The notes under the pieces are model-generated. The model was not told the origin of the DNA, searched no databases, and was given only the letters and a program-made list of their open reading frames with translations. Both the position numbers and the translations under genes were made by a program. Below are positions 1 through 64,000 of a DNA stretch of 64,000 bases, in pieces (position 1 is the stretch's first letter; the number at the start of each line of letters is the position of its first letter). Source of the DNA: Bacteroidetes bacterium ADurb.Bin145 (GTDB lineage Bacteria > Bacteroidota > Bacteroidia > Bacteroidales > VadinHA17); assembly GCA_002070505.1 (NCBI GenBank), contig MWDJ01000007.1:62001-126000 (forward strand), in the 5' to 3' direction.

Positions 1-468
1 TGTCCTTGAAACCTGCACTCCTCCGAATGACCTGGTATCAAGAGTGCCGCCATAATCCCGCGCGAAAGGGACCCCCAGTGCGGTAAAATGATCTATTACT
101 TCATTACTCACTTCCGCTGCCCTGTACACATTAGCTTCACGGGCCCTGTAATCACCTCCCTTTATCATGTCATAGAACAGCCTGTAAACAGAATCACCAT
201 CGTTCTGGTAGTTCTTTGCGGCGTTTATACCACCCTGGGCAGCAACTGAATGAGCTCTGCGGGGAGAATCCTGGTAACAGAAAACCTTGACCTGATAACC
301 CAGTTCTCCAAGTGACGAAGCAGCACTTGCTCCTGACAAACCTGTACCAACAACAATTATTTCAAGTTTTTTCCTGTTGGCAGGGTTCACGAGCTTAACC
401 GACGCCTTGTATCTGGTCCATTTCTGTGAAAGAGGCCCCTCCGGGATCTTAGAAATAAGTTTTTCCAT
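1..468 (-). CDS. sdhA: Succinate dehydrogenase / fumarate reductase flavoprotein subunit, N-terminal part
   Basis: The gene is cut by the left window edge, so only about 156 N-terminal residues are seen. Reading the minus strand from the ATG at 468 gives [17 protein letters not shown], then an FAD-binding dinucleotide fold with [21 protein letters not shown] and the flavin-attachment region [17 protein letters not shown], whose His is the usual covalent FAD ligand. This is the long Bacteroidota SdhA/FrdA form, the catalytic subunit that interconverts succinate and fumarate at the inner membrane. It lies 14 bases downstream of sdhC on the same strand, giving the usual sdhC-sdhA order; sdhB would be expected just outside the window. 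Confidence 0.95.
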
Positions 469-482
469 AGTGTAGAAGTTTT

Positions 483-1127
483 CTATCTGAAAAGCCAGAT
501 CGTTAAAGAGATAAATGCAAAACCGGCCGGTAATATGATTGCATAAACCCAGGCCAGAACATTAATTAAAGGAGTCCAAATCCTGTGATTAAGTCCTAGT
601 GTCTGGAAAGCAGAGGAGAAAGCATGATAAAGATGCAATCCGAGTAATACAAAACATGTAAGGTAGATATAATTGTATGCCGGGATCTTGAAAAGAGTAT
701 GGGCGACCGAGTAGAAATCTTCAGGATCACCAGGGACGAAACCAAGCCTTATAAAATAAAAGTTGAAAAAGTGAAGGATAAGGAAAGTCAGCACTGATGC
801 CCCTGTCCAGATCATGAACTTTGAGAAGAAAGAAGTCTTCGACCTCTGACCGCTCGCATAACCTACCGGGCGTGCCAGCCAATTCTGGATCTGTATATAG
901 ATGCCATAAAAAACATGGATAAGAATTGCTGCAATAAGAACAATCTCGATCACTTTGATTACAGGGAAGGTAGCCATGAAATGAGCAGCCTTGTTGAAAG
1001 GTGCAGGATCGCTTTTAAGGAGCATCAGGTTTATGACAAGATGGACAGGGAGAAAGAGCAGCAGGAACAGACCTGCAATCGCCATCACGAACTTCCTGGA
1101 TATGGATGAAAAAAGGATCTTGTTCAT
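483..1127 (-). CDS. sdhC: Succinate dehydrogenase / fumarate reductase cytochrome b subunit
   Basis: The 214-residue protein has five hydrophobic helices and histidines placed as in the di-haem cytochrome b anchors of Bacteroidota and epsilonproteobacterial quinol:fumarate reductase (HLVINL near 28, HVFYG near 71, [19 protein letters not shown]). It anchors the flavoprotein and iron-sulfur subunits and passes electrons to or from the quinone pool. It is the first gene of the sdhCA unit: sdhA starts 14 bases past its stop. The ATG at 1127 directly precedes a typical first helix ([18 protein letters not shown]), so the start is secure. Confidence 0.93.
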
Positions 1128-1174
1128 TTATATTAAAAGTTATCAGGTTAACTGCCAGTGTCAGGGACTAGTCA

Positions 1175-1206
1175 TAAAAATAAGATTATTTAATCACATT
1201 AACAAT
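1175..1206 (-). promoter_or_regulatory. Candidate Bacteroidota promoter for sdhCA
   Basis: Reading the minus strand, ATTG (1206-1203) is followed after 20 bases by TATTTTTA (1182-1175). This is one mismatch from TTTG and one from TAnnTTTG, the Bacteroidota -33/-7 elements. The sdhC ATG is about 48 bases downstream. The call rests on pattern and position only. Confidence 0.35.
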
Positions 1207-1239
1207 GAAGAATATCTATCCTGTAATATTTAATAGCAT

Positions 1240-1247
1240 TACCTTTG
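1240..1247 (+). promoter_or_regulatory. Candidate -7 element upstream of the alpha/beta hydrolase
   Basis: TACCTTTG matches the Bacteroidota -7 consensus TAnnTTTG exactly and lies 16 bases before the ATG at 1264. No clear -33 TTTG is seen at the expected distance, so only half of the promoter is supported. Confidence 0.35.
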
Positions 1248-1263
1248 CAGGAAAACAATTCAG

Positions 1264-2061
1264 ATGGGTAAATATTTTCATCATAGTTCAGGAAAGTTAT
1301 TTTATACCGATCATGGCAGCGGGATACCTGTGATCTTCGTTCATGGATATCTTGAGACTTCGGCCGTGTGGAGCGGTTTCGCAGAAGATCTTGCAGACAG
1401 GTTCAGGGTGATAACAACAGATCTGCCAGGTCATGGTAAATCTGATATATTAGGAGCCGTTCATTCAATGGATCTTATGGCTGGTGTCCTGTATGATCTT
1501 ATTGTTAGCTTACATACCGGCCCTGTTTTTATGGTCGGTCATTCAATGGGAGGGTATGTCACAATGGCTTTCGTTGATAAGTTTCCTGATATGCTTACCG
1601 GTTACTGCCTTTTCCATTCACATCCCTTCGCCGATACACCGGAGGCAATAGCAAAAAGGGAGATGGAAATTAAGCTGGTACGGGCAGGAAATAAAGATAA
1701 GATGTTTCCGGAAAGCATATCTAAGCTGTTTGCCAGGAATAATCTGGAAAAATTTGCAGGTGCTGTGGCACGATCAGAGGAAATTGCAGCTGATATTCCG
1801 GCCGATGGTATTGTTGCCGTACTGAAAGGAATGATGGAGAGGCCGTCACGAGTTAAAATAATGGAAGAAGGTAAGGTGCCGTGTCTCTGGATCCTTGGCA
1901 CCCACGACAGTCACATCAATTGCGATAAGATACAGGAAAGAGTTAAATTACCCTCAAATGCCAGAGTTGAAATTCTTAAGAATTCAGGTCATATGGGATT
2001 CATTGAAGAGAAAGAAATATCTCTGGACGTGCTGACTAAATTTATCAAAAATCCAGGATAG
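1264..2061 (+). CDS. Alpha/beta-hydrolase fold protein
   Basis: The 265-residue protein has a complete alpha/beta-hydrolase layout: oxyanion-hole segment IFVHGYLET near residue 25, nucleophile elbow GHSMGGYV near 94 (Ser in GxSxG), a mobile cap region around 125-200, an acidic residue in GTHDSHI near 217 and catalytic His in NSGHMGF near 243. No signal peptide is seen, so it is probably cytoplasmic. Substrate cannot be assigned; related proteins act on small esters, haloalkanes or acyl chains. It is divergent from sdhC and ends 6 bases short of the S41 protease stop on the other strand. Confidence 0.85.
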   Translation: MGKYFHHSSGKLFYTDHGSGIPVIFVHGYLETSAVWSGFAEDLADRFRVITTDLPGHGKSDILGAVHSMDLMAGVLYDLIVSLHTGPVFMVGHSMGGYVTMAFVDKFPDMLTGYCLFHSHPFADTPEAIAKREMEIKLVRAGNKDKMFPESISKLFARNNLEKFAGAVARSEEIAADIPADGIVAVLKGMMERPSRVKIMEEGKVPCLWILGTHDSHINCDKIQERVKLPSNARVEILKNSGHMGFIEEKEISLDVLTKFIKNPG

Positions 2062-2067
2062 GGATCT

Positions 2068-3672
2068 TTATACACTGTCATCCAGAAACTGGATGGCATA
2101 TTTAAGTGTACTATCAATCTGCTCCCATATAGGGTAAGCTCCTTTATTATCCAGAATATTACGTGCAATGTATCCTTTAAGCTGAACAAGGATGAAATCC
2201 CCTGATATTTTCAATCCGGAGGGATCGGGTTTGACAGAATTCCTGCCTGCATAATCAATAAATCCTTTCATCAGGTTCTGTTTGTCAAGATAGTTTTCGA
2301 GTTCTTTCGGATTTGTATATTTGTTCAGGACATCCCGGTTGTTTTCAGTATATTTTAATGCATACTGGTAGATCAGAGGTCTCACCTTTACAAAATATGG
2401 TGAGATCATTGATGTATCATAGGGTACGAATTTATCAGGCATTATTCCTCCTCCACCATAGACGGTCCTTCCGTGACTTGTGGAGTATCTGAGTGAATCC
2501 GAGAAATGGATGCTGTCGGATACAATAAATTCATTCCTGTTAAACCTGGTATTAAGATCTTCGGAATATTCCTCAAATCCATTATTATACGGTTTCTGGA
2601 TCGATCTCCCTGAAGGAGTATAGTATCGTGCTACAGTCAGTCTCAGACCTGATCCGTCAGAGAAGGAAACGGGTTCCTGGACCAGTCCTTTACCAAAAGA
2701 TCGTCTCCCGATAATTGTTCCTCTGTCATTATCCTGGATAGCTCCGGCAAGGATCTCGCTGGCTGAAGCAGTGGTCTCATCGATCAGTATTACCAGATTC
2801 CCGGTTTCAAATTTACCGCCACCTCTTGCCCTGAATTCATTTCTTGGCTGGGCTCGTCCTTCTGTATAAACAATAAGCTGCCCTTTGCCCAGGAATTGTT
2901 CAGCTATCTCAATTGCAGCTTCCATAATTCCCCCTGAGTTGCCTCGCAGGTCAACTATCAGCTGCGTCATACCTTCTTCCTTAAGCTGTGAAAGAGCTTT
3001 CATGAATTCATCGTATGTGGATAGAGCAAAATTGGTTATTCTTATATATCCGGTACTTGAATTAACCATGTAGGCAACATCAATACTTGTGAGCGGGATC
3101 TTGTCACGTGTAATATTAAAAGTAAGAAGACTATCCTGACCTTTCCGGAGGACGCTTACCTTAACTTTTGTTCCCCGCGGACCTTTTAGCATTGACATGA
3201 CCCTTTCGTCACTGATTCCTGTGCCCGCTATCAGTGAATCATTTACATATATTATTTTATCTCCCGCAAGGATACCAATTTTTTCAGAAGGTCCATTGGG
3301 TATCGTGCTAATTATTAGTATTGTATCGCTAAGATTACTAAATGATATCCCAATTCCTTCAAAATTTCCCTGAAGTGGTTCGTTGGCTCTAATAAAGTCC
3401 TTGGCAGGAATGTAAACGGTATGAGGATCGAGTTTCTTCAGAATCGCGGGAATAGCTGATTCAATAAGGTCATTGCGGTTAACAGAATCGACATAACTGG
3501 TTTCAATTATATTCAGGATACTGTTTAGTTTATCACTTCTGGGTCTTATGCTTGTATGTTGCGGTTCATTGCTTTTTCTGGGGAGATAAAATCCTATCAG
3601 AACACCAAAAACTACTGATAATGCCAGCATTAACGGAAGTAATATGCTCCTGTTTGAATTATTGTTGTTCAT
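2068..3672 (-). CDS. S41-family carboxy-terminal processing protease
   Basis: From the preferred ATG at 3672 the protein is 534 residues and starts MNNNNSNRSILLP followed by one membrane-anchoring helix. A longer reading to 3702 would overlap the upstream gene by more than 40 bases and put charged residues before the anchor, so it is less likely. A PDZ domain (GIGISFSNL to SVLRKG) precedes the peptidase core, which carries VDLRGNSGG, the nucleophile in TASASEILAGA and the general-base Lys in RRSFGKGLVQ. Such enzymes cut C-terminal tails of envelope proteins on the periplasmic side. Its start overlaps the 3' end of the deaminase gene by 14 bases, so the two are probably co-transcribed. Confidence 0.92.
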   Translation of the reverse strand: MNNNNSNRSILLPLMLALSVVFGVLIGFYLPRKSNEPQHTSIRPRSDKLNSILNIIETSYVDSVNRNDLIESAIPAILKKLDPHTVYIPAKDFIRANEPLQGNFEGIGISFSNLSDTILIISTIPNGPSEKIGILAGDKIIYVNDSLIAGTGISDERVMSMLKGPRGTKVKVSVLRKGQDSLLTFNITRDKIPLTSIDVAYMVNSSTGYIRITNFALSTYDEFMKALSQLKEEGMTQLIVDLRGNSGGIMEAAIEIAEQFLGKGQLIVYTEGRAQPRNEFRARGGGKFETGNLVILIDETTASASEILAGAIQDNDRGTIIGRRSFGKGLVQEPVSFSDGSGLRLTVARYYTPSGRSIQKPYNNGFEEYSEDLNTRFNRNEFIVSDSIHFSDSLRYSTSHGRTVYGGGGIMPDKFVPYDTSMISPYFVKVRPLIYQYALKYTENNRDVLNKYTNPKELENYLDKQNLMKGFIDYAGRNSVKPDPSGLKISGDFILVQLKGYIARNILDNKGAYPIWEQIDSTLKYAIQFLDDSV

Positions 3673-4129
3673 AAATGTCATTTTCCGTATCAATATACAC
3701 AATCTCTATACCTGCCCGCTTCAGGAGATCAAGGCCGTCTGTCAGCCTGTATTTATCGCAGTAAACAACTCTCTTAATGCCTGATTGAATAATAAGTTTG
3801 GCGCATTCCAGGCAGGGGGATGAAGTAACGTAAAGAGTGGAATTTTCACTTGAGTTATTTGATTTTGCCACCTTGGTTATCGCATTAGCTTCAGCATGAA
3901 GCACATATGGCTTTGTGACGTTATTCTCATCTTCACAAACATTTTCAAATCCTGAAGGCGTGCCATTATACCCGTCTGATATAATCATCTTCCCTTTAAC
4001 GATAAGAGCTCCTACCTGCCGTCTCTTACAATAGGAATTCTTTGCCCAGATAAGTGCCATTTCCAGATACCTCTTGTCAAATGCAATCTGTTTCTCTCCG
4101 TACGGTTTTATACAATCATTATCTGCCAT
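3659..4129 (-). CDS. dCMP deaminase family protein (zinc-dependent)
   Basis: The 156-residue protein carries the zinc signature of the cytidine/deoxycytidylate deaminase family: HAEANAI (zinc His and catalytic Glu) near residue 79 and PCLECAKL with its two zinc Cys near 107. The N-terminal segment RYLEMALIWAKNSYCKRRQVGALIVK and the GYNGTPSGFENVCED segment are typical of bacterial dCMP deaminases (ComEB-like), which convert dCMP to dUMP for thymidylate synthesis. The length fits. It overlaps the start of the downstream S41 protease gene by 14 bases. Confidence 0.9.
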   Translation of the reverse strand: MADNDCIKPYGEKQIAFDKRYLEMALIWAKNSYCKRRQVGALIVKGKMIISDGYNGTPSGFENVCEDENNVTKPYVLHAEANAITKVAKSNNSSENSTLYVTSSPCLECAKLIIQSGIKRVVYCDKYRLTDGLDLLKRAGIEIVYIDTENDIYEQQ

Positions 4130-4358
4130 GATCCCTGTTGGTGCGAAATTTTAAAGTGAACAAAGTTAAATATTTAAAGAATCCTTGCTCTGAAAAGCAT
4201 TGAAAATTTTATTCGGGGTGAACATCTGTTTTAGCGACCGTGAAGAAGAATTATTTATGTCAAGGCCTGAGGCAGGAGGTAAATAAATTCCTTGGAGGGC
4301 GATTCAATTTTATTATTTCAATTAATATTCGTATGTTTACAACATTAAGCAAATAGTC

Positions 4359-4682
4359 ATGAATAAATCTCATAAATTCGATGAGTCACTTCAGGAACTG
4401 GCTGGTTTCTCAAAAGTAATTTCACATCCTGCCCGACTTGCAATATTAAAATATCTCGCGGAATCCAATATGAGTATTTCCGGGGAGATATCAGGATTCA
4501 TCCCCCTGAGCAGGACAACCGTATCACAACATCTATCTGAGCTCAGACGGGCTGGATTGATAGACAGTGAGATTAATGGATTAAAAGTCAGTTATCGACT
4601 CAACAGGAAGACAATGAAGAAATTCAGTAAATCATTCAAAAAATTCTTCTCATTTTTGAAAGATTCTTCAACGGAACAGTAA
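4359..4682 (+). CDS. ArsR/SmtB-fold transcriptional regulator
   Basis: The 107-residue protein is a winged-helix regulator: helix SKVISHPARLAILKYLAES (residues 18-36), recognition helix LSRTTVSQHLSELRRAGLI (51-69) and wing SEINGLKVSYRLN. The usual metal-binding Cys motif of ArsR/SmtB sensors on the third helix is absent; the equivalent stretch reads MSISGEISGF. It may therefore sense something other than arsenite or zinc/cadmium, or be constitutively dimeric. It heads a co-directional run of five genes to 7466 and is the obvious candidate to control it. The 230-base upstream gap holds no other gene I can support. Confidence 0.85.
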   Translation: MNKSHKFDESLQELAGFSKVISHPARLAILKYLAESNMSISGEISGFIPLSRTTVSQHLSELRRAGLIDSEINGLKVSYRLNRKTMKKFSKSFKKFFSFLKDSSTEQ

Positions 4683-4760
4683 GAATGATAAATTCATTTA
4701 AATTCAATGATTCCATTATGACAGATGAAAATAATATAGTAATGATTAATTAGTATCGCA

Positions 4761-5201
4761 ATGAAAAAAGAAGAAAAAGCTGTCGGCTATCACAGAAAAA
4801 AATATAATTGTTCGCAGGCTGTATTTACTGTTTTTGGCCCGGATTTCGGCATTTCGGAAGACGACTGCCTGAAGCTGGCCAGTGCTTTCGGAGGAGGGAT
4901 GGGCAGGAAGCAGCACGTTTGCGGAGCTGTCACAGGAGCTCTGATGGCACTGGGTCTGAAATACGGAATGGGATTAAATGATCCGGAGGATAATAAAATT
5001 GCGACTTATGCCAAATCCCGGGAATTCTTCAGGGAATTCAGGAAATTAAACGGTTCGATTGTGTGCAGGGGCCTTCTTGATGATCTTGATTTAAATAATC
5101 CTGATGATTTCAGGCAGATAGTTGATCAGAATCTGTTTGAGATCAAATGTGAAAAATATATGGCTGATGCCGTTAAAATTGTCGAAAGACTCATTAAATG
5201 A
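4761..5201 (+). CDS. C_GCAxxG_C_C family cysteine-motif protein
   Basis: The 146-residue protein matches the C_GCAxxG_C_C (redox-active, putative) family: NCSQAVF near 17, GGGMGRKQHVCGAVTGALMALGLKYG around 46-70, then IVCRGLL near 100 and EIKCEKYM near 132. The spacing of four conserved Cys suggests a redox centre or metal ligand set. The biochemical role of the family is not established. It follows the ArsR gene by 78 bases and precedes dgkA by 18, so it is probably part of the same unit. No signal peptide is seen. Confidence 0.82.
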   Translation: MKKEEKAVGYHRKKYNCSQAVFTVFGPDFGISEDDCLKLASAFGGGMGRKQHVCGAVTGALMALGLKYGMGLNDPEDNKIATYAKSREFFREFRKLNGSIVCRGLLDDLDLNNPDDFRQIVDQNLFEIKCEKYMADAVKIVERLIK

Positions 5202-5219
5202 ACATATAAAACAATTATT

Positions 5220-5603
5220 ATGGAATCCGGTAACAGGTTGGGTTTGCATAGCCGGTATCAGAGTATCAGGTTTGCTGTAAATGGCATAAAAACTCTCTTC
5301 AGAGAAGAGAAAAATGCGGTAATTCAGTTGCTGATTTTTGCTATGGTAATCATAGCGGGATTTTTTTCCAGACTGTCAGATACAGAATGGATTTTAATAA
5401 CAACAGTAAGTATGTTTGTATTTGCTTGTGAATGTTTTAATACTGCACTGGAAGATCTTTCTGATTTCGTGACCGGAGAAAAGAATGAAAAGATCAGGAA
5501 GATCAAGGACCTGGCAGCGGGTGGAGTCCTGATCTCAGCTTTAGGTGCTGCTATTACAGGTATGATAATTTTTTTTCCACGATTTTTAGACCTGTTTAAT
5601 TGA
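5220..5603 (+). CDS. dgkA: Diacylglycerol / undecaprenol kinase family protein
   Basis: The 127-residue membrane protein has the short DgkA layout: an amphipathic N-terminus (SIRFAVNGIKTLFREEKNAVIQ), three transmembrane helices and the signature FACECFNTALEDLSDFV near residues 62-79, where the family normally has a conserved NTAIE-like metal/ATP motif. DgkA homologs phosphorylate diacylglycerol or undecaprenol in the inner membrane and so recycle lipid carriers. Gaps to neighbours are 18 and 37 bases, consistent with an operon with the ArsR-led genes. Confidence 0.88.
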   Translation: MESGNRLGLHSRYQSIRFAVNGIKTLFREEKNAVIQLLIFAMVIIAGFFSRLSDTEWILITTVSMFVFACECFNTALEDLSDFVTGEKNEKIRKIKDLAAGGVLISALGAAITGMIIFFPRFLDLFN

Positions 5604-5640
5604 TGATTATTATTGAAATATTAAAACAGGAGGTTCAGAA

Positions 5641-6087
5641 ATGAGTTTAAAATTGATTCTTCTTGCCGTATTTGGGATAGCTATGGCTCATCTTGAGGGA
5701 GTTGTTGTTGTTTACCTGAGGAAAGCGCTTGGCATACTTGATACAGAATCAAATAATGAAGCTGTAAAAACATTTCCTAAAAGATATTTGCAAATTGAAA
5801 TGACAAGGGAAGCGGCAACGATTATCATGCTTCTTGTGATAGCATATCTAGTCGGAACATCATGGGTTGAAAGAGGGATATTTTTCCTCTGGACATTTGC
5901 ATTCTGGGATCTTTTTTATTATGTATCACTTTATATTTTAATAAAATGGCCCCCGACCTTCAGGACAACTGATGTGCTTTTCCTTATCCCGGTTCCATGG
6001 ATCTCCCCTGTATGGTTTCCGATAGCTGTTTCGTCAGTCACAATAATTGTTATTGTCGTCCTTTATATATTAAACATTCTTAATTGA
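5641..6087 (+). CDS. Small integral membrane protein of unknown function
   Basis: The 148-residue protein is mostly hydrophobic with about four predicted helices (residues 3-22, 58-73, 76-97 and 116-145). I do not recognise a family. Notable features are an acidic/basic segment between helices 1 and 2 (LDTESNNEAVKTFPKRYLQIEMTRE) and a Trp/Phe-rich third helix. AAACAGGAGG at 5625-5634 is an unusually good ribosome binding site for this window, positioned just before the ATG at 5641. It sits between dgkA and the MFS gene in the same direction. Confidence 0.6.
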   Translation: MSLKLILLAVFGIAMAHLEGVVVVYLRKALGILDTESNNEAVKTFPKRYLQIEMTREAATIIMLLVIAYLVGTSWVERGIFFLWTFAFWDLFYYVSLYILIKWPPTFRTTDVLFLIPVPWISPVWFPIAVSSVTIIVIVVLYILNILN

Positions 6088-6122
6088 CCCCATCTTTGGT
6101 AATCTGATATAATCCACATTCA

Positions 6123-7466
6123 TTGATAGAAAAGCTGCATATCACATCCAGGATCAAAACAATTTTCAGATCTCTTCAGTACAGGAATTATCGCCTGTTT
6201 TTTGGCGGGCAGAGCATTTCACTTATAGGGACATGGATGCAGAGAATTACGATGCCGTGGTTAGTGTATCACATGACGGAATCAACAGTTATGCTTGGAT
6301 TGGTGAGTTTTGCTGGTCAGATTCCTACTTTTATACTTGCACCATTTGCAGGAGTTCTTACAGACAAGTTCAATAAATATAATGTTCTGCTTGTCACACA
6401 GATCATATCGATGCTTCAGGCTTTTGCTCTTGCAATACTTGCGCTGAGTGGCATTATAGAAGTGTGGCACATAGTTGTATTAAGCATTATTCTCGGTTCT
6501 GTAAACGCTTTCGATGTCCCCACAAGACATTCGTTCCTTATTGAGATGGTTGAGAAGAAAGAGGATCTCGGCAATGCAGTGGCACTTAATTCCATGATGT
6601 TCAACGGAGCAAGGTTAATAGGCCCTTCTATAGCAGGATTAATGCTTGTAACAACCGGGGAAGGAATCTGTTTTCTGATAAATGCAATCAGTTATATTTT
6701 CGTTATCATTTCCCTTATATTGATGAATTTCCCGAAGAAAGGACTTAAAGAAAAAACAGACAGTTTGTTGAAGGATCTACGCGAAGGATGGACCTATACA
6801 TTCGGTTTTGCCCCTATAAAACATCTTATTCTCCTGCTTGGGCTTGTCAGCCTTATGGGTACATCTTATCAGGTACTTATGCCGGTTTTTGCGCGTGATA
6901 TCCTTGAAGGCGGTTCTGATACTTATGGTTTTCTTATGGGATCGGCGGGCCTTGGAGCATTGGTTGGAGCATTATTCCTTGCCTCAAGGGAAAGTGTTAT
7001 AAAACTAGGAAGGATAATTCCACTGGCTGCGGCAGGTTTCGGTATCATGCTGGTAGCTTTGTCTTTTACCCGGTTTATGTCATTGTCATTAGTGTTCATG
7101 CTCTTCATCGGAGCCGGTCTGATGCTTCATACTGCAGCCAGCAACACGATATTACAGACAATTACTGATGATGACAAACGTGGAAGAGTGATGAGTTTTT
7201 ATACAATGGCTATTATGGGTACTGCCCCATTTGGAAGCCTTCTTGCAGGGGCCCTTGCAAAACTAATTGGCACTCCTTTGACAATAATGATCGGTGGAAT
7301 ATCCTGCATGGCAGGAGCATTATCCTTTTATCGTAAACTACCGGAATTGAAAAGAAAAGTCAGGCCTGTTTATGTTAAAATGGGTATCATCCCTGAAGTT
7401 GCCACCGGACTGCAGTCAGCTGTAGAACCTGTTGCAAAATCCACAGTCATAAACTCAAAGAATTAA
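6123..7466 (+). CDS. MFS exporter (MFS_3 / EntS-like)
   Basis: The 447-residue protein is a major-facilitator permease. The N-terminus RSLQYRNYRLFFGGQSISLIGTWMQRI is the opening of MFS_3/EntS-like exporters, and GVLTDKFNKYNVLL is the loop 2-3 motif. About 12 helices follow. The start must be TTG at 6123: an in-frame TGA lies at 6105-6107 and the next Met is about 40 residues into conserved sequence. Members export siderophores or drugs, but the substrate here is unknown. It is last in the ArsR-led run; the loose link to a DUF5916 outer-membrane protein 53 bases downstream leaves room for an export role. Confidence 0.85.
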   Translation: MIEKLHITSRIKTIFRSLQYRNYRLFFGGQSISLIGTWMQRITMPWLVYHMTESTVMLGLVSFAGQIPTFILAPFAGVLTDKFNKYNVLLVTQIISMLQAFALAILALSGIIEVWHIVVLSIILGSVNAFDVPTRHSFLIEMVEKKEDLGNAVALNSMMFNGARLIGPSIAGLMLVTTGEGICFLINAISYIFVIISLILMNFPKKGLKEKTDSLLKDLREGWTYTFGFAPIKHLILLLGLVSLMGTSYQVLMPVFARDILEGGSDTYGFLMGSAGLGALVGALFLASRESVIKLGRIIPLAAAGFGIMLVALSFTRFMSLSLVFMLFIGAGLMLHTAASNTILQTITDDDKRGRVMSFYTMAIMGTAPFGSLLAGALAKLIGTPLTIMIGGISCMAGALSFYRKLPELKRKVRPVYVKMGIIPEVATGLQSAVEPVAKSTVINSKN

Positions 7467-7519
7467 CTTATTCGATTATTTTTGAGAAATTTTTATTGCC
7501 AATTTTTCAGCATTTTATT

Positions 7520-10189
7520 ATGAGACAGTTTCAAGTTTTGATCAGATCACTGATATTATGTATTGTTTTTTTTCATCTATCCTTGAAATCGTGGGCTGTT
7601 TATGATCCGGATAAAATAGTCACGGATCAGGATAACGCTCCTCAGATGAATGCAAACAATCAACCTGTTTATACTACATCCCGGCTGGTAACTGCAAAAC
7701 CCGTTATTGACGGGAAGCTCGATGATGAATGCTGGAATCATGGAACATGGGCAGGAGATTTTCATCAGTGGATACCAAATGAAGGAGCACCACCCACATA
7801 TCCCACCAAAATAAATATTCAGTACGATGATAAGAATATATATGTAGCCATCCGTGCTTACGATGATGAACCTGAAAAAATAACCAGGATGTCTACAAGC
7901 CGTGATGATTATGATGGTGATGTGGTTGGTATTTCCTTTGATAGTTACAGGGATTACAGGACAGGTTTTGAATTCCACATTTCAGCATGGGGCCAGAAGA
8001 CAGACAATGTTCTTTTCAATCCCATGAGCTGGGATTCAAACTGGAATGCCGTATGGAACGGCAAGGTAGGCATGGAAGATTCAGCATGGGTAGCTGAAAT
8101 GGAGATCCCTTTAAGCCAGTTGAGATACAGCAGGGAAATAGAACAGGTGTGGGGCATGCATGTCTGGAGATGGATCTCAAGGCTGTCGGAAGAGAGTGAC
8201 TGGGAAATACAAACAAAATCAGGTCCCGGGATGTTATTTAATTTTGGAGAGTTAAGGGGCATCAGCGGCTTGAAACCATCACGAAGAATTGAACTGGTGC
8301 CTTTTATCCTGGGAGATCTCAATACATTCAAGAAAGAACCTGAAAATCCTTTCAACTCGAAGGGCAGAGAATGGGGCGGTAATCTTGGGCTGGATGCAAA
8401 AATCGGAGTATCAAGTAATTTCACTATCGATCTGACTGTAAATCCTGATTTTGGCCAGGTTGAATCCGATCCATCTGTGATGAATCTTTCTGCGTTTGAA
8501 ACTTATTATGATGAGAAGAGGCCATTCTTTCTTGAAGGGCTGACTATTTTCGATTATGATTTCGATGATAAGAATCTGTTCTATTCACGCAGGATCGGAC
8601 ATTCTCCTTCACAATCAATCAGCCCTGGTGCTGACTATTACGTTGATGCACCGGACATGACTACCATTCTGGGCGCTGCAAAGTTCAGCGGCACAACGTC
8701 AAAAGGACTATCAGTGGGATTGATCCAGAGTATTACTGCAAATGAATTCACAAGAATAAGTGACCCCGAAAGGAACATCGAGAAAGTCAAAGTAGAACCT
8801 CTTACAAATTATACTGTCGCAAGGATTAAGAAAGGTTATAAAGCCGGGAATACTGTTGTCGGAGGTATGCTTACATCAACTAACAGGTTTATAGATTCTG
8901 ATAATCTCGACTTCCTTGTGAGGGATGCCTTCACTGGCGGCCTGGATCTGAGGCATCACTGGAAAGACAAGGAATTTTATGTTGATGCCAGGCTTCTGGG
9001 CAGTTACCTTGAAGGAAGCGATATAGCAATAAACAACCTTCAGCGATCTTCAGCACGTTATTATCAGCGTCCCGGAGCTGACTATCTGGATTATGATCCA
9101 AACAGGACCAGTCTTGGAGGGTATGGCGGAAAAATAAAGGTCGGCAAAGGTTCAAAAGGACTCTGGAAGTATGCAACTGACTTAGCCTGGGTCTCGCCAG
9201 GACTTGAATTAAATGATCTTGGTTATCTGAACCAGGCAGATGAGATCCGCCAGGAAAACGAACTGGAGTACTTTATAAATAAGCCTGTGTCAATTTTCAA
9301 TACTTTCTCGATCGAACTGGAACAATTCAACTCATGGAATTTTAACGGGAATTTCCAGGGGTCAGGAGGGCATCTTTCATTTTCTTCTCAATTCAGAAAT
9401 AATTATTCTTTCTATGTAAATTTTATTATTGAATCTGGCGGTCTTGATACCAGGAAACTGCGCGGGGGTCCTGATATGCTGATGCCCGGTTCATTCACTA
9501 CATTCGGAAATGTCAGAACGGATCAGTCTAAGAAGATAATTCTTGGCTTCTCTTACAGTTATGAGGCATTTGGTAACAATTCTGCCAGGAGTTTTGGATT
9601 TCGACCTTCGTTAACAATTCGTCCGTTTAGCATGCTGAAACTGAGTGCAAATGCTGATTATGAGGTAAATAAGGACAAGCTGCAGTATGTTACAGCCGTT
9701 GATTACCAAAGTGGACGGTATTTACTTGGTACTATTGATCAAAAGACAATCGGATTGACATTCAGAGCAGATCTTAACATATCGCCTGAATTCGCTATTC
9801 AGTATTATGGAAGCCCGTTCATTTCACGAGGGAAATATTCAGAGATAAAGCGCATCACTTCGCCAAAAGACAAGGATTTCAATCAAAGATTCAGTTTATT
9901 GAATAAAGTTACGGGCAATGAAAATATTATTAGCCTGGATGAGAATAATGATTATCTGATTGATTATTCAATAATGAATCCCGATTTTAATTTCCATGAA
10001 TTCCGTTCCAACCTGGTAGCCAAGTGGGAATATAATCCTGGCTCTTTTATATATCTTGTCTGGTCAAGTGACCGTTCAGGCTATAATAAGCTGTCAGATG
10101 CTTCATTCGGAGAGTCTGTTGGATATCTTGGTGATGCACTGCCAAATAACATCTTCATGATCAAGTTGAACTACTGGTTCTCGCTTTAG
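7520..10189 (+). CDS. DUF5916 family protein: CBM9-like domain plus outer-membrane beta-barrel
   Basis: From the ATG at 7520 the product is about 889 residues; a TTG-initiated form from 7496 is possible but would place extra residues before the signal peptide (residues 1-27, ending near LKSWAV). A family-9 carbohydrate-binding-like domain follows (PVIDGKLDDECWNHG, NIQYDDKNIYVAIRAYDDEPE). The rest is rich in alternating aromatic/polar strands typical of a large barrel and ends in the hydrophobic strand MIKLNYWFSL. The function of DUF5916 proteins is unknown; envelope carbohydrate binding or transport is an inference. A diverged paralog is at 56058-58322. Confidence 0.82.
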   Translation: MRQFQVLIRSLILCIVFFHLSLKSWAVYDPDKIVTDQDNAPQMNANNQPVYTTSRLVTAKPVIDGKLDDECWNHGTWAGDFHQWIPNEGAPPTYPTKINIQYDDKNIYVAIRAYDDEPEKITRMSTSRDDYDGDVVGISFDSYRDYRTGFEFHISAWGQKTDNVLFNPMSWDSNWNAVWNGKVGMEDSAWVAEMEIPLSQLRYSREIEQVWGMHVWRWISRLSEESDWEIQTKSGPGMLFNFGELRGISGLKPSRRIELVPFILGDLNTFKKEPENPFNSKGREWGGNLGLDAKIGVSSNFTIDLTVNPDFGQVESDPSVMNLSAFETYYDEKRPFFLEGLTIFDYDFDDKNLFYSRRIGHSPSQSISPGADYYVDAPDMTTILGAAKFSGTTSKGLSVGLIQSITANEFTRISDPERNIEKVKVEPLTNYTVARIKKGYKAGNTVVGGMLTSTNRFIDSDNLDFLVRDAFTGGLDLRHHWKDKEFYVDARLLGSYLEGSDIAINNLQRSSARYYQRPGADYLDYDPNRTSLGGYGGKIKVGKGSKGLWKYATDLAWVSPGLELNDLGYLNQADEIRQENELEYFINKPVSIFNTFSIELEQFNSWNFNGNFQGSGGHLSFSSQFRNNYSFYVNFIIESGGLDTRKLRGGPDMLMPGSFTTFGNVRTDQSKKIILGFSYSYEAFGNNSARSFGFRPSLTIRPFSMLKLSANADYEVNKDKLQYVTAVDYQSGRYLLGTIDQKTIGLTFRADLNISPEFAIQYYGSPFISRGKYSEIKRITSPKDKDFNQRFSLLNKVTGNENIISLDENNDYLIDYSIMNPDFNFHEFRSNLVAKWEYNPGSFIYLVWSSDRSGYNKLSDASFGESVGYLGDALPNNIFMIKLNYWFSL

Positions 10190-10360
10190 CAGGTTTTACG
10201 GGTTCCCGGTTAATCGAAGACTATCATGCTTTGATCGAAGGTTTATCGTTGGTTATCAAAATTGCACCAGTTTTCTTTTGTAACTAAGGTTTTATTCTGC
10301 AATTTTACATCGTGAATAGTATAATGGATTGTGCAAAACAATCCTGATTGAAAAGAAATA

Positions 10361-10720
10361 ATGAGTATACTTATCTGTGAAGATAATACCCTGGCAAAAA
10401 AGACCCTTTCGGTAGTAATTGAGAAAGCGGGATTTTCAACCGAGGCATCTGAAGACGGAATTGAAGCTATGCGGATGCTTCAGGAGAATGACTATGAACT
10501 TATTATTGTAGATATTCACTTACCATATCATAGTGGTCTTGAACTTGTGAAATATCTGAGATCAGATCTGAAGAAGAAAACTCCGGTGCTCATTGTAACA
10601 GCCTTCAGTGATATCCAGCTACAGCAACAGGCAGGCGAACTGGGTATTAACGGTTATATCGTCAAACCATTTAACCCTGCTGATCTTATCAGTCAGATAA
10701 GATCAATCCTTAATAAATAA
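10361..10720 (+). CDS. Single-domain response regulator (REC only)
   Basis: The 119-residue protein is a complete receiver domain without an output domain: acidic pair E7-D8, phospho-acceptor D51 in IIVDIHLP, T80 in VTAFSD and K102 in IVKPFNP. It ends right after the last receiver helix, so it must act by protein contact, as CheY or Spo0F do. No histidine kinase is encoded nearby. The stop is separated from the YaiO-like gene's ATG by one base, so the two are certainly co-transcribed, and phosphorylation is likely to gate the downstream polysaccharide machinery. Confidence 0.92.
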   Translation: MSILICEDNTLAKKTLSVVIEKAGFSTEASEDGIEAMRMLQENDYELIIVDIHLPYHSGLELVKYLRSDLKKKTPVLIVTAFSDIQLQQQAGELGINGYIVKPFNPADLISQIRSILNK

Positions 10721-10721
10721 A

Positions 10722-11801
10722 ATGAAAAGTAATCAAGCTATATCACTTCTTTCCGGATTGGTAATTTTTCTGATTATTTGTTCAGATCCTTTGCTATCAC
10801 AGCAGATAAATAACCCGGAAGCCGAGTATTCAAGAATACGTACCCTGGCTTTTGAGGGGAACTATTCAGAAGCCGCCGCGGCAGCAAGAAGACTGGTTAA
10901 TGCTTTCCCGTCATATGGTGATGCAAGGATTCTGCTGGGAAGGATTCTAGCCTGGCAGAAGGATTATGAACAAGCGGCAGCGGTAATTGATACTCTCCTG
11001 ATCCGCGAACCGGATAATGAGGATGCGCTGGCTGCCAGAAGAGATATATCGCTTTGGTCCAAGGAAAACACGCCTGTTGCAACTGATATAAGAGCAGGAT
11101 ATTCTTTTGATACATTTAAGGAACCTTACTCACGCTTCTGGCAGATCTTCAAGGCCGGAGCGGGTCACCAGTTTAACTGGGGACCTGCTGCGGCCGGGAT
11201 CAATATCGGGAACCTGATAGCAAAAAGCCCGGATATAAATGCTACTGAAATGCAGTTTGAAGCTGAAGCATGGCCAACATTGTCGAATAAAAACTATGCT
11301 TACCTGGCTTATGCTTTCAGCCCTGGTAAGTATTTTCCAAATCACCGTGCTGCAGTCGAACTGTGGCAGATACTTCCGAAAGGATGGGCCGTTTCTGCAG
11401 GTCTTAATTATTATTATTTCGACAGGAATATATTTATAGGTGGATTATCAGTAGAAAAATATGTAAGGAATTACTGGTTTTCCCTGAAAGGATTTGTTTA
11501 TTTCAAGGACGACGGGCCCACAACTTCTTTCTTCCTTAACGGCAGGAGATATTTTAATTCTATTGATTACCTGCAAATAACACTCGGGACCGGTACTGCC
11601 CCGGATGAACCTTTTGATGTCCAGACTGATGTGGAACGATTAAGTGCGAACAGTATAAGACTTTCATACTATGGGGCTGTGACAAAAAGAGTGAGGATCA
11701 GGATCGGTGCAGGATATTCCAGGGAGGAATATGATGAAGATATATTACGGAACAGATTTGAAGGCAATATCAACCTGATCTATGCCATTAAAATGAAATA
11801 A
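10722..11801 (+). CDS. YaiO-like outer-membrane beta-barrel with N-terminal TPR-like region
   Basis: The 359-residue protein has a signal peptide (about 1-26, LLSQQ), a tetratricopeptide-like helical section (residues 30-110, AFEGNYSEAAAAARRLVNAFPSYGDARILLGR style) and a C-terminal barrel of about 230 residues starting at IRAGYSFDTFKEPYSRFWQ and ending GNINLIYAIKMK. This matches the YaiO family of outer-membrane proteins, which in E. coli is encoded beside a GT2 enzyme (YaiP). It is a good candidate for the polysaccharide exit pore. Its TAA shares one base with the ATG of the next gene. Confidence 0.82.
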   Translation: MKSNQAISLLSGLVIFLIICSDPLLSQQINNPEAEYSRIRTLAFEGNYSEAAAAARRLVNAFPSYGDARILLGRILAWQKDYEQAAAVIDTLLIREPDNEDALAARRDISLWSKENTPVATDIRAGYSFDTFKEPYSRFWQIFKAGAGHQFNWGPAAAGINIGNLIAKSPDINATEMQFEAEAWPTLSNKNYAYLAYAFSPGKYFPNHRAAVELWQILPKGWAVSAGLNYYYFDRNIFIGGLSVEKYVRNYWFSLKGFVYFKDDGPTTSFFLNGRRYFNSIDYLQITLGTGTAPDEPFDVQTDVERLSANSIRLSYYGAVTKRVRIRIGAGYSREEYDEDILRNRFEGNINLIYAIKMK

Positions 11802-13429
11802 TGAAAAATCCTTTAACTGGCATATTATCAATTGTTTTCCTTTTACTGTCGCAGGAATTTAGTCCCGCCCAGCAGATAGCTGATTCCGGCCTTTCTGATA
11901 AACAGTCAGAAATCCCCGTTCCACCGGGAGATTCATCTCTTGATTACATTGTTTCAGAAACCTCAATAAGAGGTTTTGTAACTTCATCAGTAAATGAATT
12001 TCCGATCCAGCTGGGAGCTTTCCGTTTAAGGATTAATGCTGAAGCGTTTTTAGCAGAAGTAAAGAAACATGTGGATGAAAATGCCATCATAGTAGATGAA
12101 GACGGTTATTATAAGGTAAGGATATCAAGAAATCCCAAAATAAAATCCATTGAAGAGAACGATCAGGCAAATGAAATTACTTCACCGGATATTCAACCGG
12201 AAATTCCGGCCACTGAACCCGATACATTGCAGCAAACATCTGCTATTACTGATTCGGTAAAAATTGCTGAGGTACTTTCAGTTGATAACAGTCTGAATAA
12301 ACAGGAACAGAATCCTGCTCCTGATATCATATTTTTCGATGAAAATAATCCCTGGCTGAAGAGAATTAACTACTTCGGCAAATCGATAGCCTTCGTCAAT
12401 TCATTGATTGTAACAATAGTTGTATCGATAACAACTATGCTTATATTACTGATGATCATACTTCTGAACAGACGCAGAATGGAAAAGGAAGAAAGGCTGC
12501 ACCAGTATCTGCTTGAAAAATATCAGGGACTTATTGTAGATTATCTGTTCGGTAATGCTAATCCTGACGATTTCCGTCCGATCGCTTCAGATAATTACCG
12601 CCGGCAGGTGCTGATTGATCAGATGATCGATGTCAGCGTTAACCTTAAAGGCGAAGAAGCGAAAAAGCTGTTCAGCCTTTATAAACATCTTGGACTCGAC
12701 AGGGATTCAATCAAGCGGGCAAATGATGTACGCTGGCACAAAAAGATAAAAGGATTCAGGGAACTTGCCTTCATGAATATAAAAGATGCCAATGATGTAA
12801 TGTACAGAGCCCTCAATTCATCAAATGAGATCCTGAGGATGGAGGCGCAGATCGCCCTTGTAAGGCTGGGCGACAAGAATCCTTTTGAGTTCCTTTCAAA
12901 GCTTACAAGACCATTTTCTCTTTGGGAACAGATAACACTTCACGAACTTATAATTCAGCATAATATCCCTGTCCCGCCTTTTAAACAATGGCTTAAATCT
13001 CCTAATCCGACAGTCGCTATGTTCGCTCTCAGGATGATAAGGGAATTCAGGCAGAAAGATGCTGAGGATGAAGTGAGGGAGACAATGCTTCGCCCGGAGC
13101 CTGAGATCAGGCAGCTTGCAGTACAGGTGGCAGGCGACCTCGAAATGAGGTCAACACTTGAGACAATGAAAAAGATGTATAAAAACCAGGATTATAATAT
13201 CTGTCTGGAGATTATAAAATCAATGGGGAAAATGCCGGATCTCTCAATGATGGGATTCCTGAAGCTTGTTCTTGATAAGGAAGATGATGTACAGCTGCAG
13301 ATTGAAGCAACCAAGGCTATCGAAAACAACGGGGAAGAAGGAGTTAAAGCCCTTGTCAAGCTTATGAAATCGGAATACAAGAATTACAATATTATTGTGA
13401 GACACGTTCTGGATCGCAGAATATTTTGA
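11801..13429 (+). CDS. SPOR-like / transmembrane / HEAT-repeat protein
   Basis: The 542-residue protein has an uncommon three-part layout. A signal peptide (1-24) is followed by a SPOR-like segment at 68-110 (PIQLGAFRLRINAEAFLAE, then YYKVRISR), a linker rich in Pro/Glu/Asn (111-190), one membrane helix at about 198-222 followed by NRRRMEKEER (positive-inside), and a cytoplasmic C-terminal half of HEAT-type helical repeats (ILRMEAQIALVRLG; PEIRQLAVQVAGDLE; VQLQIEATKAIENNG). It would connect periplasm to cytoplasm and may scaffold the GT2 synthase, whose gene starts 4 bases after its stop. The SPOR assignment is by eye. Confidence 0.72.
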   Translation: MKNPLTGILSIVFLLLSQEFSPAQQIADSGLSDKQSEIPVPPGDSSLDYIVSETSIRGFVTSSVNEFPIQLGAFRLRINAEAFLAEVKKHVDENAIIVDEDGYYKVRISRNPKIKSIEENDQANEITSPDIQPEIPATEPDTLQQTSAITDSVKIAEVLSVDNSLNKQEQNPAPDIIFFDENNPWLKRINYFGKSIAFVNSLIVTIVVSITTMLILLMIILLNRRRMEKEERLHQYLLEKYQGLIVDYLFGNANPDDFRPIASDNYRRQVLIDQMIDVSVNLKGEEAKKLFSLYKHLGLDRDSIKRANDVRWHKKIKGFRELAFMNIKDANDVMYRALNSSNEILRMEAQIALVRLGDKNPFEFLSKLTRPFSLWEQITLHELIIQHNIPVPPFKQWLKSPNPTVAMFALRMIREFRQKDAEDEVRETMLRPEPEIRQLAVQVAGDLEMRSTLETMKKMYKNQDYNICLEIIKSMGKMPDLSMMGFLKLVLDKEDDVQLQIEATKAIENNGEEGVKALVKLMKSEYKNYNIIVRHVLDRRIF

Positions 13430-13433
13430 TAAT

Positions 13434-14906
13434 ATGGAATTAATATTCGGACATATTGTCTTCATACTTACCCTGATACTATTCGGTTCGTATCTGTTAC
13501 TCGGGATATTCTCAGCTCTTGCTCTACGTAAATATCTTCGCAAGAACAGCTATGTCAATTACAATTCTCTTGTTTTATCGCCCCTGAGTCCCAGAATATC
13601 AATAATAGCTCCTGCTTTTAATGAAAGTAAAACAATAATAGACAACATACGTACTCTTCTTTCCCTGTATTACAATAATTTTGAAGTCATCCTTGTGAAT
13701 GATGGATCAACGGATGACACTTTCGAAAAGATCAAGGATGCGTATGATCTCGTAAGGGTGAATTATTATTTCGACTACCGGATCCCCTGTGAAAGGATCA
13801 AAGGTGTATATAAATCAAAAGATCCTTCATATACAAGGTTGACTGTTATCGATAAAAATAACGGAGGGAAAGCTGATTCGCTTAACGCAGGTGTGAATAT
13901 CTGCAAGAGTTCGCTTTTCGTTTCAATCGACGCTGATTCAATTATTGAGGCCGATTCAATCCTAAAACTTGTCAAACCATTTCTTGAAGAAAAAGAACGC
14001 AAAGTAATTGGTACGGGAGGAGTTATAAGGATAGTCAATTCTTGTGATGTTGAAAGTGGACATATAAGAGAGATACACGTACCAAAGAGCATCCTTCCCC
14101 GTTTTCAGGTACTTGAATATACAAGAGCATTCCTACTCGGAAGGATGGCATGGAGTCATCTTGACGGGTTAATGCTGATCTCCGGTGCCATGGGTATATT
14201 TGATCGTGAAACAGTTATCAAGGCCGGAGGGTACAGTACAAAGACAGTGGGAGAGGATATGGAACTTGTTCTCAGAATGAGGCGGTACATGTCGGAGCAT
14301 AATAGAAAGTACGAAGTAACCTACATACCTGATCCGCTCTGCTGGACAGAAGTCCCGTCCGACATCAGGTCGATGAGAAGGCAAAGGACAAGATGGACCC
14401 GAGGTCTCGTGGAATCCCTTTGGACACACCGTAAAATATTCTTTAATCCGGAATTCAAAAGACTTGGGATGCTGGGTTATCCTTACTGGTTCTTCTTTGA
14501 ATGGCTCTCACCGCTTATAGCTTTTGCCGGGTTCTTATTCACAATCTATCTTATCATTACTAATGCCCTGAACTGGCCTTTCTACCTGCTGCTGTTTATT
14601 TTTGTCTATACTTTTGCAGTTGCTTTGTCGACATGGTCAATACTGTTTGAAGAGATCACTTTTCACAAGTACAAGAAGAAGAGAGATGTCCTGAAACTCC
14701 TGGCAACCGCAATGCTTGAACCTTTCTTTTATCCGGTACATACCTATTTTGCCATAAGAGGTAATTTTGAAGCAATGAGGCGGAAAAAAGGATGGGGGAA
14801 AGCCGACAGATCAGGCTTCGACAAGAAGAAGAAGGCAGAGCGCAAACCTACATTACGTCAATCAGCAAACATCGGGAGAACCGAGAGACCTGATCTGACA
14901 ATCTGA
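13434..14906 (+). CDS. Processive GT2 glycosyltransferase (polysaccharide synthase-like)
   Basis: The 490-residue membrane enzyme has an N-terminal helix, a GT-A domain with VNDGSTDD, SIDADSII (the DxD metal site), the acceptor/base motif VGEDMELVLRMRR and the processive signature RRQRTRWTRG (QxxRW), then three or four C-terminal helices (residues about 345-440). This is the BcsA/PgaC/hyaluronan-synthase type that polymerises beta-linked sugars at the inner membrane while extruding the chain. The C-terminal tail is Lys/Arg-rich. It overlaps the convergent glycosidase gene by 49 bases. The polymer made cannot be told from sequence. Confidence 0.92.
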   Translation: MELIFGHIVFILTLILFGSYLLLGIFSALALRKYLRKNSYVNYNSLVLSPLSPRISIIAPAFNESKTIIDNIRTLLSLYYNNFEVILVNDGSTDDTFEKIKDAYDLVRVNYYFDYRIPCERIKGVYKSKDPSYTRLTVIDKNNGGKADSLNAGVNICKSSLFVSIDADSIIEADSILKLVKPFLEEKERKVIGTGGVIRIVNSCDVESGHIREIHVPKSILPRFQVLEYTRAFLLGRMAWSHLDGLMLISGAMGIFDRETVIKAGGYSTKTVGEDMELVLRMRRYMSEHNRKYEVTYIPDPLCWTEVPSDIRSMRRQRTRWTRGLVESLWTHRKIFFNPEFKRLGMLGYPYWFFFEWLSPLIAFAGFLFTIYLIITNALNWPFYLLLFIFVYTFAVALSTWSILFEEITFHKYKKKRDVLKLLATAMLEPFFYPVHTYFAIRGNFEAMRRKKGWGKADRSGFDKKKKAERKPTLRQSANIGRTERPDLTI

Positions 14907-17608
14907 AATGATTTCTTTTCCACCGGTACAGTTGACGGGACAATAAGCCAGTCGTCCCAGGTATATCGTGTGGTTGATGACACTACTGAATTCCGGTAAT
15001 ATACAGAAACAGCAATCCCGTCTGTTCTCGCGGTAGAGATCTGATATGACCGGCCACCATCGTATGAGACGGCTCCATTAACCACCTGCAGCTGACTCGG
15101 GTCATAGAAATAAAGCATAGTCCAGGGAATACGGATCTTTATCTTGTTACCAGACCAGGTTACAGCCGACCTCTGCCCGGGTGTAAAATCGGCTGAGTTT
15201 TCCATCGGAAGTAATCCGCATGAGTCCAAAGTATATTCAAATCCATCATTGTACAACATCATAATTTTCCATGGATCGCCATCGGTATCTGTTGTTTTAT
15301 ACTTCTGAACCAGCGGATCTGAAAGGTTGAACCTGGGAGTCAGGCCGTTCATATCATAGGCCTGGGTGACGTGATGAACAGCAGTGTCCTGCCCGAATAC
15401 AATTGAAAGCATAAATTCCGACTTGTTGCTCAGTGTTTTTCCATTCGGGAGTTTTGATTCTCCTGTATTCCCCAGGTATGTATCAAAGGCAATCATCATC
15501 GTATCTCCCGGATTTATATTCTGACGGGTTTCTATGTGAAGCATCAGAGAACTGTTATCGTGTGTAGCTTCTATTTTGTTCAATGGCCCGGAAGGATTAT
15601 CTGTCAGGAATCCTGTAAAGGGATCTGTAGCAGTCTGACGAAAACCGATAAGGCCGAAATTCTGTTCCGGTGACGCAAGATTATGCCATAACTGCCTTGT
15701 CGGGATCATAACACTGCCTGACATAAAACCATAAGCTTCGAGGTAAGCCACGAGCCAGGTTGGCTTGAACCATTCATCCATCCAGGAGAACATAAAGCCG
15801 CCTGCACATCCTGCAGTAAATATGTTGTGCATCATCCTCATGTTTTTCTCTCCCTGCTGTTCTTCGGAATAACCGCCGTGGTCCATATTACTGTACGATT
15901 GATGTGCGCTTGTCCAGCTTGAGGGTACACCAAACTCGCCTATTACAAGTGGTATACCAGAATAATGGTCTTTCAGGTCGGTCAGATATCCCAGGTAACT
16001 GTTTCTTCCTTCTTCATCCTCATAAGCCTGATAGGAAGGTTGCTGGCTGATGAAATTCGGATAATACGGATAAGCGTGATAACATGCAAAGATCCCTGCC
16101 TGTTGATCTTTACCTTCGATCCTGTAAATATCAAAAGAAGCATTATCTTCATCAGTATAGATCTCGGTAGGATGATTCAAAGGATCAAGGGTGGGCCAGC
16201 TGGAAATACTGACCGGGCGCCTTGATTCATAATTCTTAGCTTCGTAAGACACAACCTCATCAAGCATTTTTGTCACAAAGACTTCAGAAGCACTTGCCCC
16301 GGAGATACTGAACTGATATCCGGAATAAGATGTCATCTCAGGGTGAAATAAGTCAGTGGAATCGACCTCCTGGGGCATTATTTCCCTGCCGATTATATAC
16401 CCGGCGGTCCATCTCGAAACATCAGTAAGATATCTTCCGTAGGCTCTTCCGGCCCTGAATGCAATATCTTTGTTCCCGTGAATGCAATCGATTACTTCTC
16501 TTATTCCATCTTTGAATGGAGCTGTACGAAGGGTCAGGTCATAATCATCCGGATTCTGCCCATCTTCAATCTCGTCGAGCCAGATACCCTGGAAAAGCAA
16601 TAATGGTTTATCCGGGTTACGTTGATTATACTCGGCCAGTTTCTCATAAAAGACAGGTGGATGAAGGGTATACACCCTAATAGAATTGAATCCGGCATCA
16701 GTCATCTGTCTTATCCATTTTTCATAGGTACCGGCAGATTTATCCTCGATGGCATAAGCAATCTCACCGGGGAAATATCCGGGAGGAGATGATCCGAGAT
16801 TTATACCTTTAAGAAGTAGCGGCCTGTATGCTGTTCCGGTGAACATAGCTATATGATCTCCGGATATTTTGAATGGGAGTTCCTGGCTGCGTGCCAGTTC
16901 AAAATCTATTACAGTATCGCAGGCAAGAGTTATGTCAGTAAGTCTGACAGGATAATACTTATCGCATTCAACTGTGGTTATAACAGAGATCCTCCGGGGA
17001 CCGGGTGGATCTGAAACTTCGGGTGGCAACATAATGGGCTCCAGACCAGTTCCTGCTGAATAGGTGGACCGGCCCTCAACTTTAACAAGTTTACCTGATG
17101 AAGTCTTGCCCCTGAAAGTTAGTGAATAAATATAATACCCCTGTCGGACCGGGGCTCCGTTATCAGTTCGGCCGTCCCATATTAACTGATAGCTTCCGGC
17201 AGGAGTTTCCGGGAAAAGCTTTTCTGTTATTTTCTGTCCTGTAAAACTATATACGGAAAACCTTATATCTCCTATACTGCTGATTATGAAAGGGATATTA
17301 ATTGAATATGTAAACGGATTCGGATAGGGACTGCCTAATTCGATAAGTCCGGGAACGTCCTCATAAATACCGAATACCTTCAGAGAATAAGTTCCGTCGG
17401 ATCCCGATATTCCGGCATAATGTGTATTTCCGGAGATAAATGAAACTTTTGCATTCTGGATAGCGTTGCCAAAGGGATCTGTAATTCTCCCGCTTACACG
17501 AAAGTCTGCAGCGGAAAGTGGCCTGCTTAAAGAAATAAACATTATCAGTAGGGTAAAGATCCTGATAGTCAGATCGATGCATTTTGCCGATGATGTCTTT
17601 TCCTTCAT
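14858..17608 (-). CDS. Secreted TIM-barrel glycosidase with CarboxypepD_reg-like and FlgD-like modules
   Basis: The 916-residue protein has a signal peptide (1-33), a carboxypeptidase-regulatory-like domain (about 36-80, VSGRITDPFGNAIQNAKVSF), a FlgD-like Ig module (92-170, GSPYPNPFTYSINI to WDGRTDNGAPVRQGYYIYSL), then a glycosidase barrel beginning LLLKGINLG near 265. Likely catalytic features are GFNSIRVYTLHPP and VIGEFGVPSSW (nucleophile Glu). A beta-sandwich follows at the C-terminus. It resembles glucan-active barrel enzymes (GH2/5/17/72 clan), but the exact family is not certain. Facing the GT2 gene, it may trim or release the polymer made by the neighbouring cluster. Confidence 0.75.
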   Translation of the reverse strand: MKEKTSSAKCIDLTIRIFTLLIMFISLSRPLSAADFRVSGRITDPFGNAIQNAKVSFISGNTHYAGISGSDGTYSLKVFGIYEDVPGLIELGSPYPNPFTYSINIPFIISSIGDIRFSVYSFTGQKITEKLFPETPAGSYQLIWDGRTDNGAPVRQGYYIYSLTFRGKTSSGKLVKVEGRSTYSAGTGLEPIMLPPEVSDPPGPRRISVITTVECDKYYPVRLTDITLACDTVIDFELARSQELPFKISGDHIAMFTGTAYRPLLLKGINLGSSPPGYFPGEIAYAIEDKSAGTYEKWIRQMTDAGFNSIRVYTLHPPVFYEKLAEYNQRNPDKPLLLFQGIWLDEIEDGQNPDDYDLTLRTAPFKDGIREVIDCIHGNKDIAFRAGRAYGRYLTDVSRWTAGYIIGREIMPQEVDSTDLFHPEMTSYSGYQFSISGASASEVFVTKMLDEVVSYEAKNYESRRPVSISSWPTLDPLNHPTEIYTDEDNASFDIYRIEGKDQQAGIFACYHAYPYYPNFISQQPSYQAYEDEEGRNSYLGYLTDLKDHYSGIPLVIGEFGVPSSWTSAHQSYSNMDHGGYSEEQQGEKNMRMMHNIFTAGCAGGFMFSWMDEWFKPTWLVAYLEAYGFMSGSVMIPTRQLWHNLASPEQNFGLIGFRQTATDPFTGFLTDNPSGPLNKIEATHDNSSLMLHIETRQNINPGDTMMIAFDTYLGNTGESKLPNGKTLSNKSEFMLSIVFGQDTAVHHVTQAYDMNGLTPRFNLSDPLVQKYKTTDTDGDPWKIMMLYNDGFEYTLDSCGLLPMENSADFTPGQRSAVTWSGNKIKIRIPWTMLYFYDPSQLQVVNGAVSYDGGRSYQISTARTDGIAVSVYYRNSVVSSTTRYTWDDWLIVPSTVPVEKKSFQIVRSGLSVLPMFAD

Positions 17609-17679
17609 CCCTTATGTGGATATTATCCTTTTATTTGCCCGGATCAATTACAGGGTAGTTGGGTAATAGGCCCTGTTGA

Positions 17680-17717
17680 TTAAGCAGGCATATTCTTTTA
17701 AGCATAAGCCTGCTTAA
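17680..17717. repeat. 10-bp inverted repeat in the glycosidase/GNAT intergenic region
   Basis: TTAAGCAGGC (17680-17689) and its exact complement GCCTGCTTAA (17708-17717) are separated by 18 bases. There is no T-run next to it, so it is unlikely to be an intrinsic terminator. It sits in the 247-base divergent region between the glycosidase and acetyltransferase genes, about 70 bases from the glycosidase ATG, where it could be an operator or an RNA hairpin. Confidence 0.5.
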
Positions 17718-17735
17718 GATCCGGATGAGATATTA

Positions 17736-17753
17736 TTTTTCACTATGGTGAAA
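17736..17753. promoter_or_regulatory. Short palindrome, possible operator
   Basis: TTTTCAC-TATG-GTGAAAA is a perfect 7-bp dyad with a 4-base centre, the size expected for a dimeric helix-turn-helix regulator. It is about 100 bases before the acetyltransferase ATG and 130 before the glycosidase ATG, so it could act on either. No regulator is encoded next to it. Confidence 0.35.
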
Positions 17754-17855
17754 ATAACTCATTTGAGTTTAATAACAACAGGGAATGGCATTTTTTTTAA
17801 ATTTAACACCTTGTTGGACATATAGAACTTAATCTACAGAGAGCAACTGGAAGAG

Positions 17856-18359
17856 ATGAATATTGTTTACAGGGAAATAGAGAAAAAGGACAATGAGGAG
17901 ATAGCCGCTCTGATAAGAAAGGTATTCAGAGAGTTTAAGATAGACAGACCAGGTACAGTCTATTTCGATCCGACAACTGATGATCTTTACACTCTTTTCA
18001 GGAAATCAGGTTCAGTATACTGGATCGCTGAAGATAATGGAACCATTATTGGCGGCTGCGGAGTTTTTCCCACACCCGGACTACCGGCAGGATGTGCTGA
18101 ACTAGTTAAATTGTATCTGCTTCCGTCACACAGGGGTAAAGGGATTGGAAGGGAACTTATTGAAAGGACTTTAGATAAGGCGAGGAGATTAGGGTATACA
18201 CAAATATATCTCGAATCACTGCCTGAACTGAGCAAAGCGATCCATATTTATGAAAAAGCAGGATTCAGGAGATTATCTGCTCCCCTGGGAAATTCAGGTC
18301 ATTTTGGCTGTGATATCTGGATGCTTAAAGATCTTACCGATAAGGATCTGAGAAACTAA
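17856..18359 (+). CDS. GNAT-family N-acetyltransferase
   Basis: The 167-residue protein has the GNAT fold: beta-strand pair VYWIAEDNGTIIGGCGVFP, the acetyl-CoA site LYLLPSHRGKGIGRELIERTLDKARRLG (R/Q-x-x-G-x-G/A motif) near residues 90-112 and the C-terminal YEKAGFRRL. The acceptor amine or amino acid is unknown. Length is normal. The gene is convergent with cysK with 17 bases between the stops and divergent from the glycosidase, so it looks like a single-gene unit. Confidence 0.88.
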   Translation: MNIVYREIEKKDNEEIAALIRKVFREFKIDRPGTVYFDPTTDDLYTLFRKSGSVYWIAEDNGTIIGGCGVFPTPGLPAGCAELVKLYLLPSHRGKGIGRELIERTLDKARRLGYTQIYLESLPELSKAIHIYEKAGFRRLSAPLGNSGHFGCDIWMLKDLTDKDLRN

Positions 18360-18376
18360 ACCACGTTTTAATGGAT

Positions 18377-19288
18377 TTAGTATAGTCCTTCCACAGATAG
18401 ATAACGTTCGCCGGTATCATAGATAAATGTAAGGACACGGTTCCCGGGTGGTATCTCAGGAATTTTTTTCGCTACAGCAGCCAGACTGGCCCCGCTCGAT
18501 ATCCCGCACAGGAGTCCTTCTTCCCTGGCAGCCCTCCTGGCATAATTAAAAGCTTCCTCCTTTGAGACAGTTATAACACCGTCGAGGATCTCTCTGTGAA
18601 GATTTACCGGGATGAATCCGGCGCCTATTCCCTGGATCGGATGAGGTGAATGGTTTCCCCCGCTGATAACCGGCGACAATTCAGGTTCAACGGCAAAGAT
18701 TTTTATTGACGGGAACTTCTCCTTTAGAGCTTCTCCAACTCCTGAAAGATGACCTCCTGTTCCTACTCCGGTTATGAGATAATCCAATCCTTCAGGGAAA
18801 TCGTTTATTATTTCATTTGCAGTATTTTTTTTATGGGCTTGTATATTTGAAGGATTATCGAATTGTGACGGTATCCAGGCATTCATGATCTGGGTCTTGA
18901 GATACATCGCCCTGTCTATGGCGCCCTTCATTCCAAGGCTGGCCGGAGTAAGTTCCAGTTCGGCACCGTAAGCAGCCATAAGCTTTCTCCTCTCTACTGA
19001 CATCGATTCAGGCATCACGATGATGATCCTGTAACCCTTCATTGCTGCAACCATTGAAAGACCGATACCTGTATTCCCGGAAGTCGGCTCAATTATTACG
19101 GATCCTTCTTTCAGTATTCCGGCTTTTTCCGCATCACTGATCATTGTCAGGGCTATCCTGTCCTTAAGACTCCCTCCGGGATTTCTGGCTTCAAATTTCA
19201 CCCAAACTTCATGGGATCTTCCGAAAAGCCTGTTTATTCTTATGTGAGGTGTATTACCAATTGTTTCAACTATGCTTGTTACTTTCAT
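18377..19288 (-). CDS. cysK: Cysteine synthase A (O-acetylserine sulfhydrylase)
   Basis: The 303-residue PLP enzyme begins [19 protein letters not shown] and has the lysine that binds PLP at K42 ([11 protein letters not shown]), the substrate loop [13 protein letters not shown] near 68 and the phosphate loop [11 protein letters not shown] near 173. It makes cysteine from O-acetylserine and sulfide. The upstream cysE gene ends 26 bases before, so the two make a cysteine biosynthesis operon in the order cysE-cysK. Length and motifs are normal for the family. Confidence 0.95.
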
Positions 19289-19314
19289 GGGAAATAGTTT
19301 TATTCATAAATCCT

Positions 19315-20139
19315 TCAGGCCTTTTTACCGGCAGAAGGTTTTTTCCCGTTCCTGTATTCAATCTGGGGTCTGTGAAATACTATAGTGCCGGGATCCACAC
19401 TCGCTGTAAGCCACACATTACCCCCGATAACAGAATCGTGTCCTATAACAGTATCTCCGCCAAGAATAGTGCTTCCTGCATATATTATTACATTATCCTC
19501 AATTGTCGGATGGCGTTTTGTATGGCTCATTCCCTTATCAACATGCAGTGCACCGAGAGTTACTCCCTGGTATATTTTAACATTGTTACCTATATTAGTC
19601 GTTTCTCCAATAACTATTCCTGTACCGTGGTCGATAAAAAATTTTTTACCTATTGTTGCCCCGGGATGAATGTCGATACCGGTTTTGCTATGGGCATATT
19701 CACTTATTACTCGTGGAAGAATTGGTATTTCCATCAGGTAAAGAATATGTGACAGGCGGTAGACGGTAACTGCATAAAATCCCGGATAACATAACAGGAT
19801 CTCTTCAACATTATAAGCTGCCGGGTCGTTCTGAAGATAACTCTCCGCTTCTTCAAGCAGGTCGATGAAAACCGGGTGAAGTGAGCTGAAAAATTGTTCA
19901 GACAGTGCTTCAGGAGATCTTTTCAAATTATCCTTAATTGGTTTAAGCAATTCTTCCAGCTGAATCTCAAGCTGTGTATATTTAATTCTGGTTTCTTTCA
20001 ATCCCGGTTTCTTATTGTCCTTTATCGGGAAAAGGAACCGGATCAGGTCCTCGATGAAACGATGAGCACCTCTTACTGACGGGACTTCCTGGCAATACCT
20101 GCTCTGGATATCCATAATATCTTCAGGAATGTTATTCAT
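19315..20139 (-). CDS. cysE: Serine O-acetyltransferase
   Basis: The 274-residue protein has an N-terminal helical region of about 150 residues and a left-handed beta-helix of hexapeptide repeats from GIDIHPGATIGKKFFIDHGTG onward, including the conserved TNIGNNVKIYQGVTLGAL and the catalytic His in HPTIEDNVIIYAG. It acetylates serine with acetyl-CoA and feeds cysK, whose gene starts 26 bases past its stop. The long helical N-terminus is the form common in Bacteroidota. The usual C-terminal tail that binds cysteine synthase is short and ends KKPSAGKKA. Confidence 0.94.
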   Translation of the reverse strand: MNNIPEDIMDIQSRYCQEVPSVRGAHRFIEDLIRFLFPIKDNKKPGLKETRIKYTQLEIQLEELLKPIKDNLKRSPEALSEQFFSSLHPVFIDLLEEAESYLQNDPAAYNVEEILLCYPGFYAVTVYRLSHILYLMEIPILPRVISEYAHSKTGIDIHPGATIGKKFFIDHGTGIVIGETTNIGNNVKIYQGVTLGALHVDKGMSHTKRHPTIEDNVIIYAGSTILGGDTVIGHDSVIGGNVWLTASVDPGTIVFHRPQIEYRNGKKPSAGKKA

Positions 20140-20315
20140 GGCAGTTTTTAAAACATTTTATCATTCTATTACGTAAAATTAATAATATACTTGTTGCATC
20201 AGCCTTTTCTGAACATTAAATCAGGGAACAGATTTTGACTTTCTAAATAAATTAAATCCCGGAACGCTGTTTTTTTGTATTTTAGGAAGGTTAATATGTT
20301 TAAAAGTTAAAAGAG

Positions 20316-21134
20316 ATGAAGCGTATAATAGTTATTTTCATTACTCTCCTGACCTTCATATCGGTCAATGCAGCTATAGTTGATACGATACAGGTTTACA
20401 GTAAAACAATGCAGAAGAATATCCCGGTAGTTGTAATCAGGCCTGATAATTATAATTCCCTGAAAGCTTTGCCTGTAGTGTATATGTTACACGGGTACAG
20501 CGGTAATCACCAGGACTGGGTAAAGAAAGCGGGTGGTTTTGAAATTGCAGCAGATCAGCACAGTCTGATGATAGTCTGTCCGGATGGGGGTTTCAACAGC
20601 TGGTACTGGGACAGTCCTGTTAATCCCGGTTCACAATATGAAACTTTCGTTTCTGACGAACTGATAAAAGCCATTGATTCAAAGTATAAAACAATCAAGG
20701 GCAGGGAAGGCAGGGGCATTACCGGATTAAGCATGGGTGGTCATGGGGGATTATATCTTGCTTTCAGGCACCAGGATGTTTTTGGTGTTGCAGGAAGCAT
20801 GAGCGGAGGAGTCGATATCAGGCCTTTCCCGAACAACTGGGATATGGCTAAGCAGCTCGGTACTTACGCTGAGCAGCCTGAGAGATGGGAGAAATACACT
20901 GTAATAAACCAGTTGCATCTGCTTACTCCAAACTCATTGGCAATAATTATAGATTGTGGAACAGAGGATTTCTTTTATAATGTAAATGAGAATCTTCATC
21001 AGCAGTTACTCTATCGTAACATTCCGCATGATTATATAGTCCGGCCCGGGGCTCACAACTGGACCTACTGGAAGAACGCAGTAAAATTTCAGTTGCTTTT
21101 TATGAAGAATTACTTTGAGAGTGCCAGGAAGTAG
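20316..21134 (+). CDS. Secreted putative esterase (esterase D / antigen-85-like)
   Basis: The 272-residue protein has a signal peptide (1-19, ending VNAA), HGYSGNHQDW near 51 (oxyanion hole), the nucleophile elbow TGLSMGGHGGLYLA near 131-144, an acidic residue in DCGTEDFFY and the catalytic His in RPGAHNWTYW near 247. This matches the Pfam putative-esterase family, whose members remove acyl groups from sugars or lipids. The export signal points to a role outside the cytoplasm. It is divergent from cysE with 176 bases between, and no operon partner is seen. Confidence 0.88.
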   Translation: MKRIIVIFITLLTFISVNAAIVDTIQVYSKTMQKNIPVVVIRPDNYNSLKALPVVYMLHGYSGNHQDWVKKAGGFEIAADQHSLMIVCPDGGFNSWYWDSPVNPGSQYETFVSDELIKAIDSKYKTIKGREGRGITGLSMGGHGGLYLAFRHQDVFGVAGSMSGGVDIRPFPNNWDMAKQLGTYAEQPERWEKYTVINQLHLLTPNSLAIIIDCGTEDFFYNVNENLHQQLLYRNIPHDYIVRPGAHNWTYWKNAVKFQLLFMKNYFESARK

Positions 21135-21202
21135 TCGGGGGAATTGGCTTTTACCCATCTGCCATTTAACCTGTAAATTAAATATGTTATATTTGTATTG
21201 TC

Positions 21203-21310
21203 ATGGATAATAATGAAATAAACAGAAGTATAATTAATTATCTCAGATCATATAATCCTGAGAGGATCGGGATTTTTGGTTCTTTTGCCCGAAAAGAACA
21301 GACACCAACA
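21203..21310 (+). pseudogene. MntA-like nucleotidyltransferase, truncated N-terminus
   Basis: The first 36 or so codons read MDNNEINRSIINYLRSYN, then IGIFGSFARKEQTPTSDKD, the nucleotide-binding start of the small MntA/MinD-antitoxin type nucleotidyltransferase fold (GSFARG...SDIDLLV). The second Asp of the D-x-D pair has become Lys and the rest of the domain is missing: the frame runs straight into recombinase sequence. TATATTTG at 21188-21195 is a good -7 match just upstream. The domain cannot be functional as it stands; the junction marks a deletion or insertion event. Confidence 0.6.
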
Positions 21311-21832
21311 AGCGATAAGGATTTGAAAAAGGAGAGGACAGCAGAGATAGATAAAGAAATAAAAAAGCTCCAAAGTGAACTTTTAGTATAGGATGCTAGG
21401 TTAGATTCTATTGACACAAAGCTGATGGACGGAGATATAAATCCTGAAGACCACCAAAGGATGAAAAACAGTATAGAGGTCAGAAGAGAAAATGTCAATA
21501 CGAAACTCGCTTCCTTAAAGACCCAGAATGTAGACATTGAAAAAAAACTTGGCCATGCAATTAATGTGATCAGGAACATGGATGAAATATTGTCTTCAGC
21601 AAGTGTAAACCACAAAATTCTTTTGATTGGTTCAATTTTCCCTGAAAAAATCCAATTTGATGGTGAAAATTACCGAACCAATTCTTACAATAAAGTCTTA
21701 GAATGGATATTTCATAATCCTAATGACTTATACAATAAAAAAAAGAAGGAACCGATAAAAAATCAGTTTCTTCCGTTTCTGTACCCGGAGCCGGGATCGA
21801 ACCGGCACAGCATCGCTGCCACTGGTGTTTGA
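21311..21832 (+). pseudogene. Large serine recombinase, C-terminal remnant with in-frame stop
   Basis: The same reading frame as the nucleotidyltransferase stub continues into a coiled-coil helical segment (LKKERTAEIDKEIKKLQSEL), is broken by TAG at 21389-21391, then resumes in frame through DGDINPEDHQRMKNSIEV and LLIGSIFPEKIQFDGENYRT, NKVLEWIF. This is the C-terminal part of Bacteroidota recombinase/resolvase-family site-specific recombinases. The catalytic N-terminal domain is absent. The last 16 codons before the stop at 21832 are simply antisense tRNA-Leu, so the original end of the recombinase lay near 21780. It is an inactive relic of an integrated element. Confidence 0.7.
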
Positions 21833-21865
21833 GACCAGCGCGTCTACCAATTCCGCCATCCGGGC
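21782..21865 (-). tRNA. tRNA-Leu (anticodon CAA)
   Basis: The 84-nt minus-strand sequence folds as a class II tRNA: acceptor GCCCGGA with TCCGGGT (closing G-U pair), D-arm GGCGGAATTGGTAGACGCG, anticodon stem CTGGT/ACCAG with loop CTCAAAC giving anticodon CAA, a variable arm, and T-arm CCGGTTCGATCCCGG. The 3' CCA is not encoded. The 3' end abuts the serine-recombinase relic, which suggests this tRNA served as an integration target. Confidence 0.95.
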
Positions 21866-21870
21866 TTTTG

Positions 21871-21918
21871 TAGTCTCAGAGTCTGATAGTCTTGGAGTCT
21901 CGGAGTCTTAAAGTCATG
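21871..21918. repeat. Degenerate 8-bp tandem repeat, six copies
   Basis: Immediately upstream of the tRNA-Leu gene the plus strand shows units TAGTCTCA, GAGTCTGA, TAGTCTTG, GAGTCTCG, GAGTCTTA and AAGTCATG, with the core AGTCT or AGTC in each. No gene covers it. It may be slippage-generated or a protein-binding array; the position next to a likely integration site is noted. Confidence 0.7.
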
Positions 21919-21976
21919 CGCGGACTTGCTGCATGTAATAGTCTGCGAAAATATAAATTTTATTTTATATACGTCC

Positions 21977-22747
21977 TTATTTTAGTCTCAGCAACTCAAT
22001 ATTCCTGAACTCGACGGGATGACTTTCGGCCTGAAGACAGATATAACCATCTGTTAGAGGGGTCCCGTCAGGGATAGGATAATCAGCCGGTTTGTTCGTT
22101 CCTCCGATCTGTGGCTTTGAATATGTCAGAACAGTATCTCCATCAACAATATGATGAATAATACTGTCTCCATATACCACCACTTCGGCCTTTACCCATA
22201 CATCTCCATGGAAAGTCTTAGATGTCGAGTTTGTACAATGGTTAGTTATCAATGCAGTATCGATCATTATATGGGTTCCCGGTGTGCACACATTAAGTGT
22301 AGGGCGGTTATCGGTACCGTTACCACCAAGAAACTGGACCTCTACGGAGACCGGAAAATCCTGGTCAATAAGCATTGATGCCGCTGATTGTGAGTGTATC
22401 ATCACACCGCTGTTGCGGAAGGCCCAGCTCTGCCCTCCCGGAGCCTGCTGACCGGTGAACCTGTATTCGAGCCTGAGTTTATAATGCGAAAGAGGTTCCT
22501 TATAGAAAATATGACCATATTCTCCGTTGAATTTATCATATTCATCATAAGACACTTTTAATACACCATCTTCAACCCTGAAGGTTTTCCTGTAATTCTC
22601 ATTCAAGGGCGATCCCTTGATCTTGATATTCCATCCCGTCAGGTCTTTACCATTAAAAAGCGGGATCCAGTTTTCTTTTTTCTCAGATCCGTTTCTGCAG
22701 GATACCGCAAGGAATAGTATACTCAGAAGAATAATGTAGTTTTTCAT
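21977..22747 (-). CDS. DUF1080 (3-keto-disaccharide hydrolase-like) lipoprotein
   Basis: The 256-residue protein has a lipoprotein signal (LFLAVSCRNG, Cys at 17) and the DUF1080 fold: WIPLFNGKDLTGWNIK near 27, YRFTGQQAPGGQSWAFRNSGVMIHS near 97-121, and the C-terminal GYICLQAESHPVEFRNIELL. DUF1080 is a concanavalin-like beta-sandwich; several members act on 3-keto-sugars, but this one's substrate is unknown. It would be anchored in the envelope. It follows the WD40-caspase gene's strand, with its start 88 bases from that gene's stop, so it is read separately or after it. Confidence 0.88.
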   Translation of the reverse strand: MKNYIILLSILFLAVSCRNGSEKKENWIPLFNGKDLTGWNIKIKGSPLNENYRKTFRVEDGVLKVSYDEYDKFNGEYGHIFYKEPLSHYKLRLEYRFTGQQAPGGQSWAFRNSGVMIHSQSAASMLIDQDFPVSVEVQFLGGNGTDNRPTLNVCTPGTHIMIDTALITNHCTNSTSKTFHGDVWVKAEVVVYGDSIIHHIVDGDTVLTYSKPQIGGTNKPADYPIPDGTPLTDGYICLQAESHPVEFRNIELLRLK

Positions 22748-22835
22748 CTCTTATGTGTTATATGAAATTATTATAGATCAATGAGTTATATTGTTTTTAT
22801 TTCTTTAGAGATTCAATATTAAAAGGATTGCACGA

Positions 22836-24575
22836 TCAAAAAATGAAATCCCCGGTAAGCGAAGTCGATTCCCATGGTATCTGTCGTCCTTCTGATTTGT
22901 CCGAGACAATGACTCTTACGTTCTGAAAGACCTGCAGGATATTGATATTCGGTATCCTTATGCTTTCCAGGAGTGCAGATGTGTATAAACCATTATTACC
23001 ACTTCCGTCTGAAGCGGTGCTGCCGGGTGCAGTGGCATATGCTATGAGAGATCCCTTAGGGGCATTCATAAATGCAAGGCCTTTACCGGATGACGACCTT
23101 GTCCAGCTTCTCTCAAATGGATTATTCCTGCAGGCATCGAGGATGATTATATTTACATCGGTACCTGAAGCCTCCATAAGTGCAAGTATCCTGTCGGCCT
23201 GGACGCAATCATATTCCACCTGTTCTTCTGATTTAAGATCTGCATCAACTGGTATCAGATAGTTATATCCTTTTGCCTGTATACCGTGTCCGGCATAGAA
23301 GAACAACCCCACGTCGTAATTCTTAAGCCGGTTGCCGAACTCATCCATGGCTTTTTTCATCTGTGCCTGTGTTAAATTCTCATATTCCAGCACATCAAAT
23401 CCATACTGGACAAGAACGTTCTTCATTGCCCGTGCATCATTTTCAGGATTTGCCAGAAAAGAACCTGTATAGCTTCCGTTGCCAATAACAAGTGCAAGCC
23501 TTTTCTGAATTGCAGGTGCAGTGCTTTTTACTTCTGATGTTGCCGGCGGATTTACCTTTGGAGGTAAAGCTTCATTTTTTGATGGTACTGCAGCAGTAAG
23601 CTTTGATGGAGCCGTAAATGAGCGGGTCTTTGTATCATCTCCTCCTCCGATCCTTACTTCATTCTGTGATCCTGATGCGAGAGTGTTTCCGTCGGGAGAG
23701 AAAGCCAGTGAAAGAAGGGCAAGCTTATGTGCATTTTCCCAGGTGCTTTGAATTGTACACTCAGGTATTTTCCAGACACGGATTGCTTTGTCTTTTCCGC
23801 CGGAAGCCAGGTATTCTCCTGAGGGATGGAATGCGATTGCTGTATAATCAGCGCTGTGCGCCTGCCATGATCTAACAGGCTCAAGGGATGGATATTTACC
23901 GAGCCAGATCTTCCCGTCATAAGTTGAAGCTGCAATATAATTACCAGAAGGAGGGATATCAATATTGTATACCGCTTTGCCATCTATAATGAATGAACTG
24001 ATATTCCTTGAATTCAGATCATAAACAAACACGGTATTGGAGCGGGTCCCGATAAATAATTTCTTTCCGTCCGGCGATGGTGTTAATGCCGTGGGAGTTT
24101 CACCTGTAATTTTTTGCTTATGTGATTCCGTGAGAGAGGCAGAATTCAGAAAAACTATCTCGCCGTTGCTTCGCATGTAGATGATATACCTGCTGTCTTT
24201 GGAGAAGCAGACTGCCTTGACAGCTATCTTTCCATCCCTGATAGTTTTTATAAGAGTACGGCTCTGCAAATTCCACACTTCAAGCCGGTTCAGCTTCGTT
24301 ACAAAGAACAATTGGTCATTCGGGCTGATGCCGACAAGATATGCGATATCTCCCATTGCTACATCATCCTCTTCTATTAGTCTTTTTACCAGCGCCCCGG
24401 AACTAACATCAAATATTTTCGGATAACCCCCGATAAGCATATATCTTCCATCGGAACTAAAAGATATTGATGTCGTTGAAATACGGTTATTGCCATAATC
24501 CCTTACCGTTGATTGCGAAAAGGAATTATATGCAAGGAGAAACAATAAAGCCAGTATTAAATTGACTTTTTTCAT
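22836..24575 (-). CDS. Exported WD40-repeat protein with C-terminal caspase domain
   Basis: The 579-residue protein has a signal peptide (1-20, ending NSFSQ), a WD40-type propeller (about 30-310; units such as DYTAIAFHPSGEYLASGGKD and LLSLAFSPDGNTLASGSQ), a Pro/Ala/Lys linker and a C14 caspase-like domain (about 358-579). The domain has its start RLALVIGNGSYTG, the catalytic His in FFYAGHGIQ and the catalytic Cys in ILDACRNNPF. It should be an active cysteine protease or metacaspase-like enzyme. Bacterial WD40-caspase fusions are often linked to regulated proteolysis or abortive responses, but the secretion signal suggests envelope action here. Confidence 0.88.
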   Translation of the reverse strand: MKKVNLILALLFLLAYNSFSQSTVRDYGNNRISTTSISFSSDGRYMLIGGYPKIFDVSSGALVKRLIEEDDVAMGDIAYLVGISPNDQLFFVTKLNRLEVWNLQSRTLIKTIRDGKIAVKAVCFSKDSRYIIYMRSNGEIVFLNSASLTESHKQKITGETPTALTPSPDGKKLFIGTRSNTVFVYDLNSRNISSFIIDGKAVYNIDIPPSGNYIAASTYDGKIWLGKYPSLEPVRSWQAHSADYTAIAFHPSGEYLASGGKDKAIRVWKIPECTIQSTWENAHKLALLSLAFSPDGNTLASGSQNEVRIGGGDDTKTRSFTAPSKLTAAVPSKNEALPPKVNPPATSEVKSTAPAIQKRLALVIGNGSYTGSFLANPENDARAMKNVLVQYGFDVLEYENLTQAQMKKAMDEFGNRLKNYDVGLFFYAGHGIQAKGYNYLIPVDADLKSEEQVEYDCVQADRILALMEASGTDVNIIILDACRNNPFERSWTRSSSGKGLAFMNAPKGSLIAYATAPGSTASDGSGNNGLYTSALLESIRIPNINILQVFQNVRVIVSDKSEGRQIPWESTSLTGDFIF

Positions 24576-24636
24576 ATTCTAATCTAAGATCACAATAATC
24601 AAAATTACATTTAAAATCAGGATGCAGCAAATCATT

Positions 24637-24668
24637 TTTGCATTGAGAATGTGAAATTTGTAATTTAG
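24637..24668 (+). promoter_or_regulatory. Bacteroidota-type promoter for the small barrel gene
   Basis: TTTG (24637-24640), a 20-base spacer and TAATTTAG (24661-24668) fit the -33/-7 pattern with a single mismatch in the -7 element. The ATG at 24688 lies 19 bases further, so the leader would be very short. Confidence 0.5.
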
Positions 24669-24687
24669 CAATAAATAAAATTCATAT

Positions 24688-25179
24688 ATGAAAAAAACAT
24701 TAATTCTGACAATACTGTTTCTTTCGTTATTTACGGGAGTAGTCTATTGCCAGTCATTTGACTGGAATATCCGGGGCGGTCTGAATTTTATGAATGCTCA
24801 GCCATCCGATGAACAGGTATTCTTCGGGTATCATGTCGGCGCTCAGGCAGGTGTGAGGATTTCATATTACGGTATATATGGTGAGGCTCTTTATTCCATT
24901 CACCAGGATCAGGATGGAGGAAGTGATCCAATTGCGTATTTTATGCCCGGGATTAACGTTAAGCGTTACCTTAAGAAGTACCTCTTCGTTGAGCTTGGGG
25001 GTTCATTACTGGTCCCGGCAGGCGATACGGATCTCCCGGACAATTCATTAAATCCGGAAAATCAACCTGTCATATCTGCAGGTTTGGGTGGCAGGTTCTC
25101 AGTAGTTGAACTGTCATTACGGATATCATCAAGAAGTGGTTATGGTTTGTTCCAGGCTACTGCCGCGTTGAATTTCTGA
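24688..25179 (+). CDS. Small outer-membrane beta-barrel protein
   Basis: The 163-residue protein has a signal peptide (1-22, ending VVYCQS) and repeated amphipathic strands with aromatic girdles (DWNIRGGLNFMNAQ, GYHVGAQAGVRISYYGIYGEALYS), ending in a barrel-type strand GLFQATAALNF. It has the size of eight-stranded OmpX/PorT-like barrels (outer membrane protein beta-barrel family). No catalytic motif or partner is seen. It stands alone: divergent from the caspase gene and convergent with dxs. Confidence 0.75.
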   Translation: MKKTLILTILFLSLFTGVVYCQSFDWNIRGGLNFMNAQPSDEQVFFGYHVGAQAGVRISYYGIYGEALYSIHQDQDGGSDPIAYFMPGINVKRYLKKYLFVELGGSLLVPAGDTDLPDNSLNPENQPVISAGLGGRFSVVELSLRISSRSGYGLFQATAALNF

Positions 25180-25236
25180 GCGGAAGGAAGCTGTGATGAT
25201 TTTCCGGGCGGATCTGCTGTAACCGGAAGTATTTCA

Positions 25237-27129
25237 TTATTTCAGGTTTTCGCGTATAGTTTTCTCTATACTATCTGAATCAAATCCGCATTCTTTATAA
25301 AGTTCCTCCTGGCTGCCGTGTTCAACAAAATAGTCAGGTATGCCCAGTCGTGTGACCCGGGAATTGTACCCATTATCACACATAAATTCAATTACCGCGC
25401 TTCCAAAACCTCCCCTGAGCACTCCGTCCTCGACTGTAATTATCTTACTGAATTTTCTGAAGACTGAATGAAGTGCTTCACTGTCAAGCGGAGCTGCAAA
25501 CCGCATATCCCAGTGAGTTACTGTAATACCTTCCTTCTCAAGCTTTTTGACTACTTCTGCTACATCATTACCCGGATGACCGATGCTCAGAACAGCAACG
25601 TTGTCACCGTCACTGATGAGCCTTGCTTTTCCAACAGGGATCTCTTCAAAGGGTTTTTGCCAGTCAGGAATATGGCTGTTTCCCTTTGGATAACGTATCG
25701 AAAACGGCCTCCTGTTCTTTTCAAGCTGAGCGGTGTACATCATGTTCCTTAGTTCTATTGCATCCATCGGGGCAGTTACAACAATATTCGGGATGCTGCG
25801 CATAAAGGCAATATCGAAGAAGCCATGATGGGTAGCGCCGTCAGACCCAACCAGGCCCCCGCGGTCAACGCAAAAGATCACGTGCAGATTCTGAAGAGCT
25901 ACATCGTGTATCACCTGATCGTAAGCTCTTTGTAAAAACGATGAGTAAATATTGCAGTAGGGGATCATCCCCTGAGTAGCAAGTCCTGCAGAAAAAGTCA
26001 CGGCATGTTGTTCTGCTATCCCAACGTCGAAAGTCCTGTCAGGTAATTCCTTCATCATTATACACAAAGAACATCCTGTGGGCATGGCCGGAGTGATTCC
26101 GACGATTTTGTCATTCATCCTGGCCAGCTCCAGTATGGATTTTCCGAAGATCTCATTATAGGAAGGAGTCTGCTCCCGGGCAGTGATCAGTTCTCCCGTA
26201 TTTTTGTCGAATTTGCCGGGAGCATGAAATACTGTCTGATTTTCTTCAGCCTGCCTGAATCCTTTCCCTTTTACAGTCAGACAATGGAGGAGTTTCGGGC
26301 CAGGGATCCTTTTCAGGTCTTCCAGAACTTTTGTAAGGTGAAGTACATCATGTCCGTCAATAGGGCCGAAATATCTGAAATTCATCCCCTCAAAAAGGTT
26401 GCTTTTATCAAGGATAGTACTTTTAAAACCGGCTTCCAGCTGGGCAGCAAGGGTACGGGCATCGGGGCCTAGTTTTCCTACCTTACCAAGGAAATTCCAT
26501 ACTTTGTCCTTAAATCTGTTATAAGTTCTGCTTGTTGTTATGTCAAGAAGATATTCCTTTAAAGCACCCACATTTGGATCAATTGCAATATTATTATCAT
26601 TCAGTATTACAAGAAGATCCGATTTGGCTATTCCTGCATTGTTAAGTCCCTCAAAAGCCTGGCCTGCAGTCATTGCTCCGTCACCGATCACGGCAATTAT
26701 TTGTCTTTTTTCGCCTTTACTCCTGGCGGCAATTGCCATACCAAGTGCAGCCGAGATTGATGTTGACGAATGACCGGTACCGAATGCATCATAATCGCTT
26801 TCTGACATCCTGGGAAATCCGGATATCCCCTTGTATTTTCTGTTAGTCGAGAACCGGTCTCTCCTTCCGGTAAGGATTTTATGGCCGTAAGCCTGATGCC
26901 CTACATCCCAGATTATTTTATCATAAGGGGTGTTAAAAACGTAGTGCAGGGCGACTGTCAGCTCCACGACTCCCAGGCTGGCTCCGAGATGCCCGGGATT
27001 ATGGCTTACAGCATCAATTATATATTGCCGGAGTTCCTCACTAACCTTCACAAGATCAGCCGGATCCAGTTTTTTAAGATCTTCTGGTGAAGATATTTTA
27101 GACAAAAAATTTTCGCCGGTGCTCATCAT
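25237..27129 (-). CDS. dxs: 1-deoxy-D-xylulose-5-phosphate synthase
   Basis: The enzyme joins pyruvate and glyceraldehyde 3-phosphate in the first step of the non-mevalonate isoprenoid pathway. From the ATG at 27129 (or 27126) it is about 630 residues. The longer frame to 27219 adds 30 residues before the conserved start SKISSPEDLKKLDPADL and is not favoured. Visible motifs are GHQAYGHKILTGR, the TPP-binding GDGAMTAGQAFEGLNNAG with ILNDN, and the transketolase-like second half (AEQHAVTFSAGLA, DRGGLVGSDGATHHG). TATATTTG on the minus strand at 27151-27144 is a possible -7 element. Confidence 0.95.
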   Translation of the reverse strand: MMSTGENFLSKISSPEDLKKLDPADLVKVSEELRQYIIDAVSHNPGHLGASLGVVELTVALHYVFNTPYDKIIWDVGHQAYGHKILTGRRDRFSTNRKYKGISGFPRMSESDYDAFGTGHSSTSISAALGMAIAARSKGEKRQIIAVIGDGAMTAGQAFEGLNNAGIAKSDLLVILNDNNIAIDPNVGALKEYLLDITTSRTYNRFKDKVWNFLGKVGKLGPDARTLAAQLEAGFKSTILDKSNLFEGMNFRYFGPIDGHDVLHLTKVLEDLKRIPGPKLLHCLTVKGKGFRQAEENQTVFHAPGKFDKNTGELITAREQTPSYNEIFGKSILELARMNDKIVGITPAMPTGCSLCIMMKELPDRTFDVGIAEQHAVTFSAGLATQGMIPYCNIYSSFLQRAYDQVIHDVALQNLHVIFCVDRGGLVGSDGATHHGFFDIAFMRSIPNIVVTAPMDAIELRNMMYTAQLEKNRRPFSIRYPKGNSHIPDWQKPFEEIPVGKARLISDGDNVAVLSIGHPGNDVAEVVKKLEKEGITVTHWDMRFAAPLDSEALHSVFRKFSKIITVEDGVLRGGFGSAVIEFMCDNGYNSRVTRLGIPDYFVEHGSQEELYKECGFDSDSIEKTIRENLK

Positions 27130-27162
27130 GGCAAAATAATTTGCAAATATAAGAATAATTAT

Positions 27163-27181
27163 GCCTGCATGTTTGGCAGGC
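27163..27181. repeat. Short inverted repeat between dxs and the OmpA-family gene
   Basis: GCCTGC (27163-27168) and GCAGGC (27176-27181) form a 6-bp stem with a 7-base loop. It lies in the divergent promoter region, next to the TTTG at 27172-27175. It is too short to name; an operator is possible. Confidence 0.3.
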
Positions 27182-27206
27182 AGTAGACCGGATTTTCTTA
27201 TTTTTG
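27172..27206 (+). promoter_or_regulatory. Candidate promoter for the OmpA-family lipoprotein gene
   Basis: TTTG (27172-27175) and TATTTTTG (27199-27206, an exact TAnnTTTG match) are separated by 23 bases, somewhat more than usual. The ATG at 27274 is about 68 bases downstream. Confidence 0.35.
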
Positions 27207-27273
27207 AATGATCGGGCAAGGCCCGGAAAGGAAGTATTAAAAAGAGGACGACAGGTTAAATTAAAGACTGATT

Positions 27274-28287
27274 ATGACTAGAATAATTTCTTCTTTTTTT
27301 TGGATAATCCTGATAGCAATTTCAACGGTTTCATGTGTTTCCGGAAAGAAATTCAAGGATGTTCAGGATAAAAGCCGTCAGTTCATGGATGAAAGGGACA
27401 ATTTTAAAACCGGAAATATCCAGCTTGAGATGGCTAACAGGGAACTTGAAGCAGAGGCAGCCAGTCTCAGGGCAAAGATCAGCAAAGCTGATGAAGAGCT
27501 TGAGAAGGCAAGGAAAGAAAGGGATAATGCCATCGATGAATTTAGCCGGATCACCTCACAATATAATGATCTTCAGAATGCACATGAAGAACTCATAAAG
27601 GGTAATGTCAAGGAAACCCAGAAACTGCTGACAGAGCTTCAGGCAGCCAGGGCTGACCTGCAGCAGAAAGAAGACATTCTCCGGCAGCTTGAAGCCAATC
27701 TTGATTCAAAGAAAGCATCTCTTGACGAGTTGAATTTCGAATTGCAGAAGAGAAATGAACGACTTGTAGAACTTGAGAAAGTCCTTGATGCTCAGAAGAA
27801 GATTGCTCTGGATCTCAAGAATAAGGTCTCGGACGCTCTTCTCGGCTTTGAGAATAATGGTCTCACAGTAACACAGAAAGACGGTAAGGTATATGTTTCG
27901 CTTGATGAGAAACTGCTTTTTAAAACAGCCAGCTGGGATATTGATGCAAATGGAAGGAATGCACTGAAAAAACTTGCCGGGGTTCTCGAAAAAAATCCGA
28001 ATATTCAGGTAACAATAGAAGGGCATACAGATAATGTTCCGTATAATCCGGGCAACAGCCAGTTGAAAGATAACTGGGACCTGAGTGTTAAAAGAGCGAC
28101 AACAGTTGTGCGTGTACTCCTTGAAGGATCCAGGATAAATCCAAGGCGTCTTACAGCATCGGGCAGAAGTGAATACGTTCCGGTCGATGACAGGGATACA
28201 TCTGATGCCCGCCAGAAAAACAGGCGGACAGAGATAATCCTGACTCCTGATCTGAGTGAATTATATGAGCTTATAAATAAATACTGA
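27274..28287 (+). CDS. OmpA-family lipoprotein with long coiled coil
   Basis: The 337-residue protein has a lipoprotein signal (ISTVSCVSGKK, Cys near 21), about 150 residues of heptad-rich coiled coil (residues 30-190), and a C-terminal OmpA/MotB peptidoglycan-binding domain with VTIEGHTDNVPYNPG, LSVKRATTVVRVLLE and ASGRSEYVPV...NRRTEIIL. It would tether the outer membrane to peptidoglycan over a long spacer. The pattern resembles Pal/OmpA-like cell-envelope linkers rather than a stator, since no TM helix follows the lipobox. It stands alone between dxs and the convergent CarboxypepD gene. Confidence 0.88.
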   Translation: MTRIISSFFWIILIAISTVSCVSGKKFKDVQDKSRQFMDERDNFKTGNIQLEMANRELEAEAASLRAKISKADEELEKARKERDNAIDEFSRITSQYNDLQNAHEELIKGNVKETQKLLTELQAARADLQQKEDILRQLEANLDSKKASLDELNFELQKRNERLVELEKVLDAQKKIALDLKNKVSDALLGFENNGLTVTQKDGKVYVSLDEKLLFKTASWDIDANGRNALKKLAGVLEKNPNIQVTIEGHTDNVPYNPGNSQLKDNWDLSVKRATTVVRVLLEGSRINPRRLTASGRSEYVPVDDRDTSDARQKNRRTEIILTPDLSELYELINKY

Positions 28288-28313
28288 TCCAGGATCTCCG
28301 ATACAGCAGTTCA

Positions 28314-29864
28314 TTATTCTTCTATGAATTCCTGGAGCCTGACCTTAATATTTTTAAGAGCTTTCAGGAGATTATCTTCAGGTTTGAGGAAATCCTGATC
28401 CCCCCAGAAATCCGAATCATAAGCTGTAATAGTCTTTGAGAAAACAGAATGAATAGGGGCCAGCTGCTCTCTCTCAAACCGTGTTACATTTTTAAGATCT
28501 ATTTCGGTAACAGCCATTTCAAAGAAGACATTGAACTGACTGTTAAAGAGTCTCTTTTTCTTGTTCACTGTGAATTGAAGATCACCCCTGACATGGTTAA
28601 GAAAATACCGGTCATTTAATTTCCGGTAACTAACTGAATATTTTACCGATGCAGGCCAGGTGTTGTAACCATGTGAAGGGCTTGTGACAAAAGATTCCTT
28701 CATCTTATCAAGAAATTCCGGATGGATCTCAAAATCAACCTGCAAGAGAGCATAATCCTCGGTATTGATATACATTGTTCCGCGATACATTGCCAGGTCT
28801 GTATTCTGTTTTTGCTCAAAATCGATCACATAGGCTGACTCTTCATCGTTGATTATGATATCAGACATCCTGTAAGAATAGTTGTTCAGATCGTCTCTTG
28901 AGATGAACTCATATGGATTTTTAATACCATCAAGTTCAAGGCAGGTACTCAGCCCTGCTTTAAGCCTTATCGCCAGTGTGTCGCTAAGATTGGCATTGTC
29001 TATTTTCCTGCTTTTAAGTACCATTATCTGATCATTGAAAATCCCGTAATAGGCGCTTTTATATATTCGCAGAATTGCTTCGGAATAAGTTTGAAGTTCC
29101 CTTTTTTTCATCACTCCTTCGCGATAGAAAGATGTCATCATAACGGGAGAATTACCATAATTTTTTGGTATTGCAGCAATAGTCCTGTTAATAATTTCCA
29201 GCGGGATCTGGGTTCTTATTATTACCTCAGGTATTGAAATGAACTCTCTTCTTAAGGAGATTACGAGATCATTCCCGACAGCCTGCTTAACGGGCATTTC
29301 CCTTCCAATAAAGCCGAGATATGAAACAGAAAGTGTATCACCCAGATATTCGTTCGTGATTCTCAGGCTGAATTTACCATTGTTATTTGTTACCGTACCC
29401 CTGCCTCTGTTCTTTAATGCAATCGCAGCAAATGGCAAAGGCTCTCCGGATTCACCGTCAGTTACAACGCCGGTGATTAGCCCTGACTTCTCCAGCAGGC
29501 TTAAATCTGCCTTTTTTATTTCAGGTGGAGGCGGTTTTGAAATAATAATATATTTATCAATTACAGAATAAACAAGGGAGTCATTTTGCAGAATACTATC
29601 CAGAATGACATTCAACTTTATCTCGTTAAATGTCATATCTATTTTATTGTCAGGATTTATCAACCTACTATCGTAAGTAAAGTTAAATCCCGTTCGTTTG
29701 GAAATAATATCCAAAGCATTGCCGGTTCTTAAAGTACCTTCTTTGAAAGTGAATACAGAGTCCAGGATTGTTTCCTGGGAGTAAAGGATTTGCCACCTGC
29801 TCAGCAAAATGAGGAATACAATGGCTGAAATTTTTTTCAATATGAAGCCATTGACTGGTTGCAT
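28314..29864 (-). CDS. STN domain + CarboxypepD_reg + DUF5686-like protein (paralog of 31424-32734)
   Basis: The 516-residue protein has a signal anchor (1-30), an STN (secretin/TonB short N-terminal) domain at about 37-108 (FKEGTLRTGNALDIISKRTG, IIISKPPPP), a CarboxypepD_reg-like domain at 129-215 (GVVTDGESGEPLPFAAIALK), and a C-terminal region that aligns by eye with its neighbour at 31424-32734 (NYGNSPVMMTSFYREGV, KKKRLFNSQFN, DSDFWGDQDFLKPE). No TonB-dependent plug or 22-strand barrel is present. STN domains normally receive the FecR signal in TonB receptors, so this protein may be the FecR partner here. It is 15 bases after fecR. Confidence 0.75.
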   Translation of the reverse strand: MQPVNGFILKKISAIVFLILLSRWQILYSQETILDSVFTFKEGTLRTGNALDIISKRTGFNFTYDSRLINPDNKIDMTFNEIKLNVILDSILQNDSLVYSVIDKYIIISKPPPPEIKKADLSLLEKSGLITGVVTDGESGEPLPFAAIALKNRGRGTVTNNNGKFSLRITNEYLGDTLSVSYLGFIGREMPVKQAVGNDLVISLRREFISIPEVIIRTQIPLEIINRTIAAIPKNYGNSPVMMTSFYREGVMKKRELQTYSEAILRIYKSAYYGIFNDQIMVLKSRKIDNANLSDTLAIRLKAGLSTCLELDGIKNPYEFISRDDLNNYSYRMSDIIINDEESAYVIDFEQKQNTDLAMYRGTMYINTEDYALLQVDFEIHPEFLDKMKESFVTSPSHGYNTWPASVKYSVSYRKLNDRYFLNHVRGDLQFTVNKKKRLFNSQFNVFFEMAVTEIDLKNVTRFEREQLAPIHSVFSKTITAYDSDFWGDQDFLKPEDNLLKALKNIKVRLQEFIEE

Positions 29865-29879
29865 GTATTTTAATATGAG

Positions 29880-30884
29880 TTACTTTTTCCTGAGATGGTA
29901 TACATTACCATCTTTTGTATAATTCAGTATAAAGCTAGCACAAATTAAACGAATTATTGTATCCTGCGACTGGTTATCAATTGTAATGGCCCAGGGAAGC
30001 TCAAGTATCTCTTTGTCGTCGGCAACAATTTCCATATTATAAACCCTCTTCAGATCGTGAAAAACAACTTCAAGAGTTTGTCCGGAATAGTTCAGCAATC
30101 CCTTATTCCAGGCCATATAGTTTGGGTTGTCATTCAATTTCTTTTTCGAAGATTTCTGGCTCAGGGTTCCGACAAATCCCGGATCAAGCATAATATTCTG
30201 ACTGCCGGATTCATCATAGAGCATTACATGACCAGTTTCAACGAAAACTTCAACAGCAGATTCGTCATTATTTGTTATTACATTGAATGATGTTCCAAGG
30301 ACTTTTATCATTGCCTTTCCGGCATCAACGGTAAATGCGTTTGATTTATCAGGAGTAATTTCAAAGAATGCTTCACCATCAAGACTGACATTTCTACCGG
30401 ATCTTCCGAAATTTGAGCGGTAGCTCAATCTGGTATTACGGTTAAGAATTACACTACTGCCATCAGGCAGGGTTACTCTGAGGTTTTTTTCATCATTTCC
30501 TGTGGTGGCTGTAATCTTCCGGCTCAGGGCATCTGTTTTCACAATATAGACTGCAGCGGCACCAATGCTTAAAAGGATAAGAGCAACAGCTGCGATTTTC
30601 ATCAATGTTCTCCTTAATAATATTACACTTCCCGGGCCTTGTATGATATTATTTTCTGTCTCATTTATCTTTGAAACAACCTTATCCCAGGCCTGATCAA
30701 CATTGATTTGTTCGTTATTTTTCATATATTTAAGCTCTTTCCATTTTCTTTCCGTTTCATAGCTGTCTTCAGCCATGAACCGCTTCAGTTTTTCTGATTT
30801 GATCCCTGTTTCCTCCGACATAAAACCAGCCAGTTCCTGCCAATCCCTGTCAGTTAAATTCTCCTTGTTTTTCATATCTTTCAT
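29880..30884 (-). CDS. FecR-family anti-sigma factor
   Basis: The 334-residue protein has a cytoplasmic N-terminal region (1-90), one membrane helix at about 95-114 and a periplasmic FecR domain (VTLPDGSSVILNRNTRLSYRS, VSLDGEAFFEI, DAGKAMIKVLGTSFNV, VETGHVML) plus the C-terminal STN-like FecR_C (GQTLEVVFHDLKRVYNMEI, AITIDNQSQDTIIRLI). It should hold the adjacent ECF sigma factor until a periplasmic signal arrives. Its ATG overlaps the sigma stop by four bases, typical of sigma/anti-sigma pairs. Confidence 0.92.
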   Translation of the reverse strand: MKDMKNKENLTDRDWQELAGFMSEETGIKSEKLKRFMAEDSYETERKWKELKYMKNNEQINVDQAWDKVVSKINETENNIIQGPGSVILLRRTLMKIAAVALILLSIGAAAVYIVKTDALSRKITATTGNDEKNLRVTLPDGSSVILNRNTRLSYRSNFGRSGRNVSLDGEAFFEITPDKSNAFTVDAGKAMIKVLGTSFNVITNNDESAVEVFVETGHVMLYDESGSQNIMLDPGFVGTLSQKSSKKKLNDNPNYMAWNKGLLNYSGQTLEVVFHDLKRVYNMEIVADDKEILELPWAITIDNQSQDTIIRLICASFILNYTKDGNVYHLRKK

Positions 30885-31417
30885 TGTTCTGCCAAAGCTT
30901 TACGGAATTCCCTTAGTGCTCTTCCCATATTAGCTTCAACCGTTTTGACCGAAACAGAGAGTTTTTCTGCTATCTCGGCATATTTCAATCCTTCAAATCT
31001 GTTCATGCAAAAGATCCTTCCGCACCTTTCGGGAAGCCGGTCAAGGATCCTGGTTATCTTTAAATGTAACTCTTTATACTGGATCAGGTCAACCGGGCTC
31101 GCTGAATCATCATCTTCTTTCAATGACATTTCTTTCGCGTGTTTTTCTACCACCTTGTTATGTTCAATATGATGAAGGCAGCGGTTATGCACCGATCTGA
31201 AAAGATAACCATTCAATGAACTTTGTATCCTGATTTTTTCTTTATCCTGCCAGAGCCTTACAAAGAGGTCCTGGACAATTTCTTCAGCTGTATCGCTGTC
31301 TTTAATAAGTTTTTTAGCATAATGTACCAGGGAAGTGTAAGAGGATCTGAAAAGTGATTCAAACTGTCCTTTATCACCTCTTCGGATCCTCTTGATGATT
31401 TCACTTTCCCTGTTCAT
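30881..31417 (-). CDS. ECF RNA polymerase sigma factor (FecI/Bacteroidota type)
   Basis: The 178-residue protein has sigma region 2 (FESLFRSSYTSLVHYAKKLIKDSDTAEEIVQDLFVRLWQD) and region 4 (LDRLPERCGRIFCMNRFEGLKYAEIAEKLSVSVKTVEANMGRALREFRK) without the 1.1 or 3 domains of primary sigma factors. It directs transcription of an unknown regulon under FecR control. It begins 6 bases after the upstream CarboxypepD gene and overlaps fecR, so the four genes from 32734 to 28314 form one unit. Autoregulation is likely, but no matching promoter is recognisable. Confidence 0.93.
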   Translation of the reverse strand: MNRESEIIKRIRRGDKGQFESLFRSSYTSLVHYAKKLIKDSDTAEEIVQDLFVRLWQDKEKIRIQSSLNGYLFRSVHNRCLHHIEHNKVVEKHAKEMSLKEDDDSASPVDLIQYKELHLKITRILDRLPERCGRIFCMNRFEGLKYAEIAEKLSVSVKTVEANMGRALREFRKALAEQ

Positions 31418-31423
31418 CAGATC

Positions 31424-32734
31424 TTATTTGTTAAGATCGTCTCTGTCACTGAATTTGAGTTTCCTGCTGAGCCTGCGTATTGCAGATTCTATACTCTGGT
31501 CGGGCTCAATTACGTTATAATCACCCCAGAATTCAGGATCAGTAAAGTCACTTACTTTTTCAGAAAATACATCGGAATACCTTAGTTTTTCCTTACCTGC
31601 AAATTTAATAACTTCCTGGTCAGTACGGTCTGTTATTGCCATTTCTGACATTGTTGTATAGTAAGTATTGAATAATCTTTTCTTCCAGTTGACCTTGAAT
31701 TTAACTTCAGCCCTTGAATATGCAAAATACCATTTACCATTCTGTTCACGGTATTTGGTCCTGTAAGTTACAAGTTCGGGTGTGACCTCCATCCCAATCG
31801 GTTTCTTTCTTACAAATATTGAAGTGGCGGCTGCCTTGTCTGAAAGATTCAGACCGAATTCGGCTTCGGATATGGCACCAGATTCAACTTCAATGAAGAG
31901 AGTTCCTACAAATAATGGTATATCAACATTTGGTTTTTGTATGAAGTTTATTACGTAATGTGGTCTCCCGTCAATCTCTATAACACTCGTCAGAGAATAG
32001 TCATAAGACTTCATAGCATCAATTGTAAGTATCAGTTCAGTATTCTTGACTATATCAAGATCAAGTGTATTTGAAATACCTCCCTGGAGTTTGAAGAGTA
32101 CAGTATCCATTCTTGCAACATCAGTGCTTTTGCGTCCTTTATACAGTCTGGCAGCGTCGAATCTCATATCGTTTGCATATGGGGCTTTGAATACTTCCAC
32201 AGCAGCTTCGCCAATTGATACATAGGAACGGTTCTTACGTATTGTTTCTCTGTAGAATGCCGTCATAAGATTCGGTATGGATTCGTAATTCCTGCTGATT
32301 TTATATATAGCATTTTCGACTATTAAATCGGGATCCAATGGTCTGACAATAACCTCTTTAATAGGAATAGGTGCGGATTCCATTGATATCATGTTCTTGT
32401 AACCATTATCCCTCATCGAGCTTATGGGCACTACTTTGTTCTTGTATCCCAGGAAACTCACTTCAAGATCCTTGGATATCAGTGCATTTCCAACTTTCAG
32501 GGTAAATTCCCCGTCGATGTTGGTAATAATCGCAACATTTGATTCAGTAACAGCGACAGTGGCAAATACCAGCGCTTCACCTGTTTCGGCATCAACCACT
32601 TTACCTTTTATGGTAATATAGTCCTGCTGATCTGATTTTCTGCTTTTTTCAGAGTTTCCGGCATAAGACGACTGAATTGTAAAAGCCAGAAGAAGGACAG
32701 TGGTCAGAAATGAAATTCTGTTAATTGTTTTCAT
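31424..32734 (-). CDS. Exported CarboxypepD_reg + DUF5686-like protein (paralog of 28314-29864)
   Basis: The 436-residue protein starts with a signal peptide (1-25) and a carboxypeptidase-regulatory-like domain (about 42-120, GKVVDAETGEALVFATVAV). The remaining region contains NYESIPNLMTAFYRETIRK, KSYDYSLTSVIEIDGRPHYV, KKRLFNTYYTTMSEMAI and DPEFWGDYNVIEPDQ, all paralleled in the gene at 28314-29864, which shows a duplication within this operon. Unlike its paralog it has no STN domain. Function unknown; likely periplasmic or outer-membrane attached. It is the first gene of the sigma/anti-sigma unit. Confidence 0.78.
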   Translation of the reverse strand: MKTINRISFLTTVLLLAFTIQSSYAGNSEKSRKSDQQDYITIKGKVVDAETGEALVFATVAVTESNVAIITNIDGEFTLKVGNALISKDLEVSFLGYKNKVVPISSMRDNGYKNMISMESAPIPIKEVIVRPLDPDLIVENAIYKISRNYESIPNLMTAFYRETIRKNRSYVSIGEAAVEVFKAPYANDMRFDAARLYKGRKSTDVARMDTVLFKLQGGISNTLDLDIVKNTELILTIDAMKSYDYSLTSVIEIDGRPHYVINFIQKPNVDIPLFVGTLFIEVESGAISEAEFGLNLSDKAAATSIFVRKKPIGMEVTPELVTYRTKYREQNGKWYFAYSRAEVKFKVNWKKRLFNTYYTTMSEMAITDRTDQEVIKFAGKEKLRYSDVFSEKVSDFTDPEFWGDYNVIEPDQSIESAIRRLSRKLKFSDRDDLNK

Positions 32735-32816
32735 GGCGTGAATATTTAAATTATTAATGAAGGTTACTCTTTACAGAGTTTTATCCTGCTTTCCGGTTAT
32801 ATGACCGTTATAAAAC

Positions 32817-32831
32817 AGAATACCCTATTCT
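32817..32831. repeat. Inverted repeat in the divergent region before the sigma-factor operon
   Basis: AGAATA-CCC-TATTCT is a perfect 6-bp dyad about 85 bases before the ATG of the first operon gene and 47 before the radical SAM ATG. It could be an operator. The 140-base divergent region holds no gene. Confidence 0.35.
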
Positions 32832-32877
32832 TATGAGGGAAATTAATTCTTATCTTACATTCCGTTTTACCTGAGTG

Positions 32878-33852
32878 ATGATCAGACCTTTTCTTAAACC
32901 ACTTAATGCTTTAGTCGCAGGATATTCATTTTCAGTTAGTTGTATAACCGGAAGGGTTTCAGTTTCCGGGATGCCGGTTTCAGCAAGCATCGAGCTGACA
33001 AATTACTGCAACCTGAAATGTCCGGAATGCCTGTCGGGATCCGACAGGATGTTGAGGGAGAGAGGTTTTATGGATCTGACTTTATTTGAGAAGGTCATTA
33101 AGGAGCTGAAGCCGTATGTTTTTAATCTGAATCTGTATTTTCAGGGAGAGCCAATGCTCCATCCGAAGTTCTTTTCTTTTCTAAAAAAAGCCAAAGGGGT
33201 TTATACAACTGTTTCAACAAACGGTCATTTCCTTTCTGAAGATAATGCAAATAAACTGGCAAAATCAGGTCTTGACAGACTTATTATATCACTGGATGGA
33301 CTGGACCAGCAATCATATTCATCCTACAGGGTGAATGGTAATATAGATCTTGTGTTACAGGGGATAAGAAATGTAGCTGAAGCGAAGAAAAGACATTCCT
33401 CCAGACTGAAACTGACAATTCAGTTCCTTGTAAACAGGAACAATGAACATCAGATTGATCAGGTTAAGCATTATGCCAGGGAGATCAAAGCATCTCTTAA
33501 GCTCAAATCAATGCAGATAATCGACAGCGGTTCTATTGAGCAATGGTTGCCTTCAGCCCCGCAATTCAGCAGGTATGAAATTAAGGATGAACATTATGTA
33601 ATAAAGAATCCAATGCCGGACAGATGTGCAAGATTATGGTTTAATCCGGTAATTACATGGGATGGTAAAGTTTTGCCGTGTTGTTTTGACAAAGATGCAC
33701 AGCATGTTATGGGAGATCTTAATGAGGATTCATTCAGGGATATCTGGGACGGTCCCAGATACCGGCTTTTTCGTAAGGCAGTATTTTCTGACAGAAAGTT
33801 GATTGAGATATGCAGGAATTGTACATCAGGGCTCTCAGGCGTGAGGTACTGA
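32878..33852 (+). CDS. Radical SAM protein with SPASM domain
   Basis: From the ATG at 32878 (a GTG one codon earlier is also possible) the protein is 324 residues. The 4Fe-4S/SAM site is ELTNYCNLKCPECLSG (CxxxCxxC) near residue 43. The C-terminal SPASM-type auxiliary cluster site has Cys in RCARLWF, VLPCCFDKD and ICRNCTSG. It resembles radical SAM/SPASM enzymes that modify peptides or act in envelope-associated pathways, and no precursor peptide is seen next to it. The substrate is unknown. It is divergent from the sigma operon and convergent with frr. Confidence 0.9.
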   Translation: MIRPFLKPLNALVAGYSFSVSCITGRVSVSGMPVSASIELTNYCNLKCPECLSGSDRMLRERGFMDLTLFEKVIKELKPYVFNLNLYFQGEPMLHPKFFSFLKKAKGVYTTVSTNGHFLSEDNANKLAKSGLDRLIISLDGLDQQSYSSYRVNGNIDLVLQGIRNVAEAKKRHSSRLKLTIQFLVNRNNEHQIDQVKHYAREIKASLKLKSMQIIDSGSIEQWLPSAPQFSRYEIKDEHYVIKNPMPDRCARLWFNPVITWDGKVLPCCFDKDAQHVMGDLNEDSFRDIWDGPRYRLFRKAVFSDRKLIEICRNCTSGLSGVRY

Positions 33853-33903
33853 TCAATTAATTCACTAAAAATAACACCGGACCATTCATAAGTAAAAGTT
33901 GTT

Positions 33904-34467
33904 CTAAACAGTCATAACATCCTTTTCTTTGAGTGTTATGATTTTGTCAACTTTGGCTGTAAACTCGGCAGTCATCTGCTGAACATTTTCAACAGCATTT
34001 TTTTCAAGATCTTCAGGAAGGCCATTTTTAAGAAGCTGTTTTAATTCATCATTGGCCCATTTTCTGGAATTGCGGATGCTGATCTTTGCAGTTTCTCCCT
34101 CATTTCTTACCTGTTTGACAAGCTGGTGTCTTCTTTCCTCCGTAAGGGGAGGTATATTTATTCTGATGACTTCACCATTATTCATCGGGGTCAATCCTAT
34201 GTTTGCGGCCATTATTGCCTTTTCGATGGTCCCGAGCATTGTCTTCTCCCAGGGTTGTATCAGGATTGTTTTCGGATCGGGAGTGTTGATATTGGATACT
34301 TGTGCCAGGGGAGAGTTTACTCCGTAGTAATCAACTGTAATACCATCGAGGAGAACAGGTGTTGCTCGGCCTGCACGGAGTCTTGCCAGCTCATGCTCAA
34401 GATGGTCAGTAGCTTTCTGCATCCTGTCCTTCGTTTCTTCGATTATAAGTTCAACATCTTCGTTCAT
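33904..34467 (-). CDS. frr: Ribosome recycling factor
   Basis: The 187-residue protein shows the RRF helical bundle (MQKATDHLEHELARLRAGRATPVLLDGITVDYYG) and the conserved C-terminal segment (EERRHQLVKQVRNEGETAKISIRNSRKWANDELK). With EF-G it splits the post-termination ribosome so the subunits can be reused. Length matches the family. It follows pyrH by 94 bases on the same strand, the usual pyrH-frr order, and closes the translation block. Confidence 0.97.
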   Translation of the reverse strand: MNEDVELIIEETKDRMQKATDHLEHELARLRAGRATPVLLDGITVDYYGVNSPLAQVSNINTPDPKTILIQPWEKTMLGTIEKAIMAANIGLTPMNNGEVIRINIPPLTEERRHQLVKQVRNEGETAKISIRNSRKWANDELKQLLKNGLPEDLEKNAVENVQQMTAEFTAKVDKIITLKEKDVMTV

Positions 34468-34561
34468 GGTGTGAAGGTTAACTTTTGTTTTGTAAAACGA
34501 TAATGGTGTTTATTACACTTATTAAACAAAAATAATAAAATAGATGGAATAGCAATTTCTT

Positions 34562-35269
34562 TCAGGGGTAAATAAGTGTTCCGGTCTTGATCCCGCTCAC
34601 GAGTGTCATCAGGTTTCCGGCTTTGTTCATATTGAAGACGATGATCTGCATTTTATTTTCACGGCACATAGTAAAGGCCGTTGAATCCATTACTTTCAAC
34701 TGGCGGTCGATTACTTCCTTAAATGAGATCGTTTCGAATTTCTGAGCTGAGGGATCAGTTTCGGGATCAGCAGTATATACTCCATCAACTCTTGTTCCTT
34801 TAAGGAGGACATCGGCTTTTATCTCAACGGCTCTCAGGGCAGCTGCAGTATCAGTAGTAAAGAAGGGATTCCCTGTCCCGCCTGAGAGGATGCAGACAGT
34901 TCCTTTCCGGAGTTCCGATACAACTTTGTCTCTTTCATAAAGTTCCCCAACAGGTTCCATCCTTATCGAAGTAAATACCTTTGCTTTTCCCCCTGCAAGC
35001 TGAACGGCACCTTCGAGAGCAATACTGTTGATTACAGTAGCAAGCATCCCCATCTGGTCGCCTTTTACCCTGTCAAAACCCGATCGCTCACCGGCCAGTC
35101 CCCTGAAAATATTCCCGCCTCCAATCACTATTGCCACTTCGCATCCTTCTCTTACAACACCGACTATTTGCCTGGCATATTCTTCAAGGACAGATTCATC
35201 CAGCCCATGATTGCCTTCTCCGGCAAGTGATTCTCCGCTGAGTTTTAACAATATTCTTGAATATTTCAT
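34562..35269 (-). CDS. pyrH: UMP kinase
   Basis: The 235-residue protein has the amino-acid kinase fold of bacterial PyrH: ILLKLSGESLAGEGNHGLD at the start, IVIGGGNIFRGLAG near 48, FFTTDTAAALRAVEI and GVYTADPETDPSA near 170. It phosphorylates UMP to UDP, is hexameric and is allosterically regulated by GTP/UTP in related bacteria. It sits between tsf and frr, but a terminator at 35312-35334 separates it from tsf, so it probably has its own transcription start within the 42 bases upstream or reads through. Confidence 0.97.
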   Translation of the reverse strand: MKYSRILLKLSGESLAGEGNHGLDESVLEEYARQIVGVVREGCEVAIVIGGGNIFRGLAGERSGFDRVKGDQMGMLATVINSIALEGAVQLAGGKAKVFTSIRMEPVGELYERDKVVSELRKGTVCILSGGTGNPFFTTDTAAALRAVEIKADVLLKGTRVDGVYTADPETDPSAQKFETISFKEVIDRQLKVMDSTAFTMCRENKMQIIVFNMNKAGNLMTLVSGIKTGTLIYP

Positions 35270-35311
35270 TGTCTTTCCACTTTCCCGTAAAGATATGATT
35301 TCCGTGTAAAC

Positions 35312-35334
35312 AAAAAAAGGCGCCCTAAGGCGCC
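35312..35334 (-). terminator. Intrinsic terminator after tsf
   Basis: Read on the minus strand: GGCGCC-TTAG-GGCGCC followed by seven T. This is a 6-bp GC stem with a short loop and uridine tract, located 33 bases past the tsf stop. It should end the rplM-rpsI-rpsB-tsf transcript before pyrH, or attenuate it. Confidence 0.85.
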
Positions 35335-35366
35335 GGTTGTAATTGAATCATGAACATATAAATCAT

Positions 35367-36197
35367 TTAGACATTCAGGGTAAATCTCCTGAATCCTGTA
35401 ACCGAAAGTTCTTTATTGACAGACTTAAGATACTGTCCTACAGACATTTTATTATCCTTGATAAATTCCTGGTTAAGCAGTGTGCTCTCCTTAAAGAACT
35501 TTCCAAGTTTTCCCTGGGCTATTTTTTCAAGCATTTCCTCAGGTTTGCCGTCGCGTCTTGCCTGTTCCTTACCAATTTCAAGTTCCTGGGCAATCACTGT
35601 TGGCGGAACATCATCCTTATCGACAGAAACAGGATTCATAGCAGCAACCTGCATTGCCACATCCTTATATACCTGGGTATCAAGGCCAGCCTTTGTAAAT
35701 CCGACAAGGGCGGCAAGCTTATTTCCCGGATGTATATATGCCTGAACATGGGCAGCTTCAATCTTATCAAAATAGGATAATTCGAGTTTTTCTCCGATAA
35801 TCCCCATATATTCAACGACCTTTTCTCCAACTTTCCCTCCGTCCATCGGAAGAGCTTTCAGTGTTTCAAGGTCAGCAGGATTGTTTTTCAGAGCTATGTC
35901 GAGGATTTTAGTGGCAAGGTTAACAAATTCAGTATTTTTTGCCACAAAATCAGTTTCACTGTTAAGGACGATCATTATACCAAGTTTGCCATCAGCAGTC
36001 ACTTTAGAAAGTACAACACCTTCGGTGGCTTCCCTGTCAGCGCGTTTATTGGCAACAGCCTGCCCTTTTTTCCTTATTATTTCAATTGCCTTATCGAAAT
36101 TGCCGTCAGCTTCTTCAAGAGCTTTTTTGCAATCCATCATCCCGGCGAGAGTCACTCTTCTTAATTTAGCAACATCAGCAGCAGTTATTACAGCCAT
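35367..36197 (-). CDS. tsf: Elongation factor Ts
   Basis: The 276-residue protein begins [44 protein letters not shown], the UBA-like domain that binds EF-Tu; [14 protein letters not shown] follows in the core. The C-terminus [24 protein letters not shown] is as in other Bacteroidota. It releases GDP from EF-Tu. It follows rpsB by 45 bases, forming the classical rpsB-tsf pair. Confidence 0.97.
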   Translation of the reverse strand: [276 protein letters not shown]

Positions 36198-36242
36198 ATT
36201 AATTTCTTTTAATTTAATAAATCACAAATCGCCAATCACTAA

Positions 36243-37127
36243 TTACTCTTCTTCCTCTTCGTGTTCTTCCGCAAGAACTTCCCCGTCTTCTGTTTCCTCT
36301 GTTTCTTCTGAGATCCCTTCTTCATCAGACTCTTCTTCATCTTCAACAATAGCCTCAATCAGAGAAGCAGGAATATCTTTATTTTCAAGCTCTTTTCTTA
36401 TTATCTTCTTGTCTTTTACACCTTCCTTATCTTTTTCAGACTTTCTCTCATTAAGTCCTTCATCGATTGCCTGGCATAATATATCAACAATAAGAGATAT
36501 TGATTTTGAAGCGTCATCATTAGCGGGGATCGGGAAATCAATATCAGAAGGATCGGAATTTGTATCGACCATTGCAAAAACAGGTATCCCCAGGCGTTTG
36601 GCTTCCCTTACAGCAATATGTTCCTTACATACATCAACAATGAAAAGAGCTGAAGGAAGGCGGGTGAGGTCTATTATACTGCCAAGGGTCTTTTCGAGTT
36701 TTGCCCTCTGGCGGGTTACCTGAAGCTTTTCGCGTTTCGAAAGGTTAGCGAATGTTCCGTCTGTTGCCATCTTATCAATCGACCCCATTTTCTTCACAGC
36801 CTTTCTTATAGTGGGGAAGTTAGTAAGCATACCACCCGGCCAGCGCTCGGTAACATATGGCATATTAACCTTTTTTACTCTTTCAGCTACTATCTCCTTA
36901 GCCTGTTTCTTTGTGGCAACAAAGAGGATCTTCTTTCCCGACCTGGCTATATGTTTCATTGCTGAGGCAGCCTCATCGAGTTTGACAATAGTCTTTTCAA
37001 GATCTATTATATGAATTCCATTGCGCTCCATAAATATATAAGGAGCCATTGCAGGATTCCATTTTCTTTTGAGATGTCCGAAATGAACACCTGCATCCAA
37101 TAATTCTTTAAAATTTGTTCTGGGCAT
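36243..37127 (-). CDS. rpsB: 30S ribosomal protein S2
   Basis: From the ATG at 37127 the protein is 294 residues and begins MPRTNFKELLDAGVHFGHLKRKWNPAM, the conserved S2 start. The longer frame to 37199 adds 24 unrelated residues and is rejected. RWPGGMLTNFPTIRKAVKKM and AVREAKRLGIPVFAMVDTNSDP are conserved rRNA/S1-binding segments. The last 50 residues form a strongly acidic Glu/Asp tail (EEEESDEEGISEE style), a lineage-typical extension with no structured rRNA contact. Operon partner of tsf. Confidence 0.97.
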   Translation of the reverse strand: MPRTNFKELLDAGVHFGHLKRKWNPAMAPYIFMERNGIHIIDLEKTIVKLDEAASAMKHIARSGKKILFVATKKQAKEIVAERVKKVNMPYVTERWPGGMLTNFPTIRKAVKKMGSIDKMATDGTFANLSKREKLQVTRQRAKLEKTLGSIIDLTRLPSALFIVDVCKEHIAVREAKRLGIPVFAMVDTNSDPSDIDFPIPANDDASKSISLIVDILCQAIDEGLNERKSEKDKEGVKDKKIIRKELENKDIPASLIEAIVEDEEESDEEGISEETEETEDGEVLAEEHEEEEE

Positions 37128-37241
37128 TTTATTTATTTTAAGTTTACATTCTTTTTTATCAATTGTCGAGTAGCCCTGCAGCTGCAGAGATCTCCACAAT
37201 TTAGATACTAAACTTGCATCTCCGGGTACATCTGAGGATTC

Positions 37242-37628
37242 CTAGCGTTTACTGAACTGGAATCTCTTGCGGGCTTTTGGCCTGCCCGGTTTCTTCCTCT
37301 CAACAGTACGGGAATCACGGGTAACGAACCCTTTCTGTTTAAGAGCTTTTTTATTCTCTTCATCTGCAATGACAAGAGCTCTTGTTATCCCAAGGCGCAG
37401 TGCTTCAGCCTGCCCTTTGATACCACCTCCCTCAAGATTTGCAACGATATCAAATTTATCCATAACTGCCAGTACTTCAAGAGGCTGGGTGACGACATAG
37501 GTCAGTATTTCTGACCCGAAATATTCTTTATAGTCCCTGCCATTGACAGTAATCTTTCCTTTTCCGTCATTTAAATATACTCTTGCAACAGCTGCTTTCC
37601 TTCTTCCAATAGCATTGATTGCTTCCAT
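37242..37628 (-). CDS. rpsI: 30S ribosomal protein S9
   Basis: The 128-residue protein begins EAINAIGRRKAAVARVYLNDGKG and ends KKPGRPKARKRFQFSKR, whose terminal Lys/Arg reach the P-site tRNA anticodon. It follows rplM by 13 bases in the universal rplM-rpsI order and precedes rpsB by a 114-base gap. Confidence 0.97.
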   Translation of the reverse strand: MEAINAIGRRKAAVARVYLNDGKGKITVNGRDYKEYFGSEILTYVVTQPLEVLAVMDKFDIVANLEGGGIKGQAEALRLGITRALVIADEENKKALKQKGFVTRDSRTVERKKPGRPKARKRFQFSKR

Positions 37629-37641
37629 AACTGTTCCCTGA

Positions 37642-38085
37642 TTAAAGTTCTATTTTTCTTGGTTTCTGGGCTTCATGCGGATGTGATGTCCCTTTATAGA
37701 TATATAAATTCCTGAAGAGAGCACTCCCAAGACGATTTTTCGGAAGCATTCCTTTTACTGCATACTCGACAAGCCTGGTGGGATTTTCACTGAGCATCTT
37801 CTGTGCGCTTGTAAACCTCTGTCCTCCCGGGTAACCTGTATGCCTGACATATTCCTTTTTCAGTAATTTTTCTCCTGTTAAGACAACCTTTTCAGCATTT
37901 ATCACGATTACATTATCACCACAGTCAACGTGAGGGGTGAAGTTAGTCTTATGCTTACCTCTTAACATGCTGGCAATCGTTGATGCAAGACGACCCAGAA
38001 CTGCACCTTCAGCATCAATGAGAACCCACTCTTTGTTTACAGTAGTCTTGTTTGCTGATACTGTTTCATAACTTAAGGTGTTCAC
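37642..38085 (-). CDS. rplM: 50S ribosomal protein L13
   Basis: The 147-residue protein shows WVLIDAEGAVLGRLASTIASMLRGKHKTNFTPHVDCGDNVIVINAEKV and the HTGYPGG motif with PKNRLGSALFRNLYIYKGTSHPHEAQKP at the C-terminus. It is an early 50S assembly protein. It is first in the rplM-rpsI-rpsB-tsf unit, directly after a strong -7 element at 38150-38157. Confidence 0.97.
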   Translation of the reverse strand: MNTLSYETVSANKTTVNKEWVLIDAEGAVLGRLASTIASMLRGKHKTNFTPHVDCGDNVIVINAEKVVLTGEKLLKKEYVRHTGYPGGQRFTSAQKMLSENPTRLVEYAVKGMLPKNRLGSALFRNLYIYKGTSHPHEAQKPRKIEL

Positions 38086-38127
38086 TTTTCTTAATTTTTT
38101 ATATTGATATTCTTATATTTAACCTAT

Positions 38128-38157
38128 AAACCCTCGGATTTCGGGTTTGCAAAAATA
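38128..38157 (-). promoter_or_regulatory. Promoter and possible leader hairpin of the rplM operon
   Basis: Minus strand TATTTTTG (38157-38150) is an exact TAnnTTTG match about 65 bases before the rplM ATG. A run of T about 20 bases upstream could serve as the -33 element. AAACCC (38148-38143, minus) and GGGTTT (38133-38128) form a 6-bp hairpin across the likely start site. A feedback leader for L13/S9 is possible but not supported beyond this. Confidence 0.45.
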
Positions 38158-38259
38158 CAACATATTTATTAAAAAAAAAGAATATTGAACAGAAATTATC
38201 TCTATAAACAAAACTAAGCTTATTTTTGCTTTTCATGCAATTAACTACTTTCCCCGTAT

Positions 38260-38730
38260 ATGAATAGCGACAAGTTTTTTCTCAAAAGGGCTGTTGAGAT
38301 TGCCGGAGAAGGGATTGACAATGGAAACGGACCTTTTGGAGCCGTGATAGCAAAGGACGGAAAAATTGTTTCAGAAGCCGTAAACAGTGTCGTGATCTCA
38401 AAAGATCCGACTGCTCATGCAGAAATTCTGGCAATACGAAAAGCTTCGGAATATCTAGGAACACACGATCTTTCAGATTGTGTCCTGTATACTTCCTGTG
38501 AACCATGTCCTATGTGTCTGGGCGCCGTTTACTGGGCCGGCATTAAGAAAGTTGTTTATTCAGCAGTCCGCGATGATGCAAAAAAAGCCGGATTCAATGA
38601 CAGCCTGATTTATGATGAACTGATGCTTGATCCTTCCCGGAGAAAGATATCTTTTATCTGTCTGAAGGATTCAGGAGGAGAGGAAATATTGAGAAAATGG
38701 GAGAAATATGAGGGGAAGATCCCGTATTGA
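38260..38730 (+). CDS. Nucleoside deaminase, guanine deaminase (GuaD)-like
   Basis: The 156-residue protein belongs to the cytidine/deoxycytidylate deaminase superfamily: PTAHAEILAIRKASEYLG near residue 51 (zinc His, catalytic Glu) and LYTSCEPCPMCLGAVYWAG near 83 (zinc Cys pair). Length and the segments GPFGAVIAKDG and KKAGFNDSLIYDEL agree with Bacillus GuaD rather than tRNA adenosine deaminase TadA, so conversion of guanine to xanthine is the most likely activity. One base separates its stop from the ATG of the glycosylase gene; together they may salvage or repair purine. Confidence 0.82.
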   Translation: MNSDKFFLKRAVEIAGEGIDNGNGPFGAVIAKDGKIVSEAVNSVVISKDPTAHAEILAIRKASEYLGTHDLSDCVLYTSCEPCPMCLGAVYWAGIKKVVYSAVRDDAKKAGFNDSLIYDELMLDPSRRKISFICLKDSGGEEILRKWEKYEGKIPY

Positions 38731-38731
38731 A

Positions 38732-39250
38732 ATGAATGAAGCAAAGAAGCTTTCGGATGAGTTCTTTTGCCGTGATGTACTAAGCGTTGCTCCCGACCTG
38801 GTCGGTAAAATAATCGTAATAAGTTCGGGGGATAACACCTGGAAACGTTTCATGATTACTGAAACTGAGGCCTACAGGGGCGAGGAGGATGAAGCCTGCC
38901 ATGCAAATAAGGGAAGAACACCAAGAACTGAAGTTATGTATATGCAGGGTGGCAGGATATATGTTTATCTGGTGTACGGGATATACTGGATGCTGAATTT
39001 TGTTACCAGTGTCAGGGACGACCCGCAGGCTGTTCTTATTCGAAGCATTGAAGGTTTTAATGGCCCCGGCAGATTAACCAGAGCACTTGGTATCGATAAA
39101 TCATTCTATGGGGAGGATCTGATAACTTCCCGGCGAATATGGGTTGAAGATGAAGGTTTCAGGCCAGTTCTCGGTAAAAGCAAAAGGATCGGTATAGATT
39201 ATGCCGGAAGTGTCTGGAGGAACAAACCCTGGAGGTATTTTATCATTTAG
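38732..39250 (+). CDS. 3-methyladenine DNA glycosylase (Mpg/AAG family)
   Basis: From the ATG at 38732 the protein is about 172 residues (an upstream ATG at 38708 would overlap the deaminase gene). The AAG fold is seen in ETEAYRGEEDEACHANKGRTPRTEVMYMQGGRIYVYLVYGIYWMLNFVT: Glu of ETEAY is the catalytic base and YxxYG-type residues intercalate. The family removes alkylated and deaminated purines from DNA. It is followed by the DUF2723 gene after 49 bases. Confidence 0.9.
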   Translation: MNEAKKLSDEFFCRDVLSVAPDLVGKIIVISSGDNTWKRFMITETEAYRGEEDEACHANKGRTPRTEVMYMQGGRIYVYLVYGIYWMLNFVTSVRDDPQAVLIRSIEGFNGPGRLTRALGIDKSFYGEDLITSRRIWVEDEGFRPVLGKSKRIGIDYAGSVWRNKPWRYFII

Positions 39251-39299
39251 TGAATTTTTACGTTCTTTGCTTTTTCATCAAAAAGAAATAAGAAATAAG

Positions 39300-42200
39300 A
39301 TGAATTCAGTATTAACTACTTACCGTCGCTGGAACAATATAACCGGCTGGTTTATGTTCATTTTTTCAGCAGCGGTTTATCTTTTGACTGTTGAGCCCAC
39401 GATCAGCTTCTGGGATTGTGGAGAGTTTATCCTTTCGGCATTCAGACTTCAGGTGGGGCATCCTCCGGGAGCGCCATTGTTCCTTATGATTGGAAGGATA
39501 GCAACACTTTTTGCAGGCGGAGACGGAACTAAAGCGGCTTTAATGATAAACATGCTTTCAGGTATCTGCAGTGCTTTTGCCATTATGTTCCTTTTCTGGA
39601 CAATCACACATCTTGTAAGACGCATCTACACAAATACCACACCCCTGGAAACCAGGCACATTCTTCCGATTATCGGGAGCGGACTGATAGGTTCAATGGC
39701 ATACACATTCACGGATACATTCTGGTTTTCAGCAGTTGAGGGGGAACTTTATGCTTTGTCTTCCCTTATGCTCGGGCTCGTTTTCTGGGCGATGCTTAAG
39801 TGGGAAGAAGAGGCTGACAAACCTACTTCCGGACGCTGGATAGTACTTATTGCATATATCATGGGATTAGGGCTCGGAGTTCACCGGCTGAACCTGCTTG
39901 TACTTCCTGTCCTGGTATTTGTATTCTACTTCAAAAAATATGAGGTAACGGCCAGAGGAATGCTTAAAGCACTCGGGATCGCAATTTTATTGATTGGATT
40001 CCTTGTATTTATCCTGATCCCCGGTGTCCCGAAAATAGCCGGTTGGTTTGAACTGTTATTTGTCAATGTTTTCGGCTTGCCTTATAATACCGGGCTTCTC
40101 ATTTTTGTTATCAGCGTCATTGCTGCTCTTGTTTTTGGGATCAGGTATTCGGTAAGAAAACAAAAACTTTTATTGAATTATATTATCACCTGCCTGACTG
40201 TTATTATGATAGGCCATTCCTCATATGCCATGATAATGATACGCTCATCGGCCAGGCCTCCAATGAACCAGAATAATCCTTCAGACATATTCTCTCTTGC
40301 TTATTATATAAACATGGAGCAATACGGAAGCTCACCGAAGCTTCATGGTATTTACTACAGTGCTCCGCCTACTGAGATGTACAGAGTGATTGCTGGTTAC
40401 AATAAGGTTGACGGGAAATATAAACCATATTATCGGCCTGAGTATAAATACGACAAGCAGTTTGAAACGATCTTTCCACGTATGTATAGTCCTGACTCTG
40501 AGCATGAACCGGATTATGTTTATTGGGGGGGTGTAAAGGGACGAAAATTTACTGTGACTTCCGGATCGGGGAAGGAAACAGTTACTTGTCCTACCTTTGG
40601 AGAGAATCTGAGGTTCTTTTTCAGGTACCAGACCGGATTTATGTATCTCAGGTATTTTATGTGGAATTTTGTTGGCAGGCAGAATGATGTGCAGGGTAAC
40701 GGGAATAAGATACATGGGAACTGGATCAGCGGAATAAAATTCCTCGACGATGCAAGGCTCGGACCTCAGGATGATCTGCCTTCAGATCTGAAAAACAACC
40801 GGGGTACCAATAAATATTATTTTTTGCCTCTTTTGATTGGTATAGCAGGTATTCTGTGGCAGTATAAAAAGGACAGGAACGGATTGATAGTAATTCTTTC
40901 TTTTTTCATAATGACAGGCTTTGCCATAATCGTTTATCTTAACCAGTATCCCGACCAGCCACGTGAGCGTGATTATGCATATGTAGGTTCATTTTATGCT
41001 TTTGCTGTCTGGATAGGGATTGGATTCATGTATCTGTATGAAAAGCTTGAAAAGCTCATGAATTCAAAATTGTCAGCTCTTATTACTTTTATCCTGCTGC
41101 TGGCTGCAGGACCCCTGTTGCTTGCTTCGGAGAACTGGGATGATCATGACAGATCAGGGCGTTATACAGCAAGGGATATCGGTGCAAATTACCTTGAATC
41201 TTGCGCTCCCAATAGCATATTATTTACTTATGGAGATAACGATTCTTTCCCGGTGTGGTGTGTTCAGGATGTTGAACAGCTGCGAACCGATGTAAGAGTA
41301 GCGAATCTCAGCTATATTCAGGCTGGCTGGTATATAGATATGATGAGACAGAAAGCATTTAAATCAGACCCTCTGCCATTTTCCCTTCCGTCGGAAAAAT
41401 ACATGGAAGGAGTCAGGACACAGCTCCCGATTGATTTAAATAACAATAAAGCAGCCGATCTGAAGGATCTGGTCCAGTTTGCAGGCCGGGATGACAGAAA
41501 ATTCATGACAAATGTGGGCGGCGGAGAATATCTGAACTATATTCCAACTGGTAAATTTCTTATTGATGTTGATTCTTCAAAGGTGCTCTCAAACGGCACA
41601 GTTAAAGAATATTTCAGGAACAGGATCGTTTCTCCGATGGTATGGGAATATACAGATAATTACGCCTTCAAGGGAGATCTCGCTATTATGGATATTCTGT
41701 CTACCAACCAATGGAACAGACCTGTCTACATATCGACAACAGTGCCCTCGAGCCAGTATAAGGGTCTTGAAAAGTATTTTGTTCAGGAAGGGATGGCATA
41801 CAGGATCGTGCCTATTAAAATTGAAGACTCAGATAATAATGAATATGGGATGATCGATCCTGCTGTAATGTATGAGAATGTGATGAACAAGTTCAAATGG
41901 GGCAATGCGGATGATCCGTCAGTGTACCTTGATGAAAATAACCGCAGGATGTTCAGTAATTACAGAAGGATATTCGGAAATCTTGGGAAGGAATTACTGG
42001 CCAGAGGAGATACACTAAAGGCTCTTGAAACAGTTCGGAAAGGAAGGGAGATAGTTCCTCCTGAAAAAATGCCGGATGATTTCTATTCGATAGGATTTGC
42101 AGAGATACTTCTTAAAGCAGGTAAAAAGGAGGAAGGGGAAAAGCTTATTGGTGAGATAGTTAGTTATGCCAAGGAATACCTTGATTATGCAGTCAGTCTG

Positions 42201-42362
42201 GATCCGGGCAAACGTTTTGGCATGGAATATCCAAATGGAATTAACATGCAGACAATGCTTGATATTTATAATTTATCGATGGCCCTTAAAATGGATTCAC
42301 TTACAACCATTGTCGAACCCATGATAAATAATTATTACAGCCGGCTTTATTCCGCCAAATAA
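39300..42362 (+). CDS. DUF2723 family membrane glycosyltransferase-like protein
   Basis: From ATG 39300 the protein is about 1020 residues; a longer frame to 39201 adds 33 residues that overlap the previous gene. An N-terminal membrane region of about ten helices contains the hallmark TVEPTISFWDCGEFILSAFRLQVGHPPGAPLFLMIGR, with D/E-rich loop residues as in GT-C enzymes (dolichol/polyprenol-linked protein O-mannosyltransferase-like, GT117). After the helices comes a large soluble periplasmic C-terminal domain (about 620-1020) with helical TPR-like end. It may glycosylate envelope proteins; substrate not known. The polysaccharide deacetylase gene follows after 6 bases. Confidence 0.85.
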   Translation: MNSVLTTYRRWNNITGWFMFIFSAAVYLLTVEPTISFWDCGEFILSAFRLQVGHPPGAPLFLMIGRIATLFAGGDGTKAALMINMLSGICSAFAIMFLFWTITHLVRRIYTNTTPLETRHILPIIGSGLIGSMAYTFTDTFWFSAVEGELYALSSLMLGLVFWAMLKWEEEADKPTSGRWIVLIAYIMGLGLGVHRLNLLVLPVLVFVFYFKKYEVTARGMLKALGIAILLIGFLVFILIPGVPKIAGWFELLFVNVFGLPYNTGLLIFVISVIAALVFGIRYSVRKQKLLLNYIITCLTVIMIGHSSYAMIMIRSSARPPMNQNNPSDIFSLAYYINMEQYGSSPKLHGIYYSAPPTEMYRVIAGYNKVDGKYKPYYRPEYKYDKQFETIFPRMYSPDSEHEPDYVYWGGVKGRKFTVTSGSGKETVTCPTFGENLRFFFRYQTGFMYLRYFMWNFVGRQNDVQGNGNKIHGNWISGIKFLDDARLGPQDDLPSDLKNNRGTNKYYFLPLLIGIAGILWQYKKDRNGLIVILSFFIMTGFAIIVYLNQYPDQPRERDYAYVGSFYAFAVWIGIGFMYLYEKLEKLMNSKLSALITFILLLAAGPLLLASENWDDHDRSGRYTARDIGANYLESCAPNSILFTYGDNDSFPVWCVQDVEQLRTDVRVANLSYIQAGWYIDMMRQKAFKSDPLPFSLPSEKYMEGVRTQLPIDLNNNKAADLKDLVQFAGRDDRKFMTNVGGGEYLNYIPTGKFLIDVDSSKVLSNGTVKEYFRNRIVSPMVWEYTDNYAFKGDLAIMDILSTNQWNRPVYISTTVPSSQYKGLEKYFVQEGMAYRIVPIKIEDSDNNEYGMIDPAVMYENVMNKFKWGNADDPSVYLDENNRRMFSNYRRIFGNLGKELLARGDTLKALETVRKGREIVPPEKMPDDFYSIGFAEILLKAGKKEEGEKLIGEIVSYAKEYLDYAVSLDPGKRFGMEYPNGINMQTMLDIYNLSMALKMDSLTTIVEPMINNYYSRLYSAK

Positions 42363-42368
42363 TTCCAT

Positions 42369-42977
42369 ATGAGATTTTTCAGACCTTTATTACTTGCAAA
42401 ACTGTTCTATCCGGATGCGGTTTTCAGAATAAGGACATCTGAAAAAATTCTTTACCTTACTTTTGATGATGGCCCGGATCCCGGATCAACTCCTTTGATA
42501 CTGGAAATTCTTGAACAAAAGAATGCAAAGGCGGTCTTTTTCTGCAACGGCAAGGCTGCAGAAGCTTATCCTGCATTGGTTGGAACGATAAGAAAGCAGG
42601 GGCATATGGTTGGAAACCATTGCTATGATCACCTTAACGGATGGCGAACTTCAAATGATCGTTATTGTAATGAAGTTGATCGCGCCTCAGTTTTTACTTC
42701 TGACAGAATATTCAGGCCTCCTTACGGTCGAATGAAACAACAGCAATACAGGCTGTTGAGGCGGAAATACAAAATTTTCATGTGGGATCTTATGTCATAT
42801 GATTATGACAGGAATTTTGGAGCGCAAAGAACCCTTAATGCCGTTAAAAGTAAAATGCGTCCCGGATCGGTGATCGTTTTTCATGATAAACCCTCTTCTT
42901 CTTCATTCCTGATGCTGAGAGATTTTCTTGAATTTTCGGCTGCCAGGGGTTACAGGTTTGATATACCTGCTTTCTGA
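42369..42977 (+). CDS. Polysaccharide deacetylase (NodB-homology) family protein
   Basis: The 202-residue protein has the NodB motifs: YLTFDDGPDPGSTPLILEIL (motif 1, catalytic/metal Asp), HMVGNHCYDH (motif 2, HxxxH metal site), FRPPYGRM (motif 3), and IVFHDKP. It removes N- or O-acetyl groups from a carbohydrate. A signal peptide is not obvious, although the N-terminus is hydrophobic. It follows the DUF2723 gene by 6 bases, so the two may act on the same envelope glycan. Confidence 0.9.
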   Translation: MRFFRPLLLAKLFYPDAVFRIRTSEKILYLTFDDGPDPGSTPLILEILEQKNAKAVFFCNGKAAEAYPALVGTIRKQGHMVGNHCYDHLNGWRTSNDRYCNEVDRASVFTSDRIFRPPYGRMKQQQYRLLRRKYKIFMWDLMSYDYDRNFGAQRTLNAVKSKMRPGSVIVFHDKPSSSSFLMLRDFLEFSAARGYRFDIPAF

Positions 42978-43052
42978 AAAATATTTGCCGTTTACGGCCG
43001 GTTTTATTCGGATTGAAATATTACTTTTGAATTAATTTAAAGTATCTGTCAG

Positions 43053-44321
43053 ATGAATATTCTAATTCTCGGATCGGGAGGGAGAGAGCATGCCCTGGCA
43101 TGGAAACTGGCACAGAGCAAAAAAGTGAGCCGGATATTTATTGGTCCGGGAAATGCAGGAACTGCATCAATAGGGAATAATCTGCCGCTTGATCCGGAGA
43201 GTTTTGAGGGGATAAAAAAAGCTGTTCTTGATAATGATATAAGAATGCTTGTTGTAGGGCCGGAGGCTCCGCTTGTAGCTGGCATTCACGATTTTTTCGC
43301 ATCTGACGAACAATTAAGAAATATACCGGTCATCGGGCCGGACCGTTCAGCAGCCAGGCTTGAAGGCAGCAAGGATTTTGCCAAAGGATTTCTGACACGC
43401 CATAATATACCAACAGCAAAATATAAAAGTTTTAACCGCTCAACAGTAGTTGAAATCCCCGCATTTCTTAAATCCCTTGAACCACCTTTTGTAATAAAAG
43501 CTGACGGATTAGCTGCTGGGAAAGGTGTTGTAATAGTTAATGACCAGGATGAAGCCTTGAGGGAAGTAAATGCAATGCTGGAGGGTAAATTCGGAGATGC
43601 AGGGAAACGGGTGGTTATTGAACAATTTCTGAAAGGTATTGAATTATCAGTGTTTATCGTCACCGATGGATTTTCATATAAGATACTTCCAGAGGCAAAA
43701 GATTATAAAAGAATAGGCACAGGCGATACTGGACTTAATACCGGAGGCATGGGAGCCGTCTCTCCGGTACCATTTGCTGACTCTGGGTTTATGTCAAAGG
43801 TACGGAAAAGGATTATCGAACCCACAGTTAAGGGATTATCACAGGAAGGCATTATCTATAAAGGCTTCATTTTCTTCGGGCTTATTAATGTAAAGGGAGA
43901 TCCTTATGTAATTGAATATAATGCCAGGCTTGGAGATCCTGAATCAGAAGTTATAATTCCCAGGATCAAATCAGACCTGTTTGATCTTTTGGAAGGGGTT
44001 GCAGAAGGTAATCTGTCAGAGCGGACTCTCGAAATTTCCGGTGATTATGTAACGACAGTTATGCTTGTTTCAGGAGGATACCCGGGTAATTATGAAAAGG
44101 GAAAAGAGATACATGGTCTTACGACAGCAAACGAAGGCATAATATTTCATGCCGGAACAAAGATCTCAGGAGGTAAAGTGGTTACTTCGGGGGGCAGGGT
44201 TCTTGCGGTTACTGCATACGGCGCAACAATGGAAGATGCCCTGAGGGGCTCGTACAATAATGCTAAATCAATATCATTCGAAAATATCTATTATCGCACT
44301 GATATTGGATTTGATTTGTAA
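43053..44321 (+). CDS. purD: Phosphoribosylamine-glycine ligase
   Basis: The 422-residue ATP-grasp enzyme begins [20 protein letters not shown] and carries [55 protein letters not shown] and [13 protein letters not shown]. It makes glycinamide ribonucleotide, the second step of purine synthesis. Length is normal. The DUF6427-like gene starts 5 bases after its stop. It stands apart from other pur genes. Confidence 0.97.
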
Positions 44322-44326
44322 TTCAG

Positions 44327-45322
44327 ATGTTTCTAAGGATCTTCAAAGGAACAGATCCCGGAGTTATAGTGTTATTGATCTTAACTCTGGGGCTGATGTG
44401 GATTGGTGCTTTCCTTAATCCGCAATCAGGAGGGTCATTCATTTATGAAACCAGGCCCATGCCTCTGTACAGCCTTCTGAAATTCCTTTTGGGCGGGAAG
44501 CAACTGGCAGGAACTATTTTTATTTTTATCCTTGTACCCGTAATTCTTTTTTTGATTTCCACCTTCAATACGACGGTATTCTTTATAAATGAGAGAACTT
44601 TTTTGCCGGTAGTACTTTATCTCCTTTTAACAGCAGTATTTCCTGTAAACCAGAAACTCAATCCTGTACTTCCGGCTGCTCTGTTCCTTCTTATGGCACT
44701 GATGAGGATCATGGATGCATACAGAAAACAGGGTGTAGCTTACAATTTCTTTGATGCCGGTATCCTGATTAGCATAGGCAGTCTCTTTTATGCTAATCTG
44801 ATCTGGTTTGGCATTCTTTTATTTGCCGGGATCGCAATGCTCAGAACAATCAATTTCAGCGAAGCAGCACTATCCTTACTGGGGCTGGCCACGCCATTCA
44901 TTGTTGTCACAGGTCTTTATTATGTCGTTGATAAAGACCTGCTTGTTCTTCTTTCTGATTTTACAGAGAATCTTTTCAAGAGCAACCCAGGTTACGTATT
45001 TGACAGGCTTACAGTTGTTGCTTTAATTTATGCTGCCCTCATTTTACTTATCAGCCTTGGTTTCCTTTCCAATCAGCTGAATGTAAAAAAAATAAAAGCA
45101 CGCAAAACTTACTTCCTGCTTTTCTGGGTGTTTGGAATTTCTCTTTTGCTTTATTTCTTTCTTCCTTCTGTTTCAATTGAAATAATGTGGCTGACAGGAA
45201 TCCCTTCCTGTTATATCATGGCACATTATTTTGTATTCGTGAAAAAGAAATTAGTTCCGGAGATATTTTTTTCGGGGCTCTTTGTGATAGTATTGCTGAT
45301 ACAGATAATGAATATTTTCTGA
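44327..45322 (+). CDS. DUF6427-like integral membrane protein
   Basis: The 331-residue protein has about eight to ten hydrophobic helices over its full length and an N-terminus FLRIFKGTDPGVIVLLILTLGLMWIGAFL similar to the Bacteroidota DUF6427 family. No catalytic residues are recognisable. It follows purD by 5 bases; there is no evident functional link. The stop is 7 bases from the convergent secreted-protein gene. Confidence 0.65.
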   Translation: MFLRIFKGTDPGVIVLLILTLGLMWIGAFLNPQSGGSFIYETRPMPLYSLLKFLLGGKQLAGTIFIFILVPVILFLISTFNTTVFFINERTFLPVVLYLLLTAVFPVNQKLNPVLPAALFLLMALMRIMDAYRKQGVAYNFFDAGILISIGSLFYANLIWFGILLFAGIAMLRTINFSEAALSLLGLATPFIVVTGLYYVVDKDLLVLLSDFTENLFKSNPGYVFDRLTVVALIYAALILLISLGFLSNQLNVKKIKARKTYFLLFWVFGISLLLYFFLPSVSIEIMWLTGIPSCYIMAHYFVFVKKKLVPEIFFSGLFVIVLLIQIMNIF

Positions 45323-45329
45323 GGAAGGA

Positions 45330-45764
45330 TTATCTTACCATTGAGACTACACCAACACCCGATCCCTGGTTCCCTTCATTGAAATCATAATTAAGTGTAT
45401 AAATGCCACTTTTATTGCAGATAAAATCAATAAAAGGATAGACCTTTTTGGTATTCTGATCATAGGATGAAAGAACGACTTTATTTGATTCGTCCTTTAT
45501 AGTAAGGATGAGCTGCCCCTGGGAGTCATCGGAATTGCACATTGAAAATCTGTATTTTGTATTCTTCCACAGCGACATTTGTGCCTTATATCTCATTTCG
45601 CCGGTTGTTGATCCTTTTCCAAGCTGAACCCGGAAATCTTTAAGATATCTCGTGTTGGAGCCTGTGTTCATAACGCAGTTATTTATGAGAGGATCTGTTG
45701 ATTGAGCCCTGGCCAGAAAGCCCGTTGCCAGTATCAATAAAATGATGAGGGGATATTTTTTCAT
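45330..45764 (-). CDS. Small secreted protein of unknown function
   Basis: The 144-residue protein has a signal peptide (1-20, ending ARAQS). The mature part is beta-rich, with two or three Cys (NNCVMNTG, FSMCNSDD, DFICNKSG) and an ending YTLNYDFNEGNQGSGVGVVSMV. I recognise no family. Its gene starts one base after the lipoprotein stop and so belongs to the ABC-transporter unit. Confidence 0.62.
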   Translation of the reverse strand: MKKYPLIILLILATGFLARAQSTDPLINNCVMNTGSNTRYLKDFRVQLGKGSTTGEMRYKAQMSLWKNTKYRFSMCNSDDSQGQLILTIKDESNKVVLSSYDQNTKKVYPFIDFICNKSGIYTLNYDFNEGNQGSGVGVVSMVR

Positions 45765-45765
45765 A

Positions 45766-46680
45766 CTAATTTTTTGTAATTAGTTTGTCACGTATTTCTT
45801 TGGTTATCTGAATAATATCAGCCAGCTGCTCTTCAGTCATTTCAACCTTGCTGGTCTCGGTCTGTGTGATTACAAGACCTCCGTCTTTCTCAACGCTCAC
45901 AGGTTCCCCTAGTGTATAGGAGATCCTTACGTCACGGTATTTTTCCTTTACCTGTTGAAGGTAACCACATAGCCTGGCATATTCGGCATCCTTGCTGCAA
46001 TAAGGGTTAGCAAGAAGAATAAGATCATTCAGAATTATTTTCTGTTCCCCGATCCTGTCTTTTAAAACAGGGTCAGGATAATTTTTCACTACCTGTGTTG
46101 CAAGATACTGCCCTTCGATCCACACACCTATGATCATCAATGATGATAACTGTCCGCGGGCATTATCACGCAGATATTTATCGATCTGAGTGTAGGAGTC
46201 AATTGAAAGAAAGAGGAGTGAATCAAGGTTTGATTTGTTGAGAGACAACCTTTTAATAGTTTCAAAATCAAAAAATTGACCTACCTTGATACCTTCAGCA
46301 AGCTTTCTTATTGAGGACAATATATCTATTGATGAGCCAGTTCTTTCATACATATTAAGATATCCGAGGTCAGCACCAAGAATTCCAAGAGTAAGGGCTT
46401 TGTCAAATGCAGTGATCTGTTTGTTTGGATCTATTGAAGATGCGAGATAATCAGGAGAAAAAGGGACTGACATCATCTGGAGCAGGTTTGCTATCTCGAC
46501 GGGAGAGGAGATGTTTTTCGAGATTTCTTCAATTGCTTCGGTACTCAGTTTTTCAGATTCTCCCAATGGGACGGAATCTGCTTCAGGGAAGATGAATTCA
46601 GTAGTTTTGTTTGATGAATTCCTGCATGAGGTACAGAAACAAGTAACAATAATAAAAACCAAAAAGAACTTTCCTTTCAT
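45766..46680 (-). CDS. Lipoprotein of unknown function, coupled to the ABC transporter
   Basis: The 304-residue protein has a lipobox (TCFCTSCRNS, Cys near 19). The rest is predicted helical with no identifiable domain, though DKALTLGILGADLGYLNMYE and a C-terminal EMTEEQLADIIQITKEIRDK are notable. The ATG shares a base with the stop of the ABC transporter gene (TGATG), so translation is probably coupled and it may be a periplasmic partner of the transporter. Confidence 0.7.
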   Translation of the reverse strand: MKGKFFLVFIIVTCFCTSCRNSSNKTTEFIFPEADSVPLGESEKLSTEAIEEISKNISSPVEIANLLQMMSVPFSPDYLASSIDPNKQITAFDKALTLGILGADLGYLNMYERTGSSIDILSSIRKLAEGIKVGQFFDFETIKRLSLNKSNLDSLLFLSIDSYTQIDKYLRDNARGQLSSLMIIGVWIEGQYLATQVVKNYPDPVLKDRIGEQKIILNDLILLANPYCSKDAEYARLCGYLQQVKEKYRDVRISYTLGEPVSVEKDGGLVITQTETSKVEMTEEQLADIIQITKEIRDKLITKN

Positions 46681-49600
46681 CAGACTATTAGTATGATTAG
46701 TACAAAAATATTAAAATTAAACTTTATTTTTTTAAATAATTCCCTGCGGAATTTAAACTTTTCAACAAAGCTTACCAGTTTTGACAATAAATCATAATAG
46801 AGTATCAGGTACCAAAGTATTGTAGTCAGTAAAACAAGAAGGATGTTGAAAGTATAAGTATCGGTTTTAATGCCAAAAATATATTTAGCCGGTGCAAAGA
46901 AATGGGTACGGAATCCGAGGAAGCCTCTTTTTTGCGGATCAAGATATACAGGATCAGTATTCTGTATCAGGCTATTCTCATGGAGGAGGATCTTGTTCCT
47001 TTCATAGTATTTTGTAACTATCTCTTCAAGTTTGTAGTTGTAATAATCATCGCGCATCCTGTCAAGGTTTTTATCATTAAGGATATAGAACCTGTCTTTT
47101 ACATCACTGGCAGTGATTGAAATTTTGCTGAAATGATCATCAAGTTTGGTAAGATAGCTGTAAACGGAGTCAGCAACAACCGGATTGAACTCGTAAGATG
47201 TTAGGTAACTCATATATCCGAAAGGCGGAAGGTTATAAGTTCGGGATACCTTTATTAATTCATTCCTTATAAGCTGAAGGTTATTAAACTCATGTGATGT
47301 TTTATTTTTACCATATGCAGCAGATTGTTCCGATTTTTTCCTGTATTCCTCAAGAGCTGCATTTAGTGCTTTTTTCAATTCAGGGATCCTGTAGACCTTA
47401 TTGAAATCAGCTTCGCTTATTTTCTTCTGCAAGGAGTAGTAAGTATCTCCTTCTCTTGTATATTTTACACGGCTGTAGCGGTTATCTTTGAACTGCGAGA
47501 CCATAAGTGCCTCGTATGTCCATCTTGTCGGCATCAGTTCAGCAATAACCGGAACCTTTTCCACGCTGCCTATCTGCCGGTTGAGCTTGTCAAACGGGAA
47601 CATTGCTCCGCTCAGCACCATCATGGGGATTATTGACAGGGGGATGACAATATATATTGTTATTGCCGAGTTCAGAGCTGCCGAAATATTCAGGCCAATC
47701 ATATTGGCGGAGAATGCTGTTGTAAATAGTGCGAGCCAGTAATGGAAGAACATCCCCCTGATACCCAGGATCGGATTTGCGATAATCAGAAAAAGGGTAC
47801 TTTGAATAGCTGAAATGAGGATCATTATAGTGATCTTCGCAGTCAGGTAGCTTGTTCTGCTCAGGTTCAGGAAATGTTCCCTTTTGAGGATCTTCCTGTC
47901 GCGGAATATTTCTTCGGCACTTATAGTAAGCCCGAGGAATAAAGCAACAATCAGGCTCATGAAAATATAGATTGGGATATTTTCATTTTCTGAAAAGATG
48001 TAAACATTTGATTCAGGATCAACAATATACCTGATAATATATGACAGGATAAAACCAAGAACAGGGGCTTCAAGCAGAGTTAATCCCACATATTGGTTAT
48101 TAGCCAGTTTACTTCTTATATCACGTACAAAATAGATAAGATATTGTTTCCATAATCCGGGTCTCTGAAGGTTTTTGTGCGGAGGTTCCCTGATCTCCGA
48201 AACAGATGTCAGCGGATGTTTTTTTCTGAAGGTTTCGGCCCACTCCGACGGCCTGACCTTTCTTTTATCGGTATATTTACCAAATTCGTCGACAACCCGC
48301 GTTTCTATTATATTAAAGATCGTTTCAGTGTTTACATTCCCGCATGACGGGCATTCGCCCTGGCTGGCATTTATCTGGGCATCAAGCGTTTTGAAATAGA
48401 TAACAGCGTCGACCGGATTACCAAAGTATGCCATAAAGCCATCCTGGTCAAGGATCGCAATCTTATCGAACATTTTAAAGATCTCGGATGAAGGCTGATG
48501 AATGACAGTTATTACCAGCTTTCCCTTTAAGGTAAGGTCCCTGAGGAGATCCATCAGGTTCTCGGAATCCCTGGAAGAAAGACCTGATGTGGGTTCATCA
48601 AGAAAAAGAACGGATGGTTCCCTGATAAGTTCCAGAGCAATATTGAGCCTTTTTCTCTGGCCGCCGCTGATGACCTTATTAAGTGGTGTCCCCACCTTAA
48701 AATCTCTTTTCTCAAGGAGACCAAGGTTTGCAAGCGTGTGGTCAACAAGAGCGGATATCTCCTGTTTATTCTTGTTGTTAAAGCACTGACATGCAGCATA
48801 ATACAGGTTTTCGAATACTGTAAGATCTTCAATTAACAGGTCATCCTGGGGGACATATCCGAGTACTCCCTCCAGTTCTGCAGAGTTGCGTATTACATCA
48901 AGTCCGTTGATTCTTACTGAACCGCCAGACGGTTTGAATATTCCGCTTAAAAGATTCAGAAGAGTGGTTTTACCCGAACCACTTGCTCCCATAATCCCCA
49001 TTAGCTTCCCTTCTTCAACTGAAAAACTGATGTCATTTATTGCGGGGTGTCCTTCGACAAAATTGTATGAAAGGTTTTCAACAACGAAGCTGAGTTTATG
49101 GATTATTATATCTGAAAGGAAGTTTGAACTGATGTCGCTGTAGTATATTGCATGCCCCTGAGCTGATTTGACTGAACCGCCTTTCGCGAAAGTATAAACC
49201 TGGCCTGAACTGATTGGCAATCCGTTCAGATATAGTTGGTCTTCTGAGATATATTTCAGGAAATAGAGATCCACACTGGCAACTCTGAGAAAAAAGATAT
49301 AGATATTCTGATATCCGGTCAATACCTTGTTGCAGGTTTCACATCTTTCATTATCCGGGCTCAGGACCAATATAGAAGGATTATTCACCTGTGATGGATG
49401 AAAGGCTTTAACAAATTGTTCTGTTGCAACTAATTCATCGGGAGTTATTCTGAAGACCTCAGCTACAGTATTGATTATGTTCATTCTCTGCAGGGTGAAC
49501 CTTCGATCGGCGTTAACAAGCTCATATAATCTCACCAGTACGACAACTTTTTGTTCCTGGTTGAGAGTACGGTTGATTTTTTTACAGATGCTCAGGATTT

Positions 49601-49829
49601 TAACAGAGTCTTTTACCGAAGGAGGTGATGTTTTCTTGTCATTATCTTTCTCCCTGACCGGCCCTGCAAGCTCATCAAAAAGTGCAAGGAATTCATTTAC
49701 ACTTTCCTTTGACAACTGCTTATTAAGAAATCCTGAGACATAATTGCGCTCATCAGCGATCATTCCCCCATCCTGTTTAACGATGAGGGCAAACAGTTCC
49801 ATAAGAGCTTTCAGGATTTCTTCACTCAT
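46680..49829 (-). CDS. ABC transporter with N-terminal TerB-like domain (ABCG-type half transporter)
   Basis: The 1049-residue protein starts with a TerB-like helical domain (about 1-140, LFALIVKQDGGMIADERNYV), then a region with Cys pairs (CETCNKVL) and a small beta-rich, possibly FHA-like segment (LNGLPISSGQVYTFAKGGSVK), then an ATPase domain with GASGSGKTTLL (Walker A), ISGGQRKRLNIA (signature) and LFLDEPTSGLS (Walker B). A CxxC (CPSCGNV) follows, then ABC-2 type helices. NBD-before-TMD order is the ABCG/white type. The substrate is unknown; domain combinations with TerB are rare. Confidence 0.82.
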   Translation of the reverse strand: MSEEILKALMELFALIVKQDGGMIADERNYVSGFLNKQLSKESVNEFLALFDELAGPVREKDNDKKTSPPSVKDSVKILSICKKINRTLNQEQKVVVLVRLYELVNADRRFTLQRMNIINTVAEVFRITPDELVATEQFVKAFHPSQVNNPSILVLSPDNERCETCNKVLTGYQNIYIFFLRVASVDLYFLKYISEDQLYLNGLPISSGQVYTFAKGGSVKSAQGHAIYYSDISSNFLSDIIIHKLSFVVENLSYNFVEGHPAINDISFSVEEGKLMGIMGASGSGKTTLLNLLSGIFKPSGGSVRINGLDVIRNSAELEGVLGYVPQDDLLIEDLTVFENLYYAACQCFNNKNKQEISALVDHTLANLGLLEKRDFKVGTPLNKVISGGQRKRLNIALELIREPSVLFLDEPTSGLSSRDSENLMDLLRDLTLKGKLVITVIHQPSSEIFKMFDKIAILDQDGFMAYFGNPVDAVIYFKTLDAQINASQGECPSCGNVNTETIFNIIETRVVDEFGKYTDKRKVRPSEWAETFRKKHPLTSVSEIREPPHKNLQRPGLWKQYLIYFVRDIRSKLANNQYVGLTLLEAPVLGFILSYIIRYIVDPESNVYIFSENENIPIYIFMSLIVALFLGLTISAEEIFRDRKILKREHFLNLSRTSYLTAKITIMILISAIQSTLFLIIANPILGIRGMFFHYWLALFTTAFSANMIGLNISAALNSAITIYIVIPLSIIPMMVLSGAMFPFDKLNRQIGSVEKVPVIAELMPTRWTYEALMVSQFKDNRYSRVKYTREGDTYYSLQKKISEADFNKVYRIPELKKALNAALEEYRKKSEQSAAYGKNKTSHEFNNLQLIRNELIKVSRTYNLPPFGYMSYLTSYEFNPVVADSVYSYLTKLDDHFSKISITASDVKDRFYILNDKNLDRMRDDYYNYKLEEIVTKYYERNKILLHENSLIQNTDPVYLDPQKRGFLGFRTHFFAPAKYIFGIKTDTYTFNILLVLLTTILWYLILYYDLLSKLVSFVEKFKFRRELFKKIKFNFNIFVLIILIV

Positions 49830-49867
49830 AAATAAGCTTCTGCATGCCTAAGAACGAAATTACAAAA

Positions 49868-50953
49868 CTATTTTTTCTTTTTAGAAGGGATTATAAATTT
49901 TCTCTGAATCCATCCGGGAATTATTAATGCACCTATTATCAGATATGGATAATAGCTGAGTATTCTCCAGATGATCGCAATAGCAAGGGCGATACTCATT
50001 GCAAACTCCGGGGCGGCCGGAATCGCATCAGTAATGTAACGGCCGAGGATCACTTCTGCAAAGCCGCTTCCTCCCGGTGTGGGGCTGATGATCATCATTA
50101 TCCATGTTACAAGCTGCCTGGCAAAGATCAGGAAATGGTCTTTGACCGCAAAAAATGCAACGAGTATAGCGTTGACAACCCAGTATCTTGATGTCCAGGA
50201 GAAAAATGTAGCGGTTATTGCCTTTATCCAAAAAATAAAGGGTTTGCTTTTCAGTTCATGCGAACTCTGTACTATATCATCACCTGCCTTTTCAGCAGAT
50301 ACTATCCATCTTTTAAGAACCGGCAGGCGAAAAAGAGCAATAATAACCTTCCTTATCTTGTCAGGATCGATGAAAAGTCCGTAACCTACCAACATGACCC
50401 AGGCTAAAATTATAGTGTATCCTATGATTGAAATGACAAGAAGGTTGTTCAGAAAGTTTGCACCGGTACCCTGGAGTGATGTCATGAAAAGCATTTCTTT
50501 TCCTACTATCAGTAAAAGGATTGGTCCCATGATAACAAAGTAAAGTTCGTCGAGGAAAGAAGTCGCCAGTACAATAGAAGTACTTCTGCCTACAGATATT
50601 CCTTCCTTATGAATGAATACAACTGCTACTGCAGTCCCCCCGACCGTTGAAGGGCTTATGGCTGACGTAAATTCCCATAGCATAATAACTCTGAATGCCT
50701 GTCTCCAGTTAAGATCTTGTTCAGATAGGATTCTTATCCTGATCATGTAGCCCAGATCCCGGCCGATCATACAGCACCAGGCGACTGCCAGCCAGAAAAC
50801 TGATTTCCAGCTGAACTGCAGGTTTCTTATGACATCGGTGTCAATTTCTTTGATTATGAAGAATAGAACAACTGCAATACCGATCAATGCAGGAATTATT
50901 ACTCTTTTCGGCTTTAACCGGCTTACCAGCTTATAATGAGAATCCTCAGTCAT
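49868..50953 (-). CDS. Lysylphosphatidylglycerol-synthase-like / flippase-like integral membrane protein
   Basis: The 361-residue protein is a multi-helix membrane protein of the LPG_synthase_TM (UPF0104) family: the segment FTSAISPSTVGGTAVAVVFIHKEGIS near 95-120 and ISPTPGGSGFAEVILG near 285-300 are the family signatures. No soluble aminoacyl-transferase domain is attached, so a lipid-flipping or membrane-lipid handling role is likelier than aminoacylation. The gene starts within the last codons of the 50946-51170 fragment (8-base overlap). Confidence 0.85.
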   Translation of the reverse strand: MTEDSHYKLVSRLKPKRVIIPALIGIAVVLFFIIKEIDTDVIRNLQFSWKSVFWLAVAWCCMIGRDLGYMIRIRILSEQDLNWRQAFRVIMLWEFTSAISPSTVGGTAVAVVFIHKEGISVGRSTSIVLATSFLDELYFVIMGPILLLIVGKEMLFMTSLQGTGANFLNNLLVISIIGYTIILAWVMLVGYGLFIDPDKIRKVIIALFRLPVLKRWIVSAEKAGDDIVQSSHELKSKPFIFWIKAITATFFSWTSRYWVVNAILVAFFAVKDHFLIFARQLVTWIMMIISPTPGGSGFAEVILGRYITDAIPAAPEFAMSIALAIAIIWRILSYYPYLIIGALIIPGWIQRKFIIPSKKKK

Positions 50954-51170
50954 TTATTTCAGGAAGCAGGTAAAGGGTTTCATCACCTTCAAAAAGGAAA
51001 ATATCCTGTCTCAGCCGAAATCCATTATCAGATATTGAAAACGAACCGAGAGTCTGCCATTTGGCATAGTCACTTTCAGTTATGGCAGGGAGAGTATCCT
51101 GGGCTGCTAAGACTGTACTAAAAACTACCAGAAGGATACTTGTGAGGATTAGTTTAAATAAGTTGTTCAT
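50946..51170 (-). pseudogene. Short exported fragment, possibly N-terminus of an S9-type peptidase
   Basis: The 74-residue reading from the ATG at 51170 has a signal peptide (ending LAAQD) followed by ITESDYAKWQTLGSFSIS and DNG, closely like the beginning of exported prolyl-oligopeptidase-type peptidases of Bacteroidota. The rest of that long protein is missing. A different frame reads WISAETGYFPF at the break and the original frame resumes with EGDETLYLL, so two compensating frameshifts are possible. It could instead be a small intact exported protein of unknown function; I favour a remnant. Confidence 0.4.
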
Positions 51171-51254
51171 AGATAGCAGATTAATAAGGGAGATCAAAAT
51201 TAGCCTAAATATAGTCTATTTTTCCGACAGAAATGTTTTTCTTGCTATGTAAAC

Positions 51255-51280
51255 AAAAAGGGCGTTGATTTCAACGCCCC
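51255..51280 (-). terminator. Intrinsic terminator after the Gly-rich secreted protein gene
   Basis: Minus strand: GGGCGTTGA-AA-TCAACGCCC followed by TTTTT, a 9-bp perfect stem with uridine run, located 24 bases past the stop of the gene at 51304. Confidence 0.9.
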
Positions 51281-51303
51281 TTCTTTAGTTATGGTTATAT
51301 GGT

Positions 51304-51855
51304 TTATTGTTTATCATAAACCATTGTTGTTTTCATTTCGCCGCCATCAAAACCAGGTCTTACAGATTCAATGGTCATGGATTTCCCGTCAGCACTTAAT
51401 TTCCAGGTTTCAGTAGTTTTCATTTCATTCCCGTCGAAGCTCATTGTTGTTACAATAGTAAGGGATTTCTTATCAGCTGACCAGGTTGCGGTTGATTTGC
51501 TTGTCATATCTCCCATCGGGCTTGTTCTGGTATTTTCAGTTGGTTTCCCGTCAAGAGTGTATTTGGTTACCATTTTTGTAGGTTCACCGCCATCAAATCC
51601 TCTCATGGTTGTTTCAACCGACAGGTTGTTTCCGGACTGTATTATTACTCTGGGGCCACCACCCATACGGCCACCGCCGCCACCGGGACCGCCACCACCG
51701 GGACCGCCGCCACCGGGACCACCACCACCTGGGCCACCGCCAAACTGGCTCTTTTCAGCGTTTAGATTCCAGGTTCCTGAAAAGTTAACCTGGGCTGTCA
51801 ATGACACGCACGCAAAAAACAATGCGACTGTCATAATGATTTTGAATGTTTTCAT
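51304..51855 (-). CDS. Small secreted protein with Gly-Pro repeat (paralog of 52038-52535)
   Basis: The 183-residue protein has a signal peptide (1-21), then VNFSGTWNLNAEKSQFGG, a low-complexity GGGP repeat of about 35 residues, and a beta-rich body (SVETTMRGFDGGEPTKMV, WKLSADGKSMTIESV). The body is strongly similar to the product of 52038-52535, which lacks the Gly insert. Function unknown; the lipocalin-like NFSGTW opening is suggestive only. It ends before a good terminator. Confidence 0.7.
   Translation of the reverse strand: MKTFKIIMTVALFFACVSLTAQVNFSGTWNLNAEKSQFGGGPGGGGPGGGGPGGGGPGGGGGRMGGGPRVIIQSGNNLSVETTMRGFDGGEPTKMVTKYTLDGKPTENTRTSPMGDMTSKSTATWSADKKSLTIVTTMSFDGNEMKTTETWKLSADGKSMTIESVRPGFDGGEMKTTMVYDKQ
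51674..51741. repeat. 15-bp tandem repeat coding for GGGP units
   Basis: Four 15-base units run from 51674 to 51733, each close to CCGCCGCCACCGGGA on the plus strand, with a partial fifth to 51741. They lie in frame inside the gene at 51304-51855 and encode the Gly-Pro linker. Slippage is likely, so copy number may vary between strains. Confidence 0.85.
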
Positions 51856-51981
51856 ACTCTTTTATATTAGTGATTAGAAATTTAAGACCTGCTTTCAAGG
51901 CCATTATAGATATTAGACAATATTTCTTATTGTTTTATTCCTGTATTGCCCCATATCAGGAAATTTTTTTTCTGGTTATTG

Positions 51982-52011
51982 AAAAAGGCGACAGATAGAT
52001 TATCTGCCGCC
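51982..52011 (-). terminator. Intrinsic terminator after the second paralog
   Basis: Minus strand: GGCGGCAGATA-ATC-TATCTGTCGCC followed by TTTTT, an 11-bp stem with one G-U pair. It lies 26 bases past the stop at 52038. Confidence 0.88.
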
Positions 52012-52037
52012 CCTTAAGTACTTATTCTTACTCTTGT

Positions 52038-52535
52038 CTATTTTTTGTCATACACAAGGCTTAACTTGACTTCTCCGTCGGGCATCGGCATTACCTGATC
52101 TATTGTTATCGACTTACCATCGGCAGAGAGTTTCCATGTTTCGGTCGTTTTAAATTCATTACCATCGAAATTCATCGTAGTTGTGACTGTCATCGCACTC
52201 TTATCAGCTGACCATGAGATAACAGATTTTCTTACCATATCCATAAAGCCGGGATTTTCTGATGGTTTTCCGTCGAGGTTGTATTTAGCTGACTGTTTCA
52301 TTTCTCCGCCGTCAAAACCAGGTTGTGTAGATTCAACGGAAAGTGTGTTACCCTGCTGTGCAATAACCATTGTAACTGCCGCCATACGGAATTCGCTGTT
52401 CCCGAAGTTGCTTTTTGATTCATTAAGGCCCCAGGTGCCTGAGAAGTTCGGCTGTGCCAGCAAGCCTGCTGAGGTTAAAAAGAAAATAAATAAGCCTGAA
52501 AGGCCTCGGATTGAAAAAAGATTAGTGATTTTCAT
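52038..52535 (-). CDS. Small secreted protein (paralog of 51304-51855)
   Basis: The 165-residue protein has a signal peptide (ending GLLAQ) and PNFSGTWGLNESKSNFGNSE, then the shared beta-rich body (VESTQPGFDGGEMKQSAKYN, NFDGNEFKTTETWKLSADGK, MPDGEVKLSLVYDKK). It has no Gly-rich insert. Function unknown. Both paralogs have their own terminator, so they are separate transcription units despite being adjacent duplicates. Confidence 0.72.
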   Translation of the reverse strand: MKITNLFSIRGLSGLFIFFLTSAGLLAQPNFSGTWGLNESKSNFGNSEFRMAAVTMVIAQQGNTLSVESTQPGFDGGEMKQSAKYNLDGKPSENPGFMDMVRKSVISWSADKSAMTVTTTMNFDGNEFKTTETWKLSADGKSITIDQVMPMPDGEVKLSLVYDKK

Positions 52536-52619
52536 AATTATTCAGGATAAAATGTTGTAATATATCAGAACAAATATAATATAAATTATGAGTTCAAAAA
52601 CAGAGGATTATAAAATTAT

Positions 52620-53612
52620 TTAATCACAGAGGCCCGTAGCATATAATTTATCATTATACATTAATTCTGTTATCATCCCATTATCCTGCCGCATGTTTAT
52701 ATTTACCCTGTATGTTTCCCCGGATTGAAATATCAGAATAACAGATCTGTCTTCAACCCGATATGTTCCGCGCTGGAGGTTTGGATTATTTCCATAAGCT
52801 ATTCCGGCATCACTGCTGAAACTGCTTTCTCTTCCGAAAGTGAAATTTCCCTGGCCGTCAAAGTTAATCCTGTCCGAGCTTGAATAGCTGCTGACACCTC
52901 CGGATGATCCTGACCATGAACAAAGTGTTCCCCGGAGCTGCCATGAAGCTCCTCCTCCAGCCTGTTGGTTGCTCATTCCAGGTTGTGGCTGGGATGACCC
53001 CGAAGTTCTCGAGAATGAAATTTTTATTCCGCCCGGGAAAGTGATGACCAGATTATCCTGATTGAGTGTATAGGGATAATCTTCCCATCCGTAATCGCCC
53101 ATTGCCTGTATGATCCCTTCTTTAAGCTGATATTGAGTCGTTGCTCCGTTCAGGGTAAGCTGGCTGGCTGAAAGGAATTCAAGGACGATCTGCCCTTCAG
53201 TGCTTTGGAACAACCATCGGCCAATAAGTGATGATTCAGCCGGCCTGGCCTGAGCGGATTTCTGCATAATTCTTGATAAAGGATCAGTTGAAGCTTCTGT
53301 TCCTGTTTCCCTTGTAAATGTGATCTTCGATCCGTCGGGAAAGCCAAGTGAGAGTTGATTACCGCTCAGAACATAAGGATAGGAAGTATATCTGTTTTCA
53401 TCCAATACAAGCAGATTATTATTTTCAATCTTGTATGGGTATGAAATACCATCAATAATAATGTTGTTTGCGGTTATCTGAATAGTCATTTCTCCTCCTG
53501 CAAAAACATACTTCCAGTTCCCGGTCAGTTTAGTCTGTGAGTAAATGACCGATTGACTGAATAAGAACAGTAGGATTATTAGCAGATTTATTTTCTTTGA
53601 TATCGGGGCCAT
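52620..53612 (-). CDS. Secreted protein with internal duplication, function unknown
   Basis: The 330-residue protein has a signal peptide (1-25). Two segments of about 75 residues are clearly duplicated (about 27-100 and 126-205): LTGNWKYVFAGGEMTIQI / LIGRWLFQSTEGQIVLEF, and SYPYVLSGNQLSLGFPDGSK / DYPYTLNQDNLVITFPGGIK. A Gln/Gly/Ser-rich linker (SSQPQPGMSNQQAGGG) follows, then a third beta-rich domain. This resembles lipocalin-like repeats. It is 12 bases from the next gene on the same strand (53625-54098). Confidence 0.72.
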   Translation of the reverse strand: MAPISKKINLLIILLFLFSQSVIYSQTKLTGNWKYVFAGGEMTIQITANNIIIDGISYPYKIENNNLLVLDENRYTSYPYVLSGNQLSLGFPDGSKITFTRETGTEASTDPLSRIMQKSAQARPAESSLIGRWLFQSTEGQIVLEFLSASQLTLNGATTQYQLKEGIIQAMGDYGWEDYPYTLNQDNLVITFPGGIKISFSRTSGSSQPQPGMSNQQAGGGASWQLRGTLCSWSGSSGGVSSYSSSDRINFDGQGNFTFGRESSFSSDAGIAYGNNPNLQRGTYRVEDRSVILIFQSGETYRVNINMRQDNGMITELMYNDKLYATGLCD

Positions 53613-53624
53613 AACTTTAAAATT

Positions 53625-54098
53625 TCATTCCAGAGTGAAGTATGCAGTCTGATTTGCTTTGCCATTTCCGATTTTATCATATATCGTCAGGCTGAATTTA
53701 TAATTTCCCGGCTGAAGGTCATTGGTATGAGTACAAGAGCCGTATGGCGATTTTGCATAGTTTTTCTCAAGAGCCATATGCCCTGCATCGCCAAGCATTG
53801 AAGTTTCCGATAACAAGACTGCTCCATCGGGACCTGTAACTTCCATATCAAGATCGAACCAGTTCAAACCGGCCTCATCTTTTTTGAAGGGGCCGACATT
53901 CAGCAGGATCAGATGAACATCCTCTCCTCTCTTAAAGACAACAGGATCGTCTACAATAACCATCTGTCCGCTTTGGTCTGAACGGGCAAAAGTATGATCT
54001 TCAATGCTGATCAGCTTTGATGTTGAAGTGCTTGTACACGACATAAAAACTGCCAGTATAAGCATCAAGACAAATGATTTGAAAATTAATTTTTTCAT
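53625..54098 (-). CDS. Lipoprotein of unknown function
   Basis: The 157-residue protein has a lipobox (LAVFMSCTST, Cys near 21). The mature portion is beta-rich (VHLILLNVGPFKKDEAGLNWFDLDMEVTGPDG; PGNYKFSLTIYDKIGNGKANQTAYF), looking like a small Ig-like or beta-sandwich domain. No family is recognised. It begins the pair with the duplicated-domain protein downstream, 12 bases apart. Confidence 0.65.
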   Translation of the reverse strand: MKKLIFKSFVLMLILAVFMSCTSTSTSKLISIEDHTFARSDQSGQMVIVDDPVVFKRGEDVHLILLNVGPFKKDEAGLNWFDLDMEVTGPDGAVLLSETSMLGDAGHMALEKNYAKSPYGSCTHTNDLQPGNYKFSLTIYDKIGNGKANQTAYFTLE

Positions 54099-54199
54099 AC
54101 TGATGAATTTTTGCTGATAAGTTAGGTTAATTCTGAGTGAAAGTCAAGAGTTTAGGGAATTTTATGACCTGGTTTTAAAATGAAAAACCTGACCTTATT

Positions 54200-54349
54200 T
54201 TATTGATAGAGGTACTTAGCAGTTTCTTTTCTGAATGCATCAAGGTTAATCACTTTTGCATAATTGCCGTCAGTCAGAGAACTAGGGGTGTTGGTATAGA
54301 CATCTTCAGCCTTGACGAACCTTAGGAGAGAATAATAGCATAAATTAAA
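54200..54349 (-). pseudogene. C-terminal gene remnant (about 50 codons)
   Basis: The gap of 365 bases between 54098 and 54464 holds a minus-strand frame open from about 54349 to the stop at 54200-54202 that reads YSLLRFVKAEDVYTNTPSS, then DGNYAKVINLDAFRKETAKYL and YQ. The composition is that of a real protein end, yet there is no start codon in frame and an in-frame TAA precedes it. I do not recognise the family. Nothing else is visible in this gap. Confidence 0.5.
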
Positions 54350-54463
54350 GGTAAGTTTTTAATATTTAAATGGGGAATTCGTATATATTTCTTATTTTGT
54401 TCAGCCTTATTTTAAGCAAATTAATCTGATTCAGTTGTTAACTCACTAATTCATAGCTGAACT

Positions 54464-55420
54464 ATGAAAATTGTTGTTCTTGACGGATATACATTAAATC
54501 CCGGAGACCTGAGCTGGGATGGTTTGAGAATGCTGGGTGATCTTACAGTTTATGACAGGACCCCCAGGGAGCAGATAATAGAAAGATCAGGGGAAGCTGA
54601 TATCATTCTTACAAATAAAACAGTCCTTGATGCGGCAGTCTTAAAATCACTTTCACATCTTAAGTACATTGGAGTTCTTGCAACAGGGTATAATGCGGTC
54701 GACACGGAAACGGCCAGGCAGATGGGAATAATTGTCACAAATATTCCAACTTACGGTACATATTCAGTTGCTCAGCTTACCTTTGCTCTGATCCTGGAGT
54801 TATGTCACCATGTCCAGAGACAAAGCGACCTTGTGGTTAATGGTAAATGGTCAAGATCAATGGATTTCACTTTCAGCGATTATCCTTTGATAGAACTTGC
54901 TTCAAAGACGCTTGGGATTATAGGTTTTGGCAATATTGGCAAAAAAGTAAGTGAGATAGCATCAGCATTCGGGATGAAAATCCTCGCCTATGATAAAGCT
55001 TTTCAGGTTCAGCCGGATCCGGATAATGTTAATGTAGTCTCACTTCCTGTTCTGTTATCTGATTCTGATATTGTTACTCTTCATTGTCCTCTTACTGAAG
55101 AAACTGCGGGGCTCATTAATATTGATAGCCTAAAGATGATGAAGCAGACAGCTTTTCTGATCAATACTTCACGAGGTCAGATCATTATTGAGAAGGATCT
55201 GGCTGAAGCCCTTGATGAAGGTATTATAGCAGGAGCAGGACTTGATGTCCTTTCGGTTGAACCTCCTCCCTTTGATAATCCTTTACTGAAAGCAAAAAAC
55301 TGCCTGATAACCCCTCATATAGCATGGGCGACTCATGAATCAAGATCCCGGTTGATGAATATAGCAGTTGATAATATCAAAGCCTTTCTTGCCGGATCGC
55401 CTGTAAATATTGTAAACTGA
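54464..55420 (+). CDS. D-2-hydroxyacid dehydrogenase (NAD-dependent)
   Basis: The 318-residue protein has the D-2-hydroxyacid dehydrogenase layout: GVLATGYNAVDTETARQMG, dinucleotide fold LGIIGFGNIGKKVSEIASAFGM near 147, NTSRGQIIIEKDLAEAL (catalytic Arg), LDVLSVEPP (Glu) and LITPHIAWAT (His). Hydroxypyruvate/glycerate or glyoxylate reduction is the likeliest activity, but specificity is not certain. It is a single gene between the remnant and a small membrane protein. Confidence 0.92.
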   Translation: MKIVVLDGYTLNPGDLSWDGLRMLGDLTVYDRTPREQIIERSGEADIILTNKTVLDAAVLKSLSHLKYIGVLATGYNAVDTETARQMGIIVTNIPTYGTYSVAQLTFALILELCHHVQRQSDLVVNGKWSRSMDFTFSDYPLIELASKTLGIIGFGNIGKKVSEIASAFGMKILAYDKAFQVQPDPDNVNVVSLPVLLSDSDIVTLHCPLTEETAGLINIDSLKMMKQTAFLINTSRGQIIIEKDLAEALDEGIIAGAGLDVLSVEPPPFDNPLLKAKNCLITPHIAWATHESRSRLMNIAVDNIKAFLAGSPVNIVN

Positions 55421-55509
55421 TAAATTTTACTTTAGCATTTGCAGTGTTTCCCGGGGAAGGAGCGCTGTTAGCCTCCTGTGCAACGAAAAAACTCTTCCGG
55501 AAAAATAAA

Positions 55510-55541
55510 ATTGACTTTGGTTTCCATGTAGTTTAACTTTG
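55510..55541 (+). promoter_or_regulatory. Bacteroidota-type promoter upstream of 55562
   Basis: ATTG (55510-55513), 20 bases, then TAACTTTG (55534-55541, exact TAnnTTTG). The ATG at 55562 is 20 bases further. Confidence 0.5.
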
Positions 55542-55561
55542 ATAAATAAAAACTACCTGGT

Positions 55562-55981
55562 ATGAAAAGGAGATTTTCCCTGGCAGCTATATTAGCTCTA
55601 ATGTTCTTTTCACTGGACCCGGGAAATGCAATCGGTCAGAAAATTAATCTCGACACCCTGAATGTTGAGCAATTGAAGATCTATAAGACGAATTCATACA
55701 GAATGCAATCAGCCGGGATTATTCTTACGACTACCGGGGCTGCAATTACGGTTTATAGTCTTATTTTTTTATTAAGGTCAGAATCACTTGACCAATCCAT
55801 AGGATGGAGTGGCACCTTTGGAAAAATTTTTATGGGTGGATGTGCTTTGACTGGTGCAGGAGTTCCATTATGGATGGTTGGCAGCAAAAGGCAGGTTAAA
55901 GCTGAAATTGCACTAAGGAAAATGAATGTTGTTTCAGTAAATTCGGGAGCAATCGGGGTTGGGCTTACTGTAAGGTTCTGA
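55562..55981 (+). CDS. Small membrane protein of unknown function
   Basis: The 139-residue protein has an N-terminal signal peptide (about 1-24, DPGNAIGQK) and two hydrophobic helices (AGIILTTTGAAITVYSLIFLL; KIFMGGCALTGAGVPLWMVG). A basic segment (SKRQVKAEIALRKM) follows and the protein ends with a beta strand-like VGLTVRF. No family is known to me. Not in an evident operon, though the DUF5916 gene follows 76 bases later. Confidence 0.6.
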   Translation: MKRRFSLAAILALMFFSLDPGNAIGQKINLDTLNVEQLKIYKTNSYRMQSAGIILTTTGAAITVYSLIFLLRSESLDQSIGWSGTFGKIFMGGCALTGAGVPLWMVGSKRQVKAEIALRKMNVVSVNSGAIGVGLTVRF

Positions 55982-56057
55982 TTGATAAAGACTAATACTC
56001 TCAACCAACATTTATTATTTTATAAGTATTTAAAGCCCTGTTTCAATTATTAAATTA

Positions 56058-58322
56058 ATGAAAAGAGAGGAACTGAATAGCTGGTTTATTCAAGGTACTT
56101 CTGCGGGAGAGAAAATAATTGTTGTATTGTTTTGTATTGTTTTTCTGGTATCAAACCAGCATGCTTTTTCACAGGACAGACGAATCATACCATTCCGTTC
56201 CCGGGATATAAATTTCGATGGAATTCCTGATGAGGATATATGGAGCAGTCTTGAAAGTTTTCCGCTTGTCATGCATTATCCCAACAATGGAAGAACACCC
56301 GAACAAAAAACTGATGTCAGGCTGTTTTTTGATAATACATATCTCTATATTGGAGCCTCAATGTATTACAATGATCCGGAAATGATAACCAGAATCGGGA
56401 AGACCCGGGATTACGCAAGCTGGGATTCTGACTGGATAGGTATTTCAATTGACACCTATAATGACAAGCAAAATATGCTACTGTTTTTTGTCAATACAAA
56501 CGGGATCAGGACTGACGCGACGACACAGAATGATCTCTTGAACGGGATGAATGATATTAATTTCAATTACAATACTTTCTGGGACGCCATCTCAAAGATC
56601 GACGACAGTCTATGGCAGGTTGAAATCAGGATTCCCCTGTCGAGCCTGAGATTTCAGGGAAATACCGATAAGGTAACTATGGGGATAATAATTCTCAGAG
56701 GTATAGCCAACTCGGATAATCCGGATTATGGTCAGGCCACCTGGCCCCTGGTGCCACAGTCAAAGGGTACATATCCGTACTGGAAAGCTTCAATGGGAGA
56801 GGAGGTTGATTTTCCTGGCCTGAAATCGAAAAAGCCTGCTTATCTTACTCCTTATCTGTTGGGTGGAATTAACAGATTTTATGATACTGATATACTGGAA
56901 GCAAAAACAGATTATAAATATGAAGCAGGTACCGATTTTAAATACGGCCTTACAAACAATCTTACATTGGATCTTACTGCAAATACTGATTTTGCACAGG
57001 TGGAAGCTGACAGGGAACAATTCAACCTGACAAGATTCAGTCTTTTCTTCCCGGAAAAACGTCTTTTTTTCCAGGAAAAATCAGATGTTTTTGATTTCTC
57101 GTTTACCCAGTATGATAACCTGTTCTACAGCAGGAATATCGGATTATATAAAGGTAATCCGGTCAGGATATATGGTGGATTGAGATTGACAGGAAGAGCA
57201 GGAGAATGGGATCTTGGTTTTCTTGATATGCAGACAGCAAAATTTGAGGATCTTTCTGGTCAGAACTTTGGGATTCTCCGGACAAAGAGAAAGATCCTGA
57301 ACCAGAAATCCTATCTGGGAGGTATTATTACATCCCGGATCGGAAACGGGCGGACCTATAATATTGCATATGGTATTGACAGCAGATTGAATCTGTTTGG
57401 CGATGATTATCTTACTCTTAAATGGGCCCAGACTTTTAAAAACAATTCTGGGAACAGTTTATTTTCCTTGCAACCAACTCATGCTTATGCGAAGTGGGAG
57501 AAGAAAAGAACAGAGGGTTTTAACTATGAATTTCTGCTGGACTGGTCGGGAGAAAACTATATTCCGGGTATAGGACTGAAAGCCAGGGATAATTTTTTTC
57601 TTAAAGGTGCTACATTCAGATACGCGTGGTTACCCGGCAAGGAATCATTGCTCAATTCCCACTATATTTTTACTAAAAATTATATCTATAACAGTTCTGT
57701 TGATGGTTCCCTTGAGTCAGTGATGTCTTCAGCAGGATGGAGCTTCGTCACAAAAAAAACCCTGGAAGGGCAATTGTATCTGAACTGGGAACTGGAAGAT
57801 ATTAAAGAGACTTATTATATTGTGTCTCCCGATATTTTTGTTCCGCAGGGAAGGTATAATTTCTTCTCATTGTACGGATATCTGTATGCAACTTCACCAG
57901 ACAGGTCATTAGGTATAAGTCTCTCATCCGAAGCAGGTTCATATTATGACGGGAACAAATTCTCCGTATCATTACAGCCGGGTCTTAATATTGGATCAGG
58001 TATCATGATAGACGGAAATTACAGGATCGACAGAGTTACCTTTAATGACAGGTCACAGAAATATACAAACAGCATTTTTGGCCTTAAAGGCACTTTTATG
58101 TATACAACAAAACTGACACTGACCACATATGTCCAGTATAATACATTTTCCCACAGGATAATTACCAATGTCCGGTTCAGATATAATATACGCGAAGGCA
58201 GTGATTTTTACATCGTCTACAATGAAGGAATTGACTCATCAGTAAAGGCAAATTTTTTGACCGATCAGGAGAATGAGAACAGAACTTTTCTTATTAAATA
58301 CACATATACTTTTGCTTTTTAA
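56058..58322 (+). CDS. DUF5916 family outer-membrane protein with CBM9-like domain (paralog of 7520-10189)
   Basis: The 754-residue protein has a short charged N-terminus, a signal helix (about 15-40) ending HAFSQD, then a CBM9-like domain (NFDGIPDEDIWSSLESFPLV, DVRLFFDNTYLYIGASMYYNDPE) and a long barrel with DFAQVEADREQFNLTRFSLFFPEKRLFFQEKSDVF, the same segment seen in the paralog ([31 protein letters not shown]). It ends FLIKYTYTFAF, a barrel C-terminus. It should act in the outer membrane on sugars; no catalytic evidence is seen. Confidence 0.82.
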   Translation: MKREELNSWFIQGTSAGEKIIVVLFCIVFLVSNQHAFSQDRRIIPFRSRDINFDGIPDEDIWSSLESFPLVMHYPNNGRTPEQKTDVRLFFDNTYLYIGASMYYNDPEMITRIGKTRDYASWDSDWIGISIDTYNDKQNMLLFFVNTNGIRTDATTQNDLLNGMNDINFNYNTFWDAISKIDDSLWQVEIRIPLSSLRFQGNTDKVTMGIIILRGIANSDNPDYGQATWPLVPQSKGTYPYWKASMGEEVDFPGLKSKKPAYLTPYLLGGINRFYDTDILEAKTDYKYEAGTDFKYGLTNNLTLDLTANTDFAQVEADREQFNLTRFSLFFPEKRLFFQEKSDVFDFSFTQYDNLFYSRNIGLYKGNPVRIYGGLRLTGRAGEWDLGFLDMQTAKFEDLSGQNFGILRTKRKILNQKSYLGGIITSRIGNGRTYNIAYGIDSRLNLFGDDYLTLKWAQTFKNNSGNSLFSLQPTHAYAKWEKKRTEGFNYEFLLDWSGENYIPGIGLKARDNFFLKGATFRYAWLPGKESLLNSHYIFTKNYIYNSSVDGSLESVMSSAGWSFVTKKTLEGQLYLNWELEDIKETYYIVSPDIFVPQGRYNFFSLYGYLYATSPDRSLGISLSSEAGSYYDGNKFSVSLQPGLNIGSGIMIDGNYRIDRVTFNDRSQKYTNSIFGLKGTFMYTTKLTLTTYVQYNTFSHRIITNVRFRYNIREGSDFYIVYNEGIDSSVKANFLTDQENENRTFLIKYTYTFAF

Positions 58323-58468
58323 TAAATAATGAGTCCCGGAGTTAGCGTTCGGCAAAGCACATATTGCCCGGGCAGGACACAGGTCCTGACTTTCAGTGCA
58401 AAAATATATGATAAATAGGGCGAAATTTTAGAGTTACTTAAGAGGCAGAAGGAATGTGGTTTAAATGA

Positions 58469-58501
58469 AAAAGCCCTCCTTCGCCAAGGCTTCGGAGGGC
58501 G
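58469..58501 (-). terminator. Intrinsic terminator of tRNA-Ala
   Basis: Minus strand: GCCCTCC, a 14-base loop region (GAAGCCTTGGCGAA) and GGAGGGC followed by TTTTT. The 7-bp GC-rich stem with U-run lies 4 bases past the tRNA 3' end. Confidence 0.85.
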
Positions 58502-58505
58502 GAGG

Positions 58506-58579
58506 TGGAGATTAGGGGAATCGAACCCCTGACCTTTTGACTGCCAGTCAAACGCTCTAGCCAACTGAGCTAAACCCCC
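58506..58579 (-). tRNA. tRNA-Ala (anticodon GGC)
   Basis: The 74-nt minus-strand sequence folds as a tRNA: acceptor GGGGGTT with AATCTCC including the G3-U70 pair that identifies alanine, D-arm TAGCTCAGTTGGCTAGAGC, anticodon stem TTTGA/TCAAA with loop CTGGCAG (anticodon GGC), T-arm GGGGTTCGATTCCCC. CCA is not fully encoded. It sits alone between the DUF5916 and TonB genes. Confidence 0.96.
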
Positions 58580-58665
58580 ATATAAAGAACAAATATAATT
58601 TCAAACGCGCTGGCCTCCCGATCCCGATAGCTATCGGGACCATCGGGATGAGCTAAACCCCCATA
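58566..58665. repeat. Partial duplication of the tRNA-Ala 5' end plus palindrome
   Basis: TGAGCTAAACCCCCATA at 58566-58582 (the tRNA 5' end) recurs at 58649-58665, 83 bases apart. Between them is the 16-bp perfect palindrome CCCGATAGCTATCGGG (58623-58638) with further CATCGGGAT. This could be a decayed second tRNA, or an att-like scar. The rest of the 544-base gap between 58322 and 58867 holds the terminator, the tRNA and the promoter, nothing more that I can name. Confidence 0.75.
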
Positions 58666-58730
58666 AAATCATCGCAAAAGTAGAAAAAAAATGGAATATA
58701 AGAAATACTCATAACCATGGATGACTAAGT

Positions 58731-58761
58731 TTTGTCCGTATTATGCTATTTTGTAATTTTG
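58731..58761 (+). promoter_or_regulatory. Bacteroidota-type promoter for tonB
   Basis: TTTG (58731-58734), a 19-base spacer and TAATTTTG (58754-58761) match the -33/-7 consensus exactly. The ATG at 58867 leaves a leader of about 100 bases. This is the best promoter in the window. Confidence 0.7.
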
Positions 58762-58866
58762 CCCGTTAATCTTAAAAGATTAACAGAAAAAACAGAAACT
58801 TAACATTTTCATAACTTCTTCTGTTTTATATTAAGTATATATTGCCGACCAGGGTCAACCTGCAAC

Positions 58867-59664
58867 ATGAAAGAGAACTTGTTCAATATTAAGGATTTTG
58901 ATGATCTGATCTTTGAATTCAGGAACAGGGATTATGGTGCTTACCAGCTGAGGAAAAAATACAATTCAGCCTTACTGACCGGCCTGATAATTTCGCTTTT
59001 TATAGGAAGCTCCCTTGTAATTATCCCTTTCATTGGAAGAAAACCGGCTGATATGATTGTATATGGAGGCAGTTCAAGATATGTATCTGTCAATATGGAT
59101 GTTCTGGAACCTCCGAAAGAGGAGTTTTATATCCCTTCGGCTCCTCCGCCGAGAAACCACAGCTCACTGGAATTAGAGGAATCGGTACGGTATGCACCTC
59201 CTGAAGTGGTAGACACAATTTTGCCTTTTGAGACAACTATGGCAACAATTGATCAGGCACTTACTGAGCCTTTGGATGATGCTCCGGTATCAATGGGATC
59301 AGGATTCGGTGACGATATCTTCGACGGCGAGGGAGGTTCTGATTTCGGAGAACCTCTTTTCATAGTGGAGACTATGCCTTCATTCAGGGGCGGTGATCTG
59401 AATAAATTCAGGCTCTGGGTGCAGAATAAGATCAATTACCCCCAGGAAGCTATAGACAAAAAGATCGAAGGCAGGGTTTTCCTGACTTTCATTATTGAAA
59501 CAGATGGCAGTGTAAGCAACGTTACAGTAGTAAAAGGATTGGATCCTCTGATAGATAGTGTGGCAGTAAAAGCCATAAAGGAATCGCCAAGATGGAGCCC
59601 GGGCCGGCAACGCGGCCAGCCGGTAAGAGTCAGATATTCATTCCCGCTGAATTTTGCTATCTGA
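58867..59664 (+). CDS. tonB: Energy transducer TonB
   Basis: The 265-residue protein has a cytoplasmic start (KENLFNIKDFDDLIFEFRNRDYGAYQLRKKYN), one membrane helix (about 39-58), a Pro-rich periplasmic linker (FYIPSAPPPRNHSS) and the TonB C-terminal domain (about 165-265; WVQNKINYPQEAIDKKIEGRV, LTFIIETDGSV, SPRWSPGRQRGQPVRVRY). It transmits proton-motive force from ExbBD to TonB-dependent receptors. The N-terminal motif is typical of Bacteroidota TonB. A lipoprotein gene and hflX follow in the same direction. Confidence 0.93.
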   Translation: MKENLFNIKDFDDLIFEFRNRDYGAYQLRKKYNSALLTGLIISLFIGSSLVIIPFIGRKPADMIVYGGSSRYVSVNMDVLEPPKEEFYIPSAPPPRNHSSLELEESVRYAPPEVVDTILPFETTMATIDQALTEPLDDAPVSMGSGFGDDIFDGEGGSDFGEPLFIVETMPSFRGGDLNKFRLWVQNKINYPQEAIDKKIEGRVFLTFIIETDGSVSNVTVVKGLDPLIDSVAVKAIKESPRWSPGRQRGQPVRVRYSFPLNFAI

Positions 59665-59753
59665 TGGTTAATATTCAGTTGCCGGGTGTTCATAACAGTT
59701 TATTTCTGATCTGGTCTTTTTCATATATTACGCCACAAACAAACGGACGACTT

Positions 59754-60926
59754 ATGAAAAGAAATCTACTTCTAATTCTCGCCTTAACAATAATATTATC
59801 AGGATGCGGCTCCTCAAAGAAGCAGCTTGAAAAAGGCAATTACGACAGTGCCATAGCGTCAGCTGTAAAGCAGCTGCGAAAAGATTCTGATGACGAAAAA
59901 CAAATAGAGATACTCCATCGGTCCTATACTATTGCCAATGAGCAGGACAATGAAAGGATAAGATTCCTGAAGGTTGAAGGAAGGCCTCAGAATTGGGATG
60001 AAGTTTACCAGATCTATAAAAGAATGAGTGACAGGCAGTCACTTGTAAGGACTGTTTTACCTCTCAGCCTGGGGAATAAAACAGTTGAATTCCCTTATGT
60101 GGATTATATGAACGAAATGATTGCTGCAAAACGTAAATCGGCTGATTATTATTTCGCCCACGGCAATGAACTGATGAAGAATAAGACAAAGGATTCATAC
60201 AGGCAGGCATATACCGAATTTGTAAGGGCAAAGGATTATGTCGGTGATTACGAAAATATCGATAACAGGATCAGGGAAGCCCACGATCTGGGAATGAGCC
60301 GGGTCTATGTAACAATTAATAATACAACACTTATCAATTTCCCGCAGGAATTCCAGGAGGATATCCTGTCAGTTGATCTTCAGGCCCTCAATACCGAGTG
60401 GGTGGAGTATTATACTCTCGATCTTGATAAAAATGTCCAGTACGATTACCTGATAAATGTAAATATAAGGAATATTGCTGTCAGCCCGGACCAGACTGCT
60501 CAGCTTGACTCTGTCATCAAGAGGGATATCGAGGATGGGTTCACCTATCAGCTCGACAGCAAGGGCAATGTTATGAAGGATACTGCCGGGAACGATATAA
60601 AGATCAAAAAGTATAAAACGCTTCAATGCGCCCTTATTTCAACCCTTCAGACAAAATCGTGTGCAATTGAGGGAGATATTGAAACAATACAGGAGAATCC
60701 CACCAAGCTGCTTAAAAAGGATCCTATCGGAGCACGTTCAACTTTTGAAAATGTATCTGCAAGGGCTGTGGGTGATATCGGTGCGCTTAATGCAAGACAG
60801 CTTCAGAAAACAAAAACTCAGATTGTGCCATTCCCTTCAGATATTGAAATGGTTATTCGATGCTCAGAATCCCTTAAGCAGGCTATCCGGGGATCAATAC
60901 AGAGCAACAGGAGGTTGATATTCTAA
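59754..60926 (+). CDS. Lipoprotein with TPR-like N-terminal region
   Basis: From the ATG at 59754 the protein is 390 residues, with a lipobox LSGCGSSKK (Cys near 18); a longer frame to 59592 overlaps tonB and is rejected. Early helical repeat-like segments (EKGNYDSAIASAVKQLRKDS; SYRQAYTEFVRAKDYVGDY) precede a beta-rich domain (residues about 165-340) with no recognised match. It lies between tonB and hflX; the stop TAA is directly followed by the hflX ATG. Function unknown. Confidence 0.72.
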   Translation: MKRNLLLILALTIILSGCGSSKKQLEKGNYDSAIASAVKQLRKDSDDEKQIEILHRSYTIANEQDNERIRFLKVEGRPQNWDEVYQIYKRMSDRQSLVRTVLPLSLGNKTVEFPYVDYMNEMIAAKRKSADYYFAHGNELMKNKTKDSYRQAYTEFVRAKDYVGDYENIDNRIREAHDLGMSRVYVTINNTTLINFPQEFQEDILSVDLQALNTEWVEYYTLDLDKNVQYDYLINVNIRNIAVSPDQTAQLDSVIKRDIEDGFTYQLDSKGNVMKDTAGNDIKIKKYKTLQCALISTLQTKSCAIEGDIETIQENPTKLLKKDPIGARSTFENVSARAVGDIGALNARQLQKTKTQIVPFPSDIEMVIRCSESLKQAIRGSIQSNRRLIF

Positions 60927-62141
60927 ATGATTGAAACGGAGAAGCAGGCAGAGAGAGCAATCCTGATCGGGCTTAGTTACCCGGGCCAGAACGAACAGGA
61001 GACACAGGAATATATAGACGAACTCTCATTTCTTGCAGAGACTGCAGGTGCAATCCCTGTGAAAAGATTTATTCAGAAAGCCGAAATACCAAATCCAAGA
61101 ACTTTTGTAGGAACAGGAAAGATCTCCGAGATAGCAGAATTCATTTCTGATAACAAAATAGATATCGCAATTTTCGATGATGAGCTTTCAGCAAGTCAGA
61201 TCCGTAATATTGAAAAGATACTGAATTGCAGGATCCTCGACCGGACAAACCTCATCCTGGATATTTTTGCCAGCAGGGCAAGGACATCCTATGCCCGGAC
61301 CCAGGTGGAACTGGCGCAGTATCAGTACCTGCTGCCCAGACTGGCCGGTATGTGGACCCACCTTGAAAGGCAGAGAGGAGGGATAGGCCTGAGGGGCCCT
61401 GGAGAAAAAGAGATAGAGACTGACAGGCGGATAATACGGGACAGAATCACTCTTCTGAAGGAGCAACTGAAAAAGATCGATATCCAGATGTCTGTCCAGA
61501 GAAAGAACAGGGGAAAAATGGTAAGGGTTTCCCTTGTTGGATATACAAATGTAGGGAAGTCGACTTTAATGAACCTGCTTGGTAAATCAGATGTTTTTGC
61601 TGAAAATAAACTCTTTGCAACACTCGACACTACCGTACGTAAAGTAGTTATCGGGAACCTGCCTTTTCTCTTGTCTGATACAGTCGGTTTTATCAGAAAG
61701 CTGCCACATGATCTTGTCGAATCCTTCAAATCAACACTTGATGAGATAAGAGAATCTGATCTTCTGATGCATATTGTGGATATATCTCACCCCGGATTTG
61801 AGGACCAGGTGAGAATAGTGAATGAAACACTGAGGGATCTTAAATCTTCAGGTAAGCCTCAGATCCTTGTTTTCAATAAGATCGATGCATTTTCATTTAA
61901 AGCAAGGGAGGAAGATGATCTTACTCCTCTCAGGAAAGAGAATTATTCACTTGCCGATCTTAAAAAAACGTGGATGGCCAATGACATGAACCATCCAGTC
62001 GTTTTTATCTCAGCTGTGACAAGGGAGAACGTCGATGAACTGCGCAGGATCCTTTACGAAGAGGTTAAAAAGATCCATATTACAAGGTATCCCTATAATG
62101 ATTTCCTGTTCGGCGATCCTGCAACAGATGATATTTTATAA
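60927..62141 (+). CDS. hflX: GTPase HflX
   Basis: The 404-residue protein has the HflX N-terminal domain (PRTFVGTGKISEIAEF, ARTSYARTQVELAQYQYLLPRLAGMW, QRGGIGLRGPGEKEIETDRR) and a G domain with VGYTNVGKSTLMNLL (P-loop), DTVGFIRKLPHDLVESFKSTLDE (G3) and FNKIDAF (G4). HflX splits stalled or stressed 70S ribosomes in a GTP-dependent way. The start is fixed by direct contact with the preceding stop. The stop faces asd convergently with 23 bases between. Confidence 0.96.
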   Translation: MIETEKQAERAILIGLSYPGQNEQETQEYIDELSFLAETAGAIPVKRFIQKAEIPNPRTFVGTGKISEIAEFISDNKIDIAIFDDELSASQIRNIEKILNCRILDRTNLILDIFASRARTSYARTQVELAQYQYLLPRLAGMWTHLERQRGGIGLRGPGEKEIETDRRIIRDRITLLKEQLKKIDIQMSVQRKNRGKMVRVSLVGYTNVGKSTLMNLLGKSDVFAENKLFATLDTTVRKVVIGNLPFLLSDTVGFIRKLPHDLVESFKSTLDEIRESDLLMHIVDISHPGFEDQVRIVNETLRDLKSSGKPQILVFNKIDAFSFKAREEDDLTPLRKENYSLADLKKTWMANDMNHPVVFISAVTRENVDELRRILYEEVKKIHITRYPYNDFLFGDPATDDIL

Positions 62142-62164
62142 GCCGAAAATCTTCGCGAACCCTT

Positions 62165-63154
62165 CTAATAAAGCTTATTGGCTACCATATATTCTGCTAT
62201 CTGGATAGCATTTGTAGCTGCTCCTTTGCGTATATTATCCGAAACGATCCACAGATTAAGACATTTTTCCCTTGAATGATCCCTGCGTATCCTTCCCACG
62301 AACACCTCATCCCTGTTATGAGACAATATCGGCATAGGGTATTTATTCTCGGCAGGATTATCATAAATTACAACACCCGGGAATTTGCTCATCAGAGATA
62401 TGGCTTCCTGAAGGTCATATTCCTTTTCGAACTCCACGTTCACTGCTTCTGAATGTCCTCCCACTACCGGTATCCTGACAACGGTTGCTGTTACCATTAT
62501 TGACTGGTCTTCGAGGATTTTTCTCGTTTCATCAATCAGCTTCTGCTCTTCTGTAGTGTAAGTATCCGGCTGGAAGCTGCCTCCATGAGGGAAGCAATTC
62601 ATATCGATGGGATGTGCATAGGCCATCTCGCCTTTAATGCCTTTCCTTTCATTTTCCATCTGAGTGACAGCCTTAACACCTGTTCCGGTCACTGACTGGT
62701 AAGTAGCAGCTACTATCCTCTTTATCTTGTATTTCCGGTGAAGAGGTGCCAGCGCCATCACCATCTGAATAGTGGAACAATTGGGATTAGCTATAAGTTT
62801 GACGCCTTTTTTTATTACATGACTGTTGATTTCAGGAACTACGAGCGGAACATCCTTATCCATTCTCCAGGCTGAGGAATTATCAATTACAATAATTCCA
62901 TTTTTTGCAAAGACTGGTGCCCACTCTTTTGAAGTGGATGCCCCGGCTGAAAAGATAGCAAATACTGGCTTAGCCTTGACAGCATCCATAACTGAAACAA
63001 CCTTAACAGGTTTACCTTTGAACATCAGTTCTTTTCCTACTGATTTCTCCGATGCAGCAGGAATTATTTCGGTAACGGGAAAATTTCTTTCTTCAAGGAG
63101 TTTCATCATCGTACGGCCAACCATCCCGGTTGCTCCAACAACAGCTGTCTTCAT
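62165..63154 (-). CDS. asd: Aspartate-semialdehyde dehydrogenase
   Basis: The 329-residue protein begins MKTAVVGATGMVGRTMMKLLEERNFP (dinucleotide site), has SAGASTSKEWAPVF, the catalytic Cys in NPNCSTIQMVMAL near 128, and GGHSEAVNVEF near 238. It reduces aspartyl phosphate to aspartate semialdehyde for lysine, threonine and methionine synthesis. TAATTTTG on the minus strand (63220-63213) is a possible -7 element about 59 bases upstream. Confidence 0.96.
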   Translation of the reverse strand: MKTAVVGATGMVGRTMMKLLEERNFPVTEIIPAASEKSVGKELMFKGKPVKVVSVMDAVKAKPVFAIFSAGASTSKEWAPVFAKNGIIVIDNSSAWRMDKDVPLVVPEINSHVIKKGVKLIANPNCSTIQMVMALAPLHRKYKIKRIVAATYQSVTGTGVKAVTQMENERKGIKGEMAYAHPIDMNCFPHGGSFQPDTYTTEEQKLIDETRKILEDQSIMVTATVVRIPVVGGHSEAVNVEFEKEYDLQEAISLMSKFPGVVIYDNPAENKYPMPILSHNRDEVFVGRIRRDHSREKCLNLWIVSDNIRKGAATNAIQIAEYMVANKLY

Positions 63155-63246
63155 AGTTTAAAAATTTGGAAAATTTAAAGTTATTTACTAATTTTACTTA
63201 ATATAAAGAGGCCAAAATTAACTTTTTTTTTAATCTGTCCCGCTGC

Positions 63247-64000
63247 ATGAAAAAAGTTATTTTACTGGTTATGCTTTTGCCTTTACAGGCATTCAGTCAG
63301 ATAGTTATTGAATTACCCGTGCAAAATAACCTTCAGAGCCAATCTGAAGGACTGATCTCTTTTATCAGTAAGGAGTGCGGGAATATCATTATTTCCGAAA
63401 TAATGGCTGATCCTTCTCCACCTGTCGGTCTCCCTGAAGATGAATACATTGAGATCTATAACCGTTCTGGAACTGTTATCGATCTGGGCAAATGGCAGTT
63501 ATGCATTGGCAATCAATGTATTACATTCTCTCAGGTTGAAATAAAAGGAGATGAATATCTGATTCTGTGTTCGCACACAGATACTTCAAAGTTCAGGAAT
63601 TATGGCCGGGTCATTGGTTTTAAATCGTTTCCTTCACTTCCGGCAGAAAAGGGAACGGTATTTATTAAGGATAGTCAGGATAAGTTCGTTCATGGGATTG
63701 AATATACTTCGGACTGGTATAATAACAAGCTGAAGGAAGCCGGAGGATGGTCCCTAGAGATGAAAGATACTGATTTTCCTTTCCATACAGAAGGTAACTG
63801 GCAGGCTTCTGATTCCGGAGCCGGAGGTACTCCGGGCAAAAAAAACTCAGTATCAGGAACAAATCCGGATAATACTTTTTATGGAATTGAGAACGTATTT
63901 CCGTCCGACAGCCTGACATTTGAAATTACTTTTTCTGAAAGTGTGCCATATTTACCTGAATTACAGGAGCCTCTTTCAATTGAGGGACATCAGGTTTCTC
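63247..64000 (+). CDS. Secreted lamin-tail-domain protein, N-terminal part
   Basis: The reading frame starts at the ATG 63247 and continues to the window end without a stop (about 251 residues seen). It has a signal peptide (ending QAFSQ) and a lamin tail domain (about 46-175): IIISEIMADPSPPVGLPEDE, YIEIYNRSGTVIDLGKWQL, ...YLILCSHTD, with the glycine-rich exit SDSGAGGTPGKKNS. LTD domains in Bacteroidota occur in large secreted, often type IX-sorted, proteins. The rest lies outside the window, so a C-terminal sorting domain cannot be checked. Confidence 0.8.
   Translation, partial: MKKVILLVMLLPLQAFSQIVIELPVQNNLQSQSEGLISFISKECGNIIISEIMADPSPPVGLPEDEYIEIYNRSGTVIDLGKWQLCIGNQCITFSQVEIKGDEYLILCSHTDTSKFRNYGRVIGFKSFPSLPAEKGTVFIKDSQDKFVHGIEYTSDWYNNKLKEAGGWSLEMKDTDFPFHTEGNWQASDSGAGGTPGKKNSVSGTNPDNTFYGIENVFPSDSLTFEITFSESVPYLPELQEPLSIEGHQVS

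Follow-up and report, generated by a model that had tools for sequence, protein, structure and literature searches.

A conserved HEAT–GT2 gene pair with receiver and YaiO partners as a candidate polysaccharide synthase module in Bacteroidota and beyond

Overview

The window, a stretch of 64,000 nucleotides from Bacteroidetes bacterium ADurb.Bin145, contains four consecutive genes encoding a receiver-only (REC) response regulator, a YaiO-family outer-membrane protein, a membrane-anchored HEAT-repeat protein, and a GT2 glycosyltransferase; their products probably synthesize a sugar polymer and export it, controlled by a signaling protein and an unusual membrane adaptor. By the synteny counts, the four-gene arrangement is more than chance; its invariant core is the HEAT–GT2 pair, REC and YaiO being frequent but dispensable partners, and closely related gene sets are also present in further bacteria and in haloarchaea. 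The chances are about even that these genes represent an undescribed class of GT2 polysaccharide synthases of bacteria and haloarchaea, with an obligate membrane-anchored HEAT co-subunit, phospho-signaled in many hosts by a single-domain receiver without a PilZ/c-di-GMP gate, and with YaiO as an add-on exporter in diderms. The module is undescribed in the titles and abstract starts of the open-license literature searched, and nothing on it is found in the portions at hand of PMC12419801, PMC11470070, and PMC10434189.

Gene organization and domain architecture

The four genes are separated by 1, −1, and 4 bases, the −1 being the A common to stop and start in TAATG, and the compact cluster reported in an earlier note is borne out by the ORF coordinates (Table 1).

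Table 1. Coordinates and main characteristics of the operon genes and the convergent neighbor in the window.
Feature	Position	Strand	Characteristics
REC-only response regulator, 119 aa	10361..10720	+	PF00072, 93 bits; phospho-acceptor D51; without output domain
YaiO-family outer-membrane protein	10722..11801	+	Hydrophobic N-terminus; TPR helices aa 32-112; beta-barrel aa 121-356, ~14 strands
SPOR-like/TM/HEAT-repeat protein, 542 aa	11801..13429	+	SPOR-like unit aa 69-108; TM ~aa 192-225; HEAT solenoid aa 255-537
Processive-type GT2 glycosyltransferase, 490 aa	13434..14906	+	D90, D166/D168, E274-D275, QRTRW321
Convergent 916-aa protein, probable accessory	14858..17608	-	T9SS-like/FlgD-Ig segment and glycosidase-looking region

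The first gene product matches the receiver family PF00072 (cut-off 30.2) and nothing else above any cut-off. In an alignment of 120 rows, D51 is kept in 116, T/S80 in 117, and K102 in 118, and the E7 and D8 positions are also conserved; the protein thus has the receiver, intact acid pocket, phospho-Asp, T/S, and Lys of a single-domain response regulator, as its earlier description as a receiver-only regulator implied. The second product passes both YaiO family cut-offs (PF19413, 112.1 bits against 23.9; TIGR04390, 92.3 bits against 32) and also matches TPR. Its AlphaFold2 model (mean pLDDT 91) places the TPR helices ahead of a barrel with approximately 14 strands by our own count, in keeping with the YaiO-like barrel with a TPR start that had been proposed, and a fold search returned OmpG with the top target-normalized TM of 0.62 among the 50 matches listed.

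The third product was read in the same note as a membrane-spanning SPOR/HEAT protein, a reading that stands for the HEAT_2 match (57.3 bits) and for a single hydrophobic segment at 192-225, while the SPOR match (PF05036) falls just short at 20.8 bits against a gathering score of 21, though SPOR is a likely name. The AlphaFold2 model of this protein (mean pLDDT 82) has a beta-alpha-beta unit at 69-108, a long helix at 196-249, and a helical repeat domain at 255-537, for which the fold search returned mainly designed repeat proteins. The most conserved positions of the HEAT protein fall between G284 and L410. Its N-terminus looks signal-like by eye and lies below the hydropathy threshold.

The fourth product matches Glycos_transf_2 (73.7 bits) and Glyco_tranf_2_3 (73.1 bits), with hydrophobic segments at 1-32, 353-371, and 373-391, on both sides of the GT domain. 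An alignment of 23 GT2s shows no variation at D90, D166, D168, E274-D275, or Q317-R318-x-R320-W321, and the protein therefore has the D, DxD, ED, and QxxRW-type motifs of a membrane GT2 of the synthase type, which agrees with its previous assignment as processive. The best named model is PgaC (TIGR03937), with a score of 135 bits that is far below the cut-off of 422.3.

The gene of the convergent 916-aa protein overlaps the GT2 gene by 49 bases at its 3' end. This family, in which GRE and (A/G)EFG motifs are conserved, is present in 15 loci, 14 of them from the named set (best 80 of at least 576 relatives). It matches no catalytic family, so the glycosidase reading is putative, and a sequence search for solved relatives gave only FlgD at E 0.5 or worse. 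Family searches likewise gave no assignment for a neighbor protein of approximately 390 aa.

Conservation across the phylum

A GT2-subfamily profile (A1, built from 22 of 41 GT2s) found 78 places in 70 of the 296 genomes of the phylum. Loci L032-L071, which came from the HEAT search, make up with L152-L187 all 77 non-window places; L185, with a broken GT2, transposase-like ORFs upstream, and no HEAT gene, was left out, giving 76 intact loci (the phylum set). The named set (L072-L151) comprises the best 80 of at least 576 confirmed relatives and leans to close kin; the HEAT and YaiO models were built from 53 of 76 and 51 of 62 listed named rows, respectively.

The script places the HEAT gene directly upstream of the GT2 gene in 75 of the 76 phylum loci, and visual inspection does so in the remaining one, L181; within L152-L187, the count was 29/35 by the first rule and 34/35 with an iterated profile and a wider overlap rule. 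HEAT–GT2 adjacency was similarly found in 76 of the 80 named loci (best 80 of at least 576), and contig ends account for three of the four misses; in L108, 1.7 kb is present upstream of the GT2 and holds no HEAT gene. As a control, 25 other GT2 loci from six genomes were examined, and HEAT was upstream in none of them (30 loci out of 138 matches, less five that were the module itself). Among 54 HEAT matches, four weak ones (L188-L191, E 1.6e-5 or worse) had no GT2 beside them, and two were left out, one in genome G190 and one on contig C3 of the source genome. Flavobacterium johnsoniae carries the module (L135).

REC accompanies the GT2 in 56 of the 76 phylum loci; the other 20 have no REC within 4.5 kb upstream, and none was found in the plasmid stretches from Legionella, Deinococcus, Bacillota, and Bacteroides, indicating that REC is not needed everywhere. 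YaiO is linked in 59/76 loci and in 69/80 named loci (best 80 of at least 576), and was not found in 17 of the 76; some of the absences of REC and YaiO may be cut-offs, since the loci extend only ~5-7 kb each way. The place of YaiO in the locus shifts repeatedly on the GT2 tree, with 42 parsimony changes over arrangement classes set by fixed distance rules, part of which are truncation noise. The synteny check set beforehand thus came out in favor of the families traveling together across the phylum and beyond, and the proposed four-gene unit holds as a conserved linkage in which only HEAT–GT2 is invariant.

Occurrence in other phyla

A total of 127 plasmid records matched, of which 15 (H1-H7, H10-H17) were examined. 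The HEAT–GT2 pair was present in all 12 of the better-matching records examined, whose hosts are Bacteroidota, Alpha- and Gammaproteobacteria, Deinococcota, Bacillota, and Halobacteria, and in none of the three lower-scoring GT2s. A Mesorhizobium plasmid has the same gene order as the window. Annotated or profile-strong YaiO genes occur in plasmid loci L227, L228, L232, and L238, while in L233 and L236 the TPR proteins are assigned to YaiO by our own profile only, and a Pfam scan of the L233 protein gave no barrel. No YaiO was found in the stretches of three haloarchaea and two Bacillota, as the role of an outer-membrane exporter predicts. In Halosolutus, genes for a sugar-phosphate nucleotidyltransferase and glmS follow the GT2 gene, making UDP-GlcNAc the leading candidate donor.

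Signaling components and linked transferases

A kinase with a receiver was found in 18 of the 76 phylum loci, and in 16 of these it sits immediately before the REC-only gene, on the upstream side; of the 80 named loci (best 80 of at least 576), 29 have such a kinase, 21 of them in this position. The label "hybridHK-REC" covers 22/76 loci, including four REC-GGDEF-REC proteins, and the kinase core is 18/76. The three locus kinases scanned by Pfam are HisKA-HATPase-REC-Hpt proteins, and Hpt genes adjoin the GT2 in plasmid loci L232 and L236; beside the window's own REC, the ORF list and Pfam scan gave no kinase gene.

A PilZ c-di-GMP receptor and diguanylate cyclases are typical of Gram-negative synthase-dependent systems. 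In the 50 of 70 module-positive genomes covered, PilZ was found in none and GGDEF in nine, and the source genome has neither; these counts cover Bacteroidota carriers only, so the scarcity may reflect the group rather than the module. Since 41/50 lack GGDEF and 0/50 have PilZ, the c-di-GMP gate known in model Gram-negatives is not available in most carriers; the trait being typical and not defining, its absence lowers only the claim of identity with Pga, Bcs, or Alg. The module offers a concrete hypothesis, open to test, on how these bacteria might control a polymer synthase; it also points to a function for YaiO proteins, and its shared REC–HEAT–GT2 core links bacterial and archaeal systems. 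In genus g44, a REC-GGDEF-REC protein lies inside the operon; its motif is degenerate in L159, L161, L163, and L166, which rules out an active diguanylate cyclase.

An LtaS/OpgB-like gene occurs in 28/76 phylum loci, fused to the GT2 in nine, and in 26/80 named loci (best 80 of at least 576), fused in seven, by a profile from nine sequences of which five are confirmed PF00884. Among named families, LtaS and phosphoglycerol transferase I come nearest to these linked PF00884 proteins, at scores far below the cut-offs, and among solved proteins VP1736 and LTA synthases are the closest in sequence. A formylglycine sulfatase was ruled out for them, as C.P.R occurs in 0/53 rows and the GRT threonine is conserved; the looser pattern [CS].P(S)R occurs somewhere in 6/53 rows. 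The window operon has no PF00884 gene, and two lie elsewhere in the source genome.

Proposed mechanism and alternatives

The GT2 motif, TPR/barrel, anchored HEAT, and intact REC fit a phospho-gated synthesis and export machine, and we lean slightly toward the operon being a synthase-dependent, c-di-GMP-independent polysaccharide machine with a HEAT co-subunit and a REC switch operated through a phosphorelay. The GT2 would polymerize a sugar nucleotide at the cytoplasmic face and extrude the chain across the inner membrane, with the TM-HEAT protein as an obligate co-subunit whose HEAT solenoid would be held against the GT2 catalytic domain and whose SPOR-like domain may, in this clade, reach peptidoglycan. 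YaiO, through its TPR and barrel, would pass the chain across the outer membrane in diderm hosts, and in some relatives the LtaS/OpgB-like transferase, sometimes fused to the GT2, may decorate it. A hybrid kinase/Hpt phosphorelay would phosphorylate the stand-alone REC, which would bind the HEAT protein (or the GT2) and switch synthesis post-translationally. Gene order, domains, motifs, conservation, the LtaS-like genes and kinases linked in relatives, and the rarity of GGDEF and PilZ are observed. We infer the polymer, its export route, the topology, the contact between REC and HEAT, the gating, and the direction of switching.

This picture would change if REC never touches the machine and acts as a phosphorelay intermediate or signals to a transcription factor, being co-transcribed so that signaling and synthesis components are produced jointly, to which we give roughly one chance in four. 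The phosphorelay-like layout with the kinase directly upstream of REC (16/18 loci, and 21/29 from the best 80 of at least 576) and the lack of REC in about a quarter of loci speak for it. However, where a locus has REC-only, YaiO, and HEAT genes, REC lies directly before HEAT or the YaiO–HEAT pair in 42/45 of the phylum set and 57/60 of the named set (best 80 of at least 576), it directly precedes HEAT–GT2 in two archaea, and REC distances track those of HEAT (r 0.69) and GT2 (r 0.73) over 100 loci, a correlation uncorrected for species kinship, which by itself would produce part of it.

Somewhat less probable still is that the product of GT2–HEAT is a glycan that stays in the periplasm or anchored in the membrane, similar to osmoregulated glucans or lipoteichoic acid and decorated with phosphoglycerol by the LtaS/OpgB-like protein, with YaiO as a separate outer-membrane factor and nothing secreted. 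The affinities of the linked PF00884 proteins, weak against the named cut-offs as they are, and the core without YaiO in archaeal and Bacillota stretches are in its favor; the frequent linkage of YaiO (in the named set, counted over the best 80 of at least 576), the repeated shifts of its place on the GT2 tree, and the best named GT2 model, that of the exported-polymer enzyme PgaC, argue against it. The barrels of PgaA, BcsC, and AlgE have 16-18 strands, and the narrower YaiO barrel (~14) counts against the exporter reading. That the four genes are neighbors by chance and no functional unit has a negligible probability, since nothing beyond the small size of the cluster favors it and both the synteny counts and the GT2 controls contradict it.

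Comparison with known systems

In Myxococcus, the phosphorylated single-domain EpsW activates an exopolysaccharide enzyme, and the likeness lies in a single-domain response regulator as a post-translational switch of exopolysaccharide synthesis; however, its target EpsZ belongs to a Wzx/Wzy pathway and is a phosphoglycosyl transferase, not a GT2 synthase, and the part of the article at hand mentions no HEAT adaptor (PMC12802240). The large monotopic phosphoglycosyl transferase that is the partner in EpsW-type systems is not found in the operon, whose enzyme is a GT2. The Bcs system with BcsG, according to the part of the source at hand, resembles the module in combining a GT2 synthase with adaptors in the cytoplasm and with a phosphoethanolamine transferase that modifies the product, and differs in its PilZ/c-di-GMP control; HEAT is absent as a word from its main text (PMC11470070). 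Against the GT2 profile BcsA scores 25 bits, and BcsG has no match to the linked transferase profile. Among known families, OpgB and LtaS come closest to the PF00884 proteins that in relatives are linked to the GT2 or fused with it, but scores are far below the named cut-offs and the window operon has no such gene.

The pairing of YaiO with the GT2 YaiP in E. coli, cited earlier as a precedent, stands as a YaiO barrel near a GT2 and is otherwise a weaker parallel: an IS-disrupted acyltransferase gene lies in between, the YaiS deacetylase is next, and no HEAT or REC gene is annotated at the locus. YaiP belongs to another GT2 branch and gives a partial match (27.6% over 225 residues, 52.8 bits, against 103 for PgaC), which rules it out as a close counterpart. 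Pga is under c-di-GMP control and differs in PgaB and PgaD, in place of which the window operon has HEAT and REC, no PgaB- or PgaD-like family having been found among the four operon genes and two flanking genes scanned; it shares with the operon the same kind of GT2 and a TPR-plus-barrel outer-membrane protein, and PgaC is the best of six E. coli proteins compared with the fourth gene product (26.4% over 326 aa, 103 bits).

Organization of the module and its gene products

The four genes lie at the coordinates and spacings claimed for them in the earlier note, and Pfam matched the proposed families: a receiver domain alone, TPR followed by a YaiO barrel, HEAT, and GT2. The SPOR-TM-HEAT description of the third product held for the HEAT repeats and the membrane segment, while its SPOR match fell just below the Pfam cut-off. 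One clear membrane segment was called in this protein by a hydropathy scan; a charged RRR stretch follows it, and the N-terminus, not called by the scan, looks signal-like by eye, two features that suggest a cytoplasmic location for the HEAT part. The AlphaFold2 model of the HEAT protein places a confident solenoid at residues 255-537 and also shows a long membrane helix as well as a small SPOR-like unit. YaiO is modelled with a TPR start and a barrel of approximately 14 strands, for which OmpG is the closest in size of the 50 matches listed (TM 0.62 by target length). The processive-type motif set is present in the window GT2 and does not vary across a 23-row alignment.

Features of the window and of fetched relative loci (L handles)
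Feature	Location	Strand	Remark
DUF5916 protein with CBM9 domain	window 7496-10189	+	Pfam; just upstream of the four genes, same strand
REC	window 10361-10720	+	
YaiO	window 10722-11801	+	
HEAT	window 11801-13429	+	
GT2	window 13434-14906	+	
916-aa protein	window 14858-17608	-	convergent, overlaps GT2 3' end
GT2-LtaS/OpgB-like fusion	L042:7752-11183		
GT2-LtaS/OpgB-like fusion	L034:8203-11865		
GT2-LtaS/OpgB-like fusion	L059:2480-6259		
Two side-by-side HEAT-GT2 pairs	L044:6237-16943		one genome; YaiO-type genes after each
Member of ~390-aa family	L063:10655-11824		near module

Conservation of the HEAT-GT2 pair

The HEAT-protein search gave 54 matches in 47 of the 296 genomes of the phylum, and a GT2 of this subfamily lay directly downstream in 41 of 41 fetched non-window matches; four weak matches fetched later (L188-L191) had no such GT2 directly downstream. 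At a threshold of 1e-80, the GT2 profile was passed at 78 places in 70 of the 296 genomes, and 36 places beyond those from the HEAT search were fetched additionally. Scored by script with an iterated HEAT profile, the HEAT gene stands directly upstream of the GT2 in 75 of 76 intact non-window loci; the synteny check proposed in the earlier note found the families conserved together. At the 76th (L181), the HEAT gene overlaps an over-long GT2 ORF, and at the 77th non-window place (L185, contig G201:C12) the GT2 is fragmented, and transposase-like ORFs lie immediately upstream of it. Among the best 80 of at least 576 confirmed relatives, a set leaning to close kin, HEAT was present in 76 loci, three of the four misses being contig ends; at the fourth, L108, the 1.7 kb available upstream of the GT2 holds no HEAT gene.

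In a control sample of 30 GT2 loci returned of 138 matches in six genomes, the HEAT gene accompanied all five loci of this subfamily and was absent at all 25 others. On a tree of 157 GT2 sequences, HEAT stays next to GT2 while YaiO placement shifts repeatedly: parsimony over YaiO arrangement classes required 42 steps, partly from truncated loci, against at least 79 in 100 shuffles.

Accessory genes

Across the 76 loci, a receiver gene was found within 4.5 kb upstream in 56, YaiO nearby in 59, an LtaS/OpgB-like gene in 28 (nine of these being GT2 fusions), and a kinase with receiver in 18, of which 16 are directly upstream of the REC-only gene. The corresponding counts for the set of 80 relatives are REC 69, YaiO 69, LtaS-like 26 (seven fused), and kinase with receiver 29 (21 directly upstream). 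On the tree, the fused GT2s comprise 16 sequences with eight parsimony changes. The ~390-aa family occurs at L063 and 27 other loci (28 in all), with no Pfam or NCBIfam match above cut-off in the members scanned. The convergent 916-aa family recurs in 15 fetched loci; its conserved GRE and (A/G)EFG motifs suggest an unrecognised glycosidase. No relatives of the window DUF5916/CBM9 protein were found in the 40 loci L032-L071.

Distribution beyond the phylum and sugar donors

A tblastn search of plasmids with the window GT2 matched 127 records, of which 15 were examined. The HEAT gene was directly upstream of GT2 in all 12 better-matching records (Emticicia, Bacteroides finegoldii, Halosolutus, Salinirubellus, Haloarcula, Paenibacillus, Mesorhizobium, Erythrobacter, Deinococcus radiophilus, Planococcus, Devosia, and Legionella adelaidensis); the three records ranked below them (27-29% identity) proved to be other GT2s that lack it. 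Mesorhizobium has the window order REC-YaiO-HEAT-GT2 with an adjoining Hpt gene. In the three haloarchaea, a response regulator precedes HEAT-GT2 and YaiO was not found in the stretches examined, while the two Bacillota stretches showed neither; this pattern fits a reading of HEAT-GT2 as the core and YaiO as the outer-membrane part.

Sugar donors may differ between hosts, as PgaC is the best named model for the window GT2, and glmS and a nucleotidyltransferase lie next door to the module in Halosolutus, versus a nucleotide-sugar dehydrogenase and epimerases in L. adelaidensis.

Proposed signalling

Phosphorylation residues are conserved in the REC proteins, which lack an output domain and in some relatives are encoded next to kinases; Hpt domains occur in all three kinases scanned. 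The stand-alone REC therefore probably signals by protein contact, for which the HEAT solenoid from the next or next-but-one gene would be the natural partner. Of the 70 carrier genomes, 50 were scanned: GGDEF matched in nine and PilZ in none, and neither matched in the window's own genome. Covering carriers alone, these counts establish no more than that the usual c-di-GMP gate is unavailable to most of them. At L159, L161, L163, and L166, all from one genus, a REC-GGDEF-REC protein stands in the place of the operon's REC, and its GGDEF motif is degenerate.

Comparison with known systems

The module is predicted to work like a synthase-dependent exopolysaccharide system; the architecture of the phospho-gated synthesis and export machine envisaged earlier is supported, its function being a prediction. 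No description of a REC-HEAT-GT2 module was found in the open-licence literature, although a subscription paper could exist, and in passages of PMC12419801, PMC11470070, and PMC10434189, HEAT repeats appear in other contexts or go unmentioned. The window GT2 fails the PgaC cut-off, so the module is not a Pga member, and neither Bcs nor the yaiO-yaiP locus matches it closely; there is a real chance that it represents a distinct class of synthase. A precedent for a contact-type regulator comes from Myxococcus, where the single-domain EpsW switches exopolysaccharide synthesis by contact with EpsZ (PMC12802240).
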